Position numbers and translations under genes: made by a program | Assembly: GCF_030697375.1 (NCBI RefSeq) | Contig: NZ_JAUYQD010000034.1 | Span: 1 to 64,000, forward strand | DNA from: Rhodoferax sp. | Lineage (GTDB): Bacteria > Pseudomonadota > Gammaproteobacteria > Burkholderiales > Burkholderiaceae_C | Length of the DNA stretch: 64,000 nucleotides | Direction: 5' to 3' | Notes under the pieces: model-generated | Seen by the model: only the letters and a program-made list of their open reading frames with translations | What the model was told of the DNA's origin: nothing | Databases searched by the model: none | Shown: positions 1 to 64,000 of the stretch, in pieces | Numbering within the stretch: the stretch's first letter is position 1 | Layout: the number at the start of each line of letters is the position of its first letter

Positions 1-123
1 GCGCTCACCCAGCTCAAGCGGGAAACGAGCTTGAAGGTGGGCATCAGGAACAAGCGCAGCCGCGCGGGTTGGGACCCGGCTTATATGCAGAAGGTGCTGG
101 ACCTTGGTGTGCTGGCAATTTAG
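1..123 (+). CDS. 3' end of an unidentified gene (partial)
   Basis: An open frame runs from the left edge to a TAG at 121-123 and encodes the last 40 residues of a protein, ending ...DLGVLAI. The tail is basic (RNKRSRAGWDP) and carries no domain I recognise. The gene begins outside the window, so neither start nor function can be given. It points toward the leftward fdx gene, with a hairpin between the two stops, so it is probably a separate convergent transcription unit. Confidence 0.4.
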   Translation, partial: ALTQLKRETSLKVGIRNKRSRAGWDPAYMQKVLDLGVLAI

Positions 124-177
124 ATGCGATTGCCCTGCGCAATGTTTACGGTGGCTAGTGGCCGATTTGATACACAA

Positions 178-200
178 CGAATGCCTTCACCAGGCATTCG
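178..200 (-). terminator. hairpin at the end of the ISC operon
   Basis: CGAATGCC and GGCATTCG form an 8-bp perfect stem around a 7-nt loop, just beyond the fdx stop codon on the minus strand. Only a weak T-rich tail follows (TTGTGTAT), so it may be an inefficient terminator or an RNA-stabilising hairpin. Confidence 0.4.
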
Positions 201-218
201 GGGCCCAACGGGTGGGAC

Positions 219-554
219 TTAATGCTCCCGCGCATGGTTGCGCGTATGTTTGGGAAACTCCACCGTGATGTCCGTGTCCTTGAGCCGCACGCAGCAGGCC
301 AGGCGCGACTGGGCTTCCAGGCCCCAGGCGTGGTCGAGCTGGTCGTTTTCTTCATCGTCGGGCTCGGCCAGCGAGGCGCCGCCTTCGCGCACGTACACAT
401 GGCAGGTTGCGCACGCACTCACCATCTCGCAGGCATGCTCGATGGCCACGCCGCCCTTGAGCAGACTCTCACACAGCGACACGCCGCGCTTGACCTCCAG
501 GTCGCGCCCCTCGGGGCACAGGTCGGGGTGGGGCAGCAGGTGGATGCGTGGCAT
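219..554 (-). CDS. fdx: ISC-type [2Fe-2S] ferredoxin
   Basis: The 111-residue product is an adrenodoxin-class ferredoxin like Fdx of ISC operons. Cluster ligands are visible as Cys42-x5-Cys48-x2-Cys51 and Cys87, the normal spacing of the family. It supplies electrons for cluster building on IscU. It is the last gene of the leftward iscS-iscU-erpA-iscA-hscA-fdx operon, 9 bp after hscA, the usual place for fdx in ISC operons. Length and order are normal. It is distinct from the second 2Fe-2S ferredoxin at 16196-16483, which belongs to the nifB operon. Confidence 0.9.
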   Translation of the reverse strand: MPRIHLLPHPDLCPEGRDLEVKRGVSLCESLLKGGVAIEHACEMVSACATCHVYVREGGASLAEPDDEENDQLDHAWGLEAQSRLACCVRLKDTDITVEFPKHTRNHAREH

Positions 555-563
555 GGTGGTTTC

Positions 564-2441
564 CTAACCCAGGCTGTCCACGGTGCGCCCGGCCAGCGCC
601 TGGCTGATGGAAGCGTTCATGCGCCGTGCGGCAAATTCATCGGTCACAGCGCCCAGGGCCTGCGTGGCAGTGCGCAGCGCGTCCAGCGGCGCATCCGTCT
701 CCAGCATGTCGGCCACCCGGAACATGGCTTTGCGGATGGCGCTGGATTCCAGTGCCGACAGCAGCGTGGCGTCCTGCGCCAGCGCCGCCTCGGTGGCGTC
801 CAGCATGCGCCGCGCGTCCACCTGCGCCTCACGCAAGGCACGTAGCAACATGTCGGATTGGGCGGCCCCGATGGCATCTTGCAACATGGCCGATATCTGG
901 GTGTCGGCCAGGCCATAGGTGGGCTTGACCGCAATATGGGCCTCGACCCCGGTGGTCTGCTCGCGCGCCGTGACGGACAACAGGCCGTCGGCATCGATCT
1001 GGAAGCTCACGCGGATGTGCACCGAGCCAGCCACGGCGGCGGGAATGCCGCGCAGCTCGAAGCGGGCGAGTGAGCGGCAATCGGCCACGGCCTCGCGTTC
1101 GCCCTGCACCACGTGCAGCGACATGGCGGTTTGCCCGTCTTTGAAGGTGGTGAACTCCTGCGCCCGCGCAATCGGCAAAGTGGAGTTGCGCGGGATGATT
1201 TTTTCCACCAGGCCGCCCATGGTCTCTATGCCCAGCGACAGCGGGCACACGTCCAGCAGCAACCAATCGTCACCACTGCCGCCGTTGCCGGCCAGCACAT
1301 TGGCTTGCAGAGCCGCGCCGATGGCGACCACCTGGTCGGGGTCAATGTCCACCAGCGGTTCGCGTTTGAAGAAGTCGCGCACCGCGTCGCGGGCCAACTG
1401 CATGCGGGTGGAGCCGCCCACCAGCACCACGCCGGTGATGTCGTCAATAGACAGCTTGGCGTCGCGCAGTGCCCGCTTCGTAGATGCCACCGTGCGAGCG
1501 ATCAGCGGCGCTCCGAGCTCGGCAAACTGCGCGCGCGACAAAATGGCTTGGCGTGCCCCACCGTCTCCGTCGGCCAGGGACAGGGCCGATGTCTCATGCG
1601 TGGAGAGCCCCTCCTTGGCCTGGCGCGCTGCAGCCAGCAGGCTGCGCTGCGCGCCAGGCGGCAAAGCGGCCAGGCCGGCAATGCCGTGCTGCGCACAAAA
1701 CCATTCCGCAACGCAATAGTCAAAATCGTCGCCGCCCAGGGCCGAGTCGCCGCCGGTGGACAGCACCTCGAACACGCCGCGCGTCAGGCGCAGGATGGAG
1801 ATGTCGAACGTGCCACCACCCAGGTCGTAGATCGCAAACGTGCCCTCGGCCGCCTTGTCCAGGCCGTAGGCAATGGCCGCCGCCGTGGGCTCGTTGAGCA
1901 GGCGCAAGACGGTTAACCCGGCCAGGCGCGCGGCGTCCTTGGTGCCCTGGCGCTGCGCATCGTCAAAGTAGGCGGGCACGGTGATGACGACACCCGCCAG
2001 CGGGCCGCCCAGCGAAACTTCGGCGCGCTCACGCAGGGCGGTCAAAATCTCTGCCGACACCTGCACCGGTGAACGCTCACCACACACGGTGGAGATGCCG
2101 ACCATGCCGGGGCCATCGGTAAAGCGGTAGGGCAAGCCGGCGGCCTCTTTCACATCCGACAGACTGCGCCCCATGAAGCGCTTGACCGAGACGATGGTGT
2201 TCTCGGGGTCATCGGCCTGACTCTCCTGCGCCTCGCGGCCCACCACGATGCCATTGCCCGGCAGGTAACGCACCACCGACGGCAGCAGCAGCGCACCGTC
2301 CTCATCGGGAAGCGCCTGCGCCACGGCGCTCTGCACGGTGGCAATCAGCGAGTTGGTGGTGCCCAGGTCAATGCCTGCTGCCAGCCGGTGCTGGTGCGGC
2401 GCGGCGCTTTGACCGGGTTCAGAAATCTGGAGTAAGGCCAT
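564..2441 (-). CDS. hscA: Fe-S cluster assembly chaperone HscA (Hsp70 family)
   Basis: The 625-residue Hsp70-type protein has the ATPase signature [10 protein letters not shown] at residues 23-32, the phosphate motif [12 protein letters not shown] near residue 205, and an Hsp70 substrate-binding C-terminal half. Its length and position between iscA and fdx identify it as HscA rather than DnaK. HscA binds the LPPVK loop of IscU and promotes cluster transfer, normally helped by the J-protein HscB. No hscB is found here, although most ISC operons carry it directly before hscA. The start lies 3 bp downstream of the iscA stop, so the two are probably translationally coupled. Confidence 0.93.
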
Positions 2442-2444
2442 TGT

Positions 2445-2768
2445 TCAGACCGCAAAACTTTCACCGCAGCCGCAGTTGGATTTTGCGTTGGGGTTGTTGA
2501 ATTTGAAGCCTTCGTTCAGGCCTTCGCGCACAAAGTCCAGCTCGGTGCCGGCCAGCATGCCCAGGCTGCGCGGGTCGACGATGACCTTGACGCCGTGGGT
2601 CTCGAAGCATTCATCTTCGGCGTTGGCGGCATCCACGAATTCCAGCGCGTAGGCAAAGCCGTTGCAGCCGCTGGTCTTGACCGCCAGGCGCAGGCCTATG
2701 CCGCTGCCCCGCTTGGCCAGGGATTTCGCGACGTGGCGGGCGGCGGCAGGCGTCAGGGAGACGGTCAT
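2445..2768 (-). CDS. iscA: A-type Fe-S carrier IscA
   Basis: The 107-residue product has the three cysteines of A-type carriers: Cys35 (SGCNGF) and Cys99-Gly-Cys101. It delivers assembled clusters to target proteins. I chose the ATG at 2768 because a GGAG Shine-Dalgarno sequence lies 8 nt upstream and because family homology begins there; the frame is open for 12 further residues upstream that look spurious. It lies directly after the ErpA-type paralogue and before hscA. Lack of the ErpA-like GGGCSGF context supports IscA over ErpA. Confidence 0.88.
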
Positions 2769-2779
2769 GGCAAAACTCC

Positions 2780-3157
2780 TTACACCGAGAATGAACTGCC
2801 ACAACCGCAGGTGGTCTGCGCATTGGGGTTGTGGATGACAAAGCGCGAGCCCTCCAGGCCATCCTCAAAGTCCACCCGCGCACCCAGCACATACTGCAGG
2901 CTCATGGCGTCCACCACCAGGGCCACGCCCGCGGTGACGATCAGCGTGTCGTCCTCGGCCACTGCATCGTCAAACGCAAAGCCGTAGGAGAAGCCCGAGC
3001 AACCACCGCCTGTCACGTAGAGGCGCAACTTCAACTCCGCATTGCCTTCCTCGACGATCAACTCCGCCACCTTGGCGGCGGCGGCGGGGGTGAATTCCAG
3101 CTGGCTGGGCATGGCGCCAGGCAGACTGGTGCTATCGACGGTCAGAGCTGCTTGCAT
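2780..3157 (-). CDS. erpA: A-type Fe-S carrier, ErpA type
   Basis: The 125-residue A-type carrier has Cys53 in [11 protein letters not shown] and Cys117-Gly-Cys119 near its C-terminus. The VTGGGCSGF and [11 protein letters not shown] segments and the CGCGSSFSV ending match ErpA more closely than IscA. ErpA hands [4Fe-4S] clusters to essential targets. Having erpA next to iscA inside an ISC operon is unusual, since the E. coli gene is unlinked. I chose the ATG at 3157, after a clear ribosome site and 41 bp past the iscU stop; a longer upstream frame overlaps iscU and lacks homology. Confidence 0.85.
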
Positions 3158-3198
3158 GGTGACTCCTTGGTTCGGGAATGAATGGGCGTTGAACAGGC

Positions 3199-3633
3199 TC
3201 AGCGCGTACTGGACGCGCAGGCGGGTTGCTCGGAGACCAGCGTCCCGCCGCCCACCGGGTGGCGCGAGCGGAAGTCGGCCACGGCGGCCTTGATCGCGTC
3301 CTCGGCCAGAATGGAGCAGTGGATCTTGACCGGCGGCAGGGCCAGCTCCTCGGAAATGTCCGCGTTCTTGATGGCCAGGGCCTCGTCCAGCGTGCGGCCA
3401 CGCACCCATTCGGTGACCAGCGAGCTGGACGCGATGGCCGAGCCGCAGCCATAGGTCTTGAACTTGGCGTCCTCGATCACGCCCTCGGCGTTGACGCGAA
3501 TCTGCAAGCGCATCACGTCGCCGCAGGCGGGCGCGCCCACCATGCCGGTGCCCACATTCTCGTCCGCCGCATCAAAGGCGCCGACGTTGCGGGGGTTCTC
3601 GTAGTGGTCTACGACCTTTTCGCTGTAAGCCAT
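3199..3633 (-). CDS. iscU: Fe-S cluster scaffold IscU
   Basis: The 144-residue scaffold has the three ligand cysteines Cys37, Cys63 and Cys106, Asp39, and the HscA-recognition motif LPPVK at residues 99-103. Clusters are assembled here with sulfur from IscS. It is the short IscU type, lacking the central ferredoxin-like and C-terminal Nfu domains of NifU, and about 16 residues longer than E. coli IscU because of a C-terminal tail ([17 protein letters not shown]). The start is the ATG of MAYSEKV. In a nif region without nifU it is the likely scaffold for nitrogenase clusters (inference). Confidence 0.93.
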
Positions 3634-3685
3634 AAATACTCTCCGTGTGACAGTAAGGGGTTGGATCAGTCGGCGCGCGCCGCTC

Positions 3686-4930
3686 TCAGTGCTCGGACCA
3701 CTGGATGGAGTTGAGGTCAATGCCGGCCTGCACCATGTCCCACAGTGGGCTCATGGCGCGCAGCTTGGTCACCACTTGGGTGACCTGCGCAATCGTGAAA
3801 TCAATCTCTTCCACCGTGGTGAAGCGGCCGATGGAAAAGCGCACCGAGCTGTGGGCCAGCTCGTCGCTGCGGCCCATGGCGCGCAGCACATAGCTGGGCT
3901 CCAGGCTGGCCGAGGTGCAGGCCGAGCCCGACGACACCGCCACGCCCTTGATGCCCATCAGCAGCGACTCGCCCTCGACGTAGTTGAAACTCACATTCAG
4001 GTACTGCACGGCGCGGTTCTTCTCGTCGCCATTGAGCACCACCGCATCCATCTTCTGGAAGCCGGCCCAGAGCCGGTCCCGCAGCGTGCGGATGCGTGCG
4101 TTGTCGGATTCCATGGCTTCGTGTGCCAACCAAAAAGCTTCCCCCATGCCGACGATCTGGTGCGTGGGCAAGGTGCCCGAGCGCATGCCGCGTTCGTGGC
4201 CACCGCCGTGCATCTGGGCCTCGATGCGCACGCGTGGCTTACGCCGCACATACAGCGCGCCAACCCCTTTGGGCCCATACATCTTGTGGGCCGACAAGGA
4301 CATCATGTCGATGGGCAGCTGGCTTAGATCAATGGCCACCTTGCCCGCAGCCTGGGCCGCGTCCACATGGAACAGCACCCCTTTGGCGCGGCAGATGGCA
4401 CCAATCTTGGCCACGTCCTGAATCACACCGGTTTCGTTGTTCACCAACATGACTGAGGCCAGCACCGTATCGGGGCGCAGCGCAGCTTCAAACACGGCCA
4501 GGTCCAGCAATCCGCTGGGCAATACGGGTAGCACCGTCACTTCAAAGCCTTCGCGCTCCAGTTCGCGCATGCTGTCCAACACGGCCTTGTGCTCGGTGGC
4601 CACGGTGATCAGGTGCTTGCCTTTGCCCTTGTAAAAATGTGCGGCGCCTTTGATGGCCAGGTTGTTGGACTCCGTGGCGCCCGAGGTCCAGACCATCTCG
4701 CGCGGATCGGCATTGACCAGAGAACTGACCTGCTCGCGGGCCAACTCCACCGCTTCATCCGCCGCCCAACCAAAGGCATGGGAGCGGCTGGCCGGGTTGC
4801 CATACAGGTCCGTCAGGTAGGGAATCATCTTGCGGGCCACGCGGTGGTCCACCGGCGTGGTGGCTGCGTAGTCAAGGTACACAGGCCGGGCGGCACTGGA
4901 GATGGCGTTGTCGCGGCTGGGGTCTGACAT
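3686..4930 (-). CDS. iscS: cysteine desulfurase IscS
   Basis: The 414-residue PLP enzyme converts cysteine to alanine and passes persulfide sulfur to IscU. The PLP lysine is Lys216 ([12 protein letters not shown]) and the catalytic cysteine is Cys338 in the long mobile loop [14 protein letters not shown] that marks the IscS/NifS group. The ATG at 4930 has a GGAG site upstream; an in-frame ATG at 4960 would add ten residues without homology. It is the first gene of the leftward ISC operon and follows a sigma-54 promoter at 4966-4981. A second desulfurase, NifS, lies at 12430-13578. Confidence 0.94.
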
Positions 4931-4965
4931 GGCTGGCTCCTGGAATGGGTTGACGCCCACCTATT

Positions 4966-4981
4966 TGCAATTTCGGTGCCA
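4966..4981 (-). promoter_or_regulatory. sigma-54 (-24/-12) promoter of the ISC operon
   Basis: Read on the minus strand the site is TGGCACCGAAATTGCA: GG and GC separated by exactly 10 bp, matching TGGCAC-N5-TTGCA in full. The GC lies about 37 bp from the iscS start codon. It implies control by a sigma-54 activator, most simply NifA, whose gene diverges from it. I found no perfect TGT-N10-ACA activator site in the 220 bp upstream. Confidence 0.8.
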
Positions 4982-5201
4982 TGTCAATGGCCGCGTTTTC
5001 AGGGCCTTTTGCGCGCCGATTGTTGCTTTTGTATGCACATCGCAGTGGGCGGGGTGACCGCCTTGTCATGTTTGTCGCGAAATGCCCGGTCGTGGCGGCG
5101 CGCGGTGTCCGATGGCATCGTTTTTCTGGTGTGATTCTTGCGTGGCACTTTTCAGTGACCGTTGCGTTTGCAATACGTCGCGCCAACCGGAGATCACAAA
5201 A

Positions 5202-6899
5202 GTGAACACACAAACGATGGAATCCCGGCGTGAGCTCAATGCGATCTACGAGGTCAGCAAGACGCTGGCAACGTCGTTGGATGTCGCCAAGACGTTTCGT
5301 GAGGCATTGAACTATTTGCTGCACGCCTTTGATTGGCGGCGCGCCTTTGTTGTACTGGCCGAGCCCGCGGGGCACCTGCGCGGCCTGTGCGCCGTGGGGC
5401 TTACCCGCGAAGAGCAGCAGCGCCTACAGTTTCAATCCGGCGAAGGTATTGTGGGCCGCGTCTATGCCACCGGCATCCAGGTCATCGTGCCCGACGTGAG
5501 TGCCGAGCCCCTGTTTCTGAACCGCACCGGCGGGGCCGACCAGAGCCCGGGCGTCGCGGTCGCCATGCTGGTCACCCCCATCCGCGCCGACCGCCGCACC
5601 CTGGGCGTGCTGGCCATTGACTGCCTGAACCCAGACCAGCACCGGGCCTTTTCCAACGACTTGCAGCTGCTCAAGATGGTGGCCACGCTGATGGGCCAGG
5701 CCCTGCTCTTGCACCGCAGCGTCAGCGCCGCGCACGACGTGATGCAGGACGAGGCGCGGCGCATGCACAAGGCCCTCAAACCCGTCAAACAGATTGACCA
5801 GGTGGTGGGTATTTCCGCGCCCATGCAAGAGGTCTTTGCGCAAGTGCACCAGGTCGCGCCCGCGCGCACCACCGTGCTGCTGCGCGGCGAAAGCGGCACC
5901 GGCAAGGAAGTGATTGCACGCGCCCTGCACAACCTGTCCCCCCGCAAACGCGAAGCCTTTGTCAGCGTCAACTGCGCTGCGCTGACCGAATCGCTGCTGG
6001 AGAGCGAACTGTTCGGCCACGAAAAAGGCTCGTTCACCGGTGCGCAAGGTCAACGCAAGGGACGGTTTGAAATGTCCCACGGCGGCACACTGTTTCTGGA
6101 TGAGATTGGCGACATCTCGGCCTCGTTCCAGGCCAAGCTGCTGCGGGTGTTGCAGGAGCGCGAGTTTGAGCGCGTGGGGGGCACCTCCGTCGTCAAGGTG
6201 GATGTGCGCCTGATCCTGGCAACCAACCGCAACCTGGAGCGCATGGTGCAGGCGGGCGAATTCCGCGCCGACCTGTATTACCGCATCAACGTGGTCAGCA
6301 TCCAGCTGCCACCCCTGCGCGAGCGCCGCGATGACATTCCCGTCATGGCCCAGCATTTTCTGGACCGCTTCAACCTGGAGAACGCGCGCGCTGCGCAGTT
6401 CAGCCCCGCCGCAGTGCGCGTGTTGACCAGTTGTTACTGGCCCGGCAATGTGCGGGAGCTGGAAAACTGCGTGGAGCGCACCGCCACCATGGCGCACGAC
6501 AGTGTCATCACCGACCTGGCCTTTCCCTGCAAGGGCAACCGCTGCCTGACCCAGGTGCTGCACCACATCGAACGGGAAGACGCGGTGACGCCAGGCGTTC
6601 GACTGGCCGAGATACCCATCGTCGAAGTGCCGATGACGCAGCCACCTACATCACCCACGTCGGCCTCGGCCGCGGCCGAAGCTGACAACAGCCCCGCTGA
6701 CGCTGCGAGCATGGCCTCACACGACGACCTGGCGACTACTGCCCCTGACGGCAAACCGGAAGGCGAGCGTGAGCGCCTGGTCTGGGCCATGGAGCGCTGC
6801 GGCTGGGTGCAAGCCAAGGCCGCCCGCCTGCTGAAGATATCGCCACGGCAGATGGGGTATGCGTTACAGAAGAATGGGATTGAGGTTAGGAAGTTCTGA
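5202..6899 (+). CDS. nifA: nif-specific transcriptional activator NifA
   Basis: The 565-residue sigma-54 activator consists of an N-terminal GAF domain (about residues 20-170), a AAA+ domain (Walker A GESGTGKE at 229-236, sigma-54-contacting GSFTGA at 276-281) and a C-terminal Fis-type helix-turn-helix. Cys411-x11-Cys423-x19-Cys443-x4-Cys448 is exactly the motif of oxygen-sensitive NifA proteins that work without NifL. I chose the GTG at 5202 because GGAG stands 9 nt before it; the ATG at 5217 is an alternative. A linker of about 100 residues rich in Pro, Ala and Ser separates the AAA+ domain from the HTH. It diverges from the ISC operon; no sigma-54 promoter is evident before it. Confidence 0.93.
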   Translation: MNTQTMESRRELNAIYEVSKTLATSLDVAKTFREALNYLLHAFDWRRAFVVLAEPAGHLRGLCAVGLTREEQQRLQFQSGEGIVGRVYATGIQVIVPDVSAEPLFLNRTGGADQSPGVAVAMLVTPIRADRRTLGVLAIDCLNPDQHRAFSNDLQLLKMVATLMGQALLLHRSVSAAHDVMQDEARRMHKALKPVKQIDQVVGISAPMQEVFAQVHQVAPARTTVLLRGESGTGKEVIARALHNLSPRKREAFVSVNCAALTESLLESELFGHEKGSFTGAQGQRKGRFEMSHGGTLFLDEIGDISASFQAKLLRVLQEREFERVGGTSVVKVDVRLILATNRNLERMVQAGEFRADLYYRINVVSIQLPPLRERRDDIPVMAQHFLDRFNLENARAAQFSPAAVRVLTSCYWPGNVRELENCVERTATMAHDSVITDLAFPCKGNRCLTQVLHHIEREDAVTPGVRLAEIPIVEVPMTQPPTSPTSASAAAEADNSPADAASMASHDDLATTAPDGKPEGERERLVWAMERCGWVQAKAARLLKISPRQMGYALQKNGIEVRKF

Positions 6900-6905
6900 G
6901 AACTT
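6891..6905. other. 15-bp perfect palindrome across the nifA stop codon
   Basis: AAGTTCTGAGAACTT is a perfect inverted repeat centred on one G and includes the nifA TGA. The loop is too short for a good RNA hairpin, so it looks more like a protein-binding dyad. Related TGAGAAC motifs recur at 33227-33233, 33503-33509 and 33580-33586. Its role is unknown. Confidence 0.4.
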
Positions 6906-6941
6906 GTGGATGGGTAGACTTGCCTGAAACAGGTGAGCACC

Positions 6942-7370
6942 ATGACCGACGACAACCGCTGGAAGCAGCGTTTCAGCAATTACCGCAAAGCCCTGCAAAT
7001 GCTGGCTGAGGCTGTGGAACTCGCCCAGCGGCGCCCACTTTCGAAGTTGGAACTGCTAGGCGTGATTCACGCCTTTGAATTCACCCATGAACTGGCGTGG
7101 AACGTGCTGAAGGAATACTTGGACGCGCAGGGCTTTGTGGGCCTGATCGGCTCCAAAAATGCCACTCGCCAGGCCTTTAAAGACGCCCTCATTCAGGACG
7201 GAGACGCATGGATGGACATGATCAAGGCGCGCAACCTGACATCGCACACCTACAACACCGACATCGCATCGGGCATTGCGGCTGACATCCTGTCCCGCTT
7301 TTATCCCGCCTTTTCCGCCATGGCGAACACCTTTTCGGCCCTAGCCGCCCAACCCGACCCCGACGAATGA
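6942..7370 (+). CDS. hepT: HepT-like protein (HI0074 family)
   Basis: The 142-residue helical protein belongs to the HI0074 / nucleotidyltransferase-substrate-binding group, the HepT partner of MntA-HepT modules. The HepT signature R-x4-H-x-Y is intact as Arg97-NLTS-His102-T-Tyr104. In characterised systems HepT is an RNase-type toxin that the MntA nucleotidyltransferase silences by modifying the motif tyrosine. The ATG at 6942 follows an AGGTGAG site; a GTG at 6933 is an alternative. The partner gene begins at 7367 but is cut short, so this copy appears orphaned. Confidence 0.78.
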   Translation: MTDDNRWKQRFSNYRKALQMLAEAVELAQRRPLSKLELLGVIHAFEFTHELAWNVLKEYLDAQGFVGLIGSKNATRQAFKDALIQDGDAWMDMIKARNLTSHTYNTDIASGIAADILSRFYPAFSAMANTFSALAAQPDPDE

Positions 7371-7471
7371 AATACGGGCTGCCGTTGCCCGGCACCACTG
7401 ATCGGGTAATCGAATTTTTGTGCTCTTCTCGCAAGAGCACCAGTCAATGCCTTCGGTCAGCGTTTAATTGA
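7367..7471 (+). pseudogene. truncated MntA-type nucleotidyltransferase
   Basis: An ATG overlapping the hepT stop codon opens a frame beginning MKYGLPLPGTTDRVIEF, the usual N-terminus of the small MNT-fold nucleotidyltransferases paired with HepT. After about 20 matching residues it becomes unrelated (SSRKSTSQCLRS) and stops after 34 residues. The GSRARG...DxD catalytic motif is absent here and I do not see it downstream. It reads as the stump of a deleted mntA. Confidence 0.6.
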
Positions 7472-7522
7472 CGCACTTGAATTCAGTACGGCAAAATTCT
7501 GTCTTTGGCATTGGAGTCGCAC

Positions 7523-7804
7523 ATGGCAATAGTCACCCGCTTTGAACTGACGCTGAGCGCCGAAGAAGAGGAGTTGGTTTCCTGTGCGGCAAGCCTCACG
7601 GGCGTGAGCATGGCCGACTTTGTTCGGAGTGCGGCCAGGGACAAAGCGCGAATTTTGCTGGAACAGGAATCACTCGTGACGCTTTCAAAACGCGATTTTC
7701 TGGCGTTCAACGCGGCCATCAGCGGCGCATTCGCTCCCACCCTGGCATTGCAAGGAGCGATCAAGACCGCTGGGCAGGTTAAGCGTGCTGAACCAACACT
7801 ATGA
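7523..7804 (+). CDS. DUF1778 (TacA-like) antitoxin
   Basis: The 93-residue protein has an N-terminal ribbon-helix-helix segment (FELTLSAEEEELV...AASLTGVSMADFVRSAARDKA), the arrangement of DUF1778 antitoxins that normally pair with a GNAT acetyltransferase toxin (TacT). The C-terminal part would contact the toxin. The downstream frame opening with the overlapping ATG at 7801 is only 50 codons and shows no acetyltransferase motif, so the toxin seems lost. With the neighbouring hepT remnant this makes a small toxin-antitoxin graveyard between nifA and nifB. Confidence 0.65.
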   Translation: MAIVTRFELTLSAEEEELVSCAASLTGVSMADFVRSAARDKARILLEQESLVTLSKRDFLAFNAAISGAFAPTLALQGAIKTAGQVKRAEPTL

Positions 7805-7978
7805 ATTCACGGCCTGCCCTGACTCTCCGACGACTTTGTATCTCCCGCTGGGGTGACGGGATCTGGACTGAGGCTGCCATGTGCCACGCATTCAAGACTT
7901 TCCAAATCATCTTGGTGTCAATCAGAGGTCGCCACCATCGAAATGGACGATGACTCCCGTCCACGGCGCTTTATATAT

Positions 7979-8030
7979 GCAAAATAGGCCGCTAACGCTC
8001 GTCGAATATGCGTAAGCAGCTATCAAAAAC
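7979..8030 (+). repeat. dispersed AGCTAT repeat, copy 1 (degenerate end)
   Basis: It contains GCAAAATAGGCC, then GAATATGCGTAAGCAGCTAT, matching the other seven copies, but the closing ATAGC arm is mutated to ACGCAGC so the terminal stem is lost. Confidence 0.65.
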
Positions 8031-8100
8031 GCAGCACTCACTCGCGCCCCGCCAGTAATTCCGCGTTCGGCGCGAAGCAACCAAATCGGCAGTTCAAGCT

Positions 8101-8124
8101 CCCCTCGCCCAGCGGGGCGAGGGG
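8101..8124. repeat. GC-rich perfect hairpin
   Basis: CCCCTCGCCC and GGGCGAGGGG form a 10-bp perfect stem with loop AGCG. No T-run follows, so it is more like a REP-type palindrome than an intrinsic terminator. Confidence 0.55.
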
Positions 8125-8167
8125 TTGGGGGAGTGGGGAGTTAAGACGTGGCAGCCAATGTCATCTT

Positions 8168-8183
8168 TGTAGCATCACTGACA
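8168..8183 (+). promoter_or_regulatory. NifA upstream activator site 1 of nifB
   Basis: TGTAGCATCACTGACA fits the NifA consensus TGT-N10-ACA exactly and lies 85 bp upstream of the GG of the nifB sigma-54 promoter, a usual distance. Confidence 0.75.
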
Positions 8184-8222
8184 TCCCACTCCTAAAAACA
8201 CAGCCCCCACCACCCCTCCCCG

Positions 8223-8238
8223 TGTCCCACATCCGACA
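8223..8238 (+). promoter_or_regulatory. NifA upstream activator site 2 of nifB
   Basis: TGTCCCACATCCGACA is a second exact TGT-N10-ACA, only 30 bp from the -24 element, and 55 bp (about five helical turns) from site 1. So close to the promoter it may be an auxiliary site. Confidence 0.65.
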
Positions 8239-8267
8239 AAGCGAGGCCAAAAACAGCCGTTTCCGGG

Positions 8268-8283
8268 TGGCATGGATTTAGCT
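8268..8283 (+). promoter_or_regulatory. sigma-54 promoter of the nifB operon
   Basis: TGGCATGGATTTAGCT has GG and GC exactly 10 bp apart and a near-consensus -24 half (TGGCAT); the -12 half is TAGC in place of TTGC. Two NifA sites precede it and nifB starts 45 bp downstream. Confidence 0.72.
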
Positions 8284-8327
8284 ATTGAACCCTTATGCGG
8301 CCATTGTCGGACGCGAGAAGGGTTTCC

Positions 8328-9935
8328 ATGCACGCCAGCGCGCCAGCCGGGGCTATGCCCGCCAAGACCTACGTCAGCATTGGTCAAATCAAGCCTCTGG
8401 GCGCCAAACTCAATGTGCCGGAAACCGGTGGTGGTTGCGACACCCATGGCGCAGAGGGCAAGGCCAGTTGCGGCTCATCCGACGGCCCGGACGACATGCC
8501 CCAGGCGATCTGGGACAAGGTCAAAAACCACCCCTGCTATTCCGAAGAAGCCCACCACCACTTTGCCCGCATGCACGTGGCCGTGGCCCCGGCCTGCAAC
8601 ATCCAGTGCAACTACTGCTACCGCAAATACGACTGCAGCAACGAATCCCGCCCCGGCGTAGTCTCGCAAAAACTCACACCTGAGCAGGCCGTACGCAAGG
8701 TGGTTGCGGTGGCCAGCGAGATTCCGCAGATGACGGTGCTGGGCATTGCCGGCCCCGGTGATGCGCTGGCCAACCCGGCCAAGACCTTCCAAACGTTTCG
8801 CATGTTGCAGAGCCAAGCGCCCGACCTCAAGCTGTGTATCTCCACCAACGGTTTGGCGCTGCCGGACTATGTGGACGAAATCTGCAAATACAACGTGGAC
8901 CACGTCACCATCACCATCAACATGGTGGACCCCGCCGTGGGCGAAAAGATTTATCCCTGGATCTTCTGGCAGCACAAGCGCGTGACCGGTTATGAGGCCG
9001 CCAAGATCCTGCACGAACGCCAGATGCTGGGCCTGGAGATGCTCACCGCGCGCGGCGTGCTGACCAAGATCAACTCGGTGCTGATCCCCGGCGTCAACGA
9101 CGAGCACCTGATCGAGGTGAACCGAGAAGTCAAAAAACGCGGCGCCTTCCTGCACAACATCATGCCGCTGATCTCCGAGGCCGAGCACGGCACGGTGTTC
9201 GGCCTGACCGGTCAGCGTGGCCCCACCGCCTCGGAGCTGAAGGCCGTGCAAGACGCCTGCATGGGCGGCGCGAATTTGATGCGCCATTGCCGCCAGTGCC
9301 GCGCCGATGCGGTTGGTTTGCTGGGCGAAGACCGCAGCGAAGAATTCACGCTGGACAAGCTGGAACAGATGGCCGTGGTCTACGACCTGGACAAGCGCAA
9401 GCTCTACCAGGACAAGGTCGAAGTGGAGCGCCAGGCGCAGCAGGCGGCCAAGCAGCAAGCGCTGGCAGCGGCCAGTGCGGTTGAGGTGGCGGACGATCTG
9501 CAGGTCCTGGTAGCAGTGGCCACCAAGGGCGGTGGGCGCGTCAACGAACACTTTGGCCATGTGACCGAGTTCCAGGTGTTTGAAGTGTCCGCAGCCAAGG
9601 CTCTGTTCGTGGGCCACCGCCGGGTGGACCAGTATTGCCAGGGCGGCGCGGGCGACGACGAGCAATTGCCATCCGTAGTGCGCGCCATCAACGACTGCCA
9701 CGCCGTGCTGGTGGCCAAGATTGGCGCCTGCCCCAAGGACGAACTGACCGCCGCCGGTGTGGAGCCGGTGGACCAGTACGTGGGCGAATTCATTGAGAAA
9801 GCCGCGCTGGACTGGTTCAACGACTACCGCGCCCGCATTGCCAGTGGCGCGGTGGTGCACCAGGCCCGTGGCGATGCGCAGATCCGACAGGGCGCCTTCA
9901 CCAATCTTGCAGGCGGCGTTGCCCTGGCTGCCTAA
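8328..9935 (+). CDS. nifB: nitrogenase cofactor biosynthesis protein NifB
   Basis: The 535-residue radical SAM enzyme inserts the central carbide and fuses two [4Fe-4S] clusters into NifB-co, the 8Fe precursor of FeMo-co. The radical SAM cysteines are Cys90-x3-Cys94-x2-Cys97 (CNIQCNYC). After the SAM domain a C-terminal NifX/NafY-like domain starts near residue 395 (VLVAVATKGGGRVNEHFG), so this is the two-domain type. The ATG at 8328 has AGAAGG in front; an ATG at 8295 in the same frame is less likely. It heads the long operon that runs to the 2Fe-2S ferredoxin at 16196. Confidence 0.95.
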   Translation: MHASAPAGAMPAKTYVSIGQIKPLGAKLNVPETGGGCDTHGAEGKASCGSSDGPDDMPQAIWDKVKNHPCYSEEAHHHFARMHVAVAPACNIQCNYCYRKYDCSNESRPGVVSQKLTPEQAVRKVVAVASEIPQMTVLGIAGPGDALANPAKTFQTFRMLQSQAPDLKLCISTNGLALPDYVDEICKYNVDHVTITINMVDPAVGEKIYPWIFWQHKRVTGYEAAKILHERQMLGLEMLTARGVLTKINSVLIPGVNDEHLIEVNREVKKRGAFLHNIMPLISEAEHGTVFGLTGQRGPTASELKAVQDACMGGANLMRHCRQCRADAVGLLGEDRSEEFTLDKLEQMAVVYDLDKRKLYQDKVEVERQAQQAAKQQALAAASAVEVADDLQVLVAVATKGGGRVNEHFGHVTEFQVFEVSAAKALFVGHRRVDQYCQGGAGDDEQLPSVVRAINDCHAVLVAKIGACPKDELTAAGVEPVDQYVGEFIEKAALDWFNDYRARIASGAVVHQARGDAQIRQGAFTNLAGGVALAA

Positions 9936-9974
9936 ATTTATCGCTATCCCCCATCACCCAACAGGAGAGTCACC

Positions 9975-10169
9975 ATGGCCCACAAAATCATCATTTCGAC
10001 CTGCACCGCATGCTCGGCCTGCGAGCCCGAATGCCCCAACGTCGCCATCCGCGAGAAGAACGGCACCTACGTCATCGACCCCAAAAAATGCACTGACTGC
10101 GATGGCCACTACGACACGCCCCAGTGCGTGGCCGTTTGCCCGGTGGACGGCTGCATCGTGAAGGTCTGA
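9975..10169 (+). CDS. fdxN: 2[4Fe-4S] ferredoxin FdxN
   Basis: The 64-residue ferredoxin binds two [4Fe-4S] clusters through Cys10-x2-Cys13-x2-Cys16-x3-Cys20 and Cys39-x2-Cys42-x8-Cys51-x3-Cys55. The widened x8 spacing in the second motif is typical of nif/Alvin-type ferredoxins. FdxN next to nifB is known to support NifB-co synthesis, probably as an electron donor to NifB. It has a good ribosome site (AGGAGAG) and sits 39 bp after nifB. Confidence 0.9.
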
Positions 10170-10174
10170 CCATC

Positions 10175-10582
10175 ATGTCGCCCAACGTCACCATCACCCC
10201 CGCCGCTGCCAAGTTCATCAACCGCATCGTGCGCTTCTCGGGCCTGCCCGCGGGCGCCGGTCTGCGCCTGGCGGTCACCCCGGGTGGCTGCTCCGGCTAC
10301 GCGTCCGAGTTCAGCGCCGAGGCCGCCCCCGCTGCGGGCGAGCAGTTGCTGGAGGTCGGTGGTGTGCGCCTGTTTCTGGGCGCGGAAAGCCGGCTGATGC
10401 TCAACGGCATCACCGTCGATTTTGTGGAGACTGCCACCACGTCGGGCCTTTCCTTTATCGACCCGAACAAGGAAGCCTGCGCCTGCAGCAGCGCCGAGAC
10501 GGCTCCCAAGGTGGGCGTGACCAAGATCGAGATCAGCGCCATTGGGCGTGGCCGACCGGCCGCTCCCGTGGTGGCGCACTGA
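10175..10582 (+). CDS. NifIscA-type Fe-S carrier
   Basis: The 135-residue HesB/IscA-fold protein has TPGGCSGYASEF and a C-terminal EACACSS segment, so the CGC motif of A-type carriers is Cys-Ala-Cys here. Homologues beside nifB are called NifIscA. It probably carries Fe or Fe-S clusters to NifB or other nif proteins (inference from family and position). The start ATG is 5 bp beyond the fdxN stop. The basic tail ending GRGRPAAPVVAH is longer than in housekeeping IscA. Confidence 0.83.
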   Translation: MSPNVTITPAAAKFINRIVRFSGLPAGAGLRLAVTPGGCSGYASEFSAEAAPAAGEQLLEVGGVRLFLGAESRLMLNGITVDFVETATTSGLSFIDPNKEACACSSAETAPKVGVTKIEISAIGRGRPAAPVVAH

Positions 10583-10598
10583 CACGGCGGACAGCACC

Positions 10599-11417
10599 AT
10601 GCCTGCGGACAGTCTCCGATTAGCCAATGACCTGCGTCCGCAGGACGAGATACCGGCGCAGCATTGGCAGGGTGGCCCCCTCCACTGCGGTGATTGTGGC
10701 TATGCCCACCTGCGCGCGCTGGGTGCGCGGCTGGGTTGTGAACCCGGACACGCCTGCATGCAGGACGTGTATGCCCGCCGCATTGACCGCTTCTTCCGTT
10801 GGCACCCCACGCTGAGTGACGAGCAACTGGCCCATTCCTATTTCGAAGTGCGCGCTATCGCCGCGCGCCGTGCCAGCCTGTTCCGCCTGCCCGCCCTGAT
10901 GGATGACCCGGACGAGACCGTGCGCCTGCAAGTGGCCCTGCGCCTGCCGCAGGCCCAACTGGTTCGCATGGCCAACGACCCGCACCGCGAGGTGCGTATC
11001 CGCGTGGTCCAGCGCCTGGCACCGGCCGAACTGGGTGCCTTGCGCAATGACCCTGACTACGGTGTGCGCGAACTGGTGGCACAACGCCTGGCTCTGGCCC
11101 TTTTGCCAACCATGGCCAACGACCCGGATCGGGCGGTGCGCCTGCGTGTGGCGCAGCGGCTGGAGATGCCCGCGCTCTTGCGCATGGCTGATGACACCGA
11201 GCCCGAAGTGCGGCGCGTGGTGGCAGAGCGCTTGCCGGTTGCACTGCTGTCCCGCCTGTCCCGCGACGTGGACTGGCGTGTGCGCTGGGAAGTGGCGCAG
11301 CGCGCCGATGCCGCCACGCTGGAAGCCATGCGCGATGACGAAGAGCCTGAAGTACGCCAGGCCGTGCGCACACGCCAGGCGGGCGACGTAAGTCCGATTG
11401 GAACGAACCATGGCTGA
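10599..11417 (+). CDS. LRV Fe-S / HEAT-like repeat protein
   Basis: The 272-residue protein begins with a four-cysteine cluster site (Cys30, Cys33, Cys47, Cys53) followed by about seven imperfect 24-residue repeats of the type DPDxxVRxxVAxRLxxxxLxxM. This matches the leucine-rich-variant (LRV) Fe-S protein first found in the Azotobacter nif region; its function there is unknown. It overlaps nifZ by 8 bp, so the two are translationally coupled. A protein-interaction role in nitrogenase maturation is plausible but unproven. Confidence 0.82.
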   Translation: MPADSLRLANDLRPQDEIPAQHWQGGPLHCGDCGYAHLRALGARLGCEPGHACMQDVYARRIDRFFRWHPTLSDEQLAHSYFEVRAIAARRASLFRLPALMDDPDETVRLQVALRLPQAQLVRMANDPHREVRIRVVQRLAPAELGALRNDPDYGVRELVAQRLALALLPTMANDPDRAVRLRVAQRLEMPALLRMADDTEPEVRRVVAERLPVALLSRLSRDVDWRVRWEVAQRADAATLEAMRDDEEPEVRQAVRTRQAGDVSPIGTNHG

Positions 11418-11772
11418 TATCAACCGCGACGATGCCGAGATCGAACTGGCCTACCCGCCGCGTTTTAGTTATGGCGAGCGGGTGATTGCCCGCTCCGTGG
11501 TGCGCAACGACGGCACCTACAACGGCCGCGACATCGGCGAGGTGCTGGTCAACAAGGGTGAGATTGGCTATGTGATCAACATCAACACCTTCTTGCAGCA
11601 GTTCTACATCTACGCCGTGGACTTTGTCGATTCCGGCCACCGCGTCGGCATGCGCGCCAAGGAGCTGTGCACGCTGGACAACCTGCCCGACGAGGTGCTG
11701 GAGCAACTGGGCGCCAAGGCCGCCGTCCTGCAGACGCTGGGGTCTGCCAAACCAACCGGAGAAGTCCTATGA
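11410..11772 (+). CDS. nifZ: nitrogenase maturation protein NifZ
   Basis: The 120-residue protein has the NifZ-type beta-rich fold signature FSYGERVIARSVVRNDGTY...GEVLVNKGEIGYV. NifZ helps form the second P-cluster of the MoFe protein. The ATG at 11410 overlaps the end of the lrv gene and the stop codon shares ATGA with the next gene, a NifZ-like paralogue. Confidence 0.88.
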   Translation: MADINRDDAEIELAYPPRFSYGERVIARSVVRNDGTYNGRDIGEVLVNKGEIGYVININTFLQQFYIYAVDFVDSGHRVGMRAKELCTLDNLPDEVLEQLGAKAAVLQTLGSAKPTGEVL

Positions 11773-12062
11773 ACGCCACCACCATGCCAGGCATCGAGCC
11801 GCGCGAACCGGCCTATGCCTGGGGCCAGCGCGTGATTGCGCTGGACGATCTGGTCAACGACGGCAGCTACCCGGATCGCCCGCTGGACGCACTGCTGGCC
11901 GCGCGCGGCTCGCTCGGCGAGGTGGTCAACATCGGCCACGCGCCCGAGTTGAACGAGCCGGTGTACCTGGTGCAGTTCGACGGTTGTGTGGTGGGTTGCC
12001 TGGAGATCGAACTGGTACCGGCGCCGCGCGGCCTGCTGCCCGAGACCGAGGAAGCGGTGTGA
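11769..12062 (+). CDS. second NifZ-like protein
   Basis: The 97-residue protein repeats the NifZ pattern (YAWGQRVIALDDLVNDGSYPDRP...GSLGEVVNIG) and is shorter, lacking much of the C-terminal part of NifZ. It starts inside the ATGA overlap with nifZ. A tandem nifZ pair suggests duplication with possible division of labour, for example one per P-cluster maturation step (inference). Confidence 0.78.
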   Translation: MNATTMPGIEPREPAYAWGQRVIALDDLVNDGSYPDRPLDALLAARGSLGEVVNIGHAPELNEPVYLVQFDGCVVGCLEIELVPAPRGLLPETEEAV

Positions 12063-12409
12063 ATAGGACCGCCACCACCATGGCCCCGTCCAGCGCCCAG
12101 GTGGTGGACCTGATGGTGCGCCGCATGGAGCGGGCCCTGCGTGAGCGCGTGCGCTACCGCTATGTGCATCCGCAGGTGCTGCGCGAGGCGAATAGCTACC
12201 GCATCCAGAGCCCCTGCTGTTCGCGCAATGTGGACCCGACCGGCGGCATGATCGACATCGCCTTGCTGGTGCCCCATGACGACGGCCACTGGTGCCTGTG
12301 TTCGCGTGACCACGCCAATAACACCTGGGAGCCACGGCACCAGGATGCATCACTGGACGTGTTGCTGGACCTGCTGTGTATCGATAGCGAACGCCAGTTC
12401 TGGGCCTGA
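12059..12409 (+). CDS. nif-operon conserved protein of unknown function
   Basis: The 116-residue soluble protein starts at a GTG overlapping the previous stop (GTGA), with AGGA 6 nt before it; an ATG at 12080 would shorten it by seven residues. It is arginine-rich at the start (RRMERALRERVRYRYVHP) and has SPCCSRNVDPTGGMIDIA and WCLCSRDH, giving Cys-Cys and Cys-x-Cys pairs that could bind metal. I do not recognise the family with confidence. Its coupled position between nifZ2 and nifS implies a role in nitrogenase assembly. Confidence 0.65.
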   Translation: MNRTATTMAPSSAQVVDLMVRRMERALRERVRYRYVHPQVLREANSYRIQSPCCSRNVDPTGGMIDIALLVPHDDGHWCLCSRDHANNTWEPRHQDASLDVLLDLLCIDSERQFWA

Positions 12410-12429
12410 ATCAACGGCTACCACTCACC

Positions 12430-13578
12430 ATGATTTACCTGGACCACAACGCCACCACGCCGCCCGCACCCGCGGTCATCGCGGCCATGTTGCCGGTGCT
12501 ATCGGGCGTGTGGGCCAACACCTCGTCCCAGCATGGTCCCGGGCAAGACGCCAAACGCGCCCTGGGCGCCGCGCGCGCCACCGTGGCCCGGGTGCTGGGC
12601 TGCAAGACTGTGGAAGTGGTCTTTACCAGTGGCGCGACCGAGGCCAACCACCTGGCGGTGCGGGGCCTGCTGGCGGCAGCCGCGCCTGGCCGCCGCCGCG
12701 TGGTGTTCAGCAGCGTGGAGCATGCGGGCCACTTGCGCCTGGCGCGCGCACTGGCGGATGCAGGCATCCCCGTGGACTTTATTCCGGTGCACTCCAACGG
12801 CACGCTGGACATGGCCGCCGCCGCCGCGCTGATCAAACCAGACGTCGCGCTGGTCTCGCTGATGGCCGCCAACAACGAGACCGGTGTGCTGATGCCGGTG
12901 GCCGAAGTGGCCGCACTCACCCATGCGGCGGGCGCCGTGCTGCATGTAGACGCCACGCAGTTCATCGGCAAGCAACCGTTCAATTTTTCCACCTGTGGCG
13001 CGGACGCGGTGTCCTTGTCGGCCCACAAGTTTCAAGGCCCCAAGGGCGTGGGCGCGCTGCTGCTGCGCCAGGGCGTGGCGCTGGTGCCGCAAACGCTGGG
13101 CAGCCAGGAGCGGGGCCGCCGGGGTGGCACCGAGAACCTGGCCGGCATTGTGGGCATGGCCGCCGCGCTGGACCTGTTGGGTGATGTCGCCACGCAGGCC
13201 ATCCGCCTGGCCACGCTGCGCGACGTGCTGGAGACCGGCCTGCAGCGGGCGCTGCCCGAAACCCATGTCTGGTGCCAAACCGTGCCACGCTTGCCGGGCA
13301 CCAGCTACCTGCGCTTTGGCCAGCTCTCGGTGGACGTGGTGTTGCAGCGCCTGGACCGACTGGGCGTGGCCGCCTCCAGCGGTGCGGCTTGCTCCTCGGG
13401 TGGCAGCGAGCCCTCGCATGTGCTGACCGCCATGGGCGTGCCCGCCGAGGAAGCGCTGGGGGCCGTGCGTTTTTCTTTGGGCGCCACTAGCACCCTGGCC
13501 GACGTGAACCATTTGCTGCAAATGCTGCCGCCGCTGCTCACGCCGCTATTGCATGAAGAACTACTCACCGCTCCTTAA
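12430..13578 (+). CDS. nifS: cysteine desulfurase NifS
   Basis: The 382-residue class I PLP desulfurase provides sulfur for nitrogenase clusters. PLP lysine lies in LSAHKFQGPKG near residue 202 and the catalytic cysteine in SSGAACSSGGSEPS near residue 321. It is about 20 residues shorter than the IscS of this window and differs clearly in sequence, so it is a true paralogue and not a recent copy. No nifU stands next to it, which is unusual, since nifU and nifS are normally adjacent. Confidence 0.9.
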   Translation: MIYLDHNATTPPAPAVIAAMLPVLSGVWANTSSQHGPGQDAKRALGAARATVARVLGCKTVEVVFTSGATEANHLAVRGLLAAAAPGRRRVVFSSVEHAGHLRLARALADAGIPVDFIPVHSNGTLDMAAAAALIKPDVALVSLMAANNETGVLMPVAEVAALTHAAGAVLHVDATQFIGKQPFNFSTCGADAVSLSAHKFQGPKGVGALLLRQGVALVPQTLGSQERGRRGGTENLAGIVGMAAALDLLGDVATQAIRLATLRDVLETGLQRALPETHVWCQTVPRLPGTSYLRFGQLSVDVVLQRLDRLGVAASSGAACSSGGSEPSHVLTAMGVPAEEALGAVRFSLGATSTLADVNHLLQMLPPLLTPLLHEELLTAP

Positions 13579-13619
13579 AGCCAACCTTTGCCCCCCCCAT
13601 TTACCTCCAGGAGCCAACG

Positions 13620-13847
13620 ATGAAACTGATGATCCGCAAAGACAGCAAAGGCGTGCTGACCGGCTATGTGCCCAAAAAAGACCTGGAGGAACCCATTGTT
13701 TCCATGGCCAATCCGGGGATGTGGGGCGGGCTGGTCACCTTGGCCAACGGCTGGCAGTTTGACTTGCCCGCCATGCCCGCCGACACCCCGCTGCCCATCA
13801 CCGTCGAAGCGCGTCGCCTCGCGCTGACGGAAGACGCGGGAGACTGA
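13620..13847 (+). CDS. nifT: NifT/FixU family protein
   Basis: The 75-residue protein starts MKLMIRKDSKGVLTGYVPKKDLEEPIV, typical of NifT/FixU, a small conserved nif protein of unknown role. AGGAG precedes the ATG. It lies 41 bp after nifS and one base before the next gene. Confidence 0.88.
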   Translation: MKLMIRKDSKGVLTGYVPKKDLEEPIVSMANPGMWGGLVTLANGWQFDLPAMPADTPLPITVEARRLALTEDAGD

Positions 13848-13848
13848 T

Positions 13849-14109
13849 ATGGCCATGACCGCTGACTACCTGCGTAGCGCCAGTGAAGTGATTGGCGCTG
13901 CGCCCTCGCTGCGCGACGCCGCTGCCATCTGGCGCGCACGCGATCCGGCGATCCGCGTGGTGCTGGTGGATGCGATGGACATGCGTGACGAAACACCGAC
14001 GCTGTTGCTGGGCCATAGACGCGTCTACCTGGCCACCTCCAACGGCCATTGCTGGTCCGTCACCGAGCAGCCCGATGAGGCGACGGCGCTGATTCTCACG
14101 CAGGACTAG
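13849..14109 (+). CDS. small nif-operon protein of unknown function
   Basis: The 86-residue acidic protein begins MAMTADYLRSASEVIGAAPSL and has no cysteine pairs, membrane segment or known motif that I can see. It follows nifT by one base and precedes the DegT-like gene by two, so it is surely co-translated with them. Function unknown. Confidence 0.65.
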   Translation: MAMTADYLRSASEVIGAAPSLRDAAAIWRARDPAIRVVLVDAMDMRDETPTLLLGHRRVYLATSNGHCWSVTEQPDEATALILTQD

Positions 14110-14111
14110 CC

Positions 14112-15272
14112 ATGGAAGTCGACGTCATTTCCCTGTTCGAACCCGAATGCGGTGCGCGCGAGATGCAGCTCGTCAGCGCCGTACTGCAGTCCGCCCGCTG
14201 GGGCGACGGGCCCATGGTTGAATCCTTCGAGCAGGCCTTTGCCGGCTGGGTCAGACGCAAGCACGCCGTGGCCGTGGGCAGTGGCACGCTGGGCACCTGG
14301 ATTGCCTTGCGCGCCATGGGCATAGGCCCGGGCGACGAGGTGATCTGCACCGCGCACACCTGGCACCAGGTGGCACAGGCCATCACGCTGGCGGGTGCCA
14401 CGCCGGTGTTTGCCGACATCAACTACTGGACCGGCAGCCTGAGCCCCGAGAAGGCCGCGCTCAAGATCACGCCCAAGACCCGCGCCATGCTGGCCGGCAA
14501 TACCAACGGTCACCCTGCCGCCTGGGAGCCATTGCGCGCGCTGGCGCAAGCCCATGGCTTGGTGCTGATCGAGGACAGTACCGAGGCATTGGGCTCGCGC
14601 TACAAGGGCCAGACCGTGGGCACGTTCGGCGATGTATCGGTGTTCGACTTCTCCGCACCGTCGGCGCTGTGCACCGGTGAAGGCGGCATGCTGGTTACCG
14701 ATGACGACGACCTGGTGCACGAGCTGCGCTACCTGCGCCAGCGTCGATTGGCGGATCGCTCCTCGGTGTCGGTGGGCGCACGCGTGCCGCTGCAGGCGGG
14801 CATGAGCGAACTCACTGCAGCGCTGGGCCTGGCGCAGTTGGCGGGGCTGGACGACCGCCTGGCGGCACGCAAGCAGGTGGTGGCCTGGTACCACGACAAC
14901 ATGCAGAGCTTTGAAGGCGTCAAGCCACCCTACATCGGCGAGGGGGTGGACGACATCCACTGGATGCTCTATGTGGTGCACCTGGGCAAACGTTTCTCGG
15001 GCAGTGCGCGCGCGCAGATGATCGACGACCTGCTGTCCTGCGGCATCGAGACCGTGGCCTACAGCCATCCGCTGCACCAGCAGTTCTATTACATGAATGC
15101 GGGGGACGCCATCGGCCAGCGCCGGGGGGTGCTGATCGACACCGACCGCATCGGCGACCGCGCGCTGGCGCTGCCCTTGCACACGCTGCTGGACGAGGGA
15201 CAGGTCCAGTACATCATCAAAACGCTCAAGGACACCGCGACCAACGTCGGTGCCGGTGCCGCCATTTACTAA
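14112..15272 (+). CDS. DegT/DnrJ/EryC1-type aminotransferase homologue lacking the PLP lysine
   Basis: The 386-residue protein has the fold signatures of sugar aminotransferases: IEDSTEALGSRYKG (Asp155 position kept), VGTFGDVSVFDFS and CTGEGGMLVTDDD. The Schiff-base lysine, normally seven residues before the EGG triad, is Ser184 here (FSAPSALCTGEGG). It is therefore probably not a transaminase and may act as a binding protein or in a PLP-independent reaction. It is tightly packed between small nif genes and the SIR2-like gene, implying a nif-linked role. Sequence and frame look intact. Confidence 0.8.
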   Translation: MEVDVISLFEPECGAREMQLVSAVLQSARWGDGPMVESFEQAFAGWVRRKHAVAVGSGTLGTWIALRAMGIGPGDEVICTAHTWHQVAQAITLAGATPVFADINYWTGSLSPEKAALKITPKTRAMLAGNTNGHPAAWEPLRALAQAHGLVLIEDSTEALGSRYKGQTVGTFGDVSVFDFSAPSALCTGEGGMLVTDDDDLVHELRYLRQRRLADRSSVSVGARVPLQAGMSELTAALGLAQLAGLDDRLAARKQVVAWYHDNMQSFEGVKPPYIGEGVDDIHWMLYVVHLGKRFSGSARAQMIDDLLSCGIETVAYSHPLHQQFYYMNAGDAIGQRRGVLIDTDRIGDRALALPLHTLLDEGQVQYIIKTLKDTATNVGAGAAIY

Positions 15273-15281
15273 GGAAAAACC

Positions 15282-16136
15282 ATGACCGATTTGATTCAAA
15301 CCATTGCCCAGCGTCTTGACACGGGCGCGGTCATTCCCTACCTGGGGCCGGACATGTTGTCCCTGTGCGCTGACGTCGCGGTGCCGGCCACACCCCTGGC
15401 GCTGGCAGAGAGCATGACCGCCAAGGTCAGCGTTCCGCACAAGATCCGAAAGCGCCTGACCCAGGCCGCGCAGTTCATCGAGAACTTCAAGCACCGCAAG
15501 TCGGTGGTGCATTTGATGAACGAGGCCTTTGCCAACTCCCCCGCAGCATCGCCATTGCACCTGGCCCTGGCCCGCAGCAACGCGGGCTTGTGGGTGGACA
15601 CCTGGTACGACGACACCATGGCCGCCGCACTGGCACAGGTGGGGCCCAAGGGCAGTTGGGCGCAGACCCAGGGCCTGTCGCAGTCCGAACACTTTGGCCA
15701 CTGGACCGGTGACTACGCCGACGACGGCAGCCTGTTGCCCGAGCTGCCAAAGGACCTGGCACGTCTGCTCTACAAGCCCTGGGGCAGCCACAGCCCGGCA
15801 GGCAACTACCTGGTGTCCGACAGCGACTACGTGGAGGTGCTGACCGAGATCGACATCCAGACGCCGATTCCCGCCGCCGTGCAGGCCTGGCGCACGGGGC
15901 GCAACTTCCTGTTCCTGGGCTGCCGCTTTGACGACCAGCTCACCCGCTGCTTTGCGCGCCAGATCATGAAGCGCTCCAGCGACCAGCACTGGGCCGTGCT
16001 GCCCGAGGAACCCACCCGCATGGAGGCGCGCTTTCTGCAGGAGCAAAACATCACCCGCATTGCGATGCCGCTGGCGCAGTTTGCGCAGAGCTTTACGTCA
16101 ACCCTGCAAGGCCTGCAGGCGGCCATTGCGGCCTGA
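15282..16136 (+). CDS. SIR2-like domain protein in the nif operon
   Basis: The 284-residue protein starts with a nucleotide-binding-type segment (GAVIPYLGPDML) resembling the GAGxS loop of SIR2-like proteins and has a later FLFLGCRFDDQL segment typical of that fold. The canonical catalytic histidine context is not evident. It follows the DegT-like gene by 9 bp with a good ribosome site. Possible roles include NAD-dependent modification or sensing, attractive beside draT/draG but unproven. Family assignment is moderate. Confidence 0.65.
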   Translation: MTDLIQTIAQRLDTGAVIPYLGPDMLSLCADVAVPATPLALAESMTAKVSVPHKIRKRLTQAAQFIENFKHRKSVVHLMNEAFANSPAASPLHLALARSNAGLWVDTWYDDTMAAALAQVGPKGSWAQTQGLSQSEHFGHWTGDYADDGSLLPELPKDLARLLYKPWGSHSPAGNYLVSDSDYVEVLTEIDIQTPIPAAVQAWRTGRNFLFLGCRFDDQLTRCFARQIMKRSSDQHWAVLPEEPTRMEARFLQEQNITRIAMPLAQFAQSFTSTLQGLQAAIAA

Positions 16137-16195
16137 CCTTCTTTTTGAGTTTTCCGTTTTACCAACCACCTGACGGGCTTGAGCCCGCTTTCACC

Positions 16196-16483
16196 ATGAC
16201 CACTCTGACCGTTCTCCCCTCTGGCAAATCCTACGACGTCGCAGCGGGCACCAGCCTGCTCAAGGCCCTGCAATCCGTGGGCGAGGCCATCATCAGCAAA
16301 TGCGGTGGCGAAGCCCGTTGCGACTCCTGCCACGTGGCTGTGCCGGTGGGCAAAAAGAGCCTGTCCAAAATCCAGCGCGTCGAGAACGAGAAGCTCGACG
16401 GCATTGTTGGCATCGGCTCCAACTCGCGCCTGGCCTGCCAGGCCGTCCTGGGCGAGGAAGCCGTCACCGTGCAACTGCTCTGA
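16196..16483 (+). CDS. [2Fe-2S] ferredoxin
   Basis: The 95-residue ferredoxin has Cys-x5-Cys-x2-Cys (CGGEARCDSC) and a fourth Cys in RLACQA, the adrenodoxin/ISC-like layout. It is the last gene of the nifB operon, 59 bp past the SIR2-like gene, and is followed by a bidirectional terminator. I chose the ATG at 16196; the frame extends 17 residues upstream through sequence unlike the family. It may donate electrons to cofactor assembly or protect nitrogenase (inference; Shethna-type protein II is another 2Fe-2S ferredoxin known to do so). Confidence 0.82.
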   Translation: MTTLTVLPSGKSYDVAAGTSLLKALQSVGEAIISKCGGEARCDSCHVAVPVGKKSLSKIQRVENEKLDGIVGIGSNSRLACQAVLGEEAVTVQLL

Positions 16484-16508
16484 CCACCCGTCCACGCCAT
16501 GGCTGAAC

Positions 16509-16546
16509 AAAACGCGATGCGTCCACATTTTTTGGCATCGCGTTTT
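16509..16546. terminator. bidirectional intrinsic terminator
   Basis: AAAACGCGATGC and GCATCGCGTTTT form a perfect 12-bp inverted repeat around a 14-nt loop, with A and T tracts on either side. It sits between the convergent ferredoxin and nifQ genes, where a two-way terminator is expected. Confidence 0.8.
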
Positions 16547-16597
16547 GGACACGCAAATTCAACTGCCAAGTGCATCCGTTGGTAATTTAAGGGGGCC

Positions 16598-17188
16598 TCA
16601 GCTCTCTGGCCCATGGCACTTGGCGAAATCGGTGCACTCGCCACAGGACGGGGCCGGGCAAACGTAGATGCCTTCCTTGCCGCAGTAGTGGCGGTAGATG
16701 AACTTCTTCCACTTCATGTCCGTCACATTCAGCGCTGCCAGTGCCGGGAAGGCGGTGTTCATCAGCATGCTCAATTCTGCGCGGTGGGCCAGGCCCAGGT
16801 CCTGCCACAGGTGGTCACGCCCGGCGCAGCCCCAGGCCACGGTGCGGGCCAGCCACACCTCGGACTCCTGCCGCCCGGCCCGGTAGTCGAGCAGCAGGCT
16901 GAACAGGTCGGCCAGTTCCTCAATCTCCTGGTGGCGGCCGTCGGCGAGGGCGATGTCCATGCCAGGAAAGTAGTCGCCCACCATGCGTTGAAACTCGGTG
17001 GGCAACAGCCCCAGCGTAGTCGGCAACACGCCTTCGTCCAGCGAGCGGCCGACCAGCAGGCTGGCCAGCAGCGGGCGCAAGGGGTCGGCGCTGGCGTACC
17101 GGGCCGCCGGGTGTGCCAGCAGCGCGGCGATGTGGGAGCTGCGGTCGGTGTGCGCCAGCATGGCGTCAGTAGCGCGGGTGGCCACCAT
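16598..17188 (-). CDS. nifQ: molybdenum-processing protein NifQ
   Basis: The 196-residue protein ends with the NifQ cluster motif Cys177-x4-Cys182-x2-Cys185-x5-Cys191. NifQ binds a Mo-Fe-S cluster and serves as molybdenum donor for FeMo-co synthesis on NifEN. I chose the ATG at 17188 (MVATRATDAM), with GGAG 3 nt before it; the frame remains open 52 residues further up, but that part has no NifQ character. It is leftward, separate from the draTG group, and has its own NifA site at 17306-17321. Confidence 0.88.
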   Translation of the reverse strand: MVATRATDAMLAHTDRSSHIAALLAHPAARYASADPLRPLLASLLVGRSLDEGVLPTTLGLLPTEFQRMVGDYFPGMDIALADGRHQEIEELADLFSLLLDYRAGRQESEVWLARTVAWGCAGRDHLWQDLGLAHRAELSMLMNTAFPALAALNVTDMKWKKFIYRHYCGKEGIYVCPAPSCGECTDFAKCHGPES

Positions 17189-17305
17189 GGTCTCCACCCC
17201 GTGCAATGGGTGCGGGCCATCGTCCTGGGGCGTACCGCGTGGGGGTATATAGCGCTGCAAACATCTCAACCACCTCCATGGCATGTGGGGAATACACCCC
17301 CGGTT

Positions 17306-17321
17306 TGTTCGGGTTCCTACA
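17306..17321 (-). promoter_or_regulatory. NifA upstream activator site of nifQ
   Basis: TGTTCGGGTTCCTACA fits TGT-N10-ACA exactly. It lies 118 bp upstream of the nifQ start. The best correctly spaced -24/-12 element below it is weak (minus strand AGGACGATGGCCCGCA, 17211-17226); a better-looking TGGTTG...TTTGCA at 17257-17273 has 11 bp, not 10, between GG and GC. Confidence 0.6.
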
Positions 17322-17468
17322 AATCGACAAACGAAACGCGACACACACCGGTGCCGCTATAGGCCAAGGCAAATAACGTGCCGCGTCTTACTGCCGTGTG
17401 GGCACGGCTTGCGCGCCCCTGTCAGAAGAGGTGTCCACCACCTGATCCGCCAAATTTCTTATGTGATT

Positions 17469-17520
17469 TAGGCCGCCAGCCCTTTTGGAATAAGCGCAAA
17501 CAGCTATCAAAACAATAGCA
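17469..17520 (+). repeat. dispersed AGCTAT repeat, copy 2
   Basis: GGCCGCCAGCCCTTTTGGAATAA is followed by CAGCTATCAAAACAATAGC, whose GCTAT and ATAGC arms pair. It lies between the fmdB-like stop and the nifQ promoter region. Confidence 0.75.
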
Positions 17521-17529
17521 TCAGCAGAC

Positions 17530-17781
17530 TCAGATGTTTTTCTTGCCCTGCAGCAGCCGGGCCTTGTCGGACGGGCTGTAGTGGTCCAAATGGCCCTGCG
17601 CGGCGGCCACCCGGCGGTGCGCCATGCGGATGGCCTCGATCTTGCCGGCCGGGGCTATGGGGGAGACGCATTTCTCCAGCGCCACGCTTTGGCACTGCGG
17701 GCAGGCCGGGGTGTCGCCCGTGCGCACCAGGGCTTCAAAGCGCTTGCCGCAGGCCGGGCAGTGGTAGTCGTAAATGGGCAT
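17530..17781 (-). CDS. FmdB family zinc-ribbon protein
   Basis: The 83-residue protein begins MPIYDYHCPACGKRFEALV and has two CxxC pairs, Cys8/Cys11 and Cys27/Cys30, the zinc ribbon of the FmdB/CxxC regulatory family. The charged C-terminal half is less conserved. Start at 17781 follows a GGAGA site. It lies 17 bp after the shortened ArsC-like gene and is the last gene of the leftward globin-draTG run. Similar genes accompany draG or nif genes in other bacteria; the function is unknown. Confidence 0.78.
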   Translation of the reverse strand: MPIYDYHCPACGKRFEALVRTGDTPACPQCQSVALEKCVSPIAPAGKIEAIRMAHRRVAAAQGHLDHYSPSDKARLLQGKKNI

Positions 17782-17798
17782 GGCGATCTCCTGGAGGT

Positions 17799-17993
17799 TC
17801 AATCGGACGTGGCGCAGCGCTCGGGGGGTGATGCGCAGCCTTCCAGCGTGGACACCAATGCAGGCTTCGTGCCAAGACCGACCCAGGCGTCCACGGCGGC
17901 CGTATCAAACCCGACAAGGCGAGCGCCCATGTCGGTGCGCTGCCGGGCGTTGCCGCCGCAGCCGGGGTTTTCGTAGAAGACGATGGGGGTCAT
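17799..17993 (-). CDS. ArsC/NifO-like nitrogenase-associated protein, internally deleted
   Basis: The 64-residue frame joins the N-terminus of ArsC-fold nitrogenase-associated proteins (IVFYENPGCGGNARQ, redox Cys12) to their usual C-terminus (GARLVGFDTAAVDAWVGL...LEGCASPPERC). The middle 60-80 residues normally present are absent, apparently by an in-frame deletion. The glutathione-dependent reductase fold cannot be complete, so the product is probably non-functional, or was reduced to a peptide. It sits between draG and the fmdB-like gene. Confidence 0.65.
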   Translation of the reverse strand: MTPIVFYENPGCGGNARQRTDMGARLVGFDTAAVDAWVGLGTKPALVSTLEGCASPPERCATSD

Positions 17994-18014
17994 GGTGGGT
18001 TCTCCAGGTTGCGG

Positions 18015-18944
18015 TCAGACCGGGTTGGCAAGCGGCAGGCCCTGCGCCAGCGCCAGCAAGCCACTGGTCTGGTTGGTGATGGCCTGCACGGTGTCGGGCT
18101 GCAGGCGGTGCAGCCAGCGCTGCGGCAGCCGCGCGGCCCCGCAGCGCGCGCCGGCCAGCATGCCGACCAGGGCGCCCGTGGTGTCGGCGTCGTCGCCCTG
18201 GTTCACGGTGGCCACAACCGCCGCTTCAAAGTCGTCGTGCAGCGTCCAGTAATGCAGCACGGTCTGCACGGTGTCCACCACGTAGGCGGTGGCGCGGCCC
18301 CGGTAGGGGGTGAAGCCAAAGGCCGGGTTGTCATGCACCCATTGCGCAGCCCACAGGCGCGCCGCGGCACGGTCCGCCCCCGCCAGCAGCAGCCCCAGCA
18401 GCCGGCCCAGACCCAGCGTGGCGGCGTCGCACAGCGGGTGGTGGTGGGTCAGGTGGGCCTGGGCGATGGACAGGCGTGCAAACGCGGCATCGTTACCCAG
18501 CGTGGCCAGCACGCTAGGCAGGTTGCGCATCAGCGCGCCGTTGCCGCCATCGCCGGGGTTGAACGGCCCCTCCAACGTGCCGTCGTGCAGAAGCCGCTGG
18601 ATGCCGCGCCGGCAGGTGTTGCCACAGTCCACCGGCTTCGCCTTGAACCATTGCACATAGGCGTGGCCAATGCTGCGTACCAGGCTGTCATCACCACGGA
18701 CCAGGCCACACAACGCAGGGCTGCCGCCCTGCAGCAAGGCGGCACCCAGCGCCAGACTCATGGTGGTGTCGTCGGTCACCTGGCCGCGCGCCAGTTTGAG
18801 CCAGCCGCCGCCCACGATCTCGCGGTGCACGCCATGGTGCAACGCGATCTCGCGCGGGCGCATGAACTCCACGGTGGCGCCCAACGCGTCGCCAATCGCA
18901 AACCCCAGGTAGGCGCCCAAGGCCTTGTCAAACAGCTCACGCAT
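18015..18944 (-). CDS. draG: dinitrogenase reductase ADP-ribosylglycohydrolase DraG
   Basis: The 309-residue enzyme removes ADP-ribose from NifH and so restores nitrogenase activity. The fold markers GFAIGDALGATVEFM near the start, QVTDDTTMSLAL and GDDADTTGALVGML near the C-terminus hold the acidic residues that bind the two Mn ions. The start at 18944 (MRELFDKALG) overlaps the end of draT by 8 bp, so the two are translationally coupled. Length is close to that of Rhodospirillum DraG. Confidence 0.92.
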   Translation of the reverse strand: MRELFDKALGAYLGFAIGDALGATVEFMRPREIALHHGVHREIVGGGWLKLARGQVTDDTTMSLALGAALLQGGSPALCGLVRGDDSLVRSIGHAYVQWFKAKPVDCGNTCRRGIQRLLHDGTLEGPFNPGDGGNGALMRNLPSVLATLGNDAAFARLSIAQAHLTHHHPLCDAATLGLGRLLGLLLAGADRAAARLWAAQWVHDNPAFGFTPYRGRATAYVVDTVQTVLHYWTLHDDFEAAVVATVNQGDDADTTGALVGMLAGARCGAARLPQRWLHRLQPDTVQAITNQTSGLLALAQGLPLANPV

Positions 18945-19725
18945 AGCGGGCCACCACGGCATAGTCGCCACCCAGCGCCAGCACCTCCTGCTCGCCATGC
19001 AGCACCTGGCCGGGCAGCAGTTCGGGGAACAGCAACACCTTGCACAGGGGAACCTGCACCTCAAAGACCCAGTCGCCAAAGCAGGAGGCCTCTTCGGCCG
19101 ACAGGCTGAAGGACACGAGGTTGTTCAGGCGCACCGTGCAATGCCGGTCCTGCAGGCGGCCCGCGACGACCTGCTCCTCACACTGGTTGCTGCCCCGCCA
19201 CAGGCGCAAATGCCTCTGGGGCGTGCTGGCGCCCGATGGCGCGTAGCGGTGCAGCGCCCACTGGCAAAACTCGAACAGCAGATCAAGCTGCTGGTGGATG
19301 TTGTTGCTGTTGTAGCGGCTGGCCCCCTTCTCTTGCAGGTAGGCCACCCAGGCGGGGGAGGGAAAGCGCGCCAGCGGCGCCTTGTGAAAGCTGGGCACCA
19401 GGCCAAAGCGGTTCTCCACCCAGCCCTTGAGCACGGCGCCGGCCGCGCCGTTGGCATCCATGCCCCAGCCCTGCAACAGCTTGCGCCAACTGCTGCGCCA
19501 GCGCCGCCGCTCGGCCGCGCCCAGGCTGGCCAGTTCATGGGGCTCGGGTTTGCGCAAACCAAAGGCGATGGCCAGGTAGTGCACAAACATGTCGCACGCC
19601 TCGCTCAGGTCCCGGCTGCGCTCCAGCAGCGCGAACAGGCCCGCATGGGCCTCGCGCGTGCCGGCAATGGACAACGCAACCGGGTTGGCGTTGAACGCCG
19701 TGCTGGCCAGCAAAGGCGCAGGCAC
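18937..19725 (-). CDS. draT: NAD+--dinitrogen-reductase ADP-ribosyltransferase DraT
   Basis: DraT transfers ADP-ribose from NAD to an arginine of NifH (Arg102 here), switching nitrogenase off in response to ammonium or darkness. Family segments visible include LLASTAFNANPV, GTREAHAGLFALLER and RYNSNNIHQQLDLLFEFCQWAL. From the GTG at 19725 it has 262 residues, but family-like residues (WYATNLVGV) continue upstream in the same frame. No ATG, GTG or TTG exists there; a CTG at 19776 overlapping the previous stop may be the real start. It is followed by draG with an overlap. Confidence 0.9.
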   Translation of the reverse strand: MPAPLLASTAFNANPVALSIAGTREAHAGLFALLERSRDLSEACDMFVHYLAIAFGLRKPEPHELASLGAAERRRWRSSWRKLLQGWGMDANGAAGAVLKGWVENRFGLVPSFHKAPLARFPSPAWVAYLQEKGASRYNSNNIHQQLDLLFEFCQWALHRYAPSGASTPQRHLRLWRGSNQCEEQVVAGRLQDRHCTVRLNNLVSFSLSAEEASCFGDWVFEVQVPLCKVLLFPELLPGQVLHGEQEVLALGGDYAVVARYA

Positions 19726-19768
19726 GCCGACCAGGTTGGTCGCGTACCAGCGCTGGGGTTGGTCAGGT

Positions 19769-20377
19769 TCAAACAGGGCGGTTCTCGTTGGGGTTGCGTA
19801 CCGGTCCCATCAATGTCAGGCCCTCTGCGTAGGTGATGGTGTCGAAGGTGATATCGAACTTGAGCGCGGCATCGGCCACGGCGTCGAGTTTGCCGGCGGT
19901 GTCCTTCTTCTTCAGGTCGTTCTTTTCCAGGTAGAACAGGTCCAGCAGTTCGTTGTAGACCGTGGACTCGTCGATGGGCAGCACATAGAACATGGCGCCT
20001 TTGTAGGGCACCTGGTACTTCTTGGACAGGTCGATGTTGTTGCAGAACAGGAAGTATTTGCCACCTGCGCTCAGCGTGTCGCCCAGCACCTCGGCCACGT
20101 CTTTCAGGTACTCAAAGCTCAGCAGATAGCCGGCAAAGAAAGGCAGGTGCTTTTCACCCACGTTGGCCACGGCAAAGGTCTGGCCGCACAGCAGCTCGGG
20201 GGGGCGGGCTTCATCGGCCAGCTTGGGGGCAAAGCGCAGCGCCATTTCACCGCGAAAGCCAAAGCGGCCGGCCTTGGTGGTCAGGTCCTTGAGCAAGGGG
20301 TTGAGCAGTCGCCCCTCGCTCTCCAGGCGCGCAAAGGCGGTGTCGTCGATGGTCTTGAGGGCAAGTGTGGCTGTCAT
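19769..20377 (-). CDS. unknown protein between globin and draT
   Basis: The 202-residue soluble protein overlaps the globin stop (ATGA) and is followed immediately by draT, so it is co-translated with both. It is rich in aromatic residues (KYFLFCNNIDLSKKY, GAMFYVLPIDESTVY), has a charged stretch LEKNDLKKKDTAGK, and shows no signal peptide, membrane segment or cysteine motif. I recognise no family. Its place in a sigma-54-controlled operon with a globin and draTG suggests a role in oxygen, NO or switch-off control of nitrogenase (inference only). Confidence 0.7.
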   Translation of the reverse strand: MTATLALKTIDDTAFARLESEGRLLNPLLKDLTTKAGRFGFRGEMALRFAPKLADEARPPELLCGQTFAVANVGEKHLPFFAGYLLSFEYLKDVAEVLGDTLSAGGKYFLFCNNIDLSKKYQVPYKGAMFYVLPIDESTVYNELLDLFYLEKNDLKKKDTAGKLDAVADAALKFDITFDTITYAEGLTLMGPVRNPNENRPV

Positions 20378-20853
20378 GGAGATTCCTTGGTTGTGGTTGG
20401 AACAGTTGCGGGAGGTGCAGGGTTGGGGCCGGTGTTGCGCATGAAGTCGGCCGTTTTGAAAAAAGATGCCATAAGGGCGGTGTGCAGAGCTGGATCGGCG
20501 CCGACGTCGGTCAGCGCGCAATCCATGCAGGCCAGCCAGGCGTCGCGCTCCGGTGCACCAATGGCAAAGGCGGCGTGACGCATGCGCAGACGCGGGTGCC
20601 CGTGCTGTGCCGAGTAGGCTTTTGGGCCCCCAAGCCATTCGCACAGAAAGCGCACCAGCACGGCCTTGGTGGAAGCCAGGTCCGGCGCGTGCATGGCGCG
20701 GATGACGCCGGTGTCGGCCCGCGCATCCATGTGGCGGTAGAAGGCATCCACCAGTGCCACGACCACCGCCTCGCCACCGAGCATGGCGAAGTGCGGAGAC
20801 TGCAGCAGGCCAGGCAGCGGTGTTGGTGGGGTGTTGGACGTGGCGGTGTTCAT
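20374..20853 (-). CDS. glbO: group II truncated hemoglobin
   Basis: The 159-residue globin has the group II pattern: a Phe-Tyr pair in helix B (AFYRHMD), WLGGP, GHPRLRMRHAAFAIG with the proximal histidine, and the conserved Trp of RDAWLACM. It binds O2 or NO and may scavenge oxygen or nitric oxide near nitrogenase. It is the first gene of the leftward operon with draT and draG, and has a sigma-54 promoter at 20866-20881. An N-terminal extension of about 15 residues rich in Thr and Pro is unremarkable. Confidence 0.85.
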   Translation of the reverse strand: MNTATSNTPPTPLPGLLQSPHFAMLGGEAVVVALVDAFYRHMDARADTGVIRAMHAPDLASTKAVLVRFLCEWLGGPKAYSAQHGHPRLRMRHAAFAIGAPERDAWLACMDCALTDVGADPALHTALMASFFKTADFMRNTGPNPAPPATVPTTTKESP

Positions 20854-20865
20854 ACCGCATGTATG

Positions 20866-20881
20866 AGCAATGACCGTACCA
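20866..20881 (-). promoter_or_regulatory. sigma-54 promoter of the globin-draTG operon
   Basis: Read leftward the site is TGGTACGGTCATTGCT: GG and GC exactly 10 bp apart, -12 half TTGCT at consensus, -24 half TGGTAC close to it. It lies 13 bp before the globin ATG. The NifA site at 20973-20988 is 92 bp upstream. Confidence 0.75.
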
Positions 20882-20972
20882 CCCCTTAAGCACAGTTGGC
20901 GACCTGCAAACGCGACACAAAACCCTTTTGGATGCCAGGCGGCGGAGTTTTTTTGCGACAGGGTTTCCGTTT

Positions 20973-20988
20973 TGTCGGGAAGTCAACA
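20973..20988. promoter_or_regulatory. NifA upstream activator site shared by nifH and the globin operon
   Basis: TGTCGGGAAGTCAACA fits TGT-N10-ACA exactly and is the only perfect match in the 373-bp divergent region. It is 92 bp from the -24 GG of the leftward promoter and 94 bp from that of nifH, so one site could serve both. Confidence 0.75.
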
Positions 20989-21073
20989 AACGGAAAAAAC
21001 GTGGTCTGTTTGTTCACCAAAACCCGGTTTTCACTGGGGAAACGCGCCAAAAAAGCAGCGGACAAAACCTTGA

Positions 21074-22108
<1,035 letters not shown>

Positions 22109-22117
22109 ACCACCCCC

Positions 22118-22210
22118 GTTGCTTGCTCACTGCGTGTAGCCGCCTCCCCCCTCAAGGGGGCGGCCCCAGCGGCCTGGCATAGCCAGTTCCGCGGGGCCCC
22201 TGGCCAACAC
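22118..22210 (+). repeat. intergenic palindromic repeat B, copy 1 (nifH-nifD)
   Basis: It starts GTTGCTTGCTCACTGCGTGTAG and contains the hairpin CCCCC-TCAA-GGGGG, then a second inverted part around AGCGGCCTGGCATAGCC. About 80% of its bases recur in the nifD-nifK gap. In the transcript the GC-rich stem could stall 3' exonucleases and protect nifH mRNA. Confidence 0.75.
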
Positions 22211-22271
22211 CTGGCGCGCCGACCACCGTGCGTCAAGCAACGCCCAACTTTTTATTACTGGAGTTCCTCCC

Positions 22272-23729
22272 ATGACCGCCACCGTTGAAGAGCGCAAGGC
22301 CACCAACAAGGCCCTGATCGAAGAAGTGCTGAAGGCCTATCCCGAAAAGATGGCCAAGCGGCGCGCCAAACACCTGGGCTCGTTTGAAGAAGGCAAGCCC
22401 GATTGCGGCGTCAAGTCCAATATCAAGTCATTGCCCGGCGTGATGACGATTCGCGGTTGCGCCTACGCTGGCTCCAAAGGCGTGGTGTGGGGCCCCATCA
22501 AGGACATGGTGCACATCAGCCATGGCCCCGTCGGTTGCGGCCAGTACTCCTGGGCCGCCCGCCGCAACTATTACATCGGCACCACCGGCATCGACACCTT
22601 TGTGACCATGCAGTTCACCTCCGACTTCCAGGAGAAGGACATCGTCTTCGGTGGCGACAAAAAGCTCGACAAGATCATTGACGAAATTCAGGAGTTGTTC
22701 CCGCTGAACAAGGGCATCTCCATCCAGTCCGAGTGCCCTATCGGCCTGATTGGTGACGACATCGAAGCGGTGTCGAAGAAGAAGAGCAAGGAGCTCGAAG
22801 GCCACACCATCGTGCCCGTGCGCTGCGAAGGTTTCCGCGGCGTGAGCCAATCGCTGGGCCACCACCTGGCCAACGACGCCATCCGCGACTGGGTGTTTGA
22901 CAAGGTGGACCCCAACAAGCACCCCGAATTCGTTTCCACCCCCTATGACGTGGCCATCATCGGTGACTACAACATCGGCGGCGACGCCTGGTCCAGCCGC
23001 ATCCTGCTCGAAGAGATGGGTCTGCGTGTGATTTCGCAATGGTCCGGTGACGGCACCATCGCTGAAATCGAGAACACGCCCAAGGCCAAGCTCAATGTGC
23101 TGCACTGCTACCGCTCGATGAACTACATCAGCCGGCACATGGAAGAGAAGTACGGTATTCCATGGGTCGAATACAACTTCTTCGGCCCCACCATGATCGA
23201 GAAAAGCCTGCGCGAGATCGCCAGCCACTTTGACGAGACCATCAAGGCCAAGGCCGAAGAGGTGATCGCCAAGTACAAGCCGCTGATGCAGGCCGTCATC
23301 GACAAGTTCAAGCCGCGCCTGGAAGGCAAGACCGTCATGCTGTACATCGGTGGCCTGCGCCCCCGCCACGTCATCGGCGCCTACGAAGACTTAGGGATGA
23401 TCGTGGTCGGCACCGGCTACGAGTTCGGCCACAACGACGACTACCAGCGCACCACCCACTACATCAAGGACGCCACGCTGATTTATGACGACGTGACCGG
23501 CTTTGAGTTTGAGCACTTTGTGGACAAGGTCAAGCCCAACCTGGTGGGCTCCGGCATCAAGGAAAAGTACGTGTTCCAGAAGATGGGCGTGCCCTTCCGC
23601 CAGATGCACAGCTGGGACTACTCCGGCCCCTACCACGGCTACGACGGCTTCGCCATCTTCGCCCGTGACATGGACATGGCCATCAGTTCGCCAATCTGGG
23701 GACTCACTAAAGCCCCGTGGAAAACTTGA
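22272..23729 (+). CDS. nifD: nitrogenase MoFe protein alpha chain NifD
   Basis: The 485-residue alpha subunit holds FeMo-co and half of each P-cluster. P-cluster ligands are Cys63, Cys89 and the Cys of [11 protein letters not shown] near 155; FeMo-co ligands are the Cys of [10 protein letters not shown] near 276 and the His of [12 protein letters not shown] near 452. All are present. TACTGGAG before the ATG gives the ribosome site. It is the Mo type, with no vnf or anf features. Confidence 0.98.
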
Positions 23730-23737
23730 CACACCCT

Positions 23738-23831
23738 GTTGCTTGCTCGCTTCGCGTAGCCGCCTCCCCCTCAAGGGGCGCACCCAGCAGCCCGGCAAAG
23801 CCGGTTCTGCGGGTGCCCTGGCAAAGGCACC
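23738..23831 (+). repeat. intergenic palindromic repeat B, copy 2 (nifD-nifK)
   Basis: It parallels copy 1 over its whole length: GTTGCTTGCTCGCTTCGCGTAG, hairpin CCCCC-TCAA-GGGG, then CAGCAGCCCGGCAAAGCCGG. It occupies most of the 152-bp nifD-nifK gap. Confidence 0.75.
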
Positions 23832-23881
23832 GCGCAGCCTGCATGACCGCTAACACTTAACCTTATTTTTAGGAGCCAGCC

Positions 23882-25438
23882 ATGTCTCAATCCGCCGATA
23901 AAGTCATAGACCACGAAATGCTGTTTCGTGAGCCCGAGTACCAAACGATGCTCGCCAACAAAAAGGAATTCGAGTTCAACCACGCCGACGACAAGATCAA
24001 ATCCATCGTCGAGTGGACCAAGACCGAAGACTACAAGCAAAAAAACTTTGCCCGCGATTCACTGGCCGTCAACCCGGCCAAGGCCTGCCAGCCCCTGGGC
24101 GCGGTGTTTGTGGCCAACGGCTTTGCCAAGACCCTGAGTTTTGTGCACGGCAGCCAGGGTTGCGTGGCCTACTACCGCTCGCACTTCAGCCGCCATTTCA
24201 AGGAGCCCACCTCCTGCGTCTCATCCAGCATGACGGAAGACGCAGCCGTGTTCGGCGGCCTGAACAACATGGTGGACGGCCTGGCCAATGCCTACAGCCT
24301 GTACAAGCCCGACATGATTGCCGTATCGACCACCTGCATGGCCGAGGTGATTGGTGACGACGTGGACGCCTTCATCAAGACCAGCAAGCAAAAGGGCAGC
24401 ATCCCCGAAGAGTTTGACGTGCCGTTTGCCCACACACCGGCCTTTGTCGGCAGCCACATCACCGGCTACGACAACGCGCTGATGGGTGTGCTGCGCCACT
24501 TCTGGGACGGCAAGGCCAAGACCACCGAGCCTTTGGTGCGCGTGCCCGACGACAGCATCAACTTCATCGGCGGCTTTGACGGTTTCGTCGTTGGCAACAT
24601 GAAGGAAATCCGCCGGATTTTCGACCTGTTCGGCGTCAAGGTAAACATCCTCTGCGACCCGTCCGGCAACTGGAACACCCCGACCGATGGCGAGTTCCGC
24701 ATGTACGCCGGTGGCACCACCAAGGAAGAAGTGGTTGCGGCCCTGCACGCCAAGGCCACCATCGTGTTCCAGGAATTTTGCTGCGAGAAAACAGCCAAGT
24801 TCATCGCCGAGCACGGCCAGGAAGTGGTCGTCCTCAATGCGCCGGTGGGCGTGGCGGGTACCGACAAGTTCCTGATGGAAATCTCGCGCCTGACCGGCAA
24901 ACCGATTCCTGCGCAACTCGAAAAAGAGCGTGGTGAACTGGTCGATGCCATGGCCGACAGCCAGGCCCACCTGCACGGCAAGCGTTATGCCCTGTACGGT
25001 GACCCCGACCAGATGCTGGGCTATGCCGGCTTCCTGCTGGAGCTGGGAGCAGAACCTGCGCACGTGTTATCCACCAATGGCGGCAAGGAGTGGGAAGTGA
25101 AGATGAACGCGTTGTTTGCCTCTTCACCCTACGGCGCCGGCTGCAAGGCCTACCCCAAGCGCGACCTGTGGCACCTGCGTTCACTGTTGTTCACCGAGCC
25201 GGTGGACTTCATGATCGGCAACACCTACGGCAAGTTCCTGGAGCGCGACACCAAGACCCCGCTGGTGCGCATGGTGTTCCCGATCTTCGACCGCCACCAC
25301 TACCACCGTTACCCCACCTGGGGCTACGAAGGCGGCATGCGCGTGCTGGTGATGCTGCTGGACGAGTTCTTTGAAGCGCTCGACGGCAACACCATGGACA
25401 TCGCCAAGACAGACTACAGCTACGACATCATCCGCTGA
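23882..25438 (+). CDS. nifK: nitrogenase MoFe protein beta chain NifK
   Basis: The 518-residue beta subunit contributes the other P-cluster ligands: Cys69 (KACQPLG), Cys94 ([16 protein letters not shown]) and the Cys of [13 protein letters not shown] near 152. Length and N-terminal extension are normal for group I Mo nitrogenase. TAGGAG stands before the ATG. Three small genes follow, apparently in the same operon. Confidence 0.98.
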
Positions 25439-25444
25439 TCTGCC

Positions 25445-25762
25445 ATGAACGCCACCTACATCAAAACTACGCAGGACGGTCGCAGGGTCGAAGTGATTGA
25501 CGGCTGGATTTGTTTGGGTGGCATGCGTGAGGCGGACGGACTGATCCCGATGGACGAGCACCCCAACCGCCAGGCCATTGGCAAGGCAGTACCGGGCGCC
25601 ACCCATGCGGCCGGGCGCCTGCCCTTCACCCTGGCCGAAGCCGCCGTGGTGCAAAACGCACTGTCGGCAGCCCAGCGAAAATTTGATGCCAGCCCTGCCG
25701 GCATCACGCAGCGCCTGCGCCATGCGGTGTGGGCCAAGGCCACTGCCGAAGGCGTGGAGTAA
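25445..25762 (+). CDS. small unknown protein after nifK (1)
   Basis: The 105-residue protein starts 6 bp after the nifK stop. It opens with a beta-rich part (IKTTQDGRRVEVIDGWICLGGM) and ends in an amphipathic helix (NALSAAQRKFDAS...RLRHAVWAKA). No known motif. Tight linkage suggests co-expression with nifHDK. Confidence 0.65.
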   Translation: MNATYIKTTQDGRRVEVIDGWICLGGMREADGLIPMDEHPNRQAIGKAVPGATHAAGRLPFTLAEAAVVQNALSAAQRKFDASPAGITQRLRHAVWAKATAEGVE

Positions 25763-25787
25763 ATCACCCCCAAGCCTGGAGCCCACC

Positions 25788-26042
25788 GTGATCTATGTAG
25801 TTGAACTTCCCGTTCAAGGCGAACCCCACGCCTGGTTTGCCTTTGACCTTGCCGACCTGTCCCGCAAGATGGTGACACTGGCAGGCCGCGGCGGCGCTTG
25901 CTACACCTACTGGAACGAAGCCGAAGCGGTTGGGGCCTTTGAAGGCGGCGACCCGCGTATTGCCGGCAAAGAACACTGGCGCGCCCGCCGTGCTCTCTAC
26001 GAACAGTTGGTGGCGCTGGAAGTGCTGGCAGACGACAACTGA
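25788..26042 (+). CDS. small unknown protein after nifK (2)
   Basis: The 84-residue protein starts at GTG with GGAG 7 nt upstream; the longer frame upstream overlaps the previous gene and lacks a ribosome site. It begins VIYVVELPVQGEPHAWFAFD and is rich in aromatic and acidic residues. No family recognised. It belongs to the nifHDK operon by spacing. Confidence 0.58.
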   Translation: MIYVVELPVQGEPHAWFAFDLADLSRKMVTLAGRGGACYTYWNEAEAVGAFEGGDPRIAGKEHWRARRALYEQLVALEVLADDN

Positions 26043-26053
26043 ATGGGGCGGCA

Positions 26054-26410
26054 ATGCTGACCCGAATGCAATACGACATCTTGCAGGCCAGCGGGCGCAG
26101 TGTTGCCGCGCTGCTGGCAGAGATGCAGAACGAGGATGAGCTGTTTTCCAGCGCCAACACGCTGCTGCGCGTAGAGGCCTTCCTGCTGGTGATCGCGCAG
26201 ACCCTGGTGCACCTGCCCGCGCCCCTGCGCCAGCGGCTGGTGGAAGTTGACTGGCACGGATGGGAGTGTTTACAGCAACTGTTGGAGCAGGATGCCCAGC
26301 CACGGCGTGCAGAGGTCTGGTACGGCACCCAAGCCCTGGTGCCTGCCACGCTGGAACTCATTGCGAAACTGCGCCGGCAGGAGCCGATGTGGTTTGAAAT
26401 CGGCTATTGA
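26054..26410 (+). CDS. small unknown protein after nifK (3)
   Basis: The 118-residue, probably all-helical protein starts 11 bp after the previous stop. Leu- and Glu-rich helices (LLAEMQNEDELFSSANTLLRVEAFLLVIAQTLV) and several tryptophans are visible, with no metal motif. Function unknown. It is the last full gene of the nifHDK group. Confidence 0.6.
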   Translation: MLTRMQYDILQASGRSVAALLAEMQNEDELFSSANTLLRVEAFLLVIAQTLVHLPAPLRQRLVEVDWHGWECLQQLLEQDAQPRRAEVWYGTQALVPATLELIAKLRRQEPMWFEIGY

Positions 26411-26422
26411 CCAAGGAAGCCC

Positions 26423-26494
26423 ATGACATCCGTAGAAGAATTCGACTATTCACTGCTGCATCTGAGCGGCCAGGCGCTGCCATCGGCGGGCTAA
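26423..26494 (+). pseudogene. 23-codon stub after the nifK group
   Basis: An ATG with AAGGAAG in front begins MTSVEEFDYSLLHLSGQALP, in good style for a gene start, but stops after 23 codons. About 40 bp later lies a copy of the dispersed AGCTAT repeat. It looks like the 5' end of a gene cut off by deletion; a real short peptide cannot be ruled out. Confidence 0.35.
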
Positions 26495-26535
26495 GCTGCA
26501 TCGCGGCTCGTCAGCCGAAGCTGGGGCCATTTTTT

Positions 26536-26600
26536 TAAGCAAAATCGGCCTGTAGCCCCCGTAGAATGTGCGTAAGCAGCTATTAATTTAATAGCAAAAG
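26536..26600 (+). repeat. dispersed AGCTAT repeat, copy 3
   Basis: The most complete copy: TAAGCAAAATCGGCCTGTAG, CCCCCGTAGAATGTGCGTAA, then GCAGCTATTAATTTAATAGC with a perfect GCTATTAA/TTAATAGC stem, ending AAAAG. Confidence 0.8.
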
Positions 26601-26633
26601 ATTTCTGGATATGGGGCTGCTTTATGATGCGCC

Positions 26634-26909
26634 ATGTTCAAAATTTACTGGACCGGCCCCCATAACGAAGCCTGCTCGCAAAACGAAGACCTTCTCACCA
26701 AGGCGCTGGAAGTGGTCAAAGCGAAGCGCGACGCGGGATATTCGTTTGTCACCATGGTCGCAGAGGACCCGCGCCAGGTTGGGAAACCGGGCGTGGATGC
26801 CGTTGTGGATGGAAAAACACCGGACGGCCATGACTATGACTGGTCAAAAGCCGATCGCGCCGGAAAGCCTCGCAAACACGACAAGGTTGTTGTCATCAAG
26901 GACCATTGA
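26634..26909 (+). CDS. small hypothetical protein
   Basis: The 91-residue protein begins MFKIYWTGPHNEACSQNEDLL and is highly charged, with a lysine-rich tail (AGKPRKHDKVVVIKDH). No family recognised. It lies outside the nif operon, just after a dispersed repeat and before an ankyrin protein, in an accessory stretch between nifK and nifE. Confidence 0.5.
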   Translation: MFKIYWTGPHNEACSQNEDLLTKALEVVKAKRDAGYSFVTMVAEDPRQVGKPGVDAVVDGKTPDGHDYDWSKADRAGKPRKHDKVVVIKDH

Positions 26910-27019
26910 TTGCCCGACGGCAAAGCTGGGCATGAACCAGCCAGGCCGGGTTGGCCGTGTGAGAGACTGCAGAGTACGGCAAATCCTGCCGCCACACGAA
27001 CCATGGCCCCACAGACCCG

Positions 27020-27469
27020 ATGAACGATTGGAAACTTCAGCAAATGATCAAGGCTTGCGGCTGGCCCCTGGCCCCGGAGCTTCTCGCCAGTGGCGCCAAC
27101 TTCAATGCCCGGCTGGAGGGTGGACTGGTGCCGCTGCACTGGGCCTGCGCGCAGGGCAAGGCCGGGTTGGTCAAGCACATGGCGCAGCACGGGGCGAATG
27201 TGCAGGACGCCGACGACGACGGCCAAACGCCGCTCACCATGGCGCTGAATTCGGGGAGCTTTCAGGTGGTGATGCTGGTGATCGACCAGCTCAAGGCGCT
27301 CGCAGCGCCGCCTCCAGACGATGCACTGCGCAAGCGCCTCACCGAAAGTTTCAGCAAGAGCCATACGGACGCCAGAAACCGCCTGGTGCAGACGCTGAAG
27401 GACTGGGACCGCATCGCCAAGAAAGTGGGCACGGCCCCAGCGGAGCGTGACCCAAACAAGGACCAATAA
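27020..27469 (+). CDS. ankyrin repeat protein
   Basis: The 149-residue protein has about two ankyrin repeats: a first one around residues 20-50 (GANFNARLEGGLVPLHWACAQGKAGLV) and a second around 53-86 (GANVQDADDDGQTPLTMALNSGSF). The rest is helical and charged. Ankyrin repeats mediate protein contacts; no enzymatic domain is attached. It converges on the map gene with a 3-bp gap between stops. Confidence 0.72.
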   Translation: MNDWKLQQMIKACGWPLAPELLASGANFNARLEGGLVPLHWACAQGKAGLVKHMAQHGANVQDADDDGQTPLTMALNSGSFQVVMLVIDQLKALAAPPPDDALRKRLTESFSKSHTDARNRLVQTLKDWDRIAKKVGTAPAERDPNKDQ

Positions 27470-27472
27470 GTG

Positions 27473-28264
27473 TCAAACCGGCGCGTAAGCCCCTGTGCCT
27501 CCGGGCCAAGCGGTCAGCACCTCATACCCTGAAGGCGTTACCGCCACCATGTGTTCAAACTGGGCGGACAAAGACCGGTCCTTGGTCACCACGGTCCACC
27601 CGTCGGCCAGTTGTTTGGTTTCGCGTTTGCCGGCGTTGAGCATCGGCTCGATGGTGAAGACCATGCCAGCCTCCAGCGTGAGCCCTTGCCCGCGCTGCCC
27701 AAAGTGCAGCACTTGTGGTTCATCGTGGTAGATCTTTCCAATGCCGTGCCCGCAGTATTCACGCACCACGCTGAAATGCTCCCTGTGCGCGACCGACTGG
27801 ATGGCATGGCCAACATCGCCCAGAGTGGCTCCCGGCTTGACCTGCTGGATGCCGGCCCGCAATGCTTCGTAGGTCGTCTCCACCAGGCGCCGGGCCAGCA
27901 CGCTGGGGGCTCCAACGAAGAACATGCGACTGGTGTCACCAAACCAGCCATCTTTGACGACGGCTACATCGATGTTGAGGATGTCGCCCTTCTTCAGAAT
28001 TTTGTCGGGCGAGGGGATGCCGTGGCACACCACCTGGTTGACGGAGGTGAGGATGGTTTTGGGATAGCCGTGGTAGCCCAAGTTGGCGGGAATGGCGCCC
28101 TGGACATGCACGATGTGGTCGTGGCAGATGCGGTCCAGCGTCTCCGTGCTCACCCCCGGCACCACGTGTGCCTCAACCATGCTGAGAACCTCTGCGGCAA
28201 GCCTGGCGGCCCGCCGCGCCATCTCAAGGTCCCCGGCGCAATGGATGGGAACGTCGTGCGCCAT
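27473..28264 (-). CDS. map: type I methionine aminopeptidase
   Basis: The 263-residue metalloprotease removes N-terminal methionine. Metal ligands typical of MAP appear in NIDVAVVKDGWFGDTSRMF (two Asp), REYCGHGIG (His), FTIEPML (Glu) and SAQFEHM (Glu). It overlaps the upstream ParD-like gene by one base (ATGA). This is likely an accessory paralogue and not the housekeeping map, because it is paired with a small antitoxin-like regulator and sits inside a nif region. Confidence 0.88.
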   Translation of the reverse strand: MAHDVPIHCAGDLEMARRAARLAAEVLSMVEAHVVPGVSTETLDRICHDHIVHVQGAIPANLGYHGYPKTILTSVNQVVCHGIPSPDKILKKGDILNIDVAVVKDGWFGDTSRMFFVGAPSVLARRLVETTYEALRAGIQQVKPGATLGDVGHAIQSVAHREHFSVVREYCGHGIGKIYHDEPQVLHFGQRGQGLTLEAGMVFTIEPMLNAGKRETKQLADGWTVVTKDRSLSAQFEHMVAVTPSGYEVLTAWPGGTGAYAPV

Positions 28265-28518
28265 CAGTGTTTTTCAGCCGGGGCCGTGCCGGGCTTGCCA
28301 AGCTGGCCCGAGGCAGCCATGCCGATGTCCAGCCCCCCCGCGAGTTCAGCCCGTATCAACAGTTGGCAGATTTCCCGGTAGTCCAACTCCGGGTGCATCT
28401 CGGTCAGCATGCCGACCCGCATCCAGTGCTCTGCCTGCGCATTGATAGACCGGCTAAGGGCTGTGCCCGCCACCCGCAGGTTCTCGTGCATCAGGTCCGA
28501 AATTTTGACAATACCCAT
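28264..28518 (-). CDS. ParD-like antitoxin family protein
   Basis: The 84-residue protein begins MGIVKISDLMHENLRVAGTALSRSINAQAEHW, the pattern of the ParD-like (DUF3423) family, a ribbon-helix-helix DNA-binding protein. It is translationally coupled to the following methionine aminopeptidase. A 37-bp near-perfect palindrome lies 10 bp upstream of its start and is the probable operator for autoregulation. No ParE toxin is present; whether map acts as the partner is unknown. Confidence 0.75.
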   Translation of the reverse strand: MGIVKISDLMHENLRVAGTALSRSINAQAEHWMRVGMLTEMHPELDYREICQLLIRAELAGGLDIGMAASGQLGKPGTAPAEKH

Positions 28519-28528
28519 TCGCGATCTC

Positions 28529-28565
28529 CATATGAAACATATACGAATTGTATACGTTTCATATG
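28529..28565. promoter_or_regulatory. 37-bp palindromic operator of the ParD-like/map operon
   Basis: Arms CATATGAAACATATAC and GTATACGTTTCATATG pair at 15 of 16 positions around a 5-bp centre GAATT. Nested ATAC/GTAT symmetry suggests two adjacent ribbon-helix-helix dimers. It overlaps where the leftward promoter should be. Confidence 0.75.
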
Positions 28566-28665
28566 GCATGTGTTGTCCGTATCGATGAAATCGATGGGCC
28601 CCTAAAGACTGCTCTGGGCCGGGATCTGCCCAATGCGTACACGTTTGGGCCTGTCGCAAACCACT

Positions 28666-28681
28666 TGTCGCAATTCCTACA
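28666..28681 (+). promoter_or_regulatory. NifA upstream activator site of nifE
   Basis: TGTCGCAATTCCTACA fits TGT-N10-ACA exactly and is 71 bp upstream of the GG of the nifE sigma-54 promoter. Confidence 0.75.
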
Positions 28682-28751
28682 AACCGGCTAAACCGACACA
28701 TCGCTTGCGGCCATATCCCGCCAAAACCACGCTTTGACACCCATTTCCCCC

Positions 28752-28767
28752 TGGCACCCAAATTGCA
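28752..28767 (+). promoter_or_regulatory. sigma-54 promoter of the nifENX operon
   Basis: TGGCACCCAAATTGCA is a full consensus -24/-12 element (TGGCAC-N5-TTGCA, GG-N10-GC). The nifE ATG follows 35 bp downstream. Confidence 0.88.
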
Positions 28768-28801
28768 ATGAGAGGACACCCCACCCTGTCAGGAGTCTTC
28801 C

Positions 28802-30292
28802 ATGTCTGTGTTGCTCAAGGCCAAAATTGCCGAAGTGTTCGAGGAGCCTGGCTGCGACATCAACCAGGGCAAGAGTGAGAAAGAGCGCAAGAAGGGTTGC
28901 ACCAAACAGCTGAACCCGGGCGCGGCCGCAGGCGGCTGTGCGTTTGACGGGGCCAAGATCGCGCTGCAGCCCATTGCCGACGTGGCGCACCTGGTGCACG
29001 GGCCGATTGCCTGCGAGGGCAACTCGTGGGACAACCGGCACAGTGCCTCGTCGCACTCGCAGATCTACCGCACCGGCTTCACCACCGACATCAATGAGCT
29101 GGATGTGATCTACGGCGGCGAGAAGCGCCTGTTCAAATCCATCCGCGAGATCATTGACAAGTACGACCCGCCCGCCGTCTTTGTCTACCAGACCTGCGTG
29201 ACCGCGCTGGTGGGTGACGACATTGAGGCCGTGTGCCAGCGCGCCACCGAGAAGTTTGGCAAGCCCATCATCCCCGTCAATGCGCCGGGTTTTGCCGGTC
29301 CCAAGAACCTGGGTAACAAGCTGGGTGCCGAGGCGTTGCTGGACTATGTGATCGGCACGCGCGAGCCCGAGTTCACCACGCCGTATGACATTAACATCAT
29401 TGGCGAATACAACCTGGTCGGCGAGCTGTGGCAGGTCAAGCCGCTGCTGGACGCCTTGGGCATTCGCGTGCTGTCCTGCATCTCGGGCGACGGGCGCTAC
29501 AACGAAGTAGCCACCGCGCACCGCGCCAAGGTGAACATGATGGTGTGCTCCAAGTCGATGATCAACATCGCGACAAAGATGGAGCAGCGCTGGGGCATTC
29601 CGTACTTTGAAGGCTCGTTCTACGGCATTGGCGACATGAGCGACACACTGCGCCAGATTGCCAAGTTGCTGGTGCAGACCGGCGCACCGGCCGACCTGTT
29701 GGAGCGCACCGAGCGTCTGATTGAGGTGGAAGAGGCGCGTGCCTGGAAGCGCATTGCGCACTACAAGCAGCGGCTCACTGGCAAGCGCGTGTTGCTGATC
29801 ACTGGCGGTGTCAAGTCGTGGTCGGTGGTGGCGGCGCTGCAGGAGGGCGGCATGGAGATCGTGGGCACCAGCGTCAAGAAGTCCACCAAGGAAGACAAGG
29901 AAAAGATCAAGGAGATCATGGGCGAAGGCGCCGACGCCCACATGATTGACGACATGACGCCGCGCGAGATGTATGCCATGTTGCGCGATGCGCGGGCCGA
30001 CATCATGCTGTCGGGCGGGCGCTCGCAGTTTGTGGCGCTGAAGGCGCGCATGCCCTGGCTGGACATCAACCAGGAGCGCCACCACCCCTACGGCGGTTAT
30101 GAAGGCATGGTGGAACTGGTGGCCGAGATCGACCGTGCCATCTTCAACCCGGTGTGGCAGCAGGTGCGCATACCGGCGCCCTGGGGTGATGACGGCGAGA
30201 CGCTGGAAGCCCCATCGAGTCCCGTTCACGCCCAATTGACGGGTGTTGCGGCCAAGGCCATGGAGCTGCAGCCCGAAGAAGTTCCGGGCTGA
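28802..30292 (+). CDS. nifE: FeMo-cofactor scaffold alpha subunit NifE
   Basis: The 496-residue NifD paralogue forms the NifEN scaffold on which NifB-co matures. It has GGCAFDGAKIALQPI (Cys46), GPIACEGNSWDNRHS and TCVTALVGDDIEAVC, the cysteines holding its P-cluster-like cluster, and VLSCISGDGRYNEV matching the cofactor-binding cysteine region. An extended C-terminal tail (about 35 residues) follows the last conserved part. Start has AGGAG 8 nt upstream. Confidence 0.96.
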   Translation: MSVLLKAKIAEVFEEPGCDINQGKSEKERKKGCTKQLNPGAAAGGCAFDGAKIALQPIADVAHLVHGPIACEGNSWDNRHSASSHSQIYRTGFTTDINELDVIYGGEKRLFKSIREIIDKYDPPAVFVYQTCVTALVGDDIEAVCQRATEKFGKPIIPVNAPGFAGPKNLGNKLGAEALLDYVIGTREPEFTTPYDINIIGEYNLVGELWQVKPLLDALGIRVLSCISGDGRYNEVATAHRAKVNMMVCSKSMINIATKMEQRWGIPYFEGSFYGIGDMSDTLRQIAKLLVQTGAPADLLERTERLIEVEEARAWKRIAHYKQRLTGKRVLLITGGVKSWSVVAALQEGGMEIVGTSVKKSTKEDKEKIKEIMGEGADAHMIDDMTPREMYAMLRDARADIMLSGGRSQFVALKARMPWLDINQERHHPYGGYEGMVELVAEIDRAIFNPVWQQVRIPAPWGDDGETLEAPSSPVHAQLTGVAAKAMELQPEEVPG

Positions 30293-30317
30293 ACACACAC
30301 ATACCGGGAGCAGCACC

Positions 30318-31730
30318 ATGGCCAGCGTCGTCGAATCCAAAAAAGCTTGTTCGGTCAATCCGCTCAAGATGAGCCAGCCGCTGGGGGCGAGTCTGGCCTT
30401 CCTGGGGTTGGACGCCTGCATGCCGGTGATGCATGGCTCGCAGGGCTGCACGTCCTTTGGCCTGGTGCTGCTGGTGCGGCACTTCAAAGAGGCGATTCCA
30501 CTGCAGACCACGGCGATGAACGAGGTGACCTCCATATTGGGCGGCTACGACAACATCGAGGCCGCGCTGCTCAACATCCGCAAACGCGCCGCGCCCAAGA
30601 TCATCGCCATCTGCTCTACGGGTTTGACCGAGACCAAGGGCGACGATGTGGATGGCTACATCGTCACTGTGCGCAAGCGCAAGCCCGAGCTGGCGGACAC
30701 CGAGATCGTGTATGTCTCCACGCCCGACTACGTGGGTGGCTTTGAAGACGGCTACGCACATGCGGTGACGGCCATCGTGCGCACGCTGGTCAAACCGCTG
30801 CCGCTCAAAGCGGACCAGGTCACGCTGCTGCCAGGCAGCCATCTGTCCCCCGCGGACATTGACGAGCTGCGCGAAATCATCGAAGCCTTTGGCCTGACGG
30901 CCATCGTGCTGCCGGACATTTCCGGCTCCTTGGATGGCCACATTCCGCCCGACTGGCGCGGCACCACCCTGGGTGGTACCACGCTGGAGCAGATTCGCGC
31001 CGCTGGGGCTTCGGCCTTCACGATCGCTGTGGGTGAGCAGATGCGCGAAGGCGCACTCGCCTTGCAAGAGATTACCGGCACACCGCTGGAAATTTTTGAA
31101 CGACTAACGGGTTTGGAGTGCAACGACAGACTGCTGCAACGCCTGGCGCACATCTCGGGCCGCCCCGTGCCGCCCAAATACCGGCGCCAACGCAGCCAGC
31201 TGCTGGACGCGATGCTGGACGGCCATTTCTATACCGGTGGCATTAAGGTGGCCATTGCCGCCGAGCCTGATTTGCTGCTGGCCGTGGGCAGCCTGCTGCA
31301 CGACATGGGGGCCGAACTGCGCTGCTGCGTCAGCACCACCAAGTCGGCCGCGCACGCCCTGCTGCCGGCCGAACAGGTGATTCTGGGAGACCTGGAAGAC
31401 CTGGAACGGGGTGCCGCCGATTGCGATGTGCTGATCACGCATTCCCACGGTCGCCAGGCGGCCGAGCGTTTGGGCAAGCCGCTGATGCGCATTGGCTTTC
31501 CGGTGTTTGACCGCATTGGCAACGCGCACCGCTGCCAGGTGGGTTACCGCGGCACCATGGCGCTGATTTTTGAGATTGCCAACACCATGATGGAGCAGAT
31601 CGGGCACCACCATGCCACCGATTGGCCGCTGACGCCGGAAGCCCTGCGCGCGGCGACACACGGTGCACCCGCAGGCGCGCCGGTTTCGCCGAGACCCATC
31701 ACGCCCAGCCTGGCCGAAGCCAGCGCGTGA
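30318..31730 (+). CDS. nifN: FeMo-cofactor scaffold beta subunit NifN
   Basis: The 470-residue NifK paralogue pairs with NifE. Visible family parts are ACSVNPLKMSQPLGASLAFLG (conserved N-terminal Cys), GSQGCTSFGLVLLVRHFKEA and TAMNEVTSILGGYDNIEAAL. I chose the ATG at 30318 (MASVVESKK) after GGGAG; the longer frame overlaps nifE. It ends with a 30-residue Ala/Pro-rich tail. Confidence 0.96.
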   Translation: MASVVESKKACSVNPLKMSQPLGASLAFLGLDACMPVMHGSQGCTSFGLVLLVRHFKEAIPLQTTAMNEVTSILGGYDNIEAALLNIRKRAAPKIIAICSTGLTETKGDDVDGYIVTVRKRKPELADTEIVYVSTPDYVGGFEDGYAHAVTAIVRTLVKPLPLKADQVTLLPGSHLSPADIDELREIIEAFGLTAIVLPDISGSLDGHIPPDWRGTTLGGTTLEQIRAAGASAFTIAVGEQMREGALALQEITGTPLEIFERLTGLECNDRLLQRLAHISGRPVPPKYRRQRSQLLDAMLDGHFYTGGIKVAIAAEPDLLLAVGSLLHDMGAELRCCVSTTKSAAHALLPAEQVILGDLEDLERGAADCDVLITHSHGRQAAERLGKPLMRIGFPVFDRIGNAHRCQVGYRGTMALIFEIANTMMEQIGHHHATDWPLTPEALRAATHGAPAGAPVSPRPITPSLAEASA

Positions 31731-31769
31731 ACACCATCCATCCGACCGACCAACCAAGGAGAGAGTGAA

Positions 31770-32180
31770 ATGAAAATCGCCTTCGCAACACAGGACAAGG
31801 AGCGCGTGGACGCGCACTTCGGCTGGGCCAAGAGCATCGTCGTCTACGAGGTATCGCCCCAGGGACACCATTTTGTCGAGAGCTTTGACTTTGGCGACAA
31901 GCTGGAGGAAGACGGCGATGAAGACAAGCTGGCCCCCAAGCTCGAAGCGATCAAGGACTGCGCCATCGTCTACGTGGCCGCCATCGGTGGCTCGGGCGCG
32001 GCGCGCGTGGTGGCGATGAAGATCCACCCGATCAAGGTGCCCCAGCCCGAGTCCATTGCCGAGATTCTGGACAAGCTGCAGGTCGTGCTCCAGGGCACGC
32101 CACCCCCCTGGCTGCGCAAGGCGCTGGCCAAGGACGGCGCCTACACCCCCAACTTTGAAGAAGACGAGGTCACCCCATGA
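31770..32180 (+). CDS. nifX: NifX, FeMo-cofactor precursor carrier
   Basis: The 136-residue protein has the NifX/NafY fold start [21 protein letters not shown]. NifX binds NifB-co and the VK cluster and passes them between NifB, NifEN and storage. Strong ribosome site AAGGAGAGAG. It overlaps the DUF269 gene by ATGA, the usual nifX neighbour. Confidence 0.93.
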
Positions 32181-32686
32181 CGGAACAAGCAACCCTGGAC
32201 ATAAACGTATCTGACGAAGCAGTGGATTCCGCCAGCGACGAGGCCCATCTCGCCACGCCCTTTGTGCAGCAGCTCATCAAGCAGCTGCGCGCGCAAGACA
32301 TGAATGGCACCTGGGACAACAAGAGCGATCTGCAACTGCTCAAGCCCTACATCCACACCGCAGAAGAGCGCCGCGCCTTGCCCATCCTGGGCGACCCGGA
32401 CCCCGAGACGCTGTGGCACCTGGAAATTTTCTACAACGCCATTGCCGTGGCCGTGGAGCGTGAGACCGGTCAGATGGTGTCGCCGATGATGAAGATGAGC
32501 CACGAGGGCTTTGGCCGCATGGTGCTGATTGCCGGGCGCCTGGTGGTGGTCAACAAGCAGTTGCGTGATGTGCACCGCTTTGGCTTCCCCTCCCTGGCCA
32601 AGCTGGCTGCGGCCGGCGGCAAGTTCTTCGATGAAGCGGTCACGATGATCAAAACCTACCCCGCCGTGGCGCAATACGGAGCCTGA
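32177..32686 (+). CDS. NifX-associated protein (DUF269)
   Basis: The 169-residue protein belongs to the NifX-associated DUF269 family: [23 protein letters not shown] and [22 protein letters not shown] are typical. Its role is unknown, but it nearly always follows nifX. The start overlaps the nifX stop. Confidence 0.88.
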
Positions 32687-32688
32687 GC

Positions 32689-32886
32689 ATGAGTACCGAT
32701 GCCGAAGAACTGAAAGCACGCCTGAAGAAGCTCAATGCGCGCGCCACCCAGGCGAAGATGGATTTGCATGATCTGTCGGAGGATCTGCCCACCAACTGGG
32801 AAAAAATTCCCGAGGTAGCCCAGCGCTGCCACGAAGCCCACGCCATGTTGATGGATGCGCGCAAAGCCGTAGCGGCGGCAACCTGA
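32689..32886 (+). CDS. CCE_0567-type small protein (DUF683)
   Basis: The 65-residue coiled-coil helical protein (LKARLKKLNARATQAKMDLHDLSEDLPTNW) fits the nif-linked DUF683/CCE_0567 family, a helical bundle thought to bind metal. It starts 2 bp after the DUF269 gene and precedes fdxB, the normal order. Confidence 0.82.
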   Translation: MSTDAEELKARLKKLNARATQAKMDLHDLSEDLPTNWEKIPEVAQRCHEAHAMLMDARKAVAAAT

Positions 32887-32895
32887 AAGTCTTTC

Positions 32896-33201
32896 ATGAG
32901 TACTACCTTTAGCGTCACGCTGCCCAGCGGTGCCACCTGGACACCCACTTTTGTTTCTAACCTCGACGACCAAAAATGCATAGGTTGCGGCCGCTGCTTC
33001 AAGGTTTGCCCGCGCGGCGTGCTGGAACTTGTCGGCCTGACCGAGGATGGTGCGCGCGTTCCCGTGGATCTGGATGATGACGACGAGGAATACGAAAAAA
33101 AGGTCATGACCATTGCGCACCAGGAATTGTGCATTGGCTGCACCGCCTGCTCGAAAATCTGTCCAAAAAAGTGCTACACGCACGCAGCCTCCGCACTCTG
33201 A
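32896..33201 (+). CDS. fdxB: nif-specific ferredoxin III (FdxB)
   Basis: The 101-residue ferredoxin has Cys28-x2-Cys31-x2-Cys34-x3-Cys38 and a second CIGCTACSKICPKKC motif, so two [4Fe-4S] clusters, separated by an acidic loop (VPVDLDDDDEEYEKK). It is the nif-specific type III ferredoxin and ends the nifENX operon. Confidence 0.9.
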   Translation: MSTTFSVTLPSGATWTPTFVSNLDDQKCIGCGRCFKVCPRGVLELVGLTEDGARVPVDLDDDDEEYEKKVMTIAHQELCIGCTACSKICPKKCYTHAASAL

Positions 33202-33603
33202 CTTTCTCACCCAGCCAACCTTCACTTGAGAACAAAACGGCTACTGATGGTCAATCGCAGCTGACATCGAATGTCGGCTATGAGGCATTGACTTCGTTGA
33301 GGTGAACGACGGGTGATGGCCCCAAAAACACCTGCCAGCGCGTTTTTTCAAAATGCTCAGTTGGTGCCGACACTGGTGGTCAGTTCGCCCGAAATACGCA
33401 TTCGACAGGGGTAGTCAAAATGACGTCGGCCCATACGGGCATGTATCTCGCATCCAAAAAAACCAGTGGGATAATCTAACGAATAGGTTTTTTCACTAAT
33501 TTTGAGAACGATAAGTAAACAATTCTCAGAACTACTGCAACAGTCATTGATTTATCGAATGTGCTTTTTGCATCCATTCTGAGAACCTACAAGGCCAAAT
33601 TTT
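33202..33603. other. gene-free stretch after fdxB
   Basis: No gene is visible in 402 bp. It is AT-richer than its surroundings, especially 33470-33600, and marks the end of the nif region. TGAGAAC occurs at 33227, 33503 and 33580, with an inverse TTCTCA at 33523 forming a TGAGAA/TTCTCA stem with 14-nt loop. No clear intrinsic terminator. Confidence 0.45.
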
Positions 33604-33948
33604 ATGCAAATGGTTCCAGCTTGCCCGCAATGCGGACTTGAAAACACCTACCCGGATGGCGACAACTTTGTGTGCCCGGACTGTGCCCACGAATGGCCCA
33701 TGGCTGCCGGTGGCGATGAGGACAACGGTGATGGCGATGGCATCATCCGCGACTCCAACGGCAATCCGCTGGCCGATGGTGACTCGGTGCTGCTGATCAA
33801 AGACCTGAAGGTCAAGGGTTCTTCCATCGTCCTGAAAAAAGGCACCAAGGTCAAAAGCATTCGGCTGGTGTCCGGCGACCACGAGGTGGACTGCAAGACA
33901 GACAGTGGCAGTTTCATGCTCAAAGCCTGTTTTTTGAAAAAGGCCTGA
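33604..33948 (+). CDS. PhnA/YjdM-like zinc-ribbon protein
   Basis: The 114-residue protein has an N-terminal zinc ribbon (ACPQCGLENTY...FVCPDCAHEW) and a C-terminal SH3-like part (GDSVLLIKDLKVKGSSIVLKKGTKVKSIRLV), the architecture of PhnA/YjdM. Despite the old name it is not a phosphonate-pathway enzyme with proven function. It stops one base before the DAHP synthase start. Confidence 0.85.
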   Translation: MQMVPACPQCGLENTYPDGDNFVCPDCAHEWPMAAGGDEDNGDGDGIIRDSNGNPLADGDSVLLIKDLKVKGSSIVLKKGTKVKSIRLVSGDHEVDCKTDSGSFMLKACFLKKA

Positions 33949-33949
33949 A

Positions 33950-35041
33950 ATGTCCCCCCATACCGCCCACCCATCGACCCACGACACGACCCGCATTGAC
34001 GATACCCGTATCGGAGCGGTACGCCCCCTGATCACACCTGCGCTGCTGGACGAGTGGCTGCCGGTGCCCGAGACTGCTTTGGCACTGGTGGAGAGCAGCC
34101 GTGCCGCCATTTCCAGGGTACTGCACGGCCAGGATGACCGACTGATCGTAGTGGTGGGGCCTTGCTCCATTCACGACCACAGCCAGGCCATGGAATATGC
34201 ACGCCAACTCCAAGTGCAAGCCGATGCCCTGGCCGATGACCTGTTGGTGGTGATGCGCGTGTATTTTGAAAAACCCCGCACCACGGTAGGCTGGAAGGGC
34301 TATATCAACGACCCCCATATGGATGGCAGTTTCGCCATCAATGAGGGTCTGGAAATGGCCAGAAACCTGCTATTGGATGTGCTCGCACTGGGACTGCCGG
34401 TGGGGACCGAATTTTTGGACCTGCTCAGCCCCCAATTCATCAGCGATCTGGTGAGCTGGGGTGCCATCGGTGCACGGACCACCGAGAGCCAGAGCCATCG
34501 GCAGTTGGCCTCTGGCCTGAGTTGCCCGGTGGGCTTTAAAAATGGAACCGACGGCGGCATCAAGGTGGCAACGGACGCGATTCAGGCCGCCCAAGCCGCC
34601 CATGCCTTCATGGGAATGACCAAGATGGGACAAGCCGCCATTTTTGAAACCCGGGGCAACAACGACTGCCACGTCATTTTGCGGGGTGGCAAACAAACCA
34701 ACTACGGTGCAGACGACGTGAATGCTACCTGCAGCCTGCTCAAAGGCGCAGGATTGCGCGAACAGGTCATGGTTGACGTGTCACATGCCAACAGCAGCAA
34801 GCAGCATCTGCGCCAAATCACGGTGGCGGGTGAGGTCGCCGAGCAGATTGCAGCGGGCGACACCCGCATCACGGGCATCATGATTGAAAGCCACCTCAAC
34901 GAAGGCCGACAAGACATCGTGCCGGGCCAAGCGCTTCAGCACGGGGTGTCGGTAACCGACGCTTGTATCAGCATGGCACAGACCGTGCCCGTGCTGGAAC
35001 AATTGGCCAAGGCCGTCCGTACGCGCAGACAAGCGCGTTAA
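33950..35041 (+). CDS. 3-deoxy-7-phosphoheptulonate synthase (class I DAHP synthase)
   Basis: The 363-residue enzyme condenses phosphoenolpyruvate and erythrose 4-phosphate, the first step of the shikimate pathway. VVVGPCSIHDHSQAMEYA, RTTVGWKGYINDP, GARTTESQSHRQLASGLSCPVGFKNGT and GIMIESHLNEGRQ are family signatures. It belongs to the AroF/AroG/AroH type; which feedback class cannot be told from the sequence alone. Confidence 0.93.
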   Translation: MSPHTAHPSTHDTTRIDDTRIGAVRPLITPALLDEWLPVPETALALVESSRAAISRVLHGQDDRLIVVVGPCSIHDHSQAMEYARQLQVQADALADDLLVVMRVYFEKPRTTVGWKGYINDPHMDGSFAINEGLEMARNLLLDVLALGLPVGTEFLDLLSPQFISDLVSWGAIGARTTESQSHRQLASGLSCPVGFKNGTDGGIKVATDAIQAAQAAHAFMGMTKMGQAAIFETRGNNDCHVILRGGKQTNYGADDVNATCSLLKGAGLREQVMVDVSHANSSKQHLRQITVAGEVAEQIAAGDTRITGIMIESHLNEGRQDIVPGQALQHGVSVTDACISMAQTVPVLEQLAKAVRTRRQAR

Positions 35042-35065
35042 GCCAGCCGCCCAGCCCTGCGCGTT

Positions 35066-35314
35066 TTAACGGCGCGGGGTCATGGGGCCACGTCCTTCGA
35101 TGTGGCGGAAATTGATACGGCCCTTGCTCAGGTCGTACGGTGACAACTCCAAGGACACACGGTCGCCCGCCAAAATGCGGATGTGGTTTTTGCGCATCTT
35201 GCCAGCTGAATACGCGATCAGCTGGTGGCCGTTGTCCAAAGTGACACGAAAACGGGTGTCGGGAAGCACCTCGTTCACCACGCCCATCATCTCAATCAGG
35301 TCTTCCTTTGCCAT
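35066..35314 (-). CDS. infA: translation initiation factor IF-1 (variant)
   Basis: The 82-residue OB-fold protein has the IF-1 pattern [31 protein letters not shown] and [13 protein letters not shown]. It is about ten residues longer than E. coli IF-1, with a C-terminal extension [12 protein letters not shown]. Betaproteobacteria often have a second infA copy outside the ribosomal protein clusters; this is probably that one, as no ribosomal genes are near. Confidence 0.9.
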
Positions 35315-35358
35315 GCTTGGTTCCTTGTTTCTTTACGAATTGGTTGGTTTGCAATAAA

Positions 35359-35565
35359 TCAGTGGGGCTTGGTTGCAGCGCTCACCCAGTCAATACCTTG
35401 GGCGATAGCGTAATGCGCTGCAGCATCCATCGTGGAAAACTCGTCGACAAATCGCATGACCCGGTCGGTAGAAGCGCTGCCACGCCCGCTGGCAATGGAA
35501 ACTTGGGCAGCAAAACGCCCAGTTCCAAGTTGGCGGGGGCAGGCTGCGATGCGATATTTACCCAT
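35359..35565 (-). CDS. small hypothetical protein
   Basis: The 68-residue basic protein begins MGKYRIAACPRQLGTGRFAAQVSI and has RGSASTDRVMRFVDEF and a helical tail (AAAHYAIAQGIDWV). I chose the ATG at 35565; the longer frame adds 19 unlikely residues. No domain recognised. Confidence 0.5.
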   Translation of the reverse strand: MGKYRIAACPRQLGTGRFAAQVSIASGRGSASTDRVMRFVDEFSTMDAAAHYAIAQGIDWVSAATKPH

Positions 35566-35955
35566 AATGACAGGTGACGGTGAAAAATCTTTGCTTTGTT
35601 TATGAATCATCAAAAAATACAAGGGCGTGGTACGCAGCTATATCAGTCATAGCCGCTACGCCGAAAATCAAAATGGCAGCCCCAAGCGCCGGGGTGCCCG
35701 CCTGTCATTCCACCAACTACCAGCCGCAAAGGACTAGTGCCAGGGCACGGGCCACAGCAGGGGCGACGTGAACAGTAGGGATAATTGCAGCGCCGTGAGA
35801 GCCATTGCATATCGCAGTTGAGGGGCTAGACTGGCAGCCCCTCTGCCGGGGGCGGGTGTGTCACTGCACAGATGCGGAGACACGGTCAGTCGCCAAAAGC
35901 GATCGCCGAATATACCACAATCTGGAAAATGGATTCGGGCGGCTGCAAAACACCG
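35566..35955. other. gene-free stretch
   Basis: No convincing gene in 390 bp. It contains a hairpin GAGGGGCT-N8-AGCCCCTC (35820-35843) without T-run. A partial AGCTAT-like stem near 35640 may be a decayed copy of the dispersed repeat. No tRNA is apparent. Confidence 0.4.
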
Positions 35956-36447
35956 TCACCGGGGTGGACCCAGTACAGAGGCCAACTCAGCGGCATCCAG
36001 CGAGCGCGCTGCACCGAACCCCGCCACCTGGCGCGCGTTGTGCACCTGAATCGCCACAAATCTAAAATCGCCCAGCTGGGTCATCGGCTCGGCTTCCGGA
36101 AAACGCGCCAGGTAAGCCTCCCGTCCACTATTCCAGGCGGAGGTTTCAGGTTCCAACACCCGGGCCAAACCCTCCAGCGTGGCGCGCGGCAGGGCATGCA
36201 CCGGTTCACCCATAAGCTCGGCTTGCATCACCAGCAACGATACCTGGGGCCTGGCCTGCAGATTGTGCGTGTGGCTGGCAAGCCCACTGACATGGAGGAC
36301 CACGCTGGCGGAAGCCGTGTCCAGGGCATACGGCACCATGGAGACGAAGGGTCGGCCCTCGTCGTCCAGGGTACCCAGGGCAGCAACCCGTTGGGTGTTC
36401 AGCAAGGTGCGAAGGGCTTGGGTAAGACGGGATTCGTGGGCAGACAT
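35956..36447 (-). CDS. pyridoxamine-phosphate-oxidase-like (HugZ-type) protein
   Basis: The 163-residue split-barrel protein begins MSAHESRLTQALRTLLNTQRVAALGTLDDEGRPFVSMVPYALD, the pattern of the flavin/heme-binding PNPOx-like group that includes HugZ. The substrate is not known. I chose the ATG at 36447; upstream frame has no homology. It directly follows the GGDEF gene. Confidence 0.75.
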   Translation of the reverse strand: MSAHESRLTQALRTLLNTQRVAALGTLDDEGRPFVSMVPYALDTASASVVLHVSGLASHTHNLQARPQVSLLVMQAELMGEPVHALPRATLEGLARVLEPETSAWNSGREAYLARFPEAEPMTQLGDFRFVAIQVHNARQVAGFGAARSLDAAELASVLGPPR

Positions 36448-36460
36448 GCAGCGTTTTGCC

Positions 36461-37453
36461 TCAATTGAACTCAATGGTGCTCTGCAAAGGACTGACCGAA
36501 ATCTGGTTGCGGCCACCTTCTTTGGCTTCGTACAGGGCATTGTCAGCGGCACGAATGAGGTCGGTCAACGCTGTGCCTGCTTGCCACTGCGCAAGACCTC
36601 CAGACACCTGGAGCACGAGTTGACGGCCATCTTGCAGGTGCAAGGGCGTATTGGCGATGCTCTCGCGCAGGCGGTCTGCCGTCAATTGCCCCTGCGAAAT
36701 CTCGGTACCGGGCATCAAAATAATCATTTCTTCACCACCATAACGCGCGCACAAATCGGTGGAGCGCAGATTGCGTCGAAGCAAGCTGCCGATATGGCGC
36801 AGGGCTTCATCCCCACAAGGGTGGCCATATTGGTCATTGACTTTCTTGAAATGGTCAATGTCGACCATCAGCAAGGACGCATGCTGTCCCGTACGCTCGC
36901 ACAATTCCAGTTGTTTGGGGAAAACCTCCTCGAACCAGGCTCGGTTGTGCAGGCCGGTGAGTGTGTCGGTTTCAGCCTTGTTGCGGTATTGGCGCTGCAA
37001 CTCCAGACTGCCCAGCAACACCACGTTGTTCTCACGAATGCGGTGCGTCAGCACATGCAGCAAATTCAGGGCCATGACTTGCTGCAATGCCAACATACGC
37101 CACAAGACCGCTTTGGAAATGACCAGCATGTGGGTTTGTTCTGCCGATACCACATAGGCTGAAGGGGGGCTGGCATCGATGATGGACAGTTCACCCACAC
37201 AGTCCCCCACCCCCAAACGCACCAGCGGATTCACAACCCTTGGCTCCAGGCAGACCATCAATTCCCCCTTCAACACCAGGTAAATATGGGTATTGATGTG
37301 CTTGGGGTCTAGCAGTACCTGGCCCGCTTCAATCGACTGTATTTGGCTCTCGCGCAGTTCGATCTCGATCGCGGTGAGGTCTACCCCATGAAAGAGCTTG
37401 GACTCCAACAAAATGGTGGGGACTTGGTCGGGAAGGACATCGGCATTTTTCAT
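36461..37453 (-). CDS. cyclic-nucleotide-binding domain / GGDEF diguanylate cyclase
   Basis: The 330-residue protein has an N-terminal Crp-like cNMP domain (about 15-130; HINTHIYLVLKGELMVCLEP, VGELSIIDASPP) and a C-terminal GGDEF domain (about 165-325) with DTLTGLHNRAWFEE and an active-type GGEEM signature. It should make cyclic-di-GMP under control of a ligand or partner. No membrane segment. An RxxD inhibitory site (RSTD) lies just before the active site. Confidence 0.88.
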   Translation of the reverse strand: MKNADVLPDQVPTILLESKLFHGVDLTAIEIELRESQIQSIEAGQVLLDPKHINTHIYLVLKGELMVCLEPRVVNPLVRLGVGDCVGELSIIDASPPSAYVVSAEQTHMLVISKAVLWRMLALQQVMALNLLHVLTHRIRENNVVLLGSLELQRQYRNKAETDTLTGLHNRAWFEEVFPKQLELCERTGQHASLLMVDIDHFKKVNDQYGHPCGDEALRHIGSLLRRNLRSTDLCARYGGEEMIILMPGTEISQGQLTADRLRESIANTPLHLQDGRQLVLQVSGGLAQWQAGTALTDLIRAADNALYEAKEGGRNQISVSPLQSTIEFN

Positions 37454-37531
37454 GGCTCAGATCCGAAAGGAACGTTGTTCTTTGGACGATTTTGCCCCAT
37501 TGTGCTGGCACATGGAAGTTTCTTCGCATGT

Positions 37532-37595
37532 TAAGCAAAATCAGGCTGCAGCCCCCGCAGAGTATGCGCAGTCAGCTATTAAATTTATAGCTAAA
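37532..37595 (+). repeat. dispersed AGCTAT repeat, copy 4
   Basis: TAAGCAAAATCAGGCTGCAG, CCCCCGCAGAGTATGCGCAG, then CAGCTATTAAATTTATAGCT, with paired AGCTAT/ATAGCT ends. Lies between the GGDEF gene and lrp. Confidence 0.8.
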
Positions 37596-37636
37596 TGGGT
37601 TCAGCGGTGGAGAGGAGCACTCCAGTTCAAGACTTG

Positions 37637-37698
37637 CCCCCAAACGCAGGTTTGCGTTTGGGGCTGGGGCTTTGCAACGCTGGCCTTGGTAAGGCCAG
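37637..37698 (+). other. two strong hairpins upstream of lrp
   Basis: CCCCAAACGCA-GGTT-TGCGTTTGGGG (11-bp stem) is followed by CTGGCCTT-GGT-AAGGCCAG (8-bp stem). Neither is trailed by a T-run. They could form a structured leader or small RNA; otherwise the 403 bp before lrp contain only the repeat. Confidence 0.45.
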
Positions 37699-37856
37699 TC
37701 TGCGCAACCTGGGCGGGTGGCCGAGCTTGCTGGTGCCTGTGGGTAACAGTTGGGACAAGTGTAGGCCGAGCAGGGCCGCAGAGAATTGCGCAGTTGCCCA
37801 AAAATTTTGATAATTTGGCATACTCTGCCACTTATTCCATAAATACAGGTAAAACG

Positions 37857-38321
37857 ATGACGCTGGACCGTTTTGACAAGCACATTCTGGAAGTTTTGCA
37901 GACGGATGGCCGGATCAACAACCAGGATCTGGCGGACCGCATAGGCCTGTCCCCATCCCCATGCCTGCGCCGTGTGCGGGCACTGGAAGAATCTGGTTTG
38001 ATCGTGGGTTACCGGGCACTGCTGGATGCCAAGCGCCTGGGCCTTACGCTGATGGCGCTGGTCCACATCTCGATGGACAAACACACGCCCGAGCGTTTTG
38101 CCAATTTCGAGGCGGCGGTGGCGGTGCTGCCCGAGGTGCTGGAGTGCCTGCTGATCACCGGACAGGACGCCGACTACCAGATCAAGGTGGCCGTGCGCGA
38201 TATGGACCACTACCAGGCGCTGTTGCTCAACCAAATCACACGCATTGAAGGCGTCACGGGGGTGCACTCCAGCTTTGTGCTGCGCCGGGTGGTGGACCGC
38301 ACCACGCTGGCCGTGTCGTAA
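37857..38321 (+). CDS. Lrp/AsnC family transcriptional regulator
   Basis: The 154-residue regulator has an N-terminal winged HTH (LDRFDKHILEVLQTDGRINNQDLADRIGLSPSPCLRRV) and a C-terminal RAM ligand/oligomer domain. The start at 37857 fits the family; a long upstream extension in frame is non-homologous. It is probably a feast/famine amino-acid-responsive regulator; target genes unknown. Confidence 0.9.
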   Translation: MTLDRFDKHILEVLQTDGRINNQDLADRIGLSPSPCLRRVRALEESGLIVGYRALLDAKRLGLTLMALVHISMDKHTPERFANFEAAVAVLPEVLECLLITGQDADYQIKVAVRDMDHYQALLLNQITRIEGVTGVHSSFVLRRVVDRTTLAVS

Positions 38322-38338
38322 ACACGGTCCCGACGGCC

Positions 38339-39091
38339 ATGTGTTTGATTGCCTGGAATTGGCAACCCGCCAGCGCAAGCCCTTTGCTGCTGCTGGCCAA
38401 CCGCGACGAGTTTTACCACCGGGCGGCCCACCCCCTGCACTGGTGGGAGGGCGGCAAACTGTTGGCAGGGCAAGATCTCCAAGCCGGTGGCACCTGGCTG
38501 GGTGTCAGTCGCAGTGGTCGCTTGGCCGCGCTGACCAATTACCGGCGACCCACACCGCCCCGCGCGGATGCGCCTTCGCGCGGTGAGCTGGTAGCGAACT
38601 TTTTGAAAAGTGAAACCAAAGCCGCGCCATTTCTGCAAGCCTTGGCCTCGCGTGCAGATGCGTACAACCCATTTAACCTGCTGGTTTTTGACGGTGTTCA
38701 GCTGATGGGCCTGGAAAGCCGCCACGCCAAGGTGCTCGACATGCCCCCAGGGGTGGGCGCGGTGTCCAACGCCGATTTCCAGACCCCTTGGCCTAAAGTT
38801 ACACGGTTAACAAAAGGCCTGCGGGCCTGCCTGGACCAACACACAAGCGGTGCAGACCATCTGCTGGCGCTGCTGCAGGACCGCACCCCAGCGCCCGATG
38901 CCTTGCTGCCGCACACCGGTATCGCGCTTCCGCTGGAACGCGCACTCTCGGCTACCTTCATTGCCACTCCCCATTACGGAACGCGGGCGTCTAGCCTGGT
39001 CCAGCTCCACCAAACCCATGCTGAATTTACGGAGCACCGCTACGATTTCAGCGGGCTTATCGGCCGAAACCAGCATACTTTTCCACTCTAG
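38339..39091 (+). CDS. NRDE/TANGO2 family protein
   Basis: The 250-residue protein begins MCLIAWNWQPASASPLLLLANRDEFYHR, with the NRDE motif that names the family and an N-terminal Cys2 as in Ntn-type proteins. Human TANGO2 homologues take part in heme or lipid handling; the bacterial role is unclear. It starts 17 bp after lrp. Confidence 0.87.
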   Translation: MCLIAWNWQPASASPLLLLANRDEFYHRAAHPLHWWEGGKLLAGQDLQAGGTWLGVSRSGRLAALTNYRRPTPPRADAPSRGELVANFLKSETKAAPFLQALASRADAYNPFNLLVFDGVQLMGLESRHAKVLDMPPGVGAVSNADFQTPWPKVTRLTKGLRACLDQHTSGADHLLALLQDRTPAPDALLPHTGIALPLERALSATFIATPHYGTRASSLVQLHQTHAEFTEHRYDFSGLIGRNQHTFPL

Positions 39092-39191
39092 TCACGCCAC
39101 CCAAAAAACGCGGGGCTTGAAGCTGCTACTTTGTGCTCCACTTAAACGTTCTACGTCTTCACCACAGACGCGCTGTCTGGCGCGCCCCGCT

Positions 39192-40358
39192 ATGGCCTTG
39201 GCCCCTGTTTTCCTGATTTCAATTCTTTTTCACGCCCTGGTGGGTTGGCGCGTGGCACCTGCTCTGTTCGCAAGTTATGCCCCTTGGGGTATGGTTTTTG
39301 CGAGCGCGCTGGCACTCTCGGCCCTGCTGGTGCCCCTGGGTCTGCTGGCACGGCGTATCACCAAACCTCCGGTCTCGGAGCTGCTGACCTGGATGGGTTT
39401 GCTGTGCATGGGCCTGTTCTCCACCCTGTTCGTTCTGACCCTGCTGCGTGAGTTGCTGCTGTTGGGCGCCACCGCCCTGCATTGGCTGGTGCCCGGTGTG
39501 CTGTCCTTACCTGCCATTGCCACGGACAGTGCGCTCGCTTTGCCGGTGCTGGCTTTGTTGGCAACGGCTCTGGGTTTCTGGAATGCCCGCCGTACCGCTG
39601 CCGTGGTCCGGGTCGATGTGCCCATTGCCAATCTGCCCGACGCATTACAAGGCTTTACGGTGGCGCAGATCAGCGACATCCATGTGGGGCCCACCATCAA
39701 GACCGATTACCTGCAGCGCATTGTGGAGCGGGTCAACCGCCTGGAAGCAGACATGGTGGCCATTACCGGTGATCTGGTCGACGGCAGCGTCCAGGAACTG
39801 CGCCACCATGTGGCACCTCTGGCCCAGCTGGTTTCCACCCACGGCACCTTTTTTGTGACAGGCAACCACGAGTACTACTCTGGTGCCCATGCCTGGATCG
39901 ATGTCTTGCGGGGTTTGGGGGTGCAGGTGCTGATGAATGAGCATGTTGTGGTCTACCACAACAAAGATTCGCAAGACCCGGAACGTGCTGTGGTGGTGGT
40001 GGCCGGGGTGACCGACTACAGCGCCCACCACTTTGACGAAAGCCACCGTAGCGACCCCAAAACGGCTCTGGCCCGTGCACCGGCCCTCACCCTGTTCCGC
40101 TTGTTGCTGGCCCACCAGCCACGCAGCGCACCGGCCGCAGCGGCTGCCGGTTATGACTTGCAGCTCTCGGGCCACACCCATGGCGGCCAGTTCTGGCCTT
40201 GGGGCTACTTTGTGAAGTTTCAGCAACCGTTCACCGCTGGCCTGCACAAACTGGGCTCGCTGTGGGTGTACACCAGCCGGGGCACGGGTTACTGGGGACC
40301 CCCCAAGCGCTTTGGCGCGCCGTCCGAGATCACCCATTTGCGGCTGGTCAAAGCCTAA
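39192..40358 (+). CDS. membrane metallophosphoesterase (YkuE-like)
   Basis: The 388-residue protein has about four hydrophobic segments in the first 140 residues and then a calcineurin-type phosphoesterase domain with QISDIHVG, TGDLVDGS, TGNHEYY and SGHTHGGQFWPWG, the full metal-binding set. Similar YkuE/YaeI proteins hydrolyse phospholipid-type substrates. The ATG at 39192 is the first sensible start; the frame is open further back across the NRDE gene end. Confidence 0.85.
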   Translation: MALAPVFLISILFHALVGWRVAPALFASYAPWGMVFASALALSALLVPLGLLARRITKPPVSELLTWMGLLCMGLFSTLFVLTLLRELLLLGATALHWLVPGVLSLPAIATDSALALPVLALLATALGFWNARRTAAVVRVDVPIANLPDALQGFTVAQISDIHVGPTIKTDYLQRIVERVNRLEADMVAITGDLVDGSVQELRHHVAPLAQLVSTHGTFFVTGNHEYYSGAHAWIDVLRGLGVQVLMNEHVVVYHNKDSQDPERAVVVVAGVTDYSAHHFDESHRSDPKTALARAPALTLFRLLLAHQPRSAPAAAAAGYDLQLSGHTHGGQFWPWGYFVKFQQPFTAGLHKLGSLWVYTSRGTGYWGPPKRFGAPSEITHLRLVKA

Positions 40359-40370
40359 GAAGAAAAAACG

Positions 40371-40422
40371 TCCTCAGCCCTTATGGACAGCGCGTAAACA
40401 GCTATAAATTCAATAGCAAAAG
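40371..40422 (+). repeat. dispersed AGCTAT repeat, copy 5
   Basis: TCAGCCCTTATGGACAGCG, then AACAGCTATAAATTCAATAGC and AAAAG. It fills the gap between the convergent phosphoesterase and minE genes. Confidence 0.75.
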
Positions 40423-40432
40423 TGCTGTCGTT

Positions 40433-40693
40433 TCAGCGCACGTCTGGCAGTTCGATTTTGACTTCCAGCACTTCAAGGTTGTCCTGGCGCTCCAGGTTGA
40501 CCTTGATATCTTCCGCATTGATCTTGATGTACTTGCTGATGACCGCGATCAATTCGCGTTGCAGGGCTGGCAGGTAGTCGGGCTCGGCTGCGTTGCGGCC
40601 ACTGCGCTCATGCGCCAGGATGATCTGCAAACGCTCTTTGGCAACGCTGGCGGACTTCTTTTTTTCACCTGCAAAAAATGAAAAGAATGACAT
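40433..40693 (-). CDS. minE: cell division topological specificity factor MinE
   Basis: The 86-residue MinE starts [30 protein letters not shown], with the membrane-targeting start and MinD-stimulating helix, followed by the dimerisation domain. It drives MinCD oscillation so that septa form at mid-cell. Last gene of minCDE, 4 bp after minD. Confidence 0.95.
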
Positions 40694-40697
40694 GGCC

Positions 40698-41513
40698 TTA
40701 TTTTCCTCCGAAGAGTCGCTTCAGAAGCCCGGGCTTGGGTGATTCGATAAAGCGCATGGGCTTCTCGGTACCCAAAAACCGGTCAACCACGTCCTTGTAG
40801 GCTTCTGAAACGTCGCTGCCCTGCATATGCACCGCAGGCACGCCCTGGTTGGAGGCTTGCAGCACCGATTCACTCTCGGGGATCACCCCGATCAGCTTGA
40901 TGCGCAAAATGTCCTGGATGTCTTCCAGCGACAGCATATGGCCCGAATCCACACGGGCCGGGTTGTAGCGGGTGATCAGCAAATGCTCTTTGATGGGATC
41001 AAGGCCATCAATGGCACGTTTGGTTTTGCTCGACAACATGCCCAAAATACGGTCCGAGTCGCGCACCGAAGACACTTCGGGGTTGGTCACCACCAGCGCT
41101 TCATCGGCGAAATGCATGGCCATCAAGGCACCGGTTTCAATGCCCGCGGGGGAGTCGCAAACGATGTACTCAAAGTCCATGGCGGCCAGATTGCTCAGCA
41201 CCTTTTCCACGCCTTCCAGCGTCAAAGCGTCTTTGTCACGGGTTTGCGAAGCGGCCAACACGTAGAGGTTGTCGCACTGCTTGTCCTTGATCAGGGCCTG
41301 GTTCAGGTTCGCTTCCCCCTGGATGACGTTGATCAGGTCGTACACCACACGGCGTTCACAGCCCATGATCAGGTCCAGGTTGCGCAGGCCCACATCAAAA
41401 TCGATCACCGCAGTTTTATGGCCGCGCAAGGCCAAGCCGGTTGAAAAACTGGCACTGGTGGTGGTTTTACCCACGCCACCTTTACCGGAGGTCACCACAA
41501 TGATTTTTGCCAT
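40698..41513 (-). CDS. minD: septum site-determining ATPase MinD
   Basis: The 271-residue ParA-type ATPase starts [22 protein letters not shown] with a deviant Walker A (KGGVGKT) and ends in the membrane-targeting amphipathic helix ([11 protein letters not shown]). ATG at 41513 is the family start. Between minC and minE. Confidence 0.96.
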
Positions 41514-41547
41514 GGGGAAAAGTTCTTTCCAATTCAAAATTTAAAAT

Positions 41548-42345
41548 TCAGGCTTTGAGCGGCTCGATCAGCAGCTTGTCCTGTCCGTCATTGCTCAGAC
41601 GCACCTGCGCAGGCTTGCTGCGGACCTCCAGGGGAAGCGGGTTTTCACTGGTGCGGTACACCCCGGCGATGGAAATCAGCTCAGGCTCCAGACACAATGA
41701 AAAAATGCGGGCGTTGACGTTGCCACGCGCGCCAGCCATGGCTTTGCCACGCAAAGGCGCATACACATGGATGTTGCCATCGGCCACCACCTCGGCTCCT
41801 TGGTTGACCATGGCCAACACGACCAGATCGGCCCCACGGGCATAGACTTTTTGGCCTGATCGCAGCGGCTTATCGACCACCATGGTGGCGGGGCCTGGTA
41901 CCTCTCGAACCACTTCGTGCACGATTTCATGCACCGTCTCTTGAACCACCGTCTGCACAGGGTTGGCTTCGGCGGAAGGTCGTGCCCGGTGCACTTCCGG
42001 TGGTGCCTCGACCAAGCCCACCGCCAGGGCTGCCTCCATCCATGGAGGACTGGCCCCACGGACTGCGACCGGCACCAGGTTGCACGACCGCAGCAGCTTC
42101 AGCAAGGGCACCATGTCCTGCAAGGGCGCTTGCGGATCCAGGCACGAAAAATCAATGACCAATGCGTCGTGGTCAAAAAAATCCGGGCTTTCCCCTTGTG
42201 GACCGAATTGTTGTGCGATCTCAGTTTGCACCAAACCCCAGTCACTGGTTTTGAGAATCAAGGCCACCAGCGCAAGCTGGGCACTTTTGATTTCAAAAGA
42301 CGCGTGCGGGGGATTTTGCGGGTGACCTGCGGAAGAAACGGACAT
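41548..42345 (-). CDS. minC: septum inhibitor MinC
   Basis: The 265-residue inhibitor of FtsZ polymerisation has an N-terminal domain, a linker rich in Val/Glu/His (VQETVHEIVHEVVREV), and the C-terminal beta-helix (LRSGQKVYARGADLVVLAMVNQGAEVVADGNIHVYAPLRG) that binds MinD. The start at 42345 (MSVSSAGHPQ) is preferred; the frame reaches to 42429 without homology. First gene of the min operon; a duplicated DnaA-box region lies upstream. Confidence 0.93.
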   Translation of the reverse strand: MSVSSAGHPQNPPHASFEIKSAQLALVALILKTSDWGLVQTEIAQQFGPQGESPDFFDHDALVIDFSCLDPQAPLQDMVPLLKLLRSCNLVPVAVRGASPPWMEAALAVGLVEAPPEVHRARPSAEANPVQTVVQETVHEIVHEVVREVPGPATMVVDKPLRSGQKVYARGADLVVLAMVNQGAEVVADGNIHVYAPLRGKAMAGARGNVNARIFSLCLEPELISIAGVYRTSENPLPLEVRSKPAQVRLSNDGQDKLLIEPLKA

Positions 42346-42503
42346 GAAGGAAAAAGACAGGCGAATAGAGCAATTTTGGCGAACGGCAAATCTTACTTGA
42401 TTGCTTGGACAAAACCCCTTTTTTGCCAAGCTTCTTTGCAGATATTCACACCTTCGCTGCAGCGCTGCAAATTTTCATTTTTCGACTCTTTAATTGTGCT
42501 GTC

Positions 42504-42738
42504 CTATTCTTTTATTACTCTAATTTAAAGATAGTAGTAGTAGATAAGGAAAGAGGTCTTCTGTTGACAAGCGGTTTTTTATGTTTTAAATCAACGACTT
42601 ACGTCATCTCAACACATGTGGGTGAGTCCGCTTTTGATTTGCACCCGAAAACTGGATAACTTTTGAAAATTTGCAGTTGCTGTGGATAACTAGGCAGTTG
42701 TCCTAATTTTATGCACAGGGTTATTCTTGGACAGGCAG
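42504..42738 (+). repeat. 235-bp direct repeat with DnaA boxes, copy 1
   Basis: It aligns without net gaps to copy 2 at a constant 449-bp offset. From left: AT-rich segment, a run of four TAG triplets (42532-42543) followed by ATAAGG, then ACTGGATAA (42651), TGTGGATAA (42681-42689) and TTATGCACA (42709-42717). The last two are DnaA-box-like. No gene lies in it. Confidence 0.8.
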
Positions 42739-42952
42739 CAAAAATCGGTGCGCAACGTTCAGACGGGAAAAGTTTGGGCAGAAATCGCCTGCACAGGTTT
42801 TGCGGAAGCCGTCCTTTTGGACCTGCCATGGGCTTGCTGTGGAAACAGCCGTATTCAAAAACTGCCAAGTCACCGTGTTGGAAACGTTTCTTTGCCAAGG
42901 CATGCACCGCAACCCCCAATGGGGCCTTTTTTTTGCCAACTTGGGTTCACCA

Positions 42953-43187
42953 CTATTCTCTTATTACTCTAATTTAAAGATAGGAGTAGTAGATAAGGGT
43001 TGACACCTTCTGTTGATAAGCGGTTTTTTCCATTTGAAATCAACAACTTACTTCACGTCAACGCATGTGGGTGAGTCTGCTTTTGCGTTGTACCCGAAAA
43101 CTGGATAACTTTTAAAAATTGGCAGCAGCTGTGGATAACTAGGCAGTTGTCCGAATTTTATACACAGGGTTATTCTTGGGCAGGCCG
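42953..43187 (+). repeat. 235-bp direct repeat with DnaA boxes, copy 2
   Basis: Counterpart of copy 1, with TGTTGATAA (43011-43019), TGTGGATAA (43130-43138) and TTATACACA (43158-43166). It ends 28 bp before the hydrolase ATG. Together with copy 1 it makes an oriC-like or DnaA-titrating arrangement in the 870-bp gap between minC and the hydrolase. Confidence 0.8.
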
Positions 43188-43215
43188 CAGACAGAGGCGT
43201 GTAGAGTTCGGCCCT

Positions 43216-44163
43216 ATGAAACTTGTACTTCGTTTGCTTCTGGTGGTGGTCGTGGCCCTGGGTGTATTTGCCGGGGCGGGTCTGGTGGCGACCTGGGCGC
43301 CGGACCGCACGGTGGCACAGCTGTCCGCCCGCTGGGCGCAGTCCCCTTCGCAGTTTGTGAACGTGCTGGGCATGCAGGTGCATATACGCGATGAGGGTCC
43401 GCGTGACGACCCGTACCCGGTGGTGTTGCTGCATGGCACCTCGGACAGTTTGCACACCTGGGAAGGCTGGAGCCAGAACCTCAAGGGCCAGCGCCGGGTG
43501 ATCCGCTTTGATTTGCCCGCCTTTGGCCTGACCGGTCCAGACGCTGAAAATGACTATTCCATTGCAGCCTATGTGCGCTTTGTCACGGCGGTGTTGGACA
43601 ACCTGGGTGTGCGGTCCTTTGTATTGGCCGGCAATTCCCTGGGGGGACAGATTGCTTGGAACACCGCCCTGGCCCTGCCGCAGCGCGTGCACCAGCTGGT
43701 TTTGGTGGATGCGGCGGGCTATCCCTTGCAACCCCAGTCGGTGCCGATTGGTTTTCAGATCGCCCGCATGCCGGGTGCACGGGGGCTGATGGAATATGTA
43801 TTGCCGCGTGGCGTGGTGGAGAGCAGCGTGCGCAATGTGTATGGCGACCCCTCCCGGGTGACGCCTGGTCTGGTGGACCGTTATTATGAGTTGGCCTTGC
43901 GTGCGGGCAACCGCAAAGCCCTGGCCAGCCGCCTGGGCCAGCGCGTCAGCGGGGATGAAGCCCGCATCAAAAATGTGAAGGTGCCGACGCTCATCCTATG
44001 GGGCGGCGCAGACCATCTGATTCCATTGGACAATGCCAAGCGGTTTGCCGCCGATATTGCGGGCTCGAAGCTGGTGGTTTTTGACGGTCTGGGCCATGTT
44101 CCACAAGAAGAAGACGCCCAGGCAACCGTGAGAGCACTCCGTTCCTTTATCGGATTGCGCTGA
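43216..44163 (+). CDS. alpha/beta hydrolase with N-terminal membrane anchor
   Basis: The 315-residue protein begins with a hydrophobic segment (MKLVLRLLLVVVVALGVFAGAGLVATW), probably an uncleaved anchor or signal. The hydrolase core shows VLLHGTSDS, nucleophile Ser in AGNSLGGQIAWN, and the catalytic His in GLGHVPQEED. Substrate unknown. ATG at 43216 fits the anchor; upstream sequence belongs to the repeat. Confidence 0.85.
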   Translation: MKLVLRLLLVVVVALGVFAGAGLVATWAPDRTVAQLSARWAQSPSQFVNVLGMQVHIRDEGPRDDPYPVVLLHGTSDSLHTWEGWSQNLKGQRRVIRFDLPAFGLTGPDAENDYSIAAYVRFVTAVLDNLGVRSFVLAGNSLGGQIAWNTALALPQRVHQLVLVDAAGYPLQPQSVPIGFQIARMPGARGLMEYVLPRGVVESSVRNVYGDPSRVTPGLVDRYYELALRAGNRKALASRLGQRVSGDEARIKNVKVPTLILWGGADHLIPLDNAKRFAADIAGSKLVVFDGLGHVPQEEDAQATVRALRSFIGLR

Positions 44164-44193
44164 AGCGGCACCGCTTCTTTGGCGTTTTTTTTT
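44162..44193 (+). terminator. intrinsic terminator after the hydrolase
   Basis: GAAGCGG-CA-CCGCTTC forms a 7-bp stem and is followed after TTTGGCG by a run of ten T. It begins within the hydrolase stop codon. Confidence 0.65.
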
Positions 44194-44198
44194 ACTGG

Positions 44199-44259
44199 TC
44201 AAATAGGGCTTTTACCCCCGTAAATAGTGCGTAGGAAGCTATTGTATTTATAGCAAGGA
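44199..44259 (+). repeat. dispersed AGCTAT repeat, copy 6
   Basis: TCAAATAGGGCTTTTACCCC, then GTGCGTAGGAAGCTATTG and TATTTATAGC. Its end, AAGGAC, serves as the Shine-Dalgarno sequence of the diguanylate cyclase that starts 9 nt later. Confidence 0.75.
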
Positions 44260-44267
44260 CGTTTGTG

Positions 44268-45821
44268 ATGAGTGACAAAAAACCCTTCGAAATTGCCCGT
44301 GAGACGCTCAAGCAAATCACCGCGCGCAAGATGCTGCCTACGCCGATCAACTACCAGAATATTTACAACGAGATTGCCGGGGTGCCCCAGGTGCCGCCAT
44401 TTCCGGCGGACACCCTGCGTGACATTGCCAAAGCCCTGCCAGCCAAAACACCGGGCCAGCAAAAGCAAAGGGGGCTGCTGGAGTACGCCATCGACCGGCT
44501 GAACTGGGACGGCGTCAAATCTGCCCTGGTGGCCTATGGGGGCTTCACCCCCGCCACCAATGAGCTGGCTGCGCCTGTCGGTTCCATTGTTGCGGCGGGT
44601 GCGGACCTGGCCGCCACCAGTGCGCCGGCGTTGACCACCGAGTTTTTGCGCCAGATGGGGCGCTTGATTGAATTCGTGCAACCGGCACTGGGCTCTGACG
44701 ACGCACGGTTTGTGGAGCAAACCAATGCCTTGCTCAAGGCGATTCGCCAGCCCAATGCCGATGTGGTGGCGGTCAAACTCATGCTGGTCCACTACAGCGA
44801 CCGCTTGTCCTTTGCCGCGGAGGACCAGGCTGAAATCCGAAAAACCCTGCTCAAACTGCTGCACCAGGTGTTTGAAAACATTGCGGAGTTGAGTTTGGAC
44901 GAGCAATGGCTCAAGGGCCAGATGGACGCCTTGATGGTGGCTTCCGCCCCCCCTCTGTCCTTGCGTCGGCTGGACGATGTGGAACGCCGACTCAATGACG
45001 TGATCTTCAAGCAAAAGGACGCCAAGGGACGGGCCCTGCAGGCGCAAGAGGAAATGCGCCAAATGCTGGCCACTTTTATTGACCGGCTGTCGCAAATCAC
45101 CCAATCCACCGGAAAATTTCACGAAAAACTGGAAGAAAGCGCGCGCCTGATCGAGCAGGCCAAGTCCCTCACCGACATTGCGCCCGTGCTCAAGGACGTG
45201 GTGGGGGCCACCCGCAACATGGCACACGACAGCAAGACTTCGCGTGACGAGCTGGATGCCATGCGTGAACGCGCGGTTGCGACCGAGGCGGAAATTGCCA
45301 AGCTGCACCAGGAGCTGGACCGTGTCAGCGCCCAGGCGCGGCATGACCCCCTGACCGGGGCGCTCAATCGCAAAGGCCTGGACGAGGCGCTGGACCGGGA
45401 ATTGTCGGGTGTGCGTCGCAAGGAGTCACCGCTGTGTATCGCCTTGCTGGACATTGACAATTTCAAAAAACTCAACGACACCCTGGGCCATGCCACCGGT
45501 GATATTGCCCTGGCCCATCTGGCAACGGTGGCGCGTGAATGCATGCGGCCCCAGGACACCTTGGCGCGCTACGGCGGCGAAGAGTTTGTGATTTTGTTGC
45601 CGGACACCGCCCTGGACCAGGGCATTGAAGCCATGACCCGTCTGCAGCGCGAGCTCACCAAACGGTTTTTCCTGGCGGGTGCGGAAAAGATCCTGATTAC
45701 CTTTAGCGCCGGTGTGGCGCAGCTGGTCACGGATGAAAAAGGGGTGGACGCCATCCGGCGTGCCGACCAGGCGATGTATTTGGCCAAACGGGCCGGCAAA
45801 AACAGGGTGGTGGGCGCATGA
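44268..45821 (+). CDS. GGDEF diguanylate cyclase
   Basis: The 517-residue soluble protein has a long helical, partly coiled-coil N-terminal region (about 1-350) and a C-terminal GGDEF domain with DPLTGALNRKGLDEAL and an ARYGGEEFVIL active site, so it should make cyclic-di-GMP. No membrane segment or standard sensor domain. ATG at 44268 with AAGGA from the preceding repeat; a GTG at 44265 is possible. It overlaps the NnrU-like gene by ATGA. Confidence 0.88.
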   Translation: MSDKKPFEIARETLKQITARKMLPTPINYQNIYNEIAGVPQVPPFPADTLRDIAKALPAKTPGQQKQRGLLEYAIDRLNWDGVKSALVAYGGFTPATNELAAPVGSIVAAGADLAATSAPALTTEFLRQMGRLIEFVQPALGSDDARFVEQTNALLKAIRQPNADVVAVKLMLVHYSDRLSFAAEDQAEIRKTLLKLLHQVFENIAELSLDEQWLKGQMDALMVASAPPLSLRRLDDVERRLNDVIFKQKDAKGRALQAQEEMRQMLATFIDRLSQITQSTGKFHEKLEESARLIEQAKSLTDIAPVLKDVVGATRNMAHDSKTSRDELDAMRERAVATEAEIAKLHQELDRVSAQARHDPLTGALNRKGLDEALDRELSGVRRKESPLCIALLDIDNFKKLNDTLGHATGDIALAHLATVARECMRPQDTLARYGGEEFVILLPDTALDQGIEAMTRLQRELTKRFFLAGAEKILITFSAGVAQLVTDEKGVDAIRRADQAMYLAKRAGKNRVVGA

Positions 45822-46396
45822 ACTATTTGATTCTGGGATTGGTGATTTTTCTGGGTGTGCACTCGGTGCGCATCGTGGCGGACGACTGGCGCACGCGAAC
45901 CCGTGCGCGCGTGGGGGAGGTGGCCTACAAAGGGGGGTATTCCCTGCTGTCGCTGCTGGGCCTGGGTCTGATCATCTGGGGCTTTGGCGTGGCGCGCGAA
46001 ACGCCGCTCATGCTGTGGACACCCCCGCGGGGCATGCGCCATGCGGCGTCGTTGTTGACGCTCTTGTCCTTTGTGTTGCTGGTGGCGGCCTACATACCCG
46101 GCAATGCCATCCGGGCCCGGTTCCACCATCCGATGCTGTTAGGCGTCAAGACCTGGGCTTTGGCCCATTTGCTGGCCAACGGCAGCGTGGCCCATGTGCT
46201 GCTGTTCGGGGCGTTTTTGGCCTGGTCGGTGCTGTGTTTTGTGGCAGCACGCCGGCGTGACCGGGTGCTGGGCACGGTCTATGCCCCCGGCAATACGATC
46301 GCCACGGTGGTCACCGTGGTGGTGGGGGTGCTGGCCTGGGCGCTCTTTGCGTTGGTCTTGCATGGCCTGCTGATCGGTATCCGGCCCTTCGGCTAG
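45818..46396 (+). CDS. NnrU family membrane protein
   Basis: The 192-residue protein has about five hydrophobic segments and the NnrU-type pattern FLGVHSVRIVADDWRTR, TPPRGMRHAASLLTLLSFVLL, and HPMLLGVKTWALAHLLANG. NnrU is linked to nitrogen-oxide metabolism in some bacteria, but many homologues are unrelated. Coupled to the cyclase upstream. Confidence 0.82.
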   Translation: MNYLILGLVIFLGVHSVRIVADDWRTRTRARVGEVAYKGGYSLLSLLGLGLIIWGFGVARETPLMLWTPPRGMRHAASLLTLLSFVLLVAAYIPGNAIRARFHHPMLLGVKTWALAHLLANGSVAHVLLFGAFLAWSVLCFVAARRRDRVLGTVYAPGNTIATVVTVVVGVLAWALFALVLHGLLIGIRPFG

Positions 46397-46412
46397 ACCA
46401 GGCGGTCTGTTT

Positions 46413-46622
46413 TTACTTGGCCAGCCACCACTGGATGATGAACTTGGCGGCAAAACCCACCATGCCAAAGGCCAGGCCCAAAAACAGCACAAAGGTGCCG
46501 AACTTGCCCGCCTTGGATTCCCAAGCCAGGTGGCCAATGATGAACAGCATGTAAAGCATGAAGCCGCCCACCCCGAAGGTGAGGCCAAAACCGGCGATTT
46601 GCTCTTCAGAAAAACCGAACAT
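46413..46622 (-). CDS. DUF2788 membrane protein
   Basis: The 69-residue protein starts MFGFSEEQIAGFGLTFGVGGFMLYMLFIIG and has two membrane helices, with the ESKAGKFGTFVLFLGLAFG segment typical of DUF2788. The start shares a base with the DUF2189 stop. Function unknown. Confidence 0.82.
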   Translation of the reverse strand: MFGFSEEQIAGFGLTFGVGGFMLYMLFIIGHLAWESKAGKFGTFVLFLGLAFGMVGFAAKFIIQWWLAK

Positions 46623-47467
46623 CAGTGCTCCCCCGCCTGGCGTGGGGCACTCGCGGGGGAATCGCGCTCGGGCAGGGCCGACACGTCCACCAAATCGCGG
46701 TAGGCGTGCCAGCTGGCATGGCCAAGTATCGGGATGATAGGGATTAGCCCCAGCAGCAGCGTGCTCATGCCCAGCAAGGTCAGACCCATGATCAGCGTGG
46801 CCCACAGCGCCATCGGTGCCGGATTTTCCAGCACGGTTTGCCAGCTGGTCAGCACCGCCTGCATCAGGGTGACGCGGCGGTCCAGCAACAAGGGCATGGA
46901 CACCACGCTGGAGGCAAACAAGGGCGCTGCCATCACCCCGCCCAAGGCCAGCCACAGCTCAAACAACCACCCGTCCTGCGCCAGCACCACGTGGCGGATG
47001 AAGTCCACCGGGGTTTGGATCGGCACCGGCGCCAACAAGGTGATCAGCGCCGCGGAGGTCAGCACCCAGCCGGTGGCCGCCAGCGCCAGCAGCGATCCAA
47101 ACTGCACCAGGCACCAGTAGTCGTTGTCCCACTTGTCGGAATGGGTGTTTTGCCAGCTGAGCCAGGTTCGCAGCACCACCCGCGAGTTGGCTTTTTCACC
47201 GCGTTCCAGGGCCCGGCTCAGGGCATACAGGCTGGTGGCCAGCACCGGCGCGACCACCAGGAAGCCGGACAGCGCACCGGCCAGCAACCAGAAGCGGTGG
47301 TGGGCCAGGGCGATGATGGCGGCGCCCGCCACGACCATGACCGAGCCATGGGCCAGACTGGCCCAGCCGATACGGACCATGTCATCCCAGGCCCGTACCA
47401 GCCAGGTCAGGGGCTGCATCAGACCGATGGTGCGCACTTTGGGAGCTTGAGAGGATGTGGGAGGCAT
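46622..47467 (-). CDS. DUF2189 membrane protein
   Basis: The 281-residue integral membrane protein has six or so hydrophobic helices and the DUF2189 pattern (LARAWDDM-like WLVRAWDDMVRIGWASLAHG, LYALSRALERGE). Often found near cytochrome oxidase or in betaproteobacteria without known role. Coupled to the DUF2788 gene downstream. Confidence 0.8.
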   Translation of the reverse strand: MPPTSSQAPKVRTIGLMQPLTWLVRAWDDMVRIGWASLAHGSVMVVAGAAIIALAHHRFWLLAGALSGFLVVAPVLATSLYALSRALERGEKANSRVVLRTWLSWQNTHSDKWDNDYWCLVQFGSLLALAATGWVLTSAALITLLAPVPIQTPVDFIRHVVLAQDGWLFELWLALGGVMAAPLFASSVVSMPLLLDRRVTLMQAVLTSWQTVLENPAPMALWATLIMGLTLLGMSTLLLGLIPIIPILGHASWHAYRDLVDVSALPERDSPASAPRQAGEH

Positions 47468-47607
47468 GGGCAGATCGCGGGTGAAGTTGGGGCAGTGAAG
47501 GGGGGTAAAACACGGGACAGAACAAAAAAACGGGTTGAGTACGCCGCTCTAAGGGCGATTTGGACAATTCGCCGACAATCACGGCTTGATCTCCTAAGTT
47601 TAAATTC

Positions 47608-48309
47608 ATGACCCGTCCCCCATCTGAAGCACCTGTCCAGCACCTTGAACCCACGCCAGTTCCAGAGCGGGCCCCCAAGCCGGTTCGCCCCAAGGCGCCT
47701 GAGGTGCAGCCGGTGCTGGAAAAACTGTTTGAACTTTATCCGCATTTGTTTGGTGCGGAGTTCTTGCCACTCAAGCTGGGTGTTTTCCAGGAACTGATGG
47801 CACGCCACCCCGAGCATTTTGAGCGTGCCGGTTTGAAAGCCGCCTTGGGCCTGCATACACGTTCGGCCCGCTACCTGCAAAGCGTGGCCGCTGGCAAGCA
47901 ACGCCATGACCTGGACGGCGCTGCGGTGGACGACGTGACACCCGAGCATGTGTACCTGGCTGTGCTGGAGCTGTACCGGCGCAAACAGGGCCGCTCCAAG
48001 GAAGATTTGCGCCCCAAAGTGCGTGCACAAGTGCTGGCGGCATTTACGGGCTCGGGCCTGAGCCGCCAGGAATACGTGGTGAGAGCCTTGGTTGTGGCGC
48101 CTGACACCAGCGCCTTGTTGGACGATGTATTTGCCGAATACGACCAAACACTGGCCAAACAAGAAGCGCTGCTTCGGGCCTTTGACACCAGTGGCAAGAC
48201 GGCCGCGGAGTTTGCCGACATGTATGGACTGGATGCCCAAGAGGTCAGCGCCATGCTGGGTCGGCGCAGTCCCGCACCCGCGGCGCCTGCCAATGCCGCT
48301 TCCCTTTAA
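47608..48309 (+). CDS. proQ: ProQ/FinO-domain RNA-binding protein
   Basis: The 233-residue protein has a Pro-rich N-terminus, then the FinO/ProQ RNA-chaperone domain (about 30-125; VLEKLFELYPHLFGAEFLPLKLGVFQEL, GLHTRSARYLQSVAAGKQRHDLDG). ProQ binds structured RNAs and sRNAs. A helical C-terminal part of about 110 residues follows. Confidence 0.88.
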   Translation: MTRPPSEAPVQHLEPTPVPERAPKPVRPKAPEVQPVLEKLFELYPHLFGAEFLPLKLGVFQELMARHPEHFERAGLKAALGLHTRSARYLQSVAAGKQRHDLDGAAVDDVTPEHVYLAVLELYRRKQGRSKEDLRPKVRAQVLAAFTGSGLSRQEYVVRALVVAPDTSALLDDVFAEYDQTLAKQEALLRAFDTSGKTAAEFADMYGLDAQEVSAMLGRRSPAPAAPANAASL

Positions 48310-48343
48310 TTCTCTGCATTGACCGACCCCCAGGAGACACGCC

Positions 48344-48709
48344 ATGCCGCGTTCCGTTTTGAGCGAAGCCCAGATTCATCCCGCCATCCGGGAGCGTATT
48401 GCCACGCTGCACCAGGACATCGTCCTGGAAGTGAAGACGGCGGTGGACGCCAATGCGGTGGTGGTGGTCGGCATGGGCATGAACCCCATGCCCAGAAAAG
48501 CCCGTGCCGCGCTGGACGCAGCCGGCGTGCCCTACACCTACCTGGAGTACGGCAATTACCTGAACACCTGGCGCCGCCGCAATGCGCTCAAGATGTGGAC
48601 CGGCTGGCCCACCTTTCCCATGGTGTTTGTCAAAGGCACCCTGGTGGGTGGCGCCACGGACGTGCAGAAGTTGATTGCCAGCGGTGAATTGAAAAAAATG
48701 CTGGCCTGA
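48344..48709 (+). CDS. glutaredoxin-fold protein without active-site cysteine
   Basis: The 121-residue protein has the thioredoxin/glutaredoxin layout: VVVVGMGMNPMPRKARAAL where CGFS or CPYC should be, and a TGWPTFPMVFVKGTLVGGATDVQKL glutathione-site half. Cysteine is absent throughout, so redox activity through the usual mechanism is impossible. A glutathione-binding or Fe-S role would also need the cysteine. Likely diverged. Confidence 0.82.
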   Translation: MPRSVLSEAQIHPAIRERIATLHQDIVLEVKTAVDANAVVVVGMGMNPMPRKARAALDAAGVPYTYLEYGNYLNTWRRRNALKMWTGWPTFPMVFVKGTLVGGATDVQKLIASGELKKMLA

Positions 48710-48725
48710 GGGCCCGCACACACGC

Positions 48726-50129
48726 ATGAAATACAGCGCTAAAAAACCCGACGGCGCCCTCCAGCGCAATGCCCTGGGCCGCGGCCTGTCCGTGTCGGTG
48801 GCGGGCGCGCGGGCCAGCAGCGCGCTGGCGCTGGATGCGGCGCTGGGCCGGGTATTTCCGCTGTGGAAGAAACACAGCACGGTCATGGAAAACGAGGCGC
48901 GGCGTTTTGTGGCCGAGCTGGGTCGGCTCAAAGGCACCTATGTCAAGGTGGGCCAGATGTGGGCGCTGTTTGGTGAACACTTCTTACCGCCCGAATTGAC
49001 CGAGGCCCTGCACGAACTGGAAGCCAGTACCGCGCCCCTGGACTGGCGCGCCATTGAACCGGTGCTGCACCACCAGCTGGGGGCGGCCTACGCCACACTG
49101 GACGTGAACCCCCGGGCGCTGGCAGCGGCTTCCTTGGCCCAGGTGCACCGGGCCCGCATCATCGGCACCGGCGAAGAAATTTGCCTCAAAGTGCTGTACC
49201 CCGGCGTGCGCGACACCATTGACGCCGATTTCAATGCCGTGGTGCGCCTGCTCAAGATGACCCGCTGGCTTAAGGCTGGCCGGGAACTGGACGACTGGCT
49301 GGAGGACATGCGCACCCAGTTGCACCTGGAAGTGGACTACCAGCGCGAAGCCCGGATGACCCAGCGCATGGCGGCCCTGGTGGCGCACGACCCGCGCTAC
49401 GGCGTGCCCCGTGTCTACCCGCAGTACAGCGGCAATGCGGTGCTGGCACTGGAGTACCTGCCCGGGGAAGCGGTGACCAGTGCGGTGGTGGCCGCATTGC
49501 CACAGGCCCGGCGCAACCGCCTGGCGGTGGCCATGCTGGACTTGTTCTTACACGAAGTCTTTGTGTGGGGCGTGATGCAGACCGACCCCAATTTCGGCAA
49601 CTACCGCATTCGCGTGGGGGAAACCTCGGATCAACTGGTCTTGCTGGACTTTGGCGCCCTGAGCGAGTGTTCCCCCACCTTTTTGGATGCCCTGGGTCGC
49701 ACCATCGCGGCGGCACAGCAGGGTGACCGGGTTGCTGTGGTGCAGGGCTTGACGGACCTGGGCTGCCTGCCGCCCGACAGTTGTGCGGATGCGCAGCAGA
49801 TGTTTGCCGACTTCTGTTTGCGCCTGCTGGAGCCCTTGCGGGAGGTGCAAAATTTGCCCCCCGAGCGGCTCAATGCCCAGGGTGAGTACCGCTGGGGCGC
49901 ATCGAATCTGATGAAACGTGCGGGCAAAAAAGCGGCCAAATCGACCCTGAGCCGCCATTTCACCACCCCATCCCGCGAGTTCGCCTTTGTCGCCCGCAAG
50001 CTGACCGGCGTGTTCACCTTCATCGCGGTGCTGGACGCTGAATTCAACGGGGCGGAACTGCTTCAGCAGCATGTGGCGCGCTGGCGTGCGCGCCAGACCA
50101 CACACCGGGGTGAGGCCTCGTTGGCCTAG
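48726..50129 (+). CDS. ABC1/UbiB family kinase-like protein
   Basis: The 467-residue protein has the ABC1 fold: KVGQMWALFGEHFLPPELTEALHELE (KxGQ motif), AAASLAQVHRA (Ala-rich loop with the KxGQ partner), EICLKVLYPGVRDTI with the catalytic Lys, and LLDFGALSE. Members assist ubiquinone biosynthesis. It is the UbiB-like paralogue and not linked to ubi genes here. Starts 16 bp after the glutaredoxin-like gene. Confidence 0.88.
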   Translation: MKYSAKKPDGALQRNALGRGLSVSVAGARASSALALDAALGRVFPLWKKHSTVMENEARRFVAELGRLKGTYVKVGQMWALFGEHFLPPELTEALHELEASTAPLDWRAIEPVLHHQLGAAYATLDVNPRALAAASLAQVHRARIIGTGEEICLKVLYPGVRDTIDADFNAVVRLLKMTRWLKAGRELDDWLEDMRTQLHLEVDYQREARMTQRMAALVAHDPRYGVPRVYPQYSGNAVLALEYLPGEAVTSAVVAALPQARRNRLAVAMLDLFLHEVFVWGVMQTDPNFGNYRIRVGETSDQLVLLDFGALSECSPTFLDALGRTIAAAQQGDRVAVVQGLTDLGCLPPDSCADAQQMFADFCLRLLEPLREVQNLPPERLNAQGEYRWGASNLMKRAGKKAAKSTLSRHFTTPSREFAFVARKLTGVFTFIAVLDAEFNGAELLQQHVARWRARQTTHRGEASLA

Positions 50130-50133
50130 ACGG

Positions 50134-51291
50134 TCAGGGGGCTCCTGCGGTGGCGACGGTCTGCAGCGCTTGCAGGCGCAGGGTGCGTTCGGCTTGGGGC
50201 AGTTCGGCCAGTGCGTTGACGGCGCCAAAAAACGCCGGCCAATGACCCTGCTGGCGGGCAAACAGGGTTTCAAACGCGTCCACCCAGTCGTCGTAGGCGG
50301 CCTGGGCGCCAAAACTGGCGTTGTTGGCGCCCGCCGCCCAGGCGTCATAGGCGGCGTAGCCACCCCAGTCCTGTTTGAGCTGGGCATAGGCTTGCTGGAA
50401 TGCAGCAAACGCTACTATTTTCATAGCTGCTTGCGCACTGTTTTCGGGGGCTAGAGCACTATTTTGTGCATAAATGTGGCTCAACTGTCGGCGTGTGGCC
50501 CGGGTCAGGGCCCGAAAACTTTTGCGCCGCGCATCGAAGACGGCGTATTCCTGGCGGGCCGCGGCACCGGCCTCTTCCTGGAGCCAGCGGGCACCGCCCA
50601 GCCGTTCGACCGCCGTCGCAAACGATTCATTGAACGCCGTGTCGTTTTTCACGTAGAGCACCTGGTGCGCCAGCTCATGAAAAATCATGCGGGCCAGTTC
50701 GCCTTCCGGGTAACGGATGAAAGTGCTGAGCAGGGGGTCGCCCCCGGCCCAGTTCATCCAGCCCAGGGTGGAGTAGGCGGGCACCGGGTAGACATGGACT
50801 TCCAGGCCCGCGGTGCGCAAGGTGGCCGCCTCCAGCTGCGCTGCCTGCTCGTCAAAGTAGCCCCGGTAGCCGACACAGCCGGCCACCGGGAAACACCATT
50901 GGTGGAGTGTGAGAGAAAACGGGGGCGCCGCCACCACATTCCACACCGCCGCGCGGCGCTGCAGCTGGGCGTAGCGGTGGTAGCTGGCGTTGTCGGGCAG
51001 GTGCAACTCGGTCACCGCAAATTGGCGGATGCGCTGGGCCAGCAGCAAACGCTGTTTCAGGGGCGGGGGCGTGCTGTCGTCGGCCAGCCACTGGTCCACC
51101 GGCCGCGCCGCCTGCATCAGCTGCAAGTGGCCGCTGACCGAGCCCAGCAAATACCTGGTGTCGGCACAGCCCGCTGCCAGCAGTGCCAGCCCGACCCCTA
51201 GGCCGCGCCAGCGCCCACCCAGCCACACCTTCCAGAAAGGTGGGTGCGCTGGTGCAGAAGGGGCGCTCGGGGTGGCCAATGACGCTGTCAA
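50134..51291 (-). CDS. putative lipoprotein aminopeptidase (HExxH)
   Basis: The 385-residue protein has a lipobox LAAGC at residues 38-42 after a hydrophobic segment, so it is probably a membrane-anchored lipoprotein. FHELAHQ gives the HExxH zinc site, with a downstream Glu (FNESFATAVE), fitting the predicted aminopeptidase family. The apparent start is TTG; a nearer GTG within the signal region is possible. About 20 residues (IYAQNSALAPENSAQAAMK) come from an inserted copy of the dispersed repeat. It abuts the CpxP-like gene. Confidence 0.82.
   Translation of the reverse strand: MTASLATPSAPSAPAHPPFWKVWLGGRWRGLGVGLALLAAGCADTRYLLGSVSGHLQLMQAARPVDQWLADDSTPPPLKQRLLLAQRIRQFAVTELHLPDNASYHRYAQLQRRAAVWNVVAAPPFSLTLHQWCFPVAGCVGYRGYFDEQAAQLEAATLRTAGLEVHVYPVPAYSTLGWMNWAGGDPLLSTFIRYPEGELARMIFHELAHQVLYVKNDTAFNESFATAVERLGGARWLQEEAGAAARQEYAVFDARRKSFRALTRATRRQLSHIYAQNSALAPENSAQAAMKIVAFAAFQQAYAQLKQDWGGYAAYDAWAAGANNASFGAQAAYDDWVDAFETLFARQQGHWPAFFGAVNALAELPQAERTLRLQALQTVATAGAP
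50409..50469 (-). repeat. dispersed AGCTAT repeat, copy 7, inside a coding region
   Basis: Minus-strand reading gives CACAAAATAGTGCTCTAG, CCCCCGAAAACAGTGCGCAA, GCAGCTATGAAAATAGTAGC. It lies fully inside the aminopeptidase gene and keeps the frame open, adding about 20 residues. Confidence 0.8.
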
Positions 51292-51861
51292 CTACTGTTT
51301 GGGCGTTGCGGGAGGCGCCTTTTTGTCGGCCTTGGGGGGCATTTGGGGGCCACGGTCGTCACCATGGCGGCCACCCATGCGGGCGTGCTCGCTGTCAAAG
51401 ACCTTCTTTTGCTCGGCGTTCAGGGCGGCGTAGAAGGTTTTGATGGCTTCGTCGCGTTGGTCCATCGCGGTTTGCATATCGGTCATGTGCTGTTTGCGCA
51501 GATTGTGCATTTTGTCGATGCGCTCCGGCGTGGTGAGCTTGTCCATCTCCGCGCGGTCGGGGTACTGGTTCACCGAGCGGGGGGCTGGCTTCATGGCGGC
51601 GGCAAAGGTGGTCCAGGCACCTTCTTGCGCGGCGGTGATTTTCAGCTTGGCTTTGAGTGCGTCCAGGTGTTTGGCCACCATGGCCTCCATTTTGGCGGGG
51701 TCCATTTTGCGCCTGCCGTCTTTGCCTTCGTGCTGCGCCATGCCACCGTCTCCCATCATGGCGCGGTGGTCGGCCATGGGGCTGGTGTTTTGTGCGAATG
51801 CAGCAAAGCCTGCGCAGGCCAACAGCGCTGCAACGGCCAGAGATTTGAAAGCGGGTTTCAT
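51292..51861 (-). CDS. CpxP/Spy-like periplasmic protein
   Basis: The 189-residue protein has a signal peptide (MKPAFKSLAVAALLACAGFAAFAQ), and a helical body with an LTxxQ-like NAEQKKVFD segment and Met-rich, Asp/His-rich tracts. It fits the CpxP/Spy family of periplasmic chaperones or metal sensors. A His/Asp/Gly-rich stretch (ARMGGRHGDDRG) might bind metal. Confidence 0.75.
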   Translation of the reverse strand: MKPAFKSLAVAALLACAGFAAFAQNTSPMADHRAMMGDGGMAQHEGKDGRRKMDPAKMEAMVAKHLDALKAKLKITAAQEGAWTTFAAAMKPAPRSVNQYPDRAEMDKLTTPERIDKMHNLRKQHMTDMQTAMDQRDEAIKTFYAALNAEQKKVFDSEHARMGGRHGDDRGPQMPPKADKKAPPATPKQ

Positions 51862-52064
51862 AAATACATCCTTTGGGGGTGGCTTGCCGCGGACATCGCG
51901 ATCAGCTTGGGTTTAGTATCCGGCGCGGGTGTATCTGCTCCATTGCCGCAGGATAAGGCTTTGTAAAGTTGCGTGAAAATAGTCGGTGAGTGCATGCAGG
52001 ACAGCAATAGGTTCGCACAGGGGTTTGCGGCGGTGTGTTCCGCCAGGTTTCAACAAAGGTGAAT

Positions 52065-52973
52065 ATGTTTAAAAACGTGATGGTGTTTCGCATGGTGTCG
52101 GGCTGGTCGGCGACCCAGGCGCAACTGGAAGAGGCGCTGGATGGCGCCCGTTTTGTGGAGTGTGGTGCTTCGCAGGAAAAGTCGGTGGGCTGGGTGGAGC
52201 CCAGGGGCCAGGCGCATGGCCCGCTGGTGGAGATTGTGGGCGGCCAGTGGCTGCTCAAGCTGATGGTGGAGATCAAGACGGTGCCCGGCTCGGTGGTCAA
52301 GCGCAAGGTGCAAGACCAGTTGGCGCACATCGAGGCCACCACCGGGCGCAAACCCGGAAAGAAGGAAAAACGCGAAATCAGCGAAGACGCCCGCGTGGCG
52401 CTCTTGCCCATGGCGTTCAGCAAACAGTCCAGCGTGACGGTGTGGATCGACCCCAAGTCTGGCTTCCTGGTGCTGGATTCGGGCAGCCAGTCCAAGGCCG
52501 ACGAGGTGATGACGGCCCTGGTCAAGGCGGTGGACGGCCTGGCCGTGCAATTGGTCAACACCCAAACCTCACCCGCCGCGGCCATGTCCATTTGGCTGTC
52601 CACCCACGAAGCGCCGCAGGGCTTCAGTGTGGACCGCGAGTGTGAGCTCAAGGCGGCCGACGAATCCAAGGCGGTGGTGCGCTACACCCGCCATGCGCTG
52701 GACACCGACGAGGTGAGCCAGCACATTGCCCAGGGCAAGGTGCCCACCCGGGTGGCCATGACCTGGAACGACCGGGTGTCCTTCGTGCTGACCGAGGCGC
52801 TGCAGCTCAAAAAAGTGGCGATTCTGGATGTGGTGCTGGAAGGCGCCCCCGCTTCGCCCGGCGACCGCAAGGACGACAACTTCGACGCCGATGTGGCGAT
52901 TGCCACCGGTGAGCTGTCGCAGCTGATTCCCGATCTGCTGGAAGCCTTGGGCGGCGAAATGGCCCTGGCCTAA
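52065..52973 (+). CDS. rdgC: recombination-associated protein RdgC
   Basis: The 302-residue protein starts MFKNVMVFRMVSGW and has the RdgC pattern (GWVEPRG, KKEKREISEDARVALLPMAFSKQSSVTVWIDP). RdgC forms a ring that binds dsDNA and tempers RecA. Start at 52065 after AAAGGTGA. Followed by a GC-rich terminator. Confidence 0.93.
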   Translation: MFKNVMVFRMVSGWSATQAQLEEALDGARFVECGASQEKSVGWVEPRGQAHGPLVEIVGGQWLLKLMVEIKTVPGSVVKRKVQDQLAHIEATTGRKPGKKEKREISEDARVALLPMAFSKQSSVTVWIDPKSGFLVLDSGSQSKADEVMTALVKAVDGLAVQLVNTQTSPAAAMSIWLSTHEAPQGFSVDRECELKAADESKAVVRYTRHALDTDEVSQHIAQGKVPTRVAMTWNDRVSFVLTEALQLKKVAILDVVLEGAPASPGDRKDDNFDADVAIATGELSQLIPDLLEALGGEMALA

Positions 52974-52981
52974 GGTCCGGG

Positions 52982-53009
52982 GCAGCGCGGGGGGGGCTGC
53001 GGGGTTTTT
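52982..53009 (+). terminator. intrinsic terminator after rdgC
   Basis: GCAGC and GCTGC pair around a G-rich loop, with GGGG and TTTTT following. It is 9 bp past the rdgC stop. Confidence 0.6.
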
Positions 53010-53048
53010 GCCTTGTGGCTATGCTGACGCTTTTTGGGGAGCGTCCGC

Positions 53049-53939
53049 ATGCAAAGAAAAACCGCCCAGGATTTTGACCAGGATCTGCTGATTCTGTTTG
53101 ACGCCTATGTGCACGGCACGGTGGACCGCCGTGGTTTTCTGGAAAAAGCGCAAAAGTTTGCCGTGGGCGGGGTGACCGCTGCGGCGCTGCTGGCCGCGCT
53201 GAGTCCCGACTTTGCCCTGGGGCAGGTGATTGCCCCTAAGGACCCCCGGGTCCAGACCGACATGCTGGAATTTGCATCGCCCCAGGGCTACGGCACCCTG
53301 AAGGGTTATTTGGCCCGGCCCGCCCACGCCACGGGCAAATTGCCCGCAGTGCTGGTGGTGCACGAGAACCGGGGCCTGAACCCGCACATCGAAGACATTG
53401 CCCGGCGTTTGGCGTTGGCGGGCTTCATGGCCTTTGCGCCCGACGCACTCACGCCTTTGGGCGGCTACCCGGGGGATGAGGACCAGGCGCGTGCGCTGTT
53501 TGCCAAGCTGGACCAAACCAAAACCCGCGAGGACTTTGTGGCCGCCGCCCAGTGGCTGAGCGCCCGTGCGGACGGCAACGGCAAACTGGGCGTGGTGGGA
53601 TTTTGTTATGGGGGCGGCATCGCCCACCTGCTGGCGGTGCGCCTGCCCACCCTGGCCGCTGCCGTGCCGTTTTACGGCAACCTGCCAGCACCCGCTGATG
53701 CGGCCCGCGTGAAAGCCCTGCTGCTGATGCACTTTGCGGCGGTGGACGAGCGTATCAACGCGGCCTGGCCCGCCTACGAGGACGCGCTCAAGGCGGCGGG
53801 GGTGCAGTACACCGCCTACCAGTACCCCGGTACCCAACACGGTTTCAACAACGACACCACGCCGCGTTTCGATGCCGCTGCGGCCCCACTGGCCTGGGAG
53901 CGCACGCTGGCATTTCTGACACGGAATCTGCGCGCCTGA
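53049..53939 (+). CDS. dienelactone hydrolase family protein
   Basis: The 296-residue protein has a twin-hydrophobic N-terminus (RRGFLEKAQKFAVGGVTAAALLAALSPDFALG, similar to a Tat-type signal), then a dienelactone hydrolase fold: VVHENRGLNPHIED (Glu), GVVGFCYGGG with the catalytic Cys nucleophile, and TQHGFNNDT (His). It may act in the periplasm on ester or lactone substrates. The ATG at 53049 is used. Confidence 0.87.
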   Translation: MQRKTAQDFDQDLLILFDAYVHGTVDRRGFLEKAQKFAVGGVTAAALLAALSPDFALGQVIAPKDPRVQTDMLEFASPQGYGTLKGYLARPAHATGKLPAVLVVHENRGLNPHIEDIARRLALAGFMAFAPDALTPLGGYPGDEDQARALFAKLDQTKTREDFVAAAQWLSARADGNGKLGVVGFCYGGGIAHLLAVRLPTLAAAVPFYGNLPAPADAARVKALLLMHFAAVDERINAAWPAYEDALKAAGVQYTAYQYPGTQHGFNNDTTPRFDAAAAPLAWERTLAFLTRNLRA

Positions 53940-53947
53940 GACGGCGC

Positions 53948-54526
53948 TTAGTCGTCGTGGCGGCCGTGGCCATAGGCATGGCCATGGCCGTGGTGTTTTT
54001 TGTGCTTGTGTTTGAAGGCGTGGCCACCACCGTACTCGCCGTCCGGGCGGTAGCTGGCTTGGTGGTAGTCGGGGCCACGTACCACCGTCGCACCGGGGCC
54101 GCGTGGCTGCTGGGTGACGCTTTTGCCGATGCTGGAGCCTGCGGCACCCCCCACCCCGGCTCCGATGACGGCGCCGGTCTTGCCGCCCACCGATTGGCCC
54201 ACGGCCGCGCCGGCGGCGCCACCGACCGCGCCACCGATGACGGCGCCGCTTTGTCCCGACCCCCGGGTGCTGACCGCTGCACCCGCAGCGCCACCGACCG
54301 CGCCACCAATGACGGCACCGCTGCGTCCACCCATCGATTGCCCCAGGATGGCTCCCGCCGCCGCGCCTGCACCCCCACCCAAAAGGGTGCCTAGGTCATC
54401 GGCCTGCGCCGCAGGGGCCAAGGCGAGCAGCCCTGCCGACAGCAACAACGCTTGCAAGCCGCGGGAACGAAGGAGGGAGCGTTTTGCGTGGGGAACGCAG
54501 GGGGAAGGGGTCGGCAAGGTGCACAT
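53948..54526 (-). CDS. glycine-zipper surface or periplasmic protein
   Basis: The product (192 residues from 54526) has a signal peptide (LLLSAGLLALAPAAQA), then repeated glycine-zipper segments (AVIGGAVGGAAGAAV and variants, about 60-150), then a His/Lys-rich C-terminal tail (HKHKKHHGHGHAYGHG) that could bind metal ions. The repeats resemble outer-membrane/Rickettsia 17-kDa-type glycine zippers. The codon use is very GC-rich, as in its neighbours. Confidence 0.72.
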   Translation of the reverse strand: MCTLPTPSPCVPHAKRSLLRSRGLQALLLSAGLLALAPAAQADDLGTLLGGGAGAAAGAILGQSMGGRSGAVIGGAVGGAAGAAVSTRGSGQSGAVIGGAVGGAAGAAVGQSVGGKTGAVIGAGVGGAAGSSIGKSVTQQPRGPGATVVRGPDYHQASYRPDGEYGGGHAFKHKHKKHHGHGHAYGHGRHDD

Positions 54527-54590
54527 AGGGGTCAGGTGGGCCAAAGGCCCGTACCGCTAAACGTAGCGGCTTACCCTGGATCAACGACCG

Positions 54591-55049
54591 TTACCGGGTG
54601 TTGGCCGACTGCTGTAACAAGGTCTTACAAAAGTCATGCTCCACCATGTAGCGCAGCCCGATTTCCGAACTGAAGTAGGTCTGGTGCTGTTGCACCTGGC
54701 GAATCGCCGTGTGTAATTCATCGGCGGCATTGGCCTTGGTGACATAACCCAGCGCGCCAGCGCGGTGCATTTCGACCACCCGGTCCAAATCCGCGTGGGC
54801 GGACAGGCCAATGATCTTGGCTTGGGGGTACATGCCCCGCAGTTGCCGTGTGGCCTCCAGTCCATTCAAGCCTGGCATGCTCAAGTCCATACACACCACA
54901 TCCGGCTGGAACTGCGCCATGTACTCCAGCACACGGTGGCCGTTTTCTGCCTCTGCCACCACCTCGATGTCTGGAGCCATCTCCAGCACCATGCGCAGCG
55001 CGTCGCGAAACAGCGCATGGTCGTCGGCCAGCATGACACGGATTTTCAT
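54591..55049 (-). CDS. stand-alone response regulator receiver
   Basis: The 152-residue protein is a REC domain with acidic pocket (LADDHALFRDAL) and phospho-Asp in VVCMDLSMPGLNG, followed by only about 30 residues and no LuxR-type HTH, though such NarL-like receivers usually carry one. It overlaps the hybrid kinase gene by ATGA. It probably receives phosphate from that kinase and signals by protein contact. Confidence 0.8.
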   Translation of the reverse strand: MKIRVMLADDHALFRDALRMVLEMAPDIEVVAEAENGHRVLEYMAQFQPDVVCMDLSMPGLNGLEATRQLRGMYPQAKIIGLSAHADLDRVVEMHRAGALGYVTKANAADELHTAIRQVQQHQTYFSSEIGLRYMVEHDFCKTLLQQSANTR

Positions 55050-58000
55050 GCAAACCTGGGTTCGGTGACCTGCGAGATGGCCATTTGCAAGCGGTCCATC
55101 TGCAGGGGCTTGCTGTGCACCGCAATGCCGCGGGCCGCCATGCTGCGGATCAGGGCGGGATCGGTGTCGCCGGTGAGGATGATGGCGGGCAATTGGGCGC
55201 CATACGCATGCCTTGCGGCATCAATCACCTGGACTCCGGTCTCGTTTCCGCCCAGGCGGTGGTCGGAGATGACGATATCCGGCGCCCATTCGCCCAGGCG
55301 CAGAAGCAGCGCCTGGCTGGTGGTTGCTGCGAGCACTTCATGGCCGGTGTTTTCCAGTGCCATGACCAGCGCCTGTTGCACTTCGGCGTGGTCTTCCACC
55401 AGGCCGATGCGCAGGGAGCGGTTCTCGGTGCGCGGGGCGGGGGGCTCGGCTTGGACATGCGCCTGCCCGGCCGGCAGTTCGACGGCAAACATGGAGCCCC
55501 GTCCCGGTTGGGTGCGCAGGCGAATGTGCAGCCCCAGCAATTCTGCCGTTTTGGCCACAATGGCCAGGCCCAGGCCACTGCCCCGCAGCTGTGCACCATC
55601 TCCGAGCTGGGTGAATTCTTCAAAAATGGTTTCGGTTTTGTCCGCCGGGATGCCCACGCCGGTGTCCCACACCTCAATCCATTGCACCCCCCCATGGCGT
55701 CGGCAGGCGACCAGAATGCCGCCTTTTTCGGTGTAACGCACGGCGTTGGCGATGAGGTTGCCGACGATGCGCGTCAACAGGGCCTGATCGGTGCATGTCA
55801 CCACGCTACTGCAGGGGCGCAAATGCAGGCACAGGCCTTTGTTTTGTGCCTCGGCCGAATGCACCGACACCAGTGCGGACAAAAAGTCCTCCACCCCAAA
55901 GTTGGACAGGCGGGGGGTGACGACGCCCGCGTCGAGTTTGCTGACGTCCAGCAAATCGGTCAGCATCTCGGTCAGGCTGTCGCTGCAGGCCTGGATTTTG
56001 GCCACCAGGCTGTGGTTTTCTGGTGCGGCTCTGGCCTGGAGCACGCCCACATACATGGACAGGGCCGAGAGCGGTTGCCGCAGGTCATGGCTGGCGGCCG
56101 CCAAAAAACGGGATTTGGCGCGGTTGGCCTGCTCGGCACGGGCTTTGGCGGTCACCAGTTCGGCTTGTGCCTGTTTGCGCGCACTGATATCGACAAAGGC
56201 CCAGATCGACTCTCCGCATTGCGGTTCGAGCATGCTGCCGACGACGTCATACCAGCCCAGGCTGCCGTTTTTGCGCCGGTACTGGACTTCCGAGCGAAAG
56301 ACATCGCCTCTTTGCAAGACGGGATAGGCGGTCTCGGCGAAGGTGCGGTAGGCCTGGTCGCTGGGGTAAACGATTTTGGTGGACTGCCCGGTCAATTCGT
56401 CCAGGGTATAGCCCATCATCTCGGCAAATGCGACATTGCCCCAGACCAGCTTTCGCTCATTGAGTTTGACGAAGCCCACAATCCGGCTGTTGAGGATGGC
56501 GGTTTGCTCGCACATCAGCCGGTAAAAGCGTTGTTCGGTGCGTGCGCGTTGGGTGATGTCATGGATGATGGACACCAGTTGCGTTTGACTCCCCACCGTG
56601 ACGGGGGTGGAATGCACTTCCACGGTCTTGGTCTCGCCGCTGGCGATGCGGTGCTGCACGGCGAAAGGATTGCGCTCATGGCCGGCCGTCGCCAAGCGTT
56701 TTTCGGTGATGTGGTCCGGGTTGAGCGCATGGATCTCCTGCAGGGTCTTGGTGCGTATTTGCACAGGGGACCAGCCGTAAAACAGGCAGGCGGCCGCATT
56801 GGCGTCCAAAATTTGACCACTGGCCGGGTCGGTCTGCAGAATGATGGCGTTGTTGTTGTCGATCAGGGTGCGAAAGCGTGTTTCGCTTTCACGCAGGGCG
56901 GTTTCCCGGGTGGCCAGGGTTTCCAGCAGGCGATTGAATGCGCCAAACAGATCGCCAATTTCATCCGGCCGGGTGATGGGCAGGCGCGGCGTGTGTAGGC
57001 CGGTTTCCGGTATATCCGCCAGGCTTTGCATGGCGCTGAACATGGGTGCCAACTGACGCCGCAGCATCCACCAGGTCAGCGCACCCGCCACCAGGGTCAG
57101 TAGCAGTGCGCCCAGCAAAAGGTGCCGCTGCATGGCGTAAATCGGCGCAAAGGCGTCGTCCGTGGGCATGGCAGACGCCAGAATCCAGTCGGCCCGGGGA
57201 ATGCTCTTGGCAGCTGAAAGTTGCTCGATGCCGTTGGTGTTGTTGAATACGCCATAGCCCTCGTACCCCTGCTGGTAGCCGACCAGCAAGGGGTGTGCGC
57301 CGGTTGCCGCAAGCGGCTGCAGGGCGTGGCGTTTGTCCGTGGCCGTCACGATCAAACCGTGCCTGGGTGCAATGAGGTAGAAGCCGTCGGCATGGCCAAA
57401 GCGACCATCCGTTACTTTGCTGCGAAAGATTTTGTCGAGAAAATTGGGGTGGCTCAGGTCGGTCACCCCTGCCAGGGCGCCGATCACCCGACCCTGTGTG
57501 CTACGGATGGGGACGACCATGGCAAACACCGGCGCCTGCAGTTTCCGGCCCATGGTGGGGCGTCCGACGCTGGCTTTTCCCTCTTTGAGCGCGGCGACCA
57601 CGAAGTCCAGATCGTTGTAGTTGACGCCGACCCGGTTGGCAGAGAGCGGAAGCGAGGCCAGCGCGGTACCGTCCTTTCCAATAATGACGGTGCCGCCATT
57701 GAACAGGTCCTGGAAAACCGGGTGCGCATGCAAGATGTGCATAAGCGCTGCCGGGTTGTCCATCGGCTGGGCAGACACCATGGTGCTCACCCGGTTCAAG
57801 GCATTGAACCGGCTGTCCAACTCTTCATTGATTTCTGCGACGGCCAAATCCAGGGCGGAGAATTGTTGCTTGCCCAGCAGGTCCTGCATGTCTTCGCGCA
57901 GCATGTAGCGTGCGTAAAACGCCAGCAAGAAGATGCTGAACACAAAAATGGCCAGCGTGAACAGCGTTACCCGTGTCTTGAGCGAACGCCGCGTAAAAAT

Positions 58001-58054
58001 ACCGGATTTTGGCAAATCGCCCTCCCTGTGCAAGGCCTTGTTATGGGGTAACAC
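55046..58054 (-). CDS. hybrid sensor histidine kinase
   Basis: The 1002-residue protein runs: membrane helix (28-48), periplasmic Cache-type sensor (about 55-300), second membrane helix (about 307-327), HAMP, two PAS domains, HisKA with SHDLRQPLSAL, HATPase with GVGIPADK and GSGLGLAIV, and a C-terminal REC domain with phospho-Asp in DIVISDHRLGGNETG. The start is a GTG with a weak ribosome site. Signal is unknown; the REC-only partner follows. Confidence 0.88.
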   Translation of the reverse strand: MLPHNKALHREGDLPKSGIFTRRSLKTRVTLFTLAIFVFSIFLLAFYARYMLREDMQDLLGKQQFSALDLAVAEINEELDSRFNALNRVSTMVSAQPMDNPAALMHILHAHPVFQDLFNGGTVIIGKDGTALASLPLSANRVGVNYNDLDFVVAALKEGKASVGRPTMGRKLQAPVFAMVVPIRSTQGRVIGALAGVTDLSHPNFLDKIFRSKVTDGRFGHADGFYLIAPRHGLIVTATDKRHALQPLAATGAHPLLVGYQQGYEGYGVFNNTNGIEQLSAAKSIPRADWILASAMPTDDAFAPIYAMQRHLLLGALLLTLVAGALTWWMLRRQLAPMFSAMQSLADIPETGLHTPRLPITRPDEIGDLFGAFNRLLETLATRETALRESETRFRTLIDNNNAIILQTDPASGQILDANAAACLFYGWSPVQIRTKTLQEIHALNPDHITEKRLATAGHERNPFAVQHRIASGETKTVEVHSTPVTVGSQTQLVSIIHDITQRARTEQRFYRLMCEQTAILNSRIVGFVKLNERKLVWGNVAFAEMMGYTLDELTGQSTKIVYPSDQAYRTFAETAYPVLQRGDVFRSEVQYRRKNGSLGWYDVVGSMLEPQCGESIWAFVDISARKQAQAELVTAKARAEQANRAKSRFLAAASHDLRQPLSALSMYVGVLQARAAPENHSLVAKIQACSDSLTEMLTDLLDVSKLDAGVVTPRLSNFGVEDFLSALVSVHSAEAQNKGLCLHLRPCSSVVTCTDQALLTRIVGNLIANAVRYTEKGGILVACRRHGGVQWIEVWDTGVGIPADKTETIFEEFTQLGDGAQLRGSGLGLAIVAKTAELLGLHIRLRTQPGRGSMFAVELPAGQAHVQAEPPAPRTENRSLRIGLVEDHAEVQQALVMALENTGHEVLAATTSQALLLRLGEWAPDIVISDHRLGGNETGVQVIDAARHAYGAQLPAIILTGDTDPALIRSMAARGIAVHSKPLQMDRLQMAISQVTEPRFA

Positions 58055-58183
58055 CGTAAACCCATACTGTACTTTGTCAGGAAGGAGTAAGTTAAAAGTG
58101 AACCGCCGGCGCCAGCGGCCAGTCTAGCAACCCTTTGTTACAGCTTGGAGGGTTGCGACTCTAGTCTAAACAGGGGCTGGCTT

Positions 58184-58381
58184 TTAGTCCTTGTTTTTCA
58201 TGCTGCAGGTGTTCAAGCCCAAGATGGCGTAGGGCGGGCACCAGCCGATGGCGCCGGTGGTCAGGGGCACCAGGCCCAGCCAGCCCCAAACGCCCACGGT
58301 GCCGGTGGCGGCCAGGCCGATCAGCACCAGGCCTGCCGCGATACGGGCGATGCGGTCGATGCCGCCAACATTGAGTTTCAT
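58184..58381 (-). CDS. DUF2892 inner membrane protein
   Basis: The 65-residue protein starts MKLNVGGIDRIARIAAGLVLIGLAATG and has two membrane helices, with the PPYAILGLNTC segment (Cys-Pro) typical of DUF2892/YgaP tail proteins. Role unclear; relatives fuse to rhodanese domains. An upstream FNR/Crp regulator gene is adjacent. Confidence 0.82.
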   Translation of the reverse strand: MKLNVGGIDRIARIAAGLVLIGLAATGTVGVWGWLGLVPLTTGAIGWCPPYAILGLNTCSMKNKD

Positions 58382-58450
58382 GGTTTGTCCTTGGAGAGTG
58401 GTTAATCACGCCATTGGACGCCGAATGGGGATGCGCGTCTGTGACCCAAG

Positions 58451-59122
58451 TCACGCAGGCGAAGCCATGCTGCGCAGGGCGGCGCTGTGGACGATGTGGA
58501 TGTGTTCACGCCCCAGGGTGACCCAGCCCTCGCGTTCGAAGCGGCGCAGCAACCGGGTGACGATTTCGCGCACCGTGCCCAGCTCGTCGGCCAGGGCCTG
58601 GTGCGACAGGGCCAGGTCGGGGCCGCGCCCCAGCAGGGCAGCGGCCAGGCGCTGGTCCAGCTTTTGAAAGGCCACGGCGTCCACGAGGGCGGTGAGGTCG
58701 GCCATGCGCGCGGCAAACAGGCCCAGCACTTCGTTGCGAAAGGCCGGTGTGTCCAGCCAGCGCTGGAACACATCGGGGGGAATCAGCAACAGGCGGCTGT
58801 CTTGCGTGGTGATGCCATGCGCCGAGAGCGGCTGGGTGCGAAACAGGCAGGCCGAGGACACCAGGCACAACTCACCCGCCACCACCCGGTACAGCTCCAG
58901 CGAACGTCCGTCCGGCGAGCTGCGCGACACCTTGATTTCCCCTTCCAGCACCAGCGGAAAACCTTGGCAGGGCGCGTTTTCGTGGAATAACACGGTGCCG
59001 GCACGCACCTGCACAGGCTGGGCGGCGGGCCCCAGGCTCGCCAGCGGCGGCTGCACCTGCGCCAAGGCCGGGTAGAGGGCGGTGCCAAGGGCGTCGGGGG
59101 TGGTCATGTGCATGGGGCGCAT
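58451..59122 (-). CDS. Crp/Fnr family transcriptional regulator
   Basis: The product (223 residues) has an N-terminal cNMP-type domain (residues 30-145; VLFHENAPCQGFPLVLEGEIKVS) and a C-terminal HTH (LSHQALADELGTVREIVTRLLRRF). Only one Cys is near the FNR position and the four-cysteine cluster of FNR is absent, so it is not an oxygen-sensing FNR. Starts at 59122, 59113 or 59107 are all possible. It follows a repeat. Confidence 0.87.
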   Translation of the reverse strand: MRPMHMTTPDALGTALYPALAQVQPPLASLGPAAQPVQVRAGTVLFHENAPCQGFPLVLEGEIKVSRSSPDGRSLELYRVVAGELCLVSSACLFRTQPLSAHGITTQDSRLLLIPPDVFQRWLDTPAFRNEVLGLFAARMADLTALVDAVAFQKLDQRLAAALLGRGPDLALSHQALADELGTVREIVTRLLRRFEREGWVTLGREHIHIVHSAALRSMASPA

Positions 59123-59126
59123 TTCT

Positions 59127-59191
59127 TAAGTAAAAATGGGCTATAGCCCTTATGGAATGTGCGTGAGAAGCTATTAAAATGATAGCAAAAG
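59127..59191 (+). repeat. dispersed AGCTAT repeat, copy 8
   Basis: TAAGTAAAAATGGGCTATAG, CCCTTATGGAATGTGCGTGA, GAAGCTATTAAAATGATAGC and AAAAG. It fills the gap between the cueR-like stop and the Crp/Fnr start. Confidence 0.8.
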
Positions 59192-59195
59192 TGCG

Positions 59196-59654
59196 CTAGC
59201 AGCAGTGGCCCGCCAGGTCGTCCAGGATAGGGCAGTCGGGCCGCTCATCGCCGTGGCAATGCTCCAGCAGATGGGTCAGGGTGCGCTGCATGGCTTGCAT
59301 GGCCTCGATGCGCTGGGTCAGCGCGCCCACATGGCTTTGCGCAATGCGTTTGACGCTGGCGCTGGCGCGGCTGCGGTTGTGCCACAGGCCCACCAGCTCG
59401 GCAATCTCGGCCATGGAAAAGCCCAATTCGCGCCCGCGCTTGATGAACTGCAGGGTGCGCACATCGGCCTGGGTGTACTGGCGGTAGCCGCTGTCGGTGC
59501 GCGCCACGCTCTGCAGCAGGCCCAGCGACTCGTAGTGCCGCACCATCTTGGCCGACACCTGGGACAGGCGCGCGGCGGTGCCAATGGCCACCGGCCACGC
59601 GGTGTTGTCCTCCACCCGGGTGAGCGCCGGGTGGGGCGTGGCGTGGGGGTTCAT
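59196..59654 (-). CDS. cueR: MerR family (CueR-like) copper regulator
   Basis: The 152-residue regulator has the N-terminal MerR HTH (IGTAARLSQVSAKMVRHYESLGLL), a dimer helix and a C-terminal metal loop Cys-x7-Cys (CHGDERPDCPIL). It is shaped like CueR, the Cu(I) activator. I chose the ATG at 59654, which overlaps the copZ stop by 4 bp; upstream sequence in frame is non-homologous. Two matching operators stand before copZ and copA. Confidence 0.85.
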   Translation of the reverse strand: MNPHATPHPALTRVEDNTAWPVAIGTAARLSQVSAKMVRHYESLGLLQSVARTDSGYRQYTQADVRTLQFIKRGRELGFSMAEIAELVGLWHNRSRASASVKRIAQSHVGALTQRIEAMQAMQRTLTHLLEHCHGDERPDCPILDDLAGHCC

Positions 59655-59848
59655 GCCGCGACGGCGTAGCCTTCTTCGGCGATGGCCTGGGCCAGCACCT
59701 CGCGCGGCTGCTCGGACTGCACCTCCACCTGGTTGGCGGCGCGGTCGATGCGGACTTCGGCCTGGGGGTCGGCCTGTTTGACGGCGCGGGTCACCGCTTT
59801 TTCGCAGTGGCCGCAGGTCATGCCGGTGACGGTAAAGGTTTGGTTCAT
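59651..59848 (-). CDS. copZ: CopZ-like copper chaperone (HMA domain)
   Basis: The 65-residue protein has the heavy-metal-associated motif GMTCGHCEKAV (Cys-x2-Cys) at residues 9-19. It would bind Cu(I) and deliver it to CopA or CueR. First gene of the leftward copZ-cueR operon, under a MerR-type promoter. Confidence 0.88.
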   Translation of the reverse strand: MNQTFTVTGMTCGHCEKAVTRAVKQADPQAEVRIDRAANQVEVQSEQPREVLAQAIAEEGYAVAA

Positions 59849-59908
59849 GGGTTTGCTCCTGGAATGTGCCCGCTGTGGGGCAATGGGTGGATGGACAGCA
59901 GAGTCTGA

Positions 59909-59929
59909 ACCTTACCACCATGGCAAGGT
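59909..59929 (-). promoter_or_regulatory. CueR-type operator of copZ-cueR
   Basis: Dyad arms ACCTTACCA and TGGCAAGGT around CCA. Read leftward, TTGACC (-35) and CAGACT (-10) are separated by 19 bp, the long spacer that MerR-family activators correct. Confidence 0.75.
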
Positions 59930-60024
59930 CAAGCCCAGATATGTGTCGCTATTTGTCGCGATTTGTTATTGTGCGCCACTTTAATTGGCGCAATAATGGC
60001 GCAATTCCCCGTTTGCGCGTCACC

Positions 60025-61434
60025 ATGCCCAAATTAACCCCACCTCAAGACCTTGATCGCCTTGTCCAGTTAGTGGCCCAGCACCCCGAGGGCGTGGGGG
60101 TAGAGTTGCTCACGGCTGCCATGGGAGGCATGCCCCGGCGCACGCTGCAGCGCCGCTTGGCTGTATTGGTGCAAGCCCGGCGACTGGACTTGGTGGGGCT
60201 GGGTCGTGCCGCGTGCTACGTGGTGCCAAGCGCGCCGCCGGTGTCCTCGTCAACGCCCGCATTGCTGCCACTGTCGGTGCAAGAGCCCGGCGCAGATTAC
60301 CCTACCGAGGCCTATGTGCCTACCTCACCCGAGGGCGAGGCCATCAAAGCCTATGTGCGCCAGCCGCGCCACCTGCGCAAACCCGTGGGTTACCAGCTGC
60401 AATTTTTGGAGGCGTACCAGCCCAACGTCACCGCCTACTTGCCGACCAAGTTGCGCGCCCAGTTGCATGTCTTGGGCCAGTCGCCCGCCGCGCAAACCCC
60501 GGCGGGCACGTTTGCGCGCGATATTCTGAACCGCTTGCTGATTGATTTGTCGTGGGCCTCGTCGCGCCTGGAAGGCAATACCTACAGCCGTCTGGACACC
60601 GAGCGTCTGATCGCCCAGGGCCAGGTGGCCGACGGCAAGAATGCGCTGGAAACCCAGATGATCCTCAACCACAAAGAGGCCATCGAATACCTGGTGCACG
60701 ATGCCGAGCGCGCCAGCCTCACGCCAGACACCCTGTTGGCGCTGCATGCCTTCCTGTCGGATGGCCTGATGGCCGACCCCATGGCGGAGGGGCGCTTGCG
60801 CCAGTGCGCGGTGGAGATTGGCGGCAGCGTGTACCTGCCCCTGTCGTTGCCGCAAGGCGTTCAAGACGTGTTTGGCATCGTGGTGCAGATGGCGACCGAG
60901 ATTGAAGACCCGTTCGAGCAGGCCTTCTTTTTGATGGTGCACTTGCCCTACCTGCAGCCGTTTGAGGACGTGAACAAACGCGTCTCGCGGCTGGCTGCCA
61001 ACATTCCTTTCATCCGCCACAACCTGTGCCCCTTGTCTTTTATCGACGTGCCACAGCAAGCCTACGTGGACGCCATGCTGGGGGTGTATGAACTCAACCG
61101 TGTGGAGCTGCTGCGCGATGTGTTTGTGTGGGCCTACGCACGCTCCTGCCAGCAGTACGTGGCGGTTCGGCAAAACCTGGTGCAGCCGGATATGTTTCGC
61201 CTGCGTTACCGGCGTGAGCTGGGAGCCATCGTGGCGGCGGTGGTGCGCCATCTGGAGCCGGCGACGCAGGCGGCGGTGCGTGCGCGCATGCCTGCGACGG
61301 TGCAGGCCGATGACCAGGCGCACTTTGTGGCCTTGGCGCTGGCGGAGTTCAGGGCGCTGCATGCGGGAAAGGCGGTGCGGTTTGGGTTGCGGCCGCTGGA
61401 GGTGGAGGCGTGGCTGGAAAAAACTCAGCGTTGA
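60025..61434 (+). CDS. Fic-domain-like protein with altered catalytic motif
   Basis: The 469-residue protein has an N-terminal wHTH-like part (about 1-65), a helical linker, then a Fic fold. The inhibitory motif S-x3-E-G is present as S179..E183-G184. The core reads QPFEDVNKRVSR at 311-322, so the catalytic histidine of HPFxxGNGR is Gln311 and GNG is replaced by VNK. Transferase activity of the usual kind is doubtful. It sits between copZ-cueR and copA, separating a copper pair. Confidence 0.82.
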   Translation: MPKLTPPQDLDRLVQLVAQHPEGVGVELLTAAMGGMPRRTLQRRLAVLVQARRLDLVGLGRAACYVVPSAPPVSSSTPALLPLSVQEPGADYPTEAYVPTSPEGEAIKAYVRQPRHLRKPVGYQLQFLEAYQPNVTAYLPTKLRAQLHVLGQSPAAQTPAGTFARDILNRLLIDLSWASSRLEGNTYSRLDTERLIAQGQVADGKNALETQMILNHKEAIEYLVHDAERASLTPDTLLALHAFLSDGLMADPMAEGRLRQCAVEIGGSVYLPLSLPQGVQDVFGIVVQMATEIEDPFEQAFFLMVHLPYLQPFEDVNKRVSRLAANIPFIRHNLCPLSFIDVPQQAYVDAMLGVYELNRVELLRDVFVWAYARSCQQYVAVRQNLVQPDMFRLRYRRELGAIVAAVVRHLEPATQAAVRARMPATVQADDQAHFVALALAEFRALHAGKAVRFGLRPLEVEAWLEKTQR

Positions 61435-61454
61435 GGTGGGAGCGCACTCCCGGC

Positions 61455-61485
61455 TTGACCTTCCCACCATGGGAAGGAATACGAT
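61455..61485 (+). promoter_or_regulatory. CueR-type promoter of copA
   Basis: TTGACC (61455-61460) and TACGAT (61480-61485) are 19 bp apart. Between them, dyad CCTTCCCA and TGGGAAGG around CCA (61458-61478) fits the CueR consensus more tightly than the copZ site. The copA ATG follows 6 bp after the -10 box, implying a short or leaderless transcript or a later start. Confidence 0.8.
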
Positions 61486-61491
61486 AACCTT

Positions 61492-63822
61492 ATGACTACT
61501 CCAACCATCACCTTGCCCGCCCCCGCTTCGCTCGACATCGGTGTCGGCGGCATGACCTGCGCCTCTTGTGTGGCGCGGGTGGAAAAAGCCCTGAAAAAAG
61601 TGCCCGGCGTGCAGGACGCCACGGTGAATCTGGCCACCGAGTCGGCGCGCATCGTGTTCGCCCCCGCCGAGCAGATGGACGCCCGTTTACGCCGTGCGGT
61701 GCGCGACGCCGGCTACGAACCCCGCGCCGCCGACGCGGTGATGGACGCCACGGAGCTGTCCCCTTGGGCCGGTTTTGGGCCGGTGGCCCTGGGGCTGGCC
61801 TTGTCCACCCCGCTGGTGGTGCCCATGGTGGGCGACCTGCTGGGCCAGCACTGGATGCTGTCGGCGTTCTGGCAGTTTGTGCTGGCCACGCCGGTGCAGT
61901 TCATCCTGGGGGCGCACTTTTACACCGGGGGCTGGCATGCCCTGAAGGCGCGCACCGGCAATATGGACTTGCTGGTGTCCATCGGCACCACGGCGGGCTG
62001 GGCGCTGTCCATGTGGCTGTGGCTCACGGCCGAGCCCGGGGCCATGGTGCACCTGTACTTTGAAGGCTCGGCGCTGGTGATCACGCTGGTGATGCTGGGC
62101 AAGTGGCTGGAGGCCCGCGCCAAGCGCCAGACCACCGCCGCCATCCGCGCCCTGCATGCCTTGCGCCCGGAGGTGGCGCACCTGATCGGGCTCGACGGCG
62201 AAGTGGACGTGCCGGTGGCAGAGGTGCTGGTGGGCGACCGGCTGGTGGTCAAGCCCGGCGAGCGTTTTCCGGTGGACGGGCTGCTGCTGGAGGGCACGAC
62301 GCAGGTGGACGAATCCATGCTCACCGGCGAGCCGCTGCCGGTGGAGAAAACCCCGGCGCAGAATCCGGCGCCCGGGGCCGCACCCGATTTGGCGGCCCTG
62401 CTCACGGGTGGCTCCATCAACGGCGAAGGCCGGGTGGTGATGCAGGTGCGCGCCGTGGGGGTGGACACCGTGCTGTCGCGCATCATCCGGCTGGTGGAAG
62501 ACGCGCAGGCCGCCAAAGCGCCCCTGCAGCGCATGGTGGACCAGGTGAGTGCGGTGTTTGTGCCGGTGGTGCTGGTCATTGCGCTGCTGACCCTGCTGGG
62601 CTGGTGGCTGAGCGGCCACGCGTTTGCCCAGTCGCTGATTTACGCGGTGGCGGTGCTGGTGATCGCCTGCCCCTGCGCGCTGGGGCTGGCCACGCCGGTG
62701 GCCATCATGGCGGGCACCGGCGTGGCGGCGCAGCACGGCATTTTGATCAAGGACGCCCAGGCGCTGGAACTGGCGCACAAAGTCGATGTGGTCGCTTTTG
62801 ACAAAACCGGCACCCTGACCGTGGGGCGGCCGCAATTGACGGCGCTGTTGCCTGCGGTGGCGAATGCCGCTGCCACGACTCCTGCGGCGGTGGTGTGGAT
62901 GGACGCCGACACACTGCTGCAGACTGCCGCCAGCCTGCAAAGCGGCAGCGAACACCCGCTGGCGCACGCCGTGGTGCGAGCCGCGCAAGCCAAAGGGCTG
63001 CCCATCACCGCACCGGACAATGTGCGCGCCGTGCCCGGCCGGGGCACCGAAGGCGAGGTGGCGGGGCGCAGCTTTGTGATCGGCAGCCTGCGCTGGATGG
63101 ACGAACTCGGCGTCGATACCTCGGCCCTGGCCGCCGAGGCCGCCGCTTTGCAGGCGCAGGGTGCCACGGTGTCGGCGATGGCAGAGCGCAGGACCTCCGG
63201 CCCGGGTGCCGCTGCGCCCTCCCAAGACAAGGAGGTCTCCTATGTCTTGTGCGCTTTGCTGGCCTTTGGCGATGAACCCAAACCCGGCGCCAAGGAGGCG
63301 CTGGCGGCCCTGCGCGCGCGCGGCATCAAAACCGTGATGATCTCCGGCGACAACCAAGGCGCCGCCGAAGCCATGGCCCGCCGCCTGGGCCTGCGCCCGG
63401 AAGAGGGCGAAGTCATGGCCGAGGTGCTGCCCGGCGACAAGGCGGCGAAAGTGATGGCGTTGAAGGAGGGCGGGCACACCGTGGCCATGGTCGGTGACGG
63501 CGTCAATGATGCCCCCGCACTGGCCGCCGCCGATGTCGGCATGGCCATGGGCAACGGCACCGATGTGGCCATGCACGCGGCGGGCATCACCCTGATGCGC
63601 GGCGACCCGCTGCTGGTGGCCGCCGCGCTGGACATCTCGGGCCGCACGGTGGCCAAAATCCGGCAAAACCTGTTCTGGGCCTTTGCCTACAACGTGGCCG
63701 GCATCCCGCTGGCCGCGCTGGGCTTTTTGAACCCCGTGGTGGCCGGCGCGGCCATGGCCATGAGCTCGGTCAGTGTGATGAGCAATGCGCTGCTGCTCAA
63801 ACGTTGGAAGCCGGGAAAGTGA
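61492..63822 (+). CDS. copA: Cu(I) P1B-type ATPase CopA
   Basis: The 776-residue copper-exporting ATPase has one N-terminal HMA domain (GMTCASC, Cys23/Cys26), TGES-like TGEPLP actuator segment, the Cu-transport CPC motif ([12 protein letters not shown]), phosphorylated DKTGTLT, EHPLAHA nucleotide motif, and [10 protein letters not shown]. It exports Cu(I) across the inner membrane. Placed after the CueR promoter. Confidence 0.96.
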
Positions 63823-63866
63823 TGAGGTGAATCGGGTTGTAGACCACGTGGAGCGTGTGCAGACGG

Positions 63867-64000
63867 CTAGGCCATCTGCGCCAGCCAGTCGGCCCAGTAG
63901 TCGATGCAGGCGCGTATTTTGGGCAGGCGGTGGCGCTCTGGCAGCATCATGGCGTAGATGGGGACGCGGGGGTTGTCAAAGTGGTCTTGCAGCAGCGGCA
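63867..64000 (-). CDS. LysR-type regulator, C-terminal end (partial)
   Basis: The minus strand carries 43 C-terminal residues of a LysR-family regulator before a stop at 63867-63869: RVPIYAMMLPERHRLPKIRACIDYWADWL matches the effector-domain end of that family. The remainder is outside the window. Confidence 0.75.
   Translation of the reverse strand, partial: PLLQDHFDNPRVPIYAMMLPERHRLPKIRACIDYWADWLAQMA

Follow-up and report, generated by a model that had tools for sequence, protein, structure and literature searches.

What does a protein of a sugar-aminotransferase family do among the genes that build nitrogenase? The question is raised by the window, the whole stretch of 64,000 nucleotides analysed here (Rhodoferax sp., assembly GCF_030697375.1, contig NZ_JAUYQD010000034.1, positions 1–64,000), where a DegT-like protein of 386 amino acids (14112–15272; Pfam DegT_DnrJ_EryC1, 297.8 bits against a cut-off of 19.8) is encoded within the nifB gene run. 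All genes from nifB to a 2Fe-2S ferredoxin lie on one strand (+), starting with nifB itself (8295–9935; TIGR01290, 671 bits, above the cut-off), given here as its longest frame, in which a later methionine is possibly the true start. Downstream follow a 4Fe-4S ferredoxin of the fdxN type (9975–10169; Pfam Fer4 families), an IscA/SufA-type Fe-S biosynthesis protein (10175–10582; PF01521, 38 bits), an LRV protein with a 4Fe-4S domain (10599–11417; PF01816, PF05484), two copies of nifZ (11410–11772 and 11769–12062; PF04319, 105 and 81.8 bits), a DUF3024 protein (12080–12409; PF11225, 63.4 bits), a NifS-like class V cysteine desulfurase (12430–13578; PF00266; TIGR03402, 378 bits, below the cut-off of 530.75) and nifT (13620–13847; TIGR02934, 100.6 bits, above the cut-off). 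The DegT gene is directly preceded by that of an 86-aa protein with no Pfam or NCBIfam match (13849–14109) and is followed, 9 nt past its stop codon, by that of a SIR2-like protein of 284 amino acids (15282–16136; Pfam SIR2_2, 75.3 bits against a cut-off of 24.5). As a sequence-only reading of this DNA had described, a 2Fe-2S ferredoxin then closes the gene run (ATG at 16196, end at 16483; PF00111 (Fer2), 34.6 bits against a cut-off of 21); it is Isc-ferredoxin-like, contains Cys 36, 42, 45 and 81, and has 3ah7 as its nearest PDB chain. Beyond it, nifQ, draG and draT are located on the opposite strand, the latter two some 2–4 kb from the DegT and SIR2-like genes.

Upstream of nifB, a candidate promoter region (8168–8283, plus strand) comprises two TGT-N10-ACA sites of the NifA type (8168–8183 and 8223–8238) and a −24/−12-like, sigma-54-type site with one mismatch (8268–8283). 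Since the frequency of single motifs in the window is at the chance level set by shuffled sequences, only their arrangement before nifB is suggestive. The earlier placement of DegT in a nifB operon with NifA-type sites upstream is borne out by gene order, with motifs of a type that also arises by chance, and the spacing of the genes from nifB to the ferredoxin suggests a single transcript. Its likely terminator is a hairpin with a 13-bp stem (16508–16547, plus strand; z −5.65), a long-loop structure that the terminator scan, with its loop limit of 8, did not list.

By sequence, the DegT-like protein has the fold of, and belongs to, the DegT/DnrJ/EryC1/StrS family, which includes GDP-perosamine synthase (3bn1) and ArnB (1mdo), and it lacks the Schiff-base lysine. 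As the sequence-only reading had claimed, the position is occupied by Ser184, which stands opposite the 3bn1 lysine in the alignment; 3dr4, whose title names a K186A mutant, has Ala there, and Lys is present in all four lysine-bearing controls, namely three other DegT proteins of the window's genome and the next-best non-family match, found in G351 with no nif neighbour detected. To place this residue in its family, we compared 104 sequences, consisting of the window's own, those of the best 80 loci and 23 from further genomes. The 80 loci were kept from 492 stretches encoding DegT relatives (E up to 1e-3) in a scan of 84,980 genomes, where one gene may give several stretches and not all necessarily belong to the lysine-free family; their titles are mostly Comamonadaceae, Paraburkholderia and other beta-proteobacteria. 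Two sequences lack part of their end at contig ends (L045, L101), one has a partial start (L103) and one is broken and represented by its longest open piece (L184), while the lysine-bearing match L187 served as a control outside the family count. Among these 104 nif-linked members, position 184 is Ser in 82, Phe in 9, Gly in 5, Leu in 4, Cys in 2, Gln in 1 and Ala in 1, and it is Lys in none. The picture was unchanged in a smaller set (n=86), and a Methylococcus plasmid copy outside the 104 carries Ser as well. The lysine is present in none of these nif-linked members, and its loss is thus old and shared. The serine is not fixed in nif-linked homologues, a point that the earlier reading had left to be checked: 22 of 104 carry another residue, even Phe, which makes a special serine chemistry unlikely, and Ser184 was accordingly rejected as a special nucleophile. 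A lysine elsewhere in the active site was likewise considered and rejected; Lys271 is invariant (104/104), and in the alignment perosamine synthase also has a lysine near there, besides its catalytic one.

The changes extend beyond the lysine. The serine that precedes it and an asparagine from the partner subunit, which we take to form the phosphate cup that contacts PLP in the DegT family, are both replaced: the serine by Asp179 in 104/104 members (Ser in 4/4 controls) and the asparagine by Gln228 in 100/104 (Asn in 3/4 controls). In addition, the histidine of the HxxG motif is Asn130 in 103/104, with one gap. A PLP phosphate cup is thus missing, and the earlier statement that the fold motifs around residue 184 are kept stands in part, with the phosphate-binding serine and other pocket positions altered. 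Asp155 is retained in 104/104; it is presumably the aspartate that pairs with the pyridine ring nitrogen of PLP, and its retention means that some cofactor-like ligand may still bind. With lysine and cup residues both lost, the protein is not expected to transaminate, in line with the sequence-only reading, and probably does not bind PLP. Rather than being eroded, the site has acquired features of its own, with 34 positions conserved in at least 95% of the family (n=104) and missing from the four controls, several of which map by alignment to the former PLP pocket (Asn130, Ser156, Asp179, Pro183 and Gln228; Pro183 is invariant among the 104). The C-terminal tail, NxGAGxxIY (NVGAGAAIY in the window), is an addition relative to the sugar aminotransferases of the DegT family and ends all members with an intact C-terminus, in some cases followed by one Leu; the structural model has low confidence in the C-terminal part and the tail. 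Compared with 3bn1 and 1mdo, therefore, the DegT-like protein differs in the lysine, the phosphate serine, the HxxG histidine and the partner-subunit asparagine, as well as in the added tail and the location in a nif operon. Pairwise comparison with five close relatives gives dN values of 0.013–0.067 against dS values of 0.47–0.88 (dN/dS about 0.03–0.1, five pairs), and between distant genomes, at 49–97% identity, pocket and tail are conserved. That the pocket is remodelled and yet conserved is more in keeping with a new function than with decay, and the protein resembles a pseudoenzyme on which selection is strong.

The genes that travel with DegT place it among the genes of nitrogen fixation. 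A nif marker gene is present in all 80 fetched loci, many of which are close kin, so that the counts that follow do not represent independent events. Among the fetched loci with room on the contig, nifT is found upstream of DegT in 77/77, the 86-aa gene before it in 76/77, a second nifZ in 71/73, DUF3024 in 70/73, SIR2 at most 1.5 kb downstream in 72/74 (broken copies counted) and the 2Fe-2S ferredoxin in 60/67, being missing in 7/67. A further 18 loci, set apart by kinship labels alone and presumably from alphaproteobacteria, retain the second nifZ (18/18), DUF3024 (17/18) and the ferredoxin (18/18), but just 2/18 have the 86-aa gene. SIR2 is present in 17 of these 18, in 16 of the 17 beside nifT and away from DegT, within an order that is mostly nifS-nifT-SIR2, nifB, fdxN, iscA, lrv, nifZ, nifZ, DUF3024, DegT, ferredoxin. 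Methylococcus sp. EFPC2 shows yet another arrangement: DegT, ferredoxin, small gene, SIR2, BolA. Conversely, four nifB loci with SIR2 and without DegT (L157–L160) also have no match to a second nifZ, DUF3024 or the ferredoxin, two DegT-bearing Paraburkholderia genomes have no SIR2 match, and plasmids carry SIR2 in 74 records (E up to 1e-5), 55 of them Rhizobium, compared with DegT in 4 (E up to 1e-70). One 19.6-kb contig (G114) holds DegT and SIR2 with no match to the second nifZ, DUF3024 or ferredoxin. From these linkage counts we see two accessory units, one in which DegT is joined by the tandem nifZ pair, by DUF3024 and in most loci by the 2Fe-2S ferredoxin, the other of SIR2 with nifT, and not the DegT-SIR2-ferredoxin functional block that had been suggested from the single locus. 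DegT and SIR2 are near-constant neighbours in the 80 fetched loci, but each is found without the other, and an obligate pair was rejected.

The SIR2-like neighbour has the SIR2 fold and has also lost its catalytic residue. Trp108 aligns with the asparagine of the TTNYD motif of ThsA (6lhx), which we take to be catalytic. Six broken, partial or misread sequences (L044, L056, L072, L079, L089 and L094) were excluded before counting; tryptophan occupies the position in 81/81 sequences of a first set and in 99/99 close members, and in a wider set in 99/100, the single Asn belonging to the distant relative L161. Distant relatives have Asn in 5/5. The catalytic histidine position is Trp167 here, and is His in 23/100 and in 0/5 of the distant relatives. 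The replacement of the asparagine makes NAD hydrolysis unlikely, which speaks against the NAD-using role once envisaged, and the protein looks catalytically dead. We propose that it may be another pseudoenzyme among the nif accessory proteins, independent of the DegT-like one and tied to nifT. The SIR2-domain NADases ThsA, DSR2 and KomC differ from this single-domain, nif-linked protein, where Asn is Trp and His is not conserved; a role in anti-phage defence, which would rest on a weak ThsA match (PADLOC, 13.9 bits, E 0.0039), was rejected, and the nif linkage argues against it. SIR2 genes in nif clusters have been described before: Rcc03262 of Rhodobacter capsulatus ends the operon nifB1-rcc03265-nifZT-rcc03262 and was detected in the wild type and went undetected in the absence of NifA (PMC6925177), and ZMO1821 of Zymomonas mobilis, a predicted deacetylase, is raised under N2 fixation (PMC8600466). 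Further genes of this kind are listed in PMC8594446, PMC9412634 and a PST_1325 row in PMC11332353; the passages covered from these five papers give no experimentally assigned function for them. ZMO1821 is compared here by its description in the passage covered; if it shares the Trp-for-Asn change, that change would argue against the deacetylase prediction.

In genome-wide searches, a SIR2 match was found in 17 of 398 genomes of the phylum, all 17 within the 43 of 396 genomes with NifB above the cut-off; the remaining 26 of the 43 had no SIR2 match. DegT at E < 1e-100 occurs in 6 of 396 genomes, including the window's, all positive for both NifB and SIR2. A link to free-living fixation was examined through nifV in 30 genomes, 13 DegT-positive (13 of the 24 known at that point) and 17 DegT-negative. 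NifV scored above the cut-off in 12/13 DegT-positive genomes, the thirteenth (G641) having two adjacent pieces below the cut-off, and in 10/17 DegT-negative ones, and since nifV is thus common without DegT too, the link is weak. Of six DegT-negative genomes with a close SIR2, two have nifV and four lack it; G035, which shares its genus with the DegT-positive G200, has nifB with no SIR2 or DegT match and no nifV above the cut-off. Several DegT-bearing Paraburkholderia in the list of relatives are species that we take to be legume symbionts, and these speak against a simple free-living-fixation rule.

A published gene fits this description. BRADO5411 and BRADO5410 of Bradyrhizobium ORS278 are very probably the same DegT/ferredoxin pair, matched by description in the passage covered; they are listed under nitrogen fixation near NifZ and LRV genes and named merely putative aminotransferase and ferredoxin, with nothing on lysine or function in that passage (PMC3899966). 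The list stands in a section on nod-independent bradyrhizobia, where nearby genes are said to be common to Azorhizobium and absent from three rhizobia without free-living N2 fixation (PMC3899966), in agreement, as far as that section goes, with the direction of a free-living-fixation link. The main text of an Azoarcus Tn-Seq paper names neither DegT nor SIR2 (PMC9769520). In the passages of open-licence literature that our search covered, nothing was found on the lysine loss or on a function, nor were mutant data found; the view that DegT, though conserved in nif operons, has been assigned no function holds within these passages.

The DegT-like protein would best be explained as a non-catalytic protein that serves as a scaffold or binds a ligand during the maturation of the Fe-S clusters or cofactor of nitrogenase, a reading to which we give about an even chance. 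A sugar-aminotransferase fold would have lost its PLP lysine and phosphate cup ahead of the spread of the family as now known, and would have been retained as an accessory protein of nitrogenase that is non-catalytic or, at the least, works without PLP. The reshaped pocket, with Asp155, Asp179 and Asn130 kept, may hold a ligand, the conserved tail may dock a partner, and the downstream 2Fe-2S ferredoxin may be a redox partner, alongside the tandem NifZ, DUF3024, IscA, LRV and NifS-like proteins. In its fullest form the proposal is tentative, a possibility that we would not yet favour: the PLP-free DegT-fold protein and the 2Fe-2S ferredoxin would together be a so far unrecognised factor for nitrogenase maturation in many diazotrophic proteobacteria, by which NifB, NifZ or NifDK is presented with a cluster or a ligand via the C-terminal tail, with a second, SIR2-fold pseudoenzyme, bearing Trp in its NAD pocket, in the same clusters. 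The retained Asp155, the loci where no ferredoxin lies near DegT and the G114 contig without partner genes count against a scaffold.

The conserved pocket can be read in another way, which we regard as the strongest alternative and still as rather unlikely, namely that it binds a small molecule (e.g. a nucleotide sugar, organic acid or nucleotide) and that the protein, as a repurposed ligand sensor or through a new non-PLP chemistry, regulates or supplies nitrogen fixation instead of assembling clusters. The 34 family-specific positions, including those of the pocket, indicate conservation and not erosion, with residue 184 alone free to vary. However, the Pfam scan of the DegT-like protein gives no extra output domain, and the neighbourhood consists mostly of genes for nitrogen fixation and Fe-S assembly instead of regulators.

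ColD and E1 (CDP-4-keto-6-deoxyglucose 3-dehydrase) are lysine-free PMP dehydratases of the DegT fold with His in place of Lys, and E1 uses PMP together with an iron-sulphur cluster. The DegT-like protein resembles both in its fold and lysine absence, and E1 in the 2Fe-2S ferredoxin gene nearby, which adjoins DegT in the loci of the other class and in Methylococcus; with Asp155 kept, it could be a PMP enzyme of this kind that takes electrons from the ferredoxin. This is improbable, since His is found at residue 184 in 0/104 and Phe is tolerated, and the exchange of the phosphate serine for Asp and, mostly, of the partner-subunit Asn for Gln should weaken PMP binding too. Moreover, the only cysteines of the window's protein are the scattered residues 13, 79, 187 and 310, and none is invariant across six orthologues; the absence of an invariant set argues against an E1-type cluster, a point that concerns E1 and not ColD. 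Membership among the E1-like iron-sulphur dehydratases was rejected for want of both the histidine and the cysteine set.

The sequence-only reading had further linked the locus to draT/draG, and joint NAD-dependent control of nitrogenase by the DegT- and SIR2-like proteins would suit their 9-nt gap, their frequent proximity in other loci and the nearby draG and draT genes. It is nevertheless very improbable: DraG scored above the cut-off in 3/13 DegT-positive versus 7/17 DegT-negative genomes and was matched in 7/58 fetched loci that extend 9 kb or more downstream, on which grounds the link was rejected, and the SIR2-like proteins have lost the catalytic Asn and occur apart from DegT. That the gene is a decaying, functionless remnant of a sugar aminotransferase gene, as the missing lysine alone might suggest, is refuted by the low dN/dS and the conserved pocket and tail, and is virtually excluded.

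Instead of acting as an aminotransferase, the DegT-like protein probably helps to build nitrogenase. Both proteins may bear misleading names, the one that of an aminotransferase, the other that of a SIR2 deacetylase or NADase. The list of genes that each host needs for an active nitrogenase is still incomplete, which limits the transfer of nitrogen fixation. As a conserved pseudoenzyme encoded in the nifB operon of many diazotrophic proteobacteria, and one whose annotation is probably wrong, the DegT-like protein is a candidate for this list that can be tested directly.

The pseudo-aminotransferase gene of the DegT fold, which lacks the PLP-binding lysine, is preceded in the window by a gene for an 86-residue protein (13849-14109) that returned no match in Pfam or NCBIfam searches. 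This small gene was found upstream of DegT in 76 of the 77 fetched loci whose contigs extend far enough to contain it, and in Bradyrhizobium sp. BWA-3-5 the gene at the equivalent position carries a DUF6129 annotation. The sole DegT copy of this strain, which originates from a peanut nodule, appears to be broken (positions 8001-8969 of the fetched locus L189) and lies near an annotated nifV; it is unannotated according to the PLSDB tables, which omit pseudogenes.

The nif-linked SIR2-like gene appears to be broken or shortened at three Paraburkholderia loci, L072 (11188-11652), L079 (11175-11963) and L094 (11175-11981), from P. tuberum STM678, Paraburkholderia sp. BL25I1N1 and P. kirstenboschensis, two of these species being legume symbionts. 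The DegT frame is full length at all three. At three further Paraburkholderia loci (L097-L099), the nifB operon is shorter, with neither a NifS-like nor a DUF3024 match, but still includes DegT; searches of the L098 and L099 genomes did not find the SIR2-like gene.

NifB-positive genomes also hold a distant SIR2-like group (L021-L025 and L161-L164; ~23-28% identity), which retains the catalytic Asn, has lost the catalytic His and is located close to nif genes in most genomes. PST_1325 of Pseudomonas stutzeri, placed adjacent to nifH in PMC11332353, may be a member of this Asn-keeping group.

On the nif plasmid of Methylococcus sp. EFPC2, the nif-linked SIR2-like gene is followed by a BolA-family gene (L188, 11644-11913), which adds another Fe-S trafficking gene to the same gene run.
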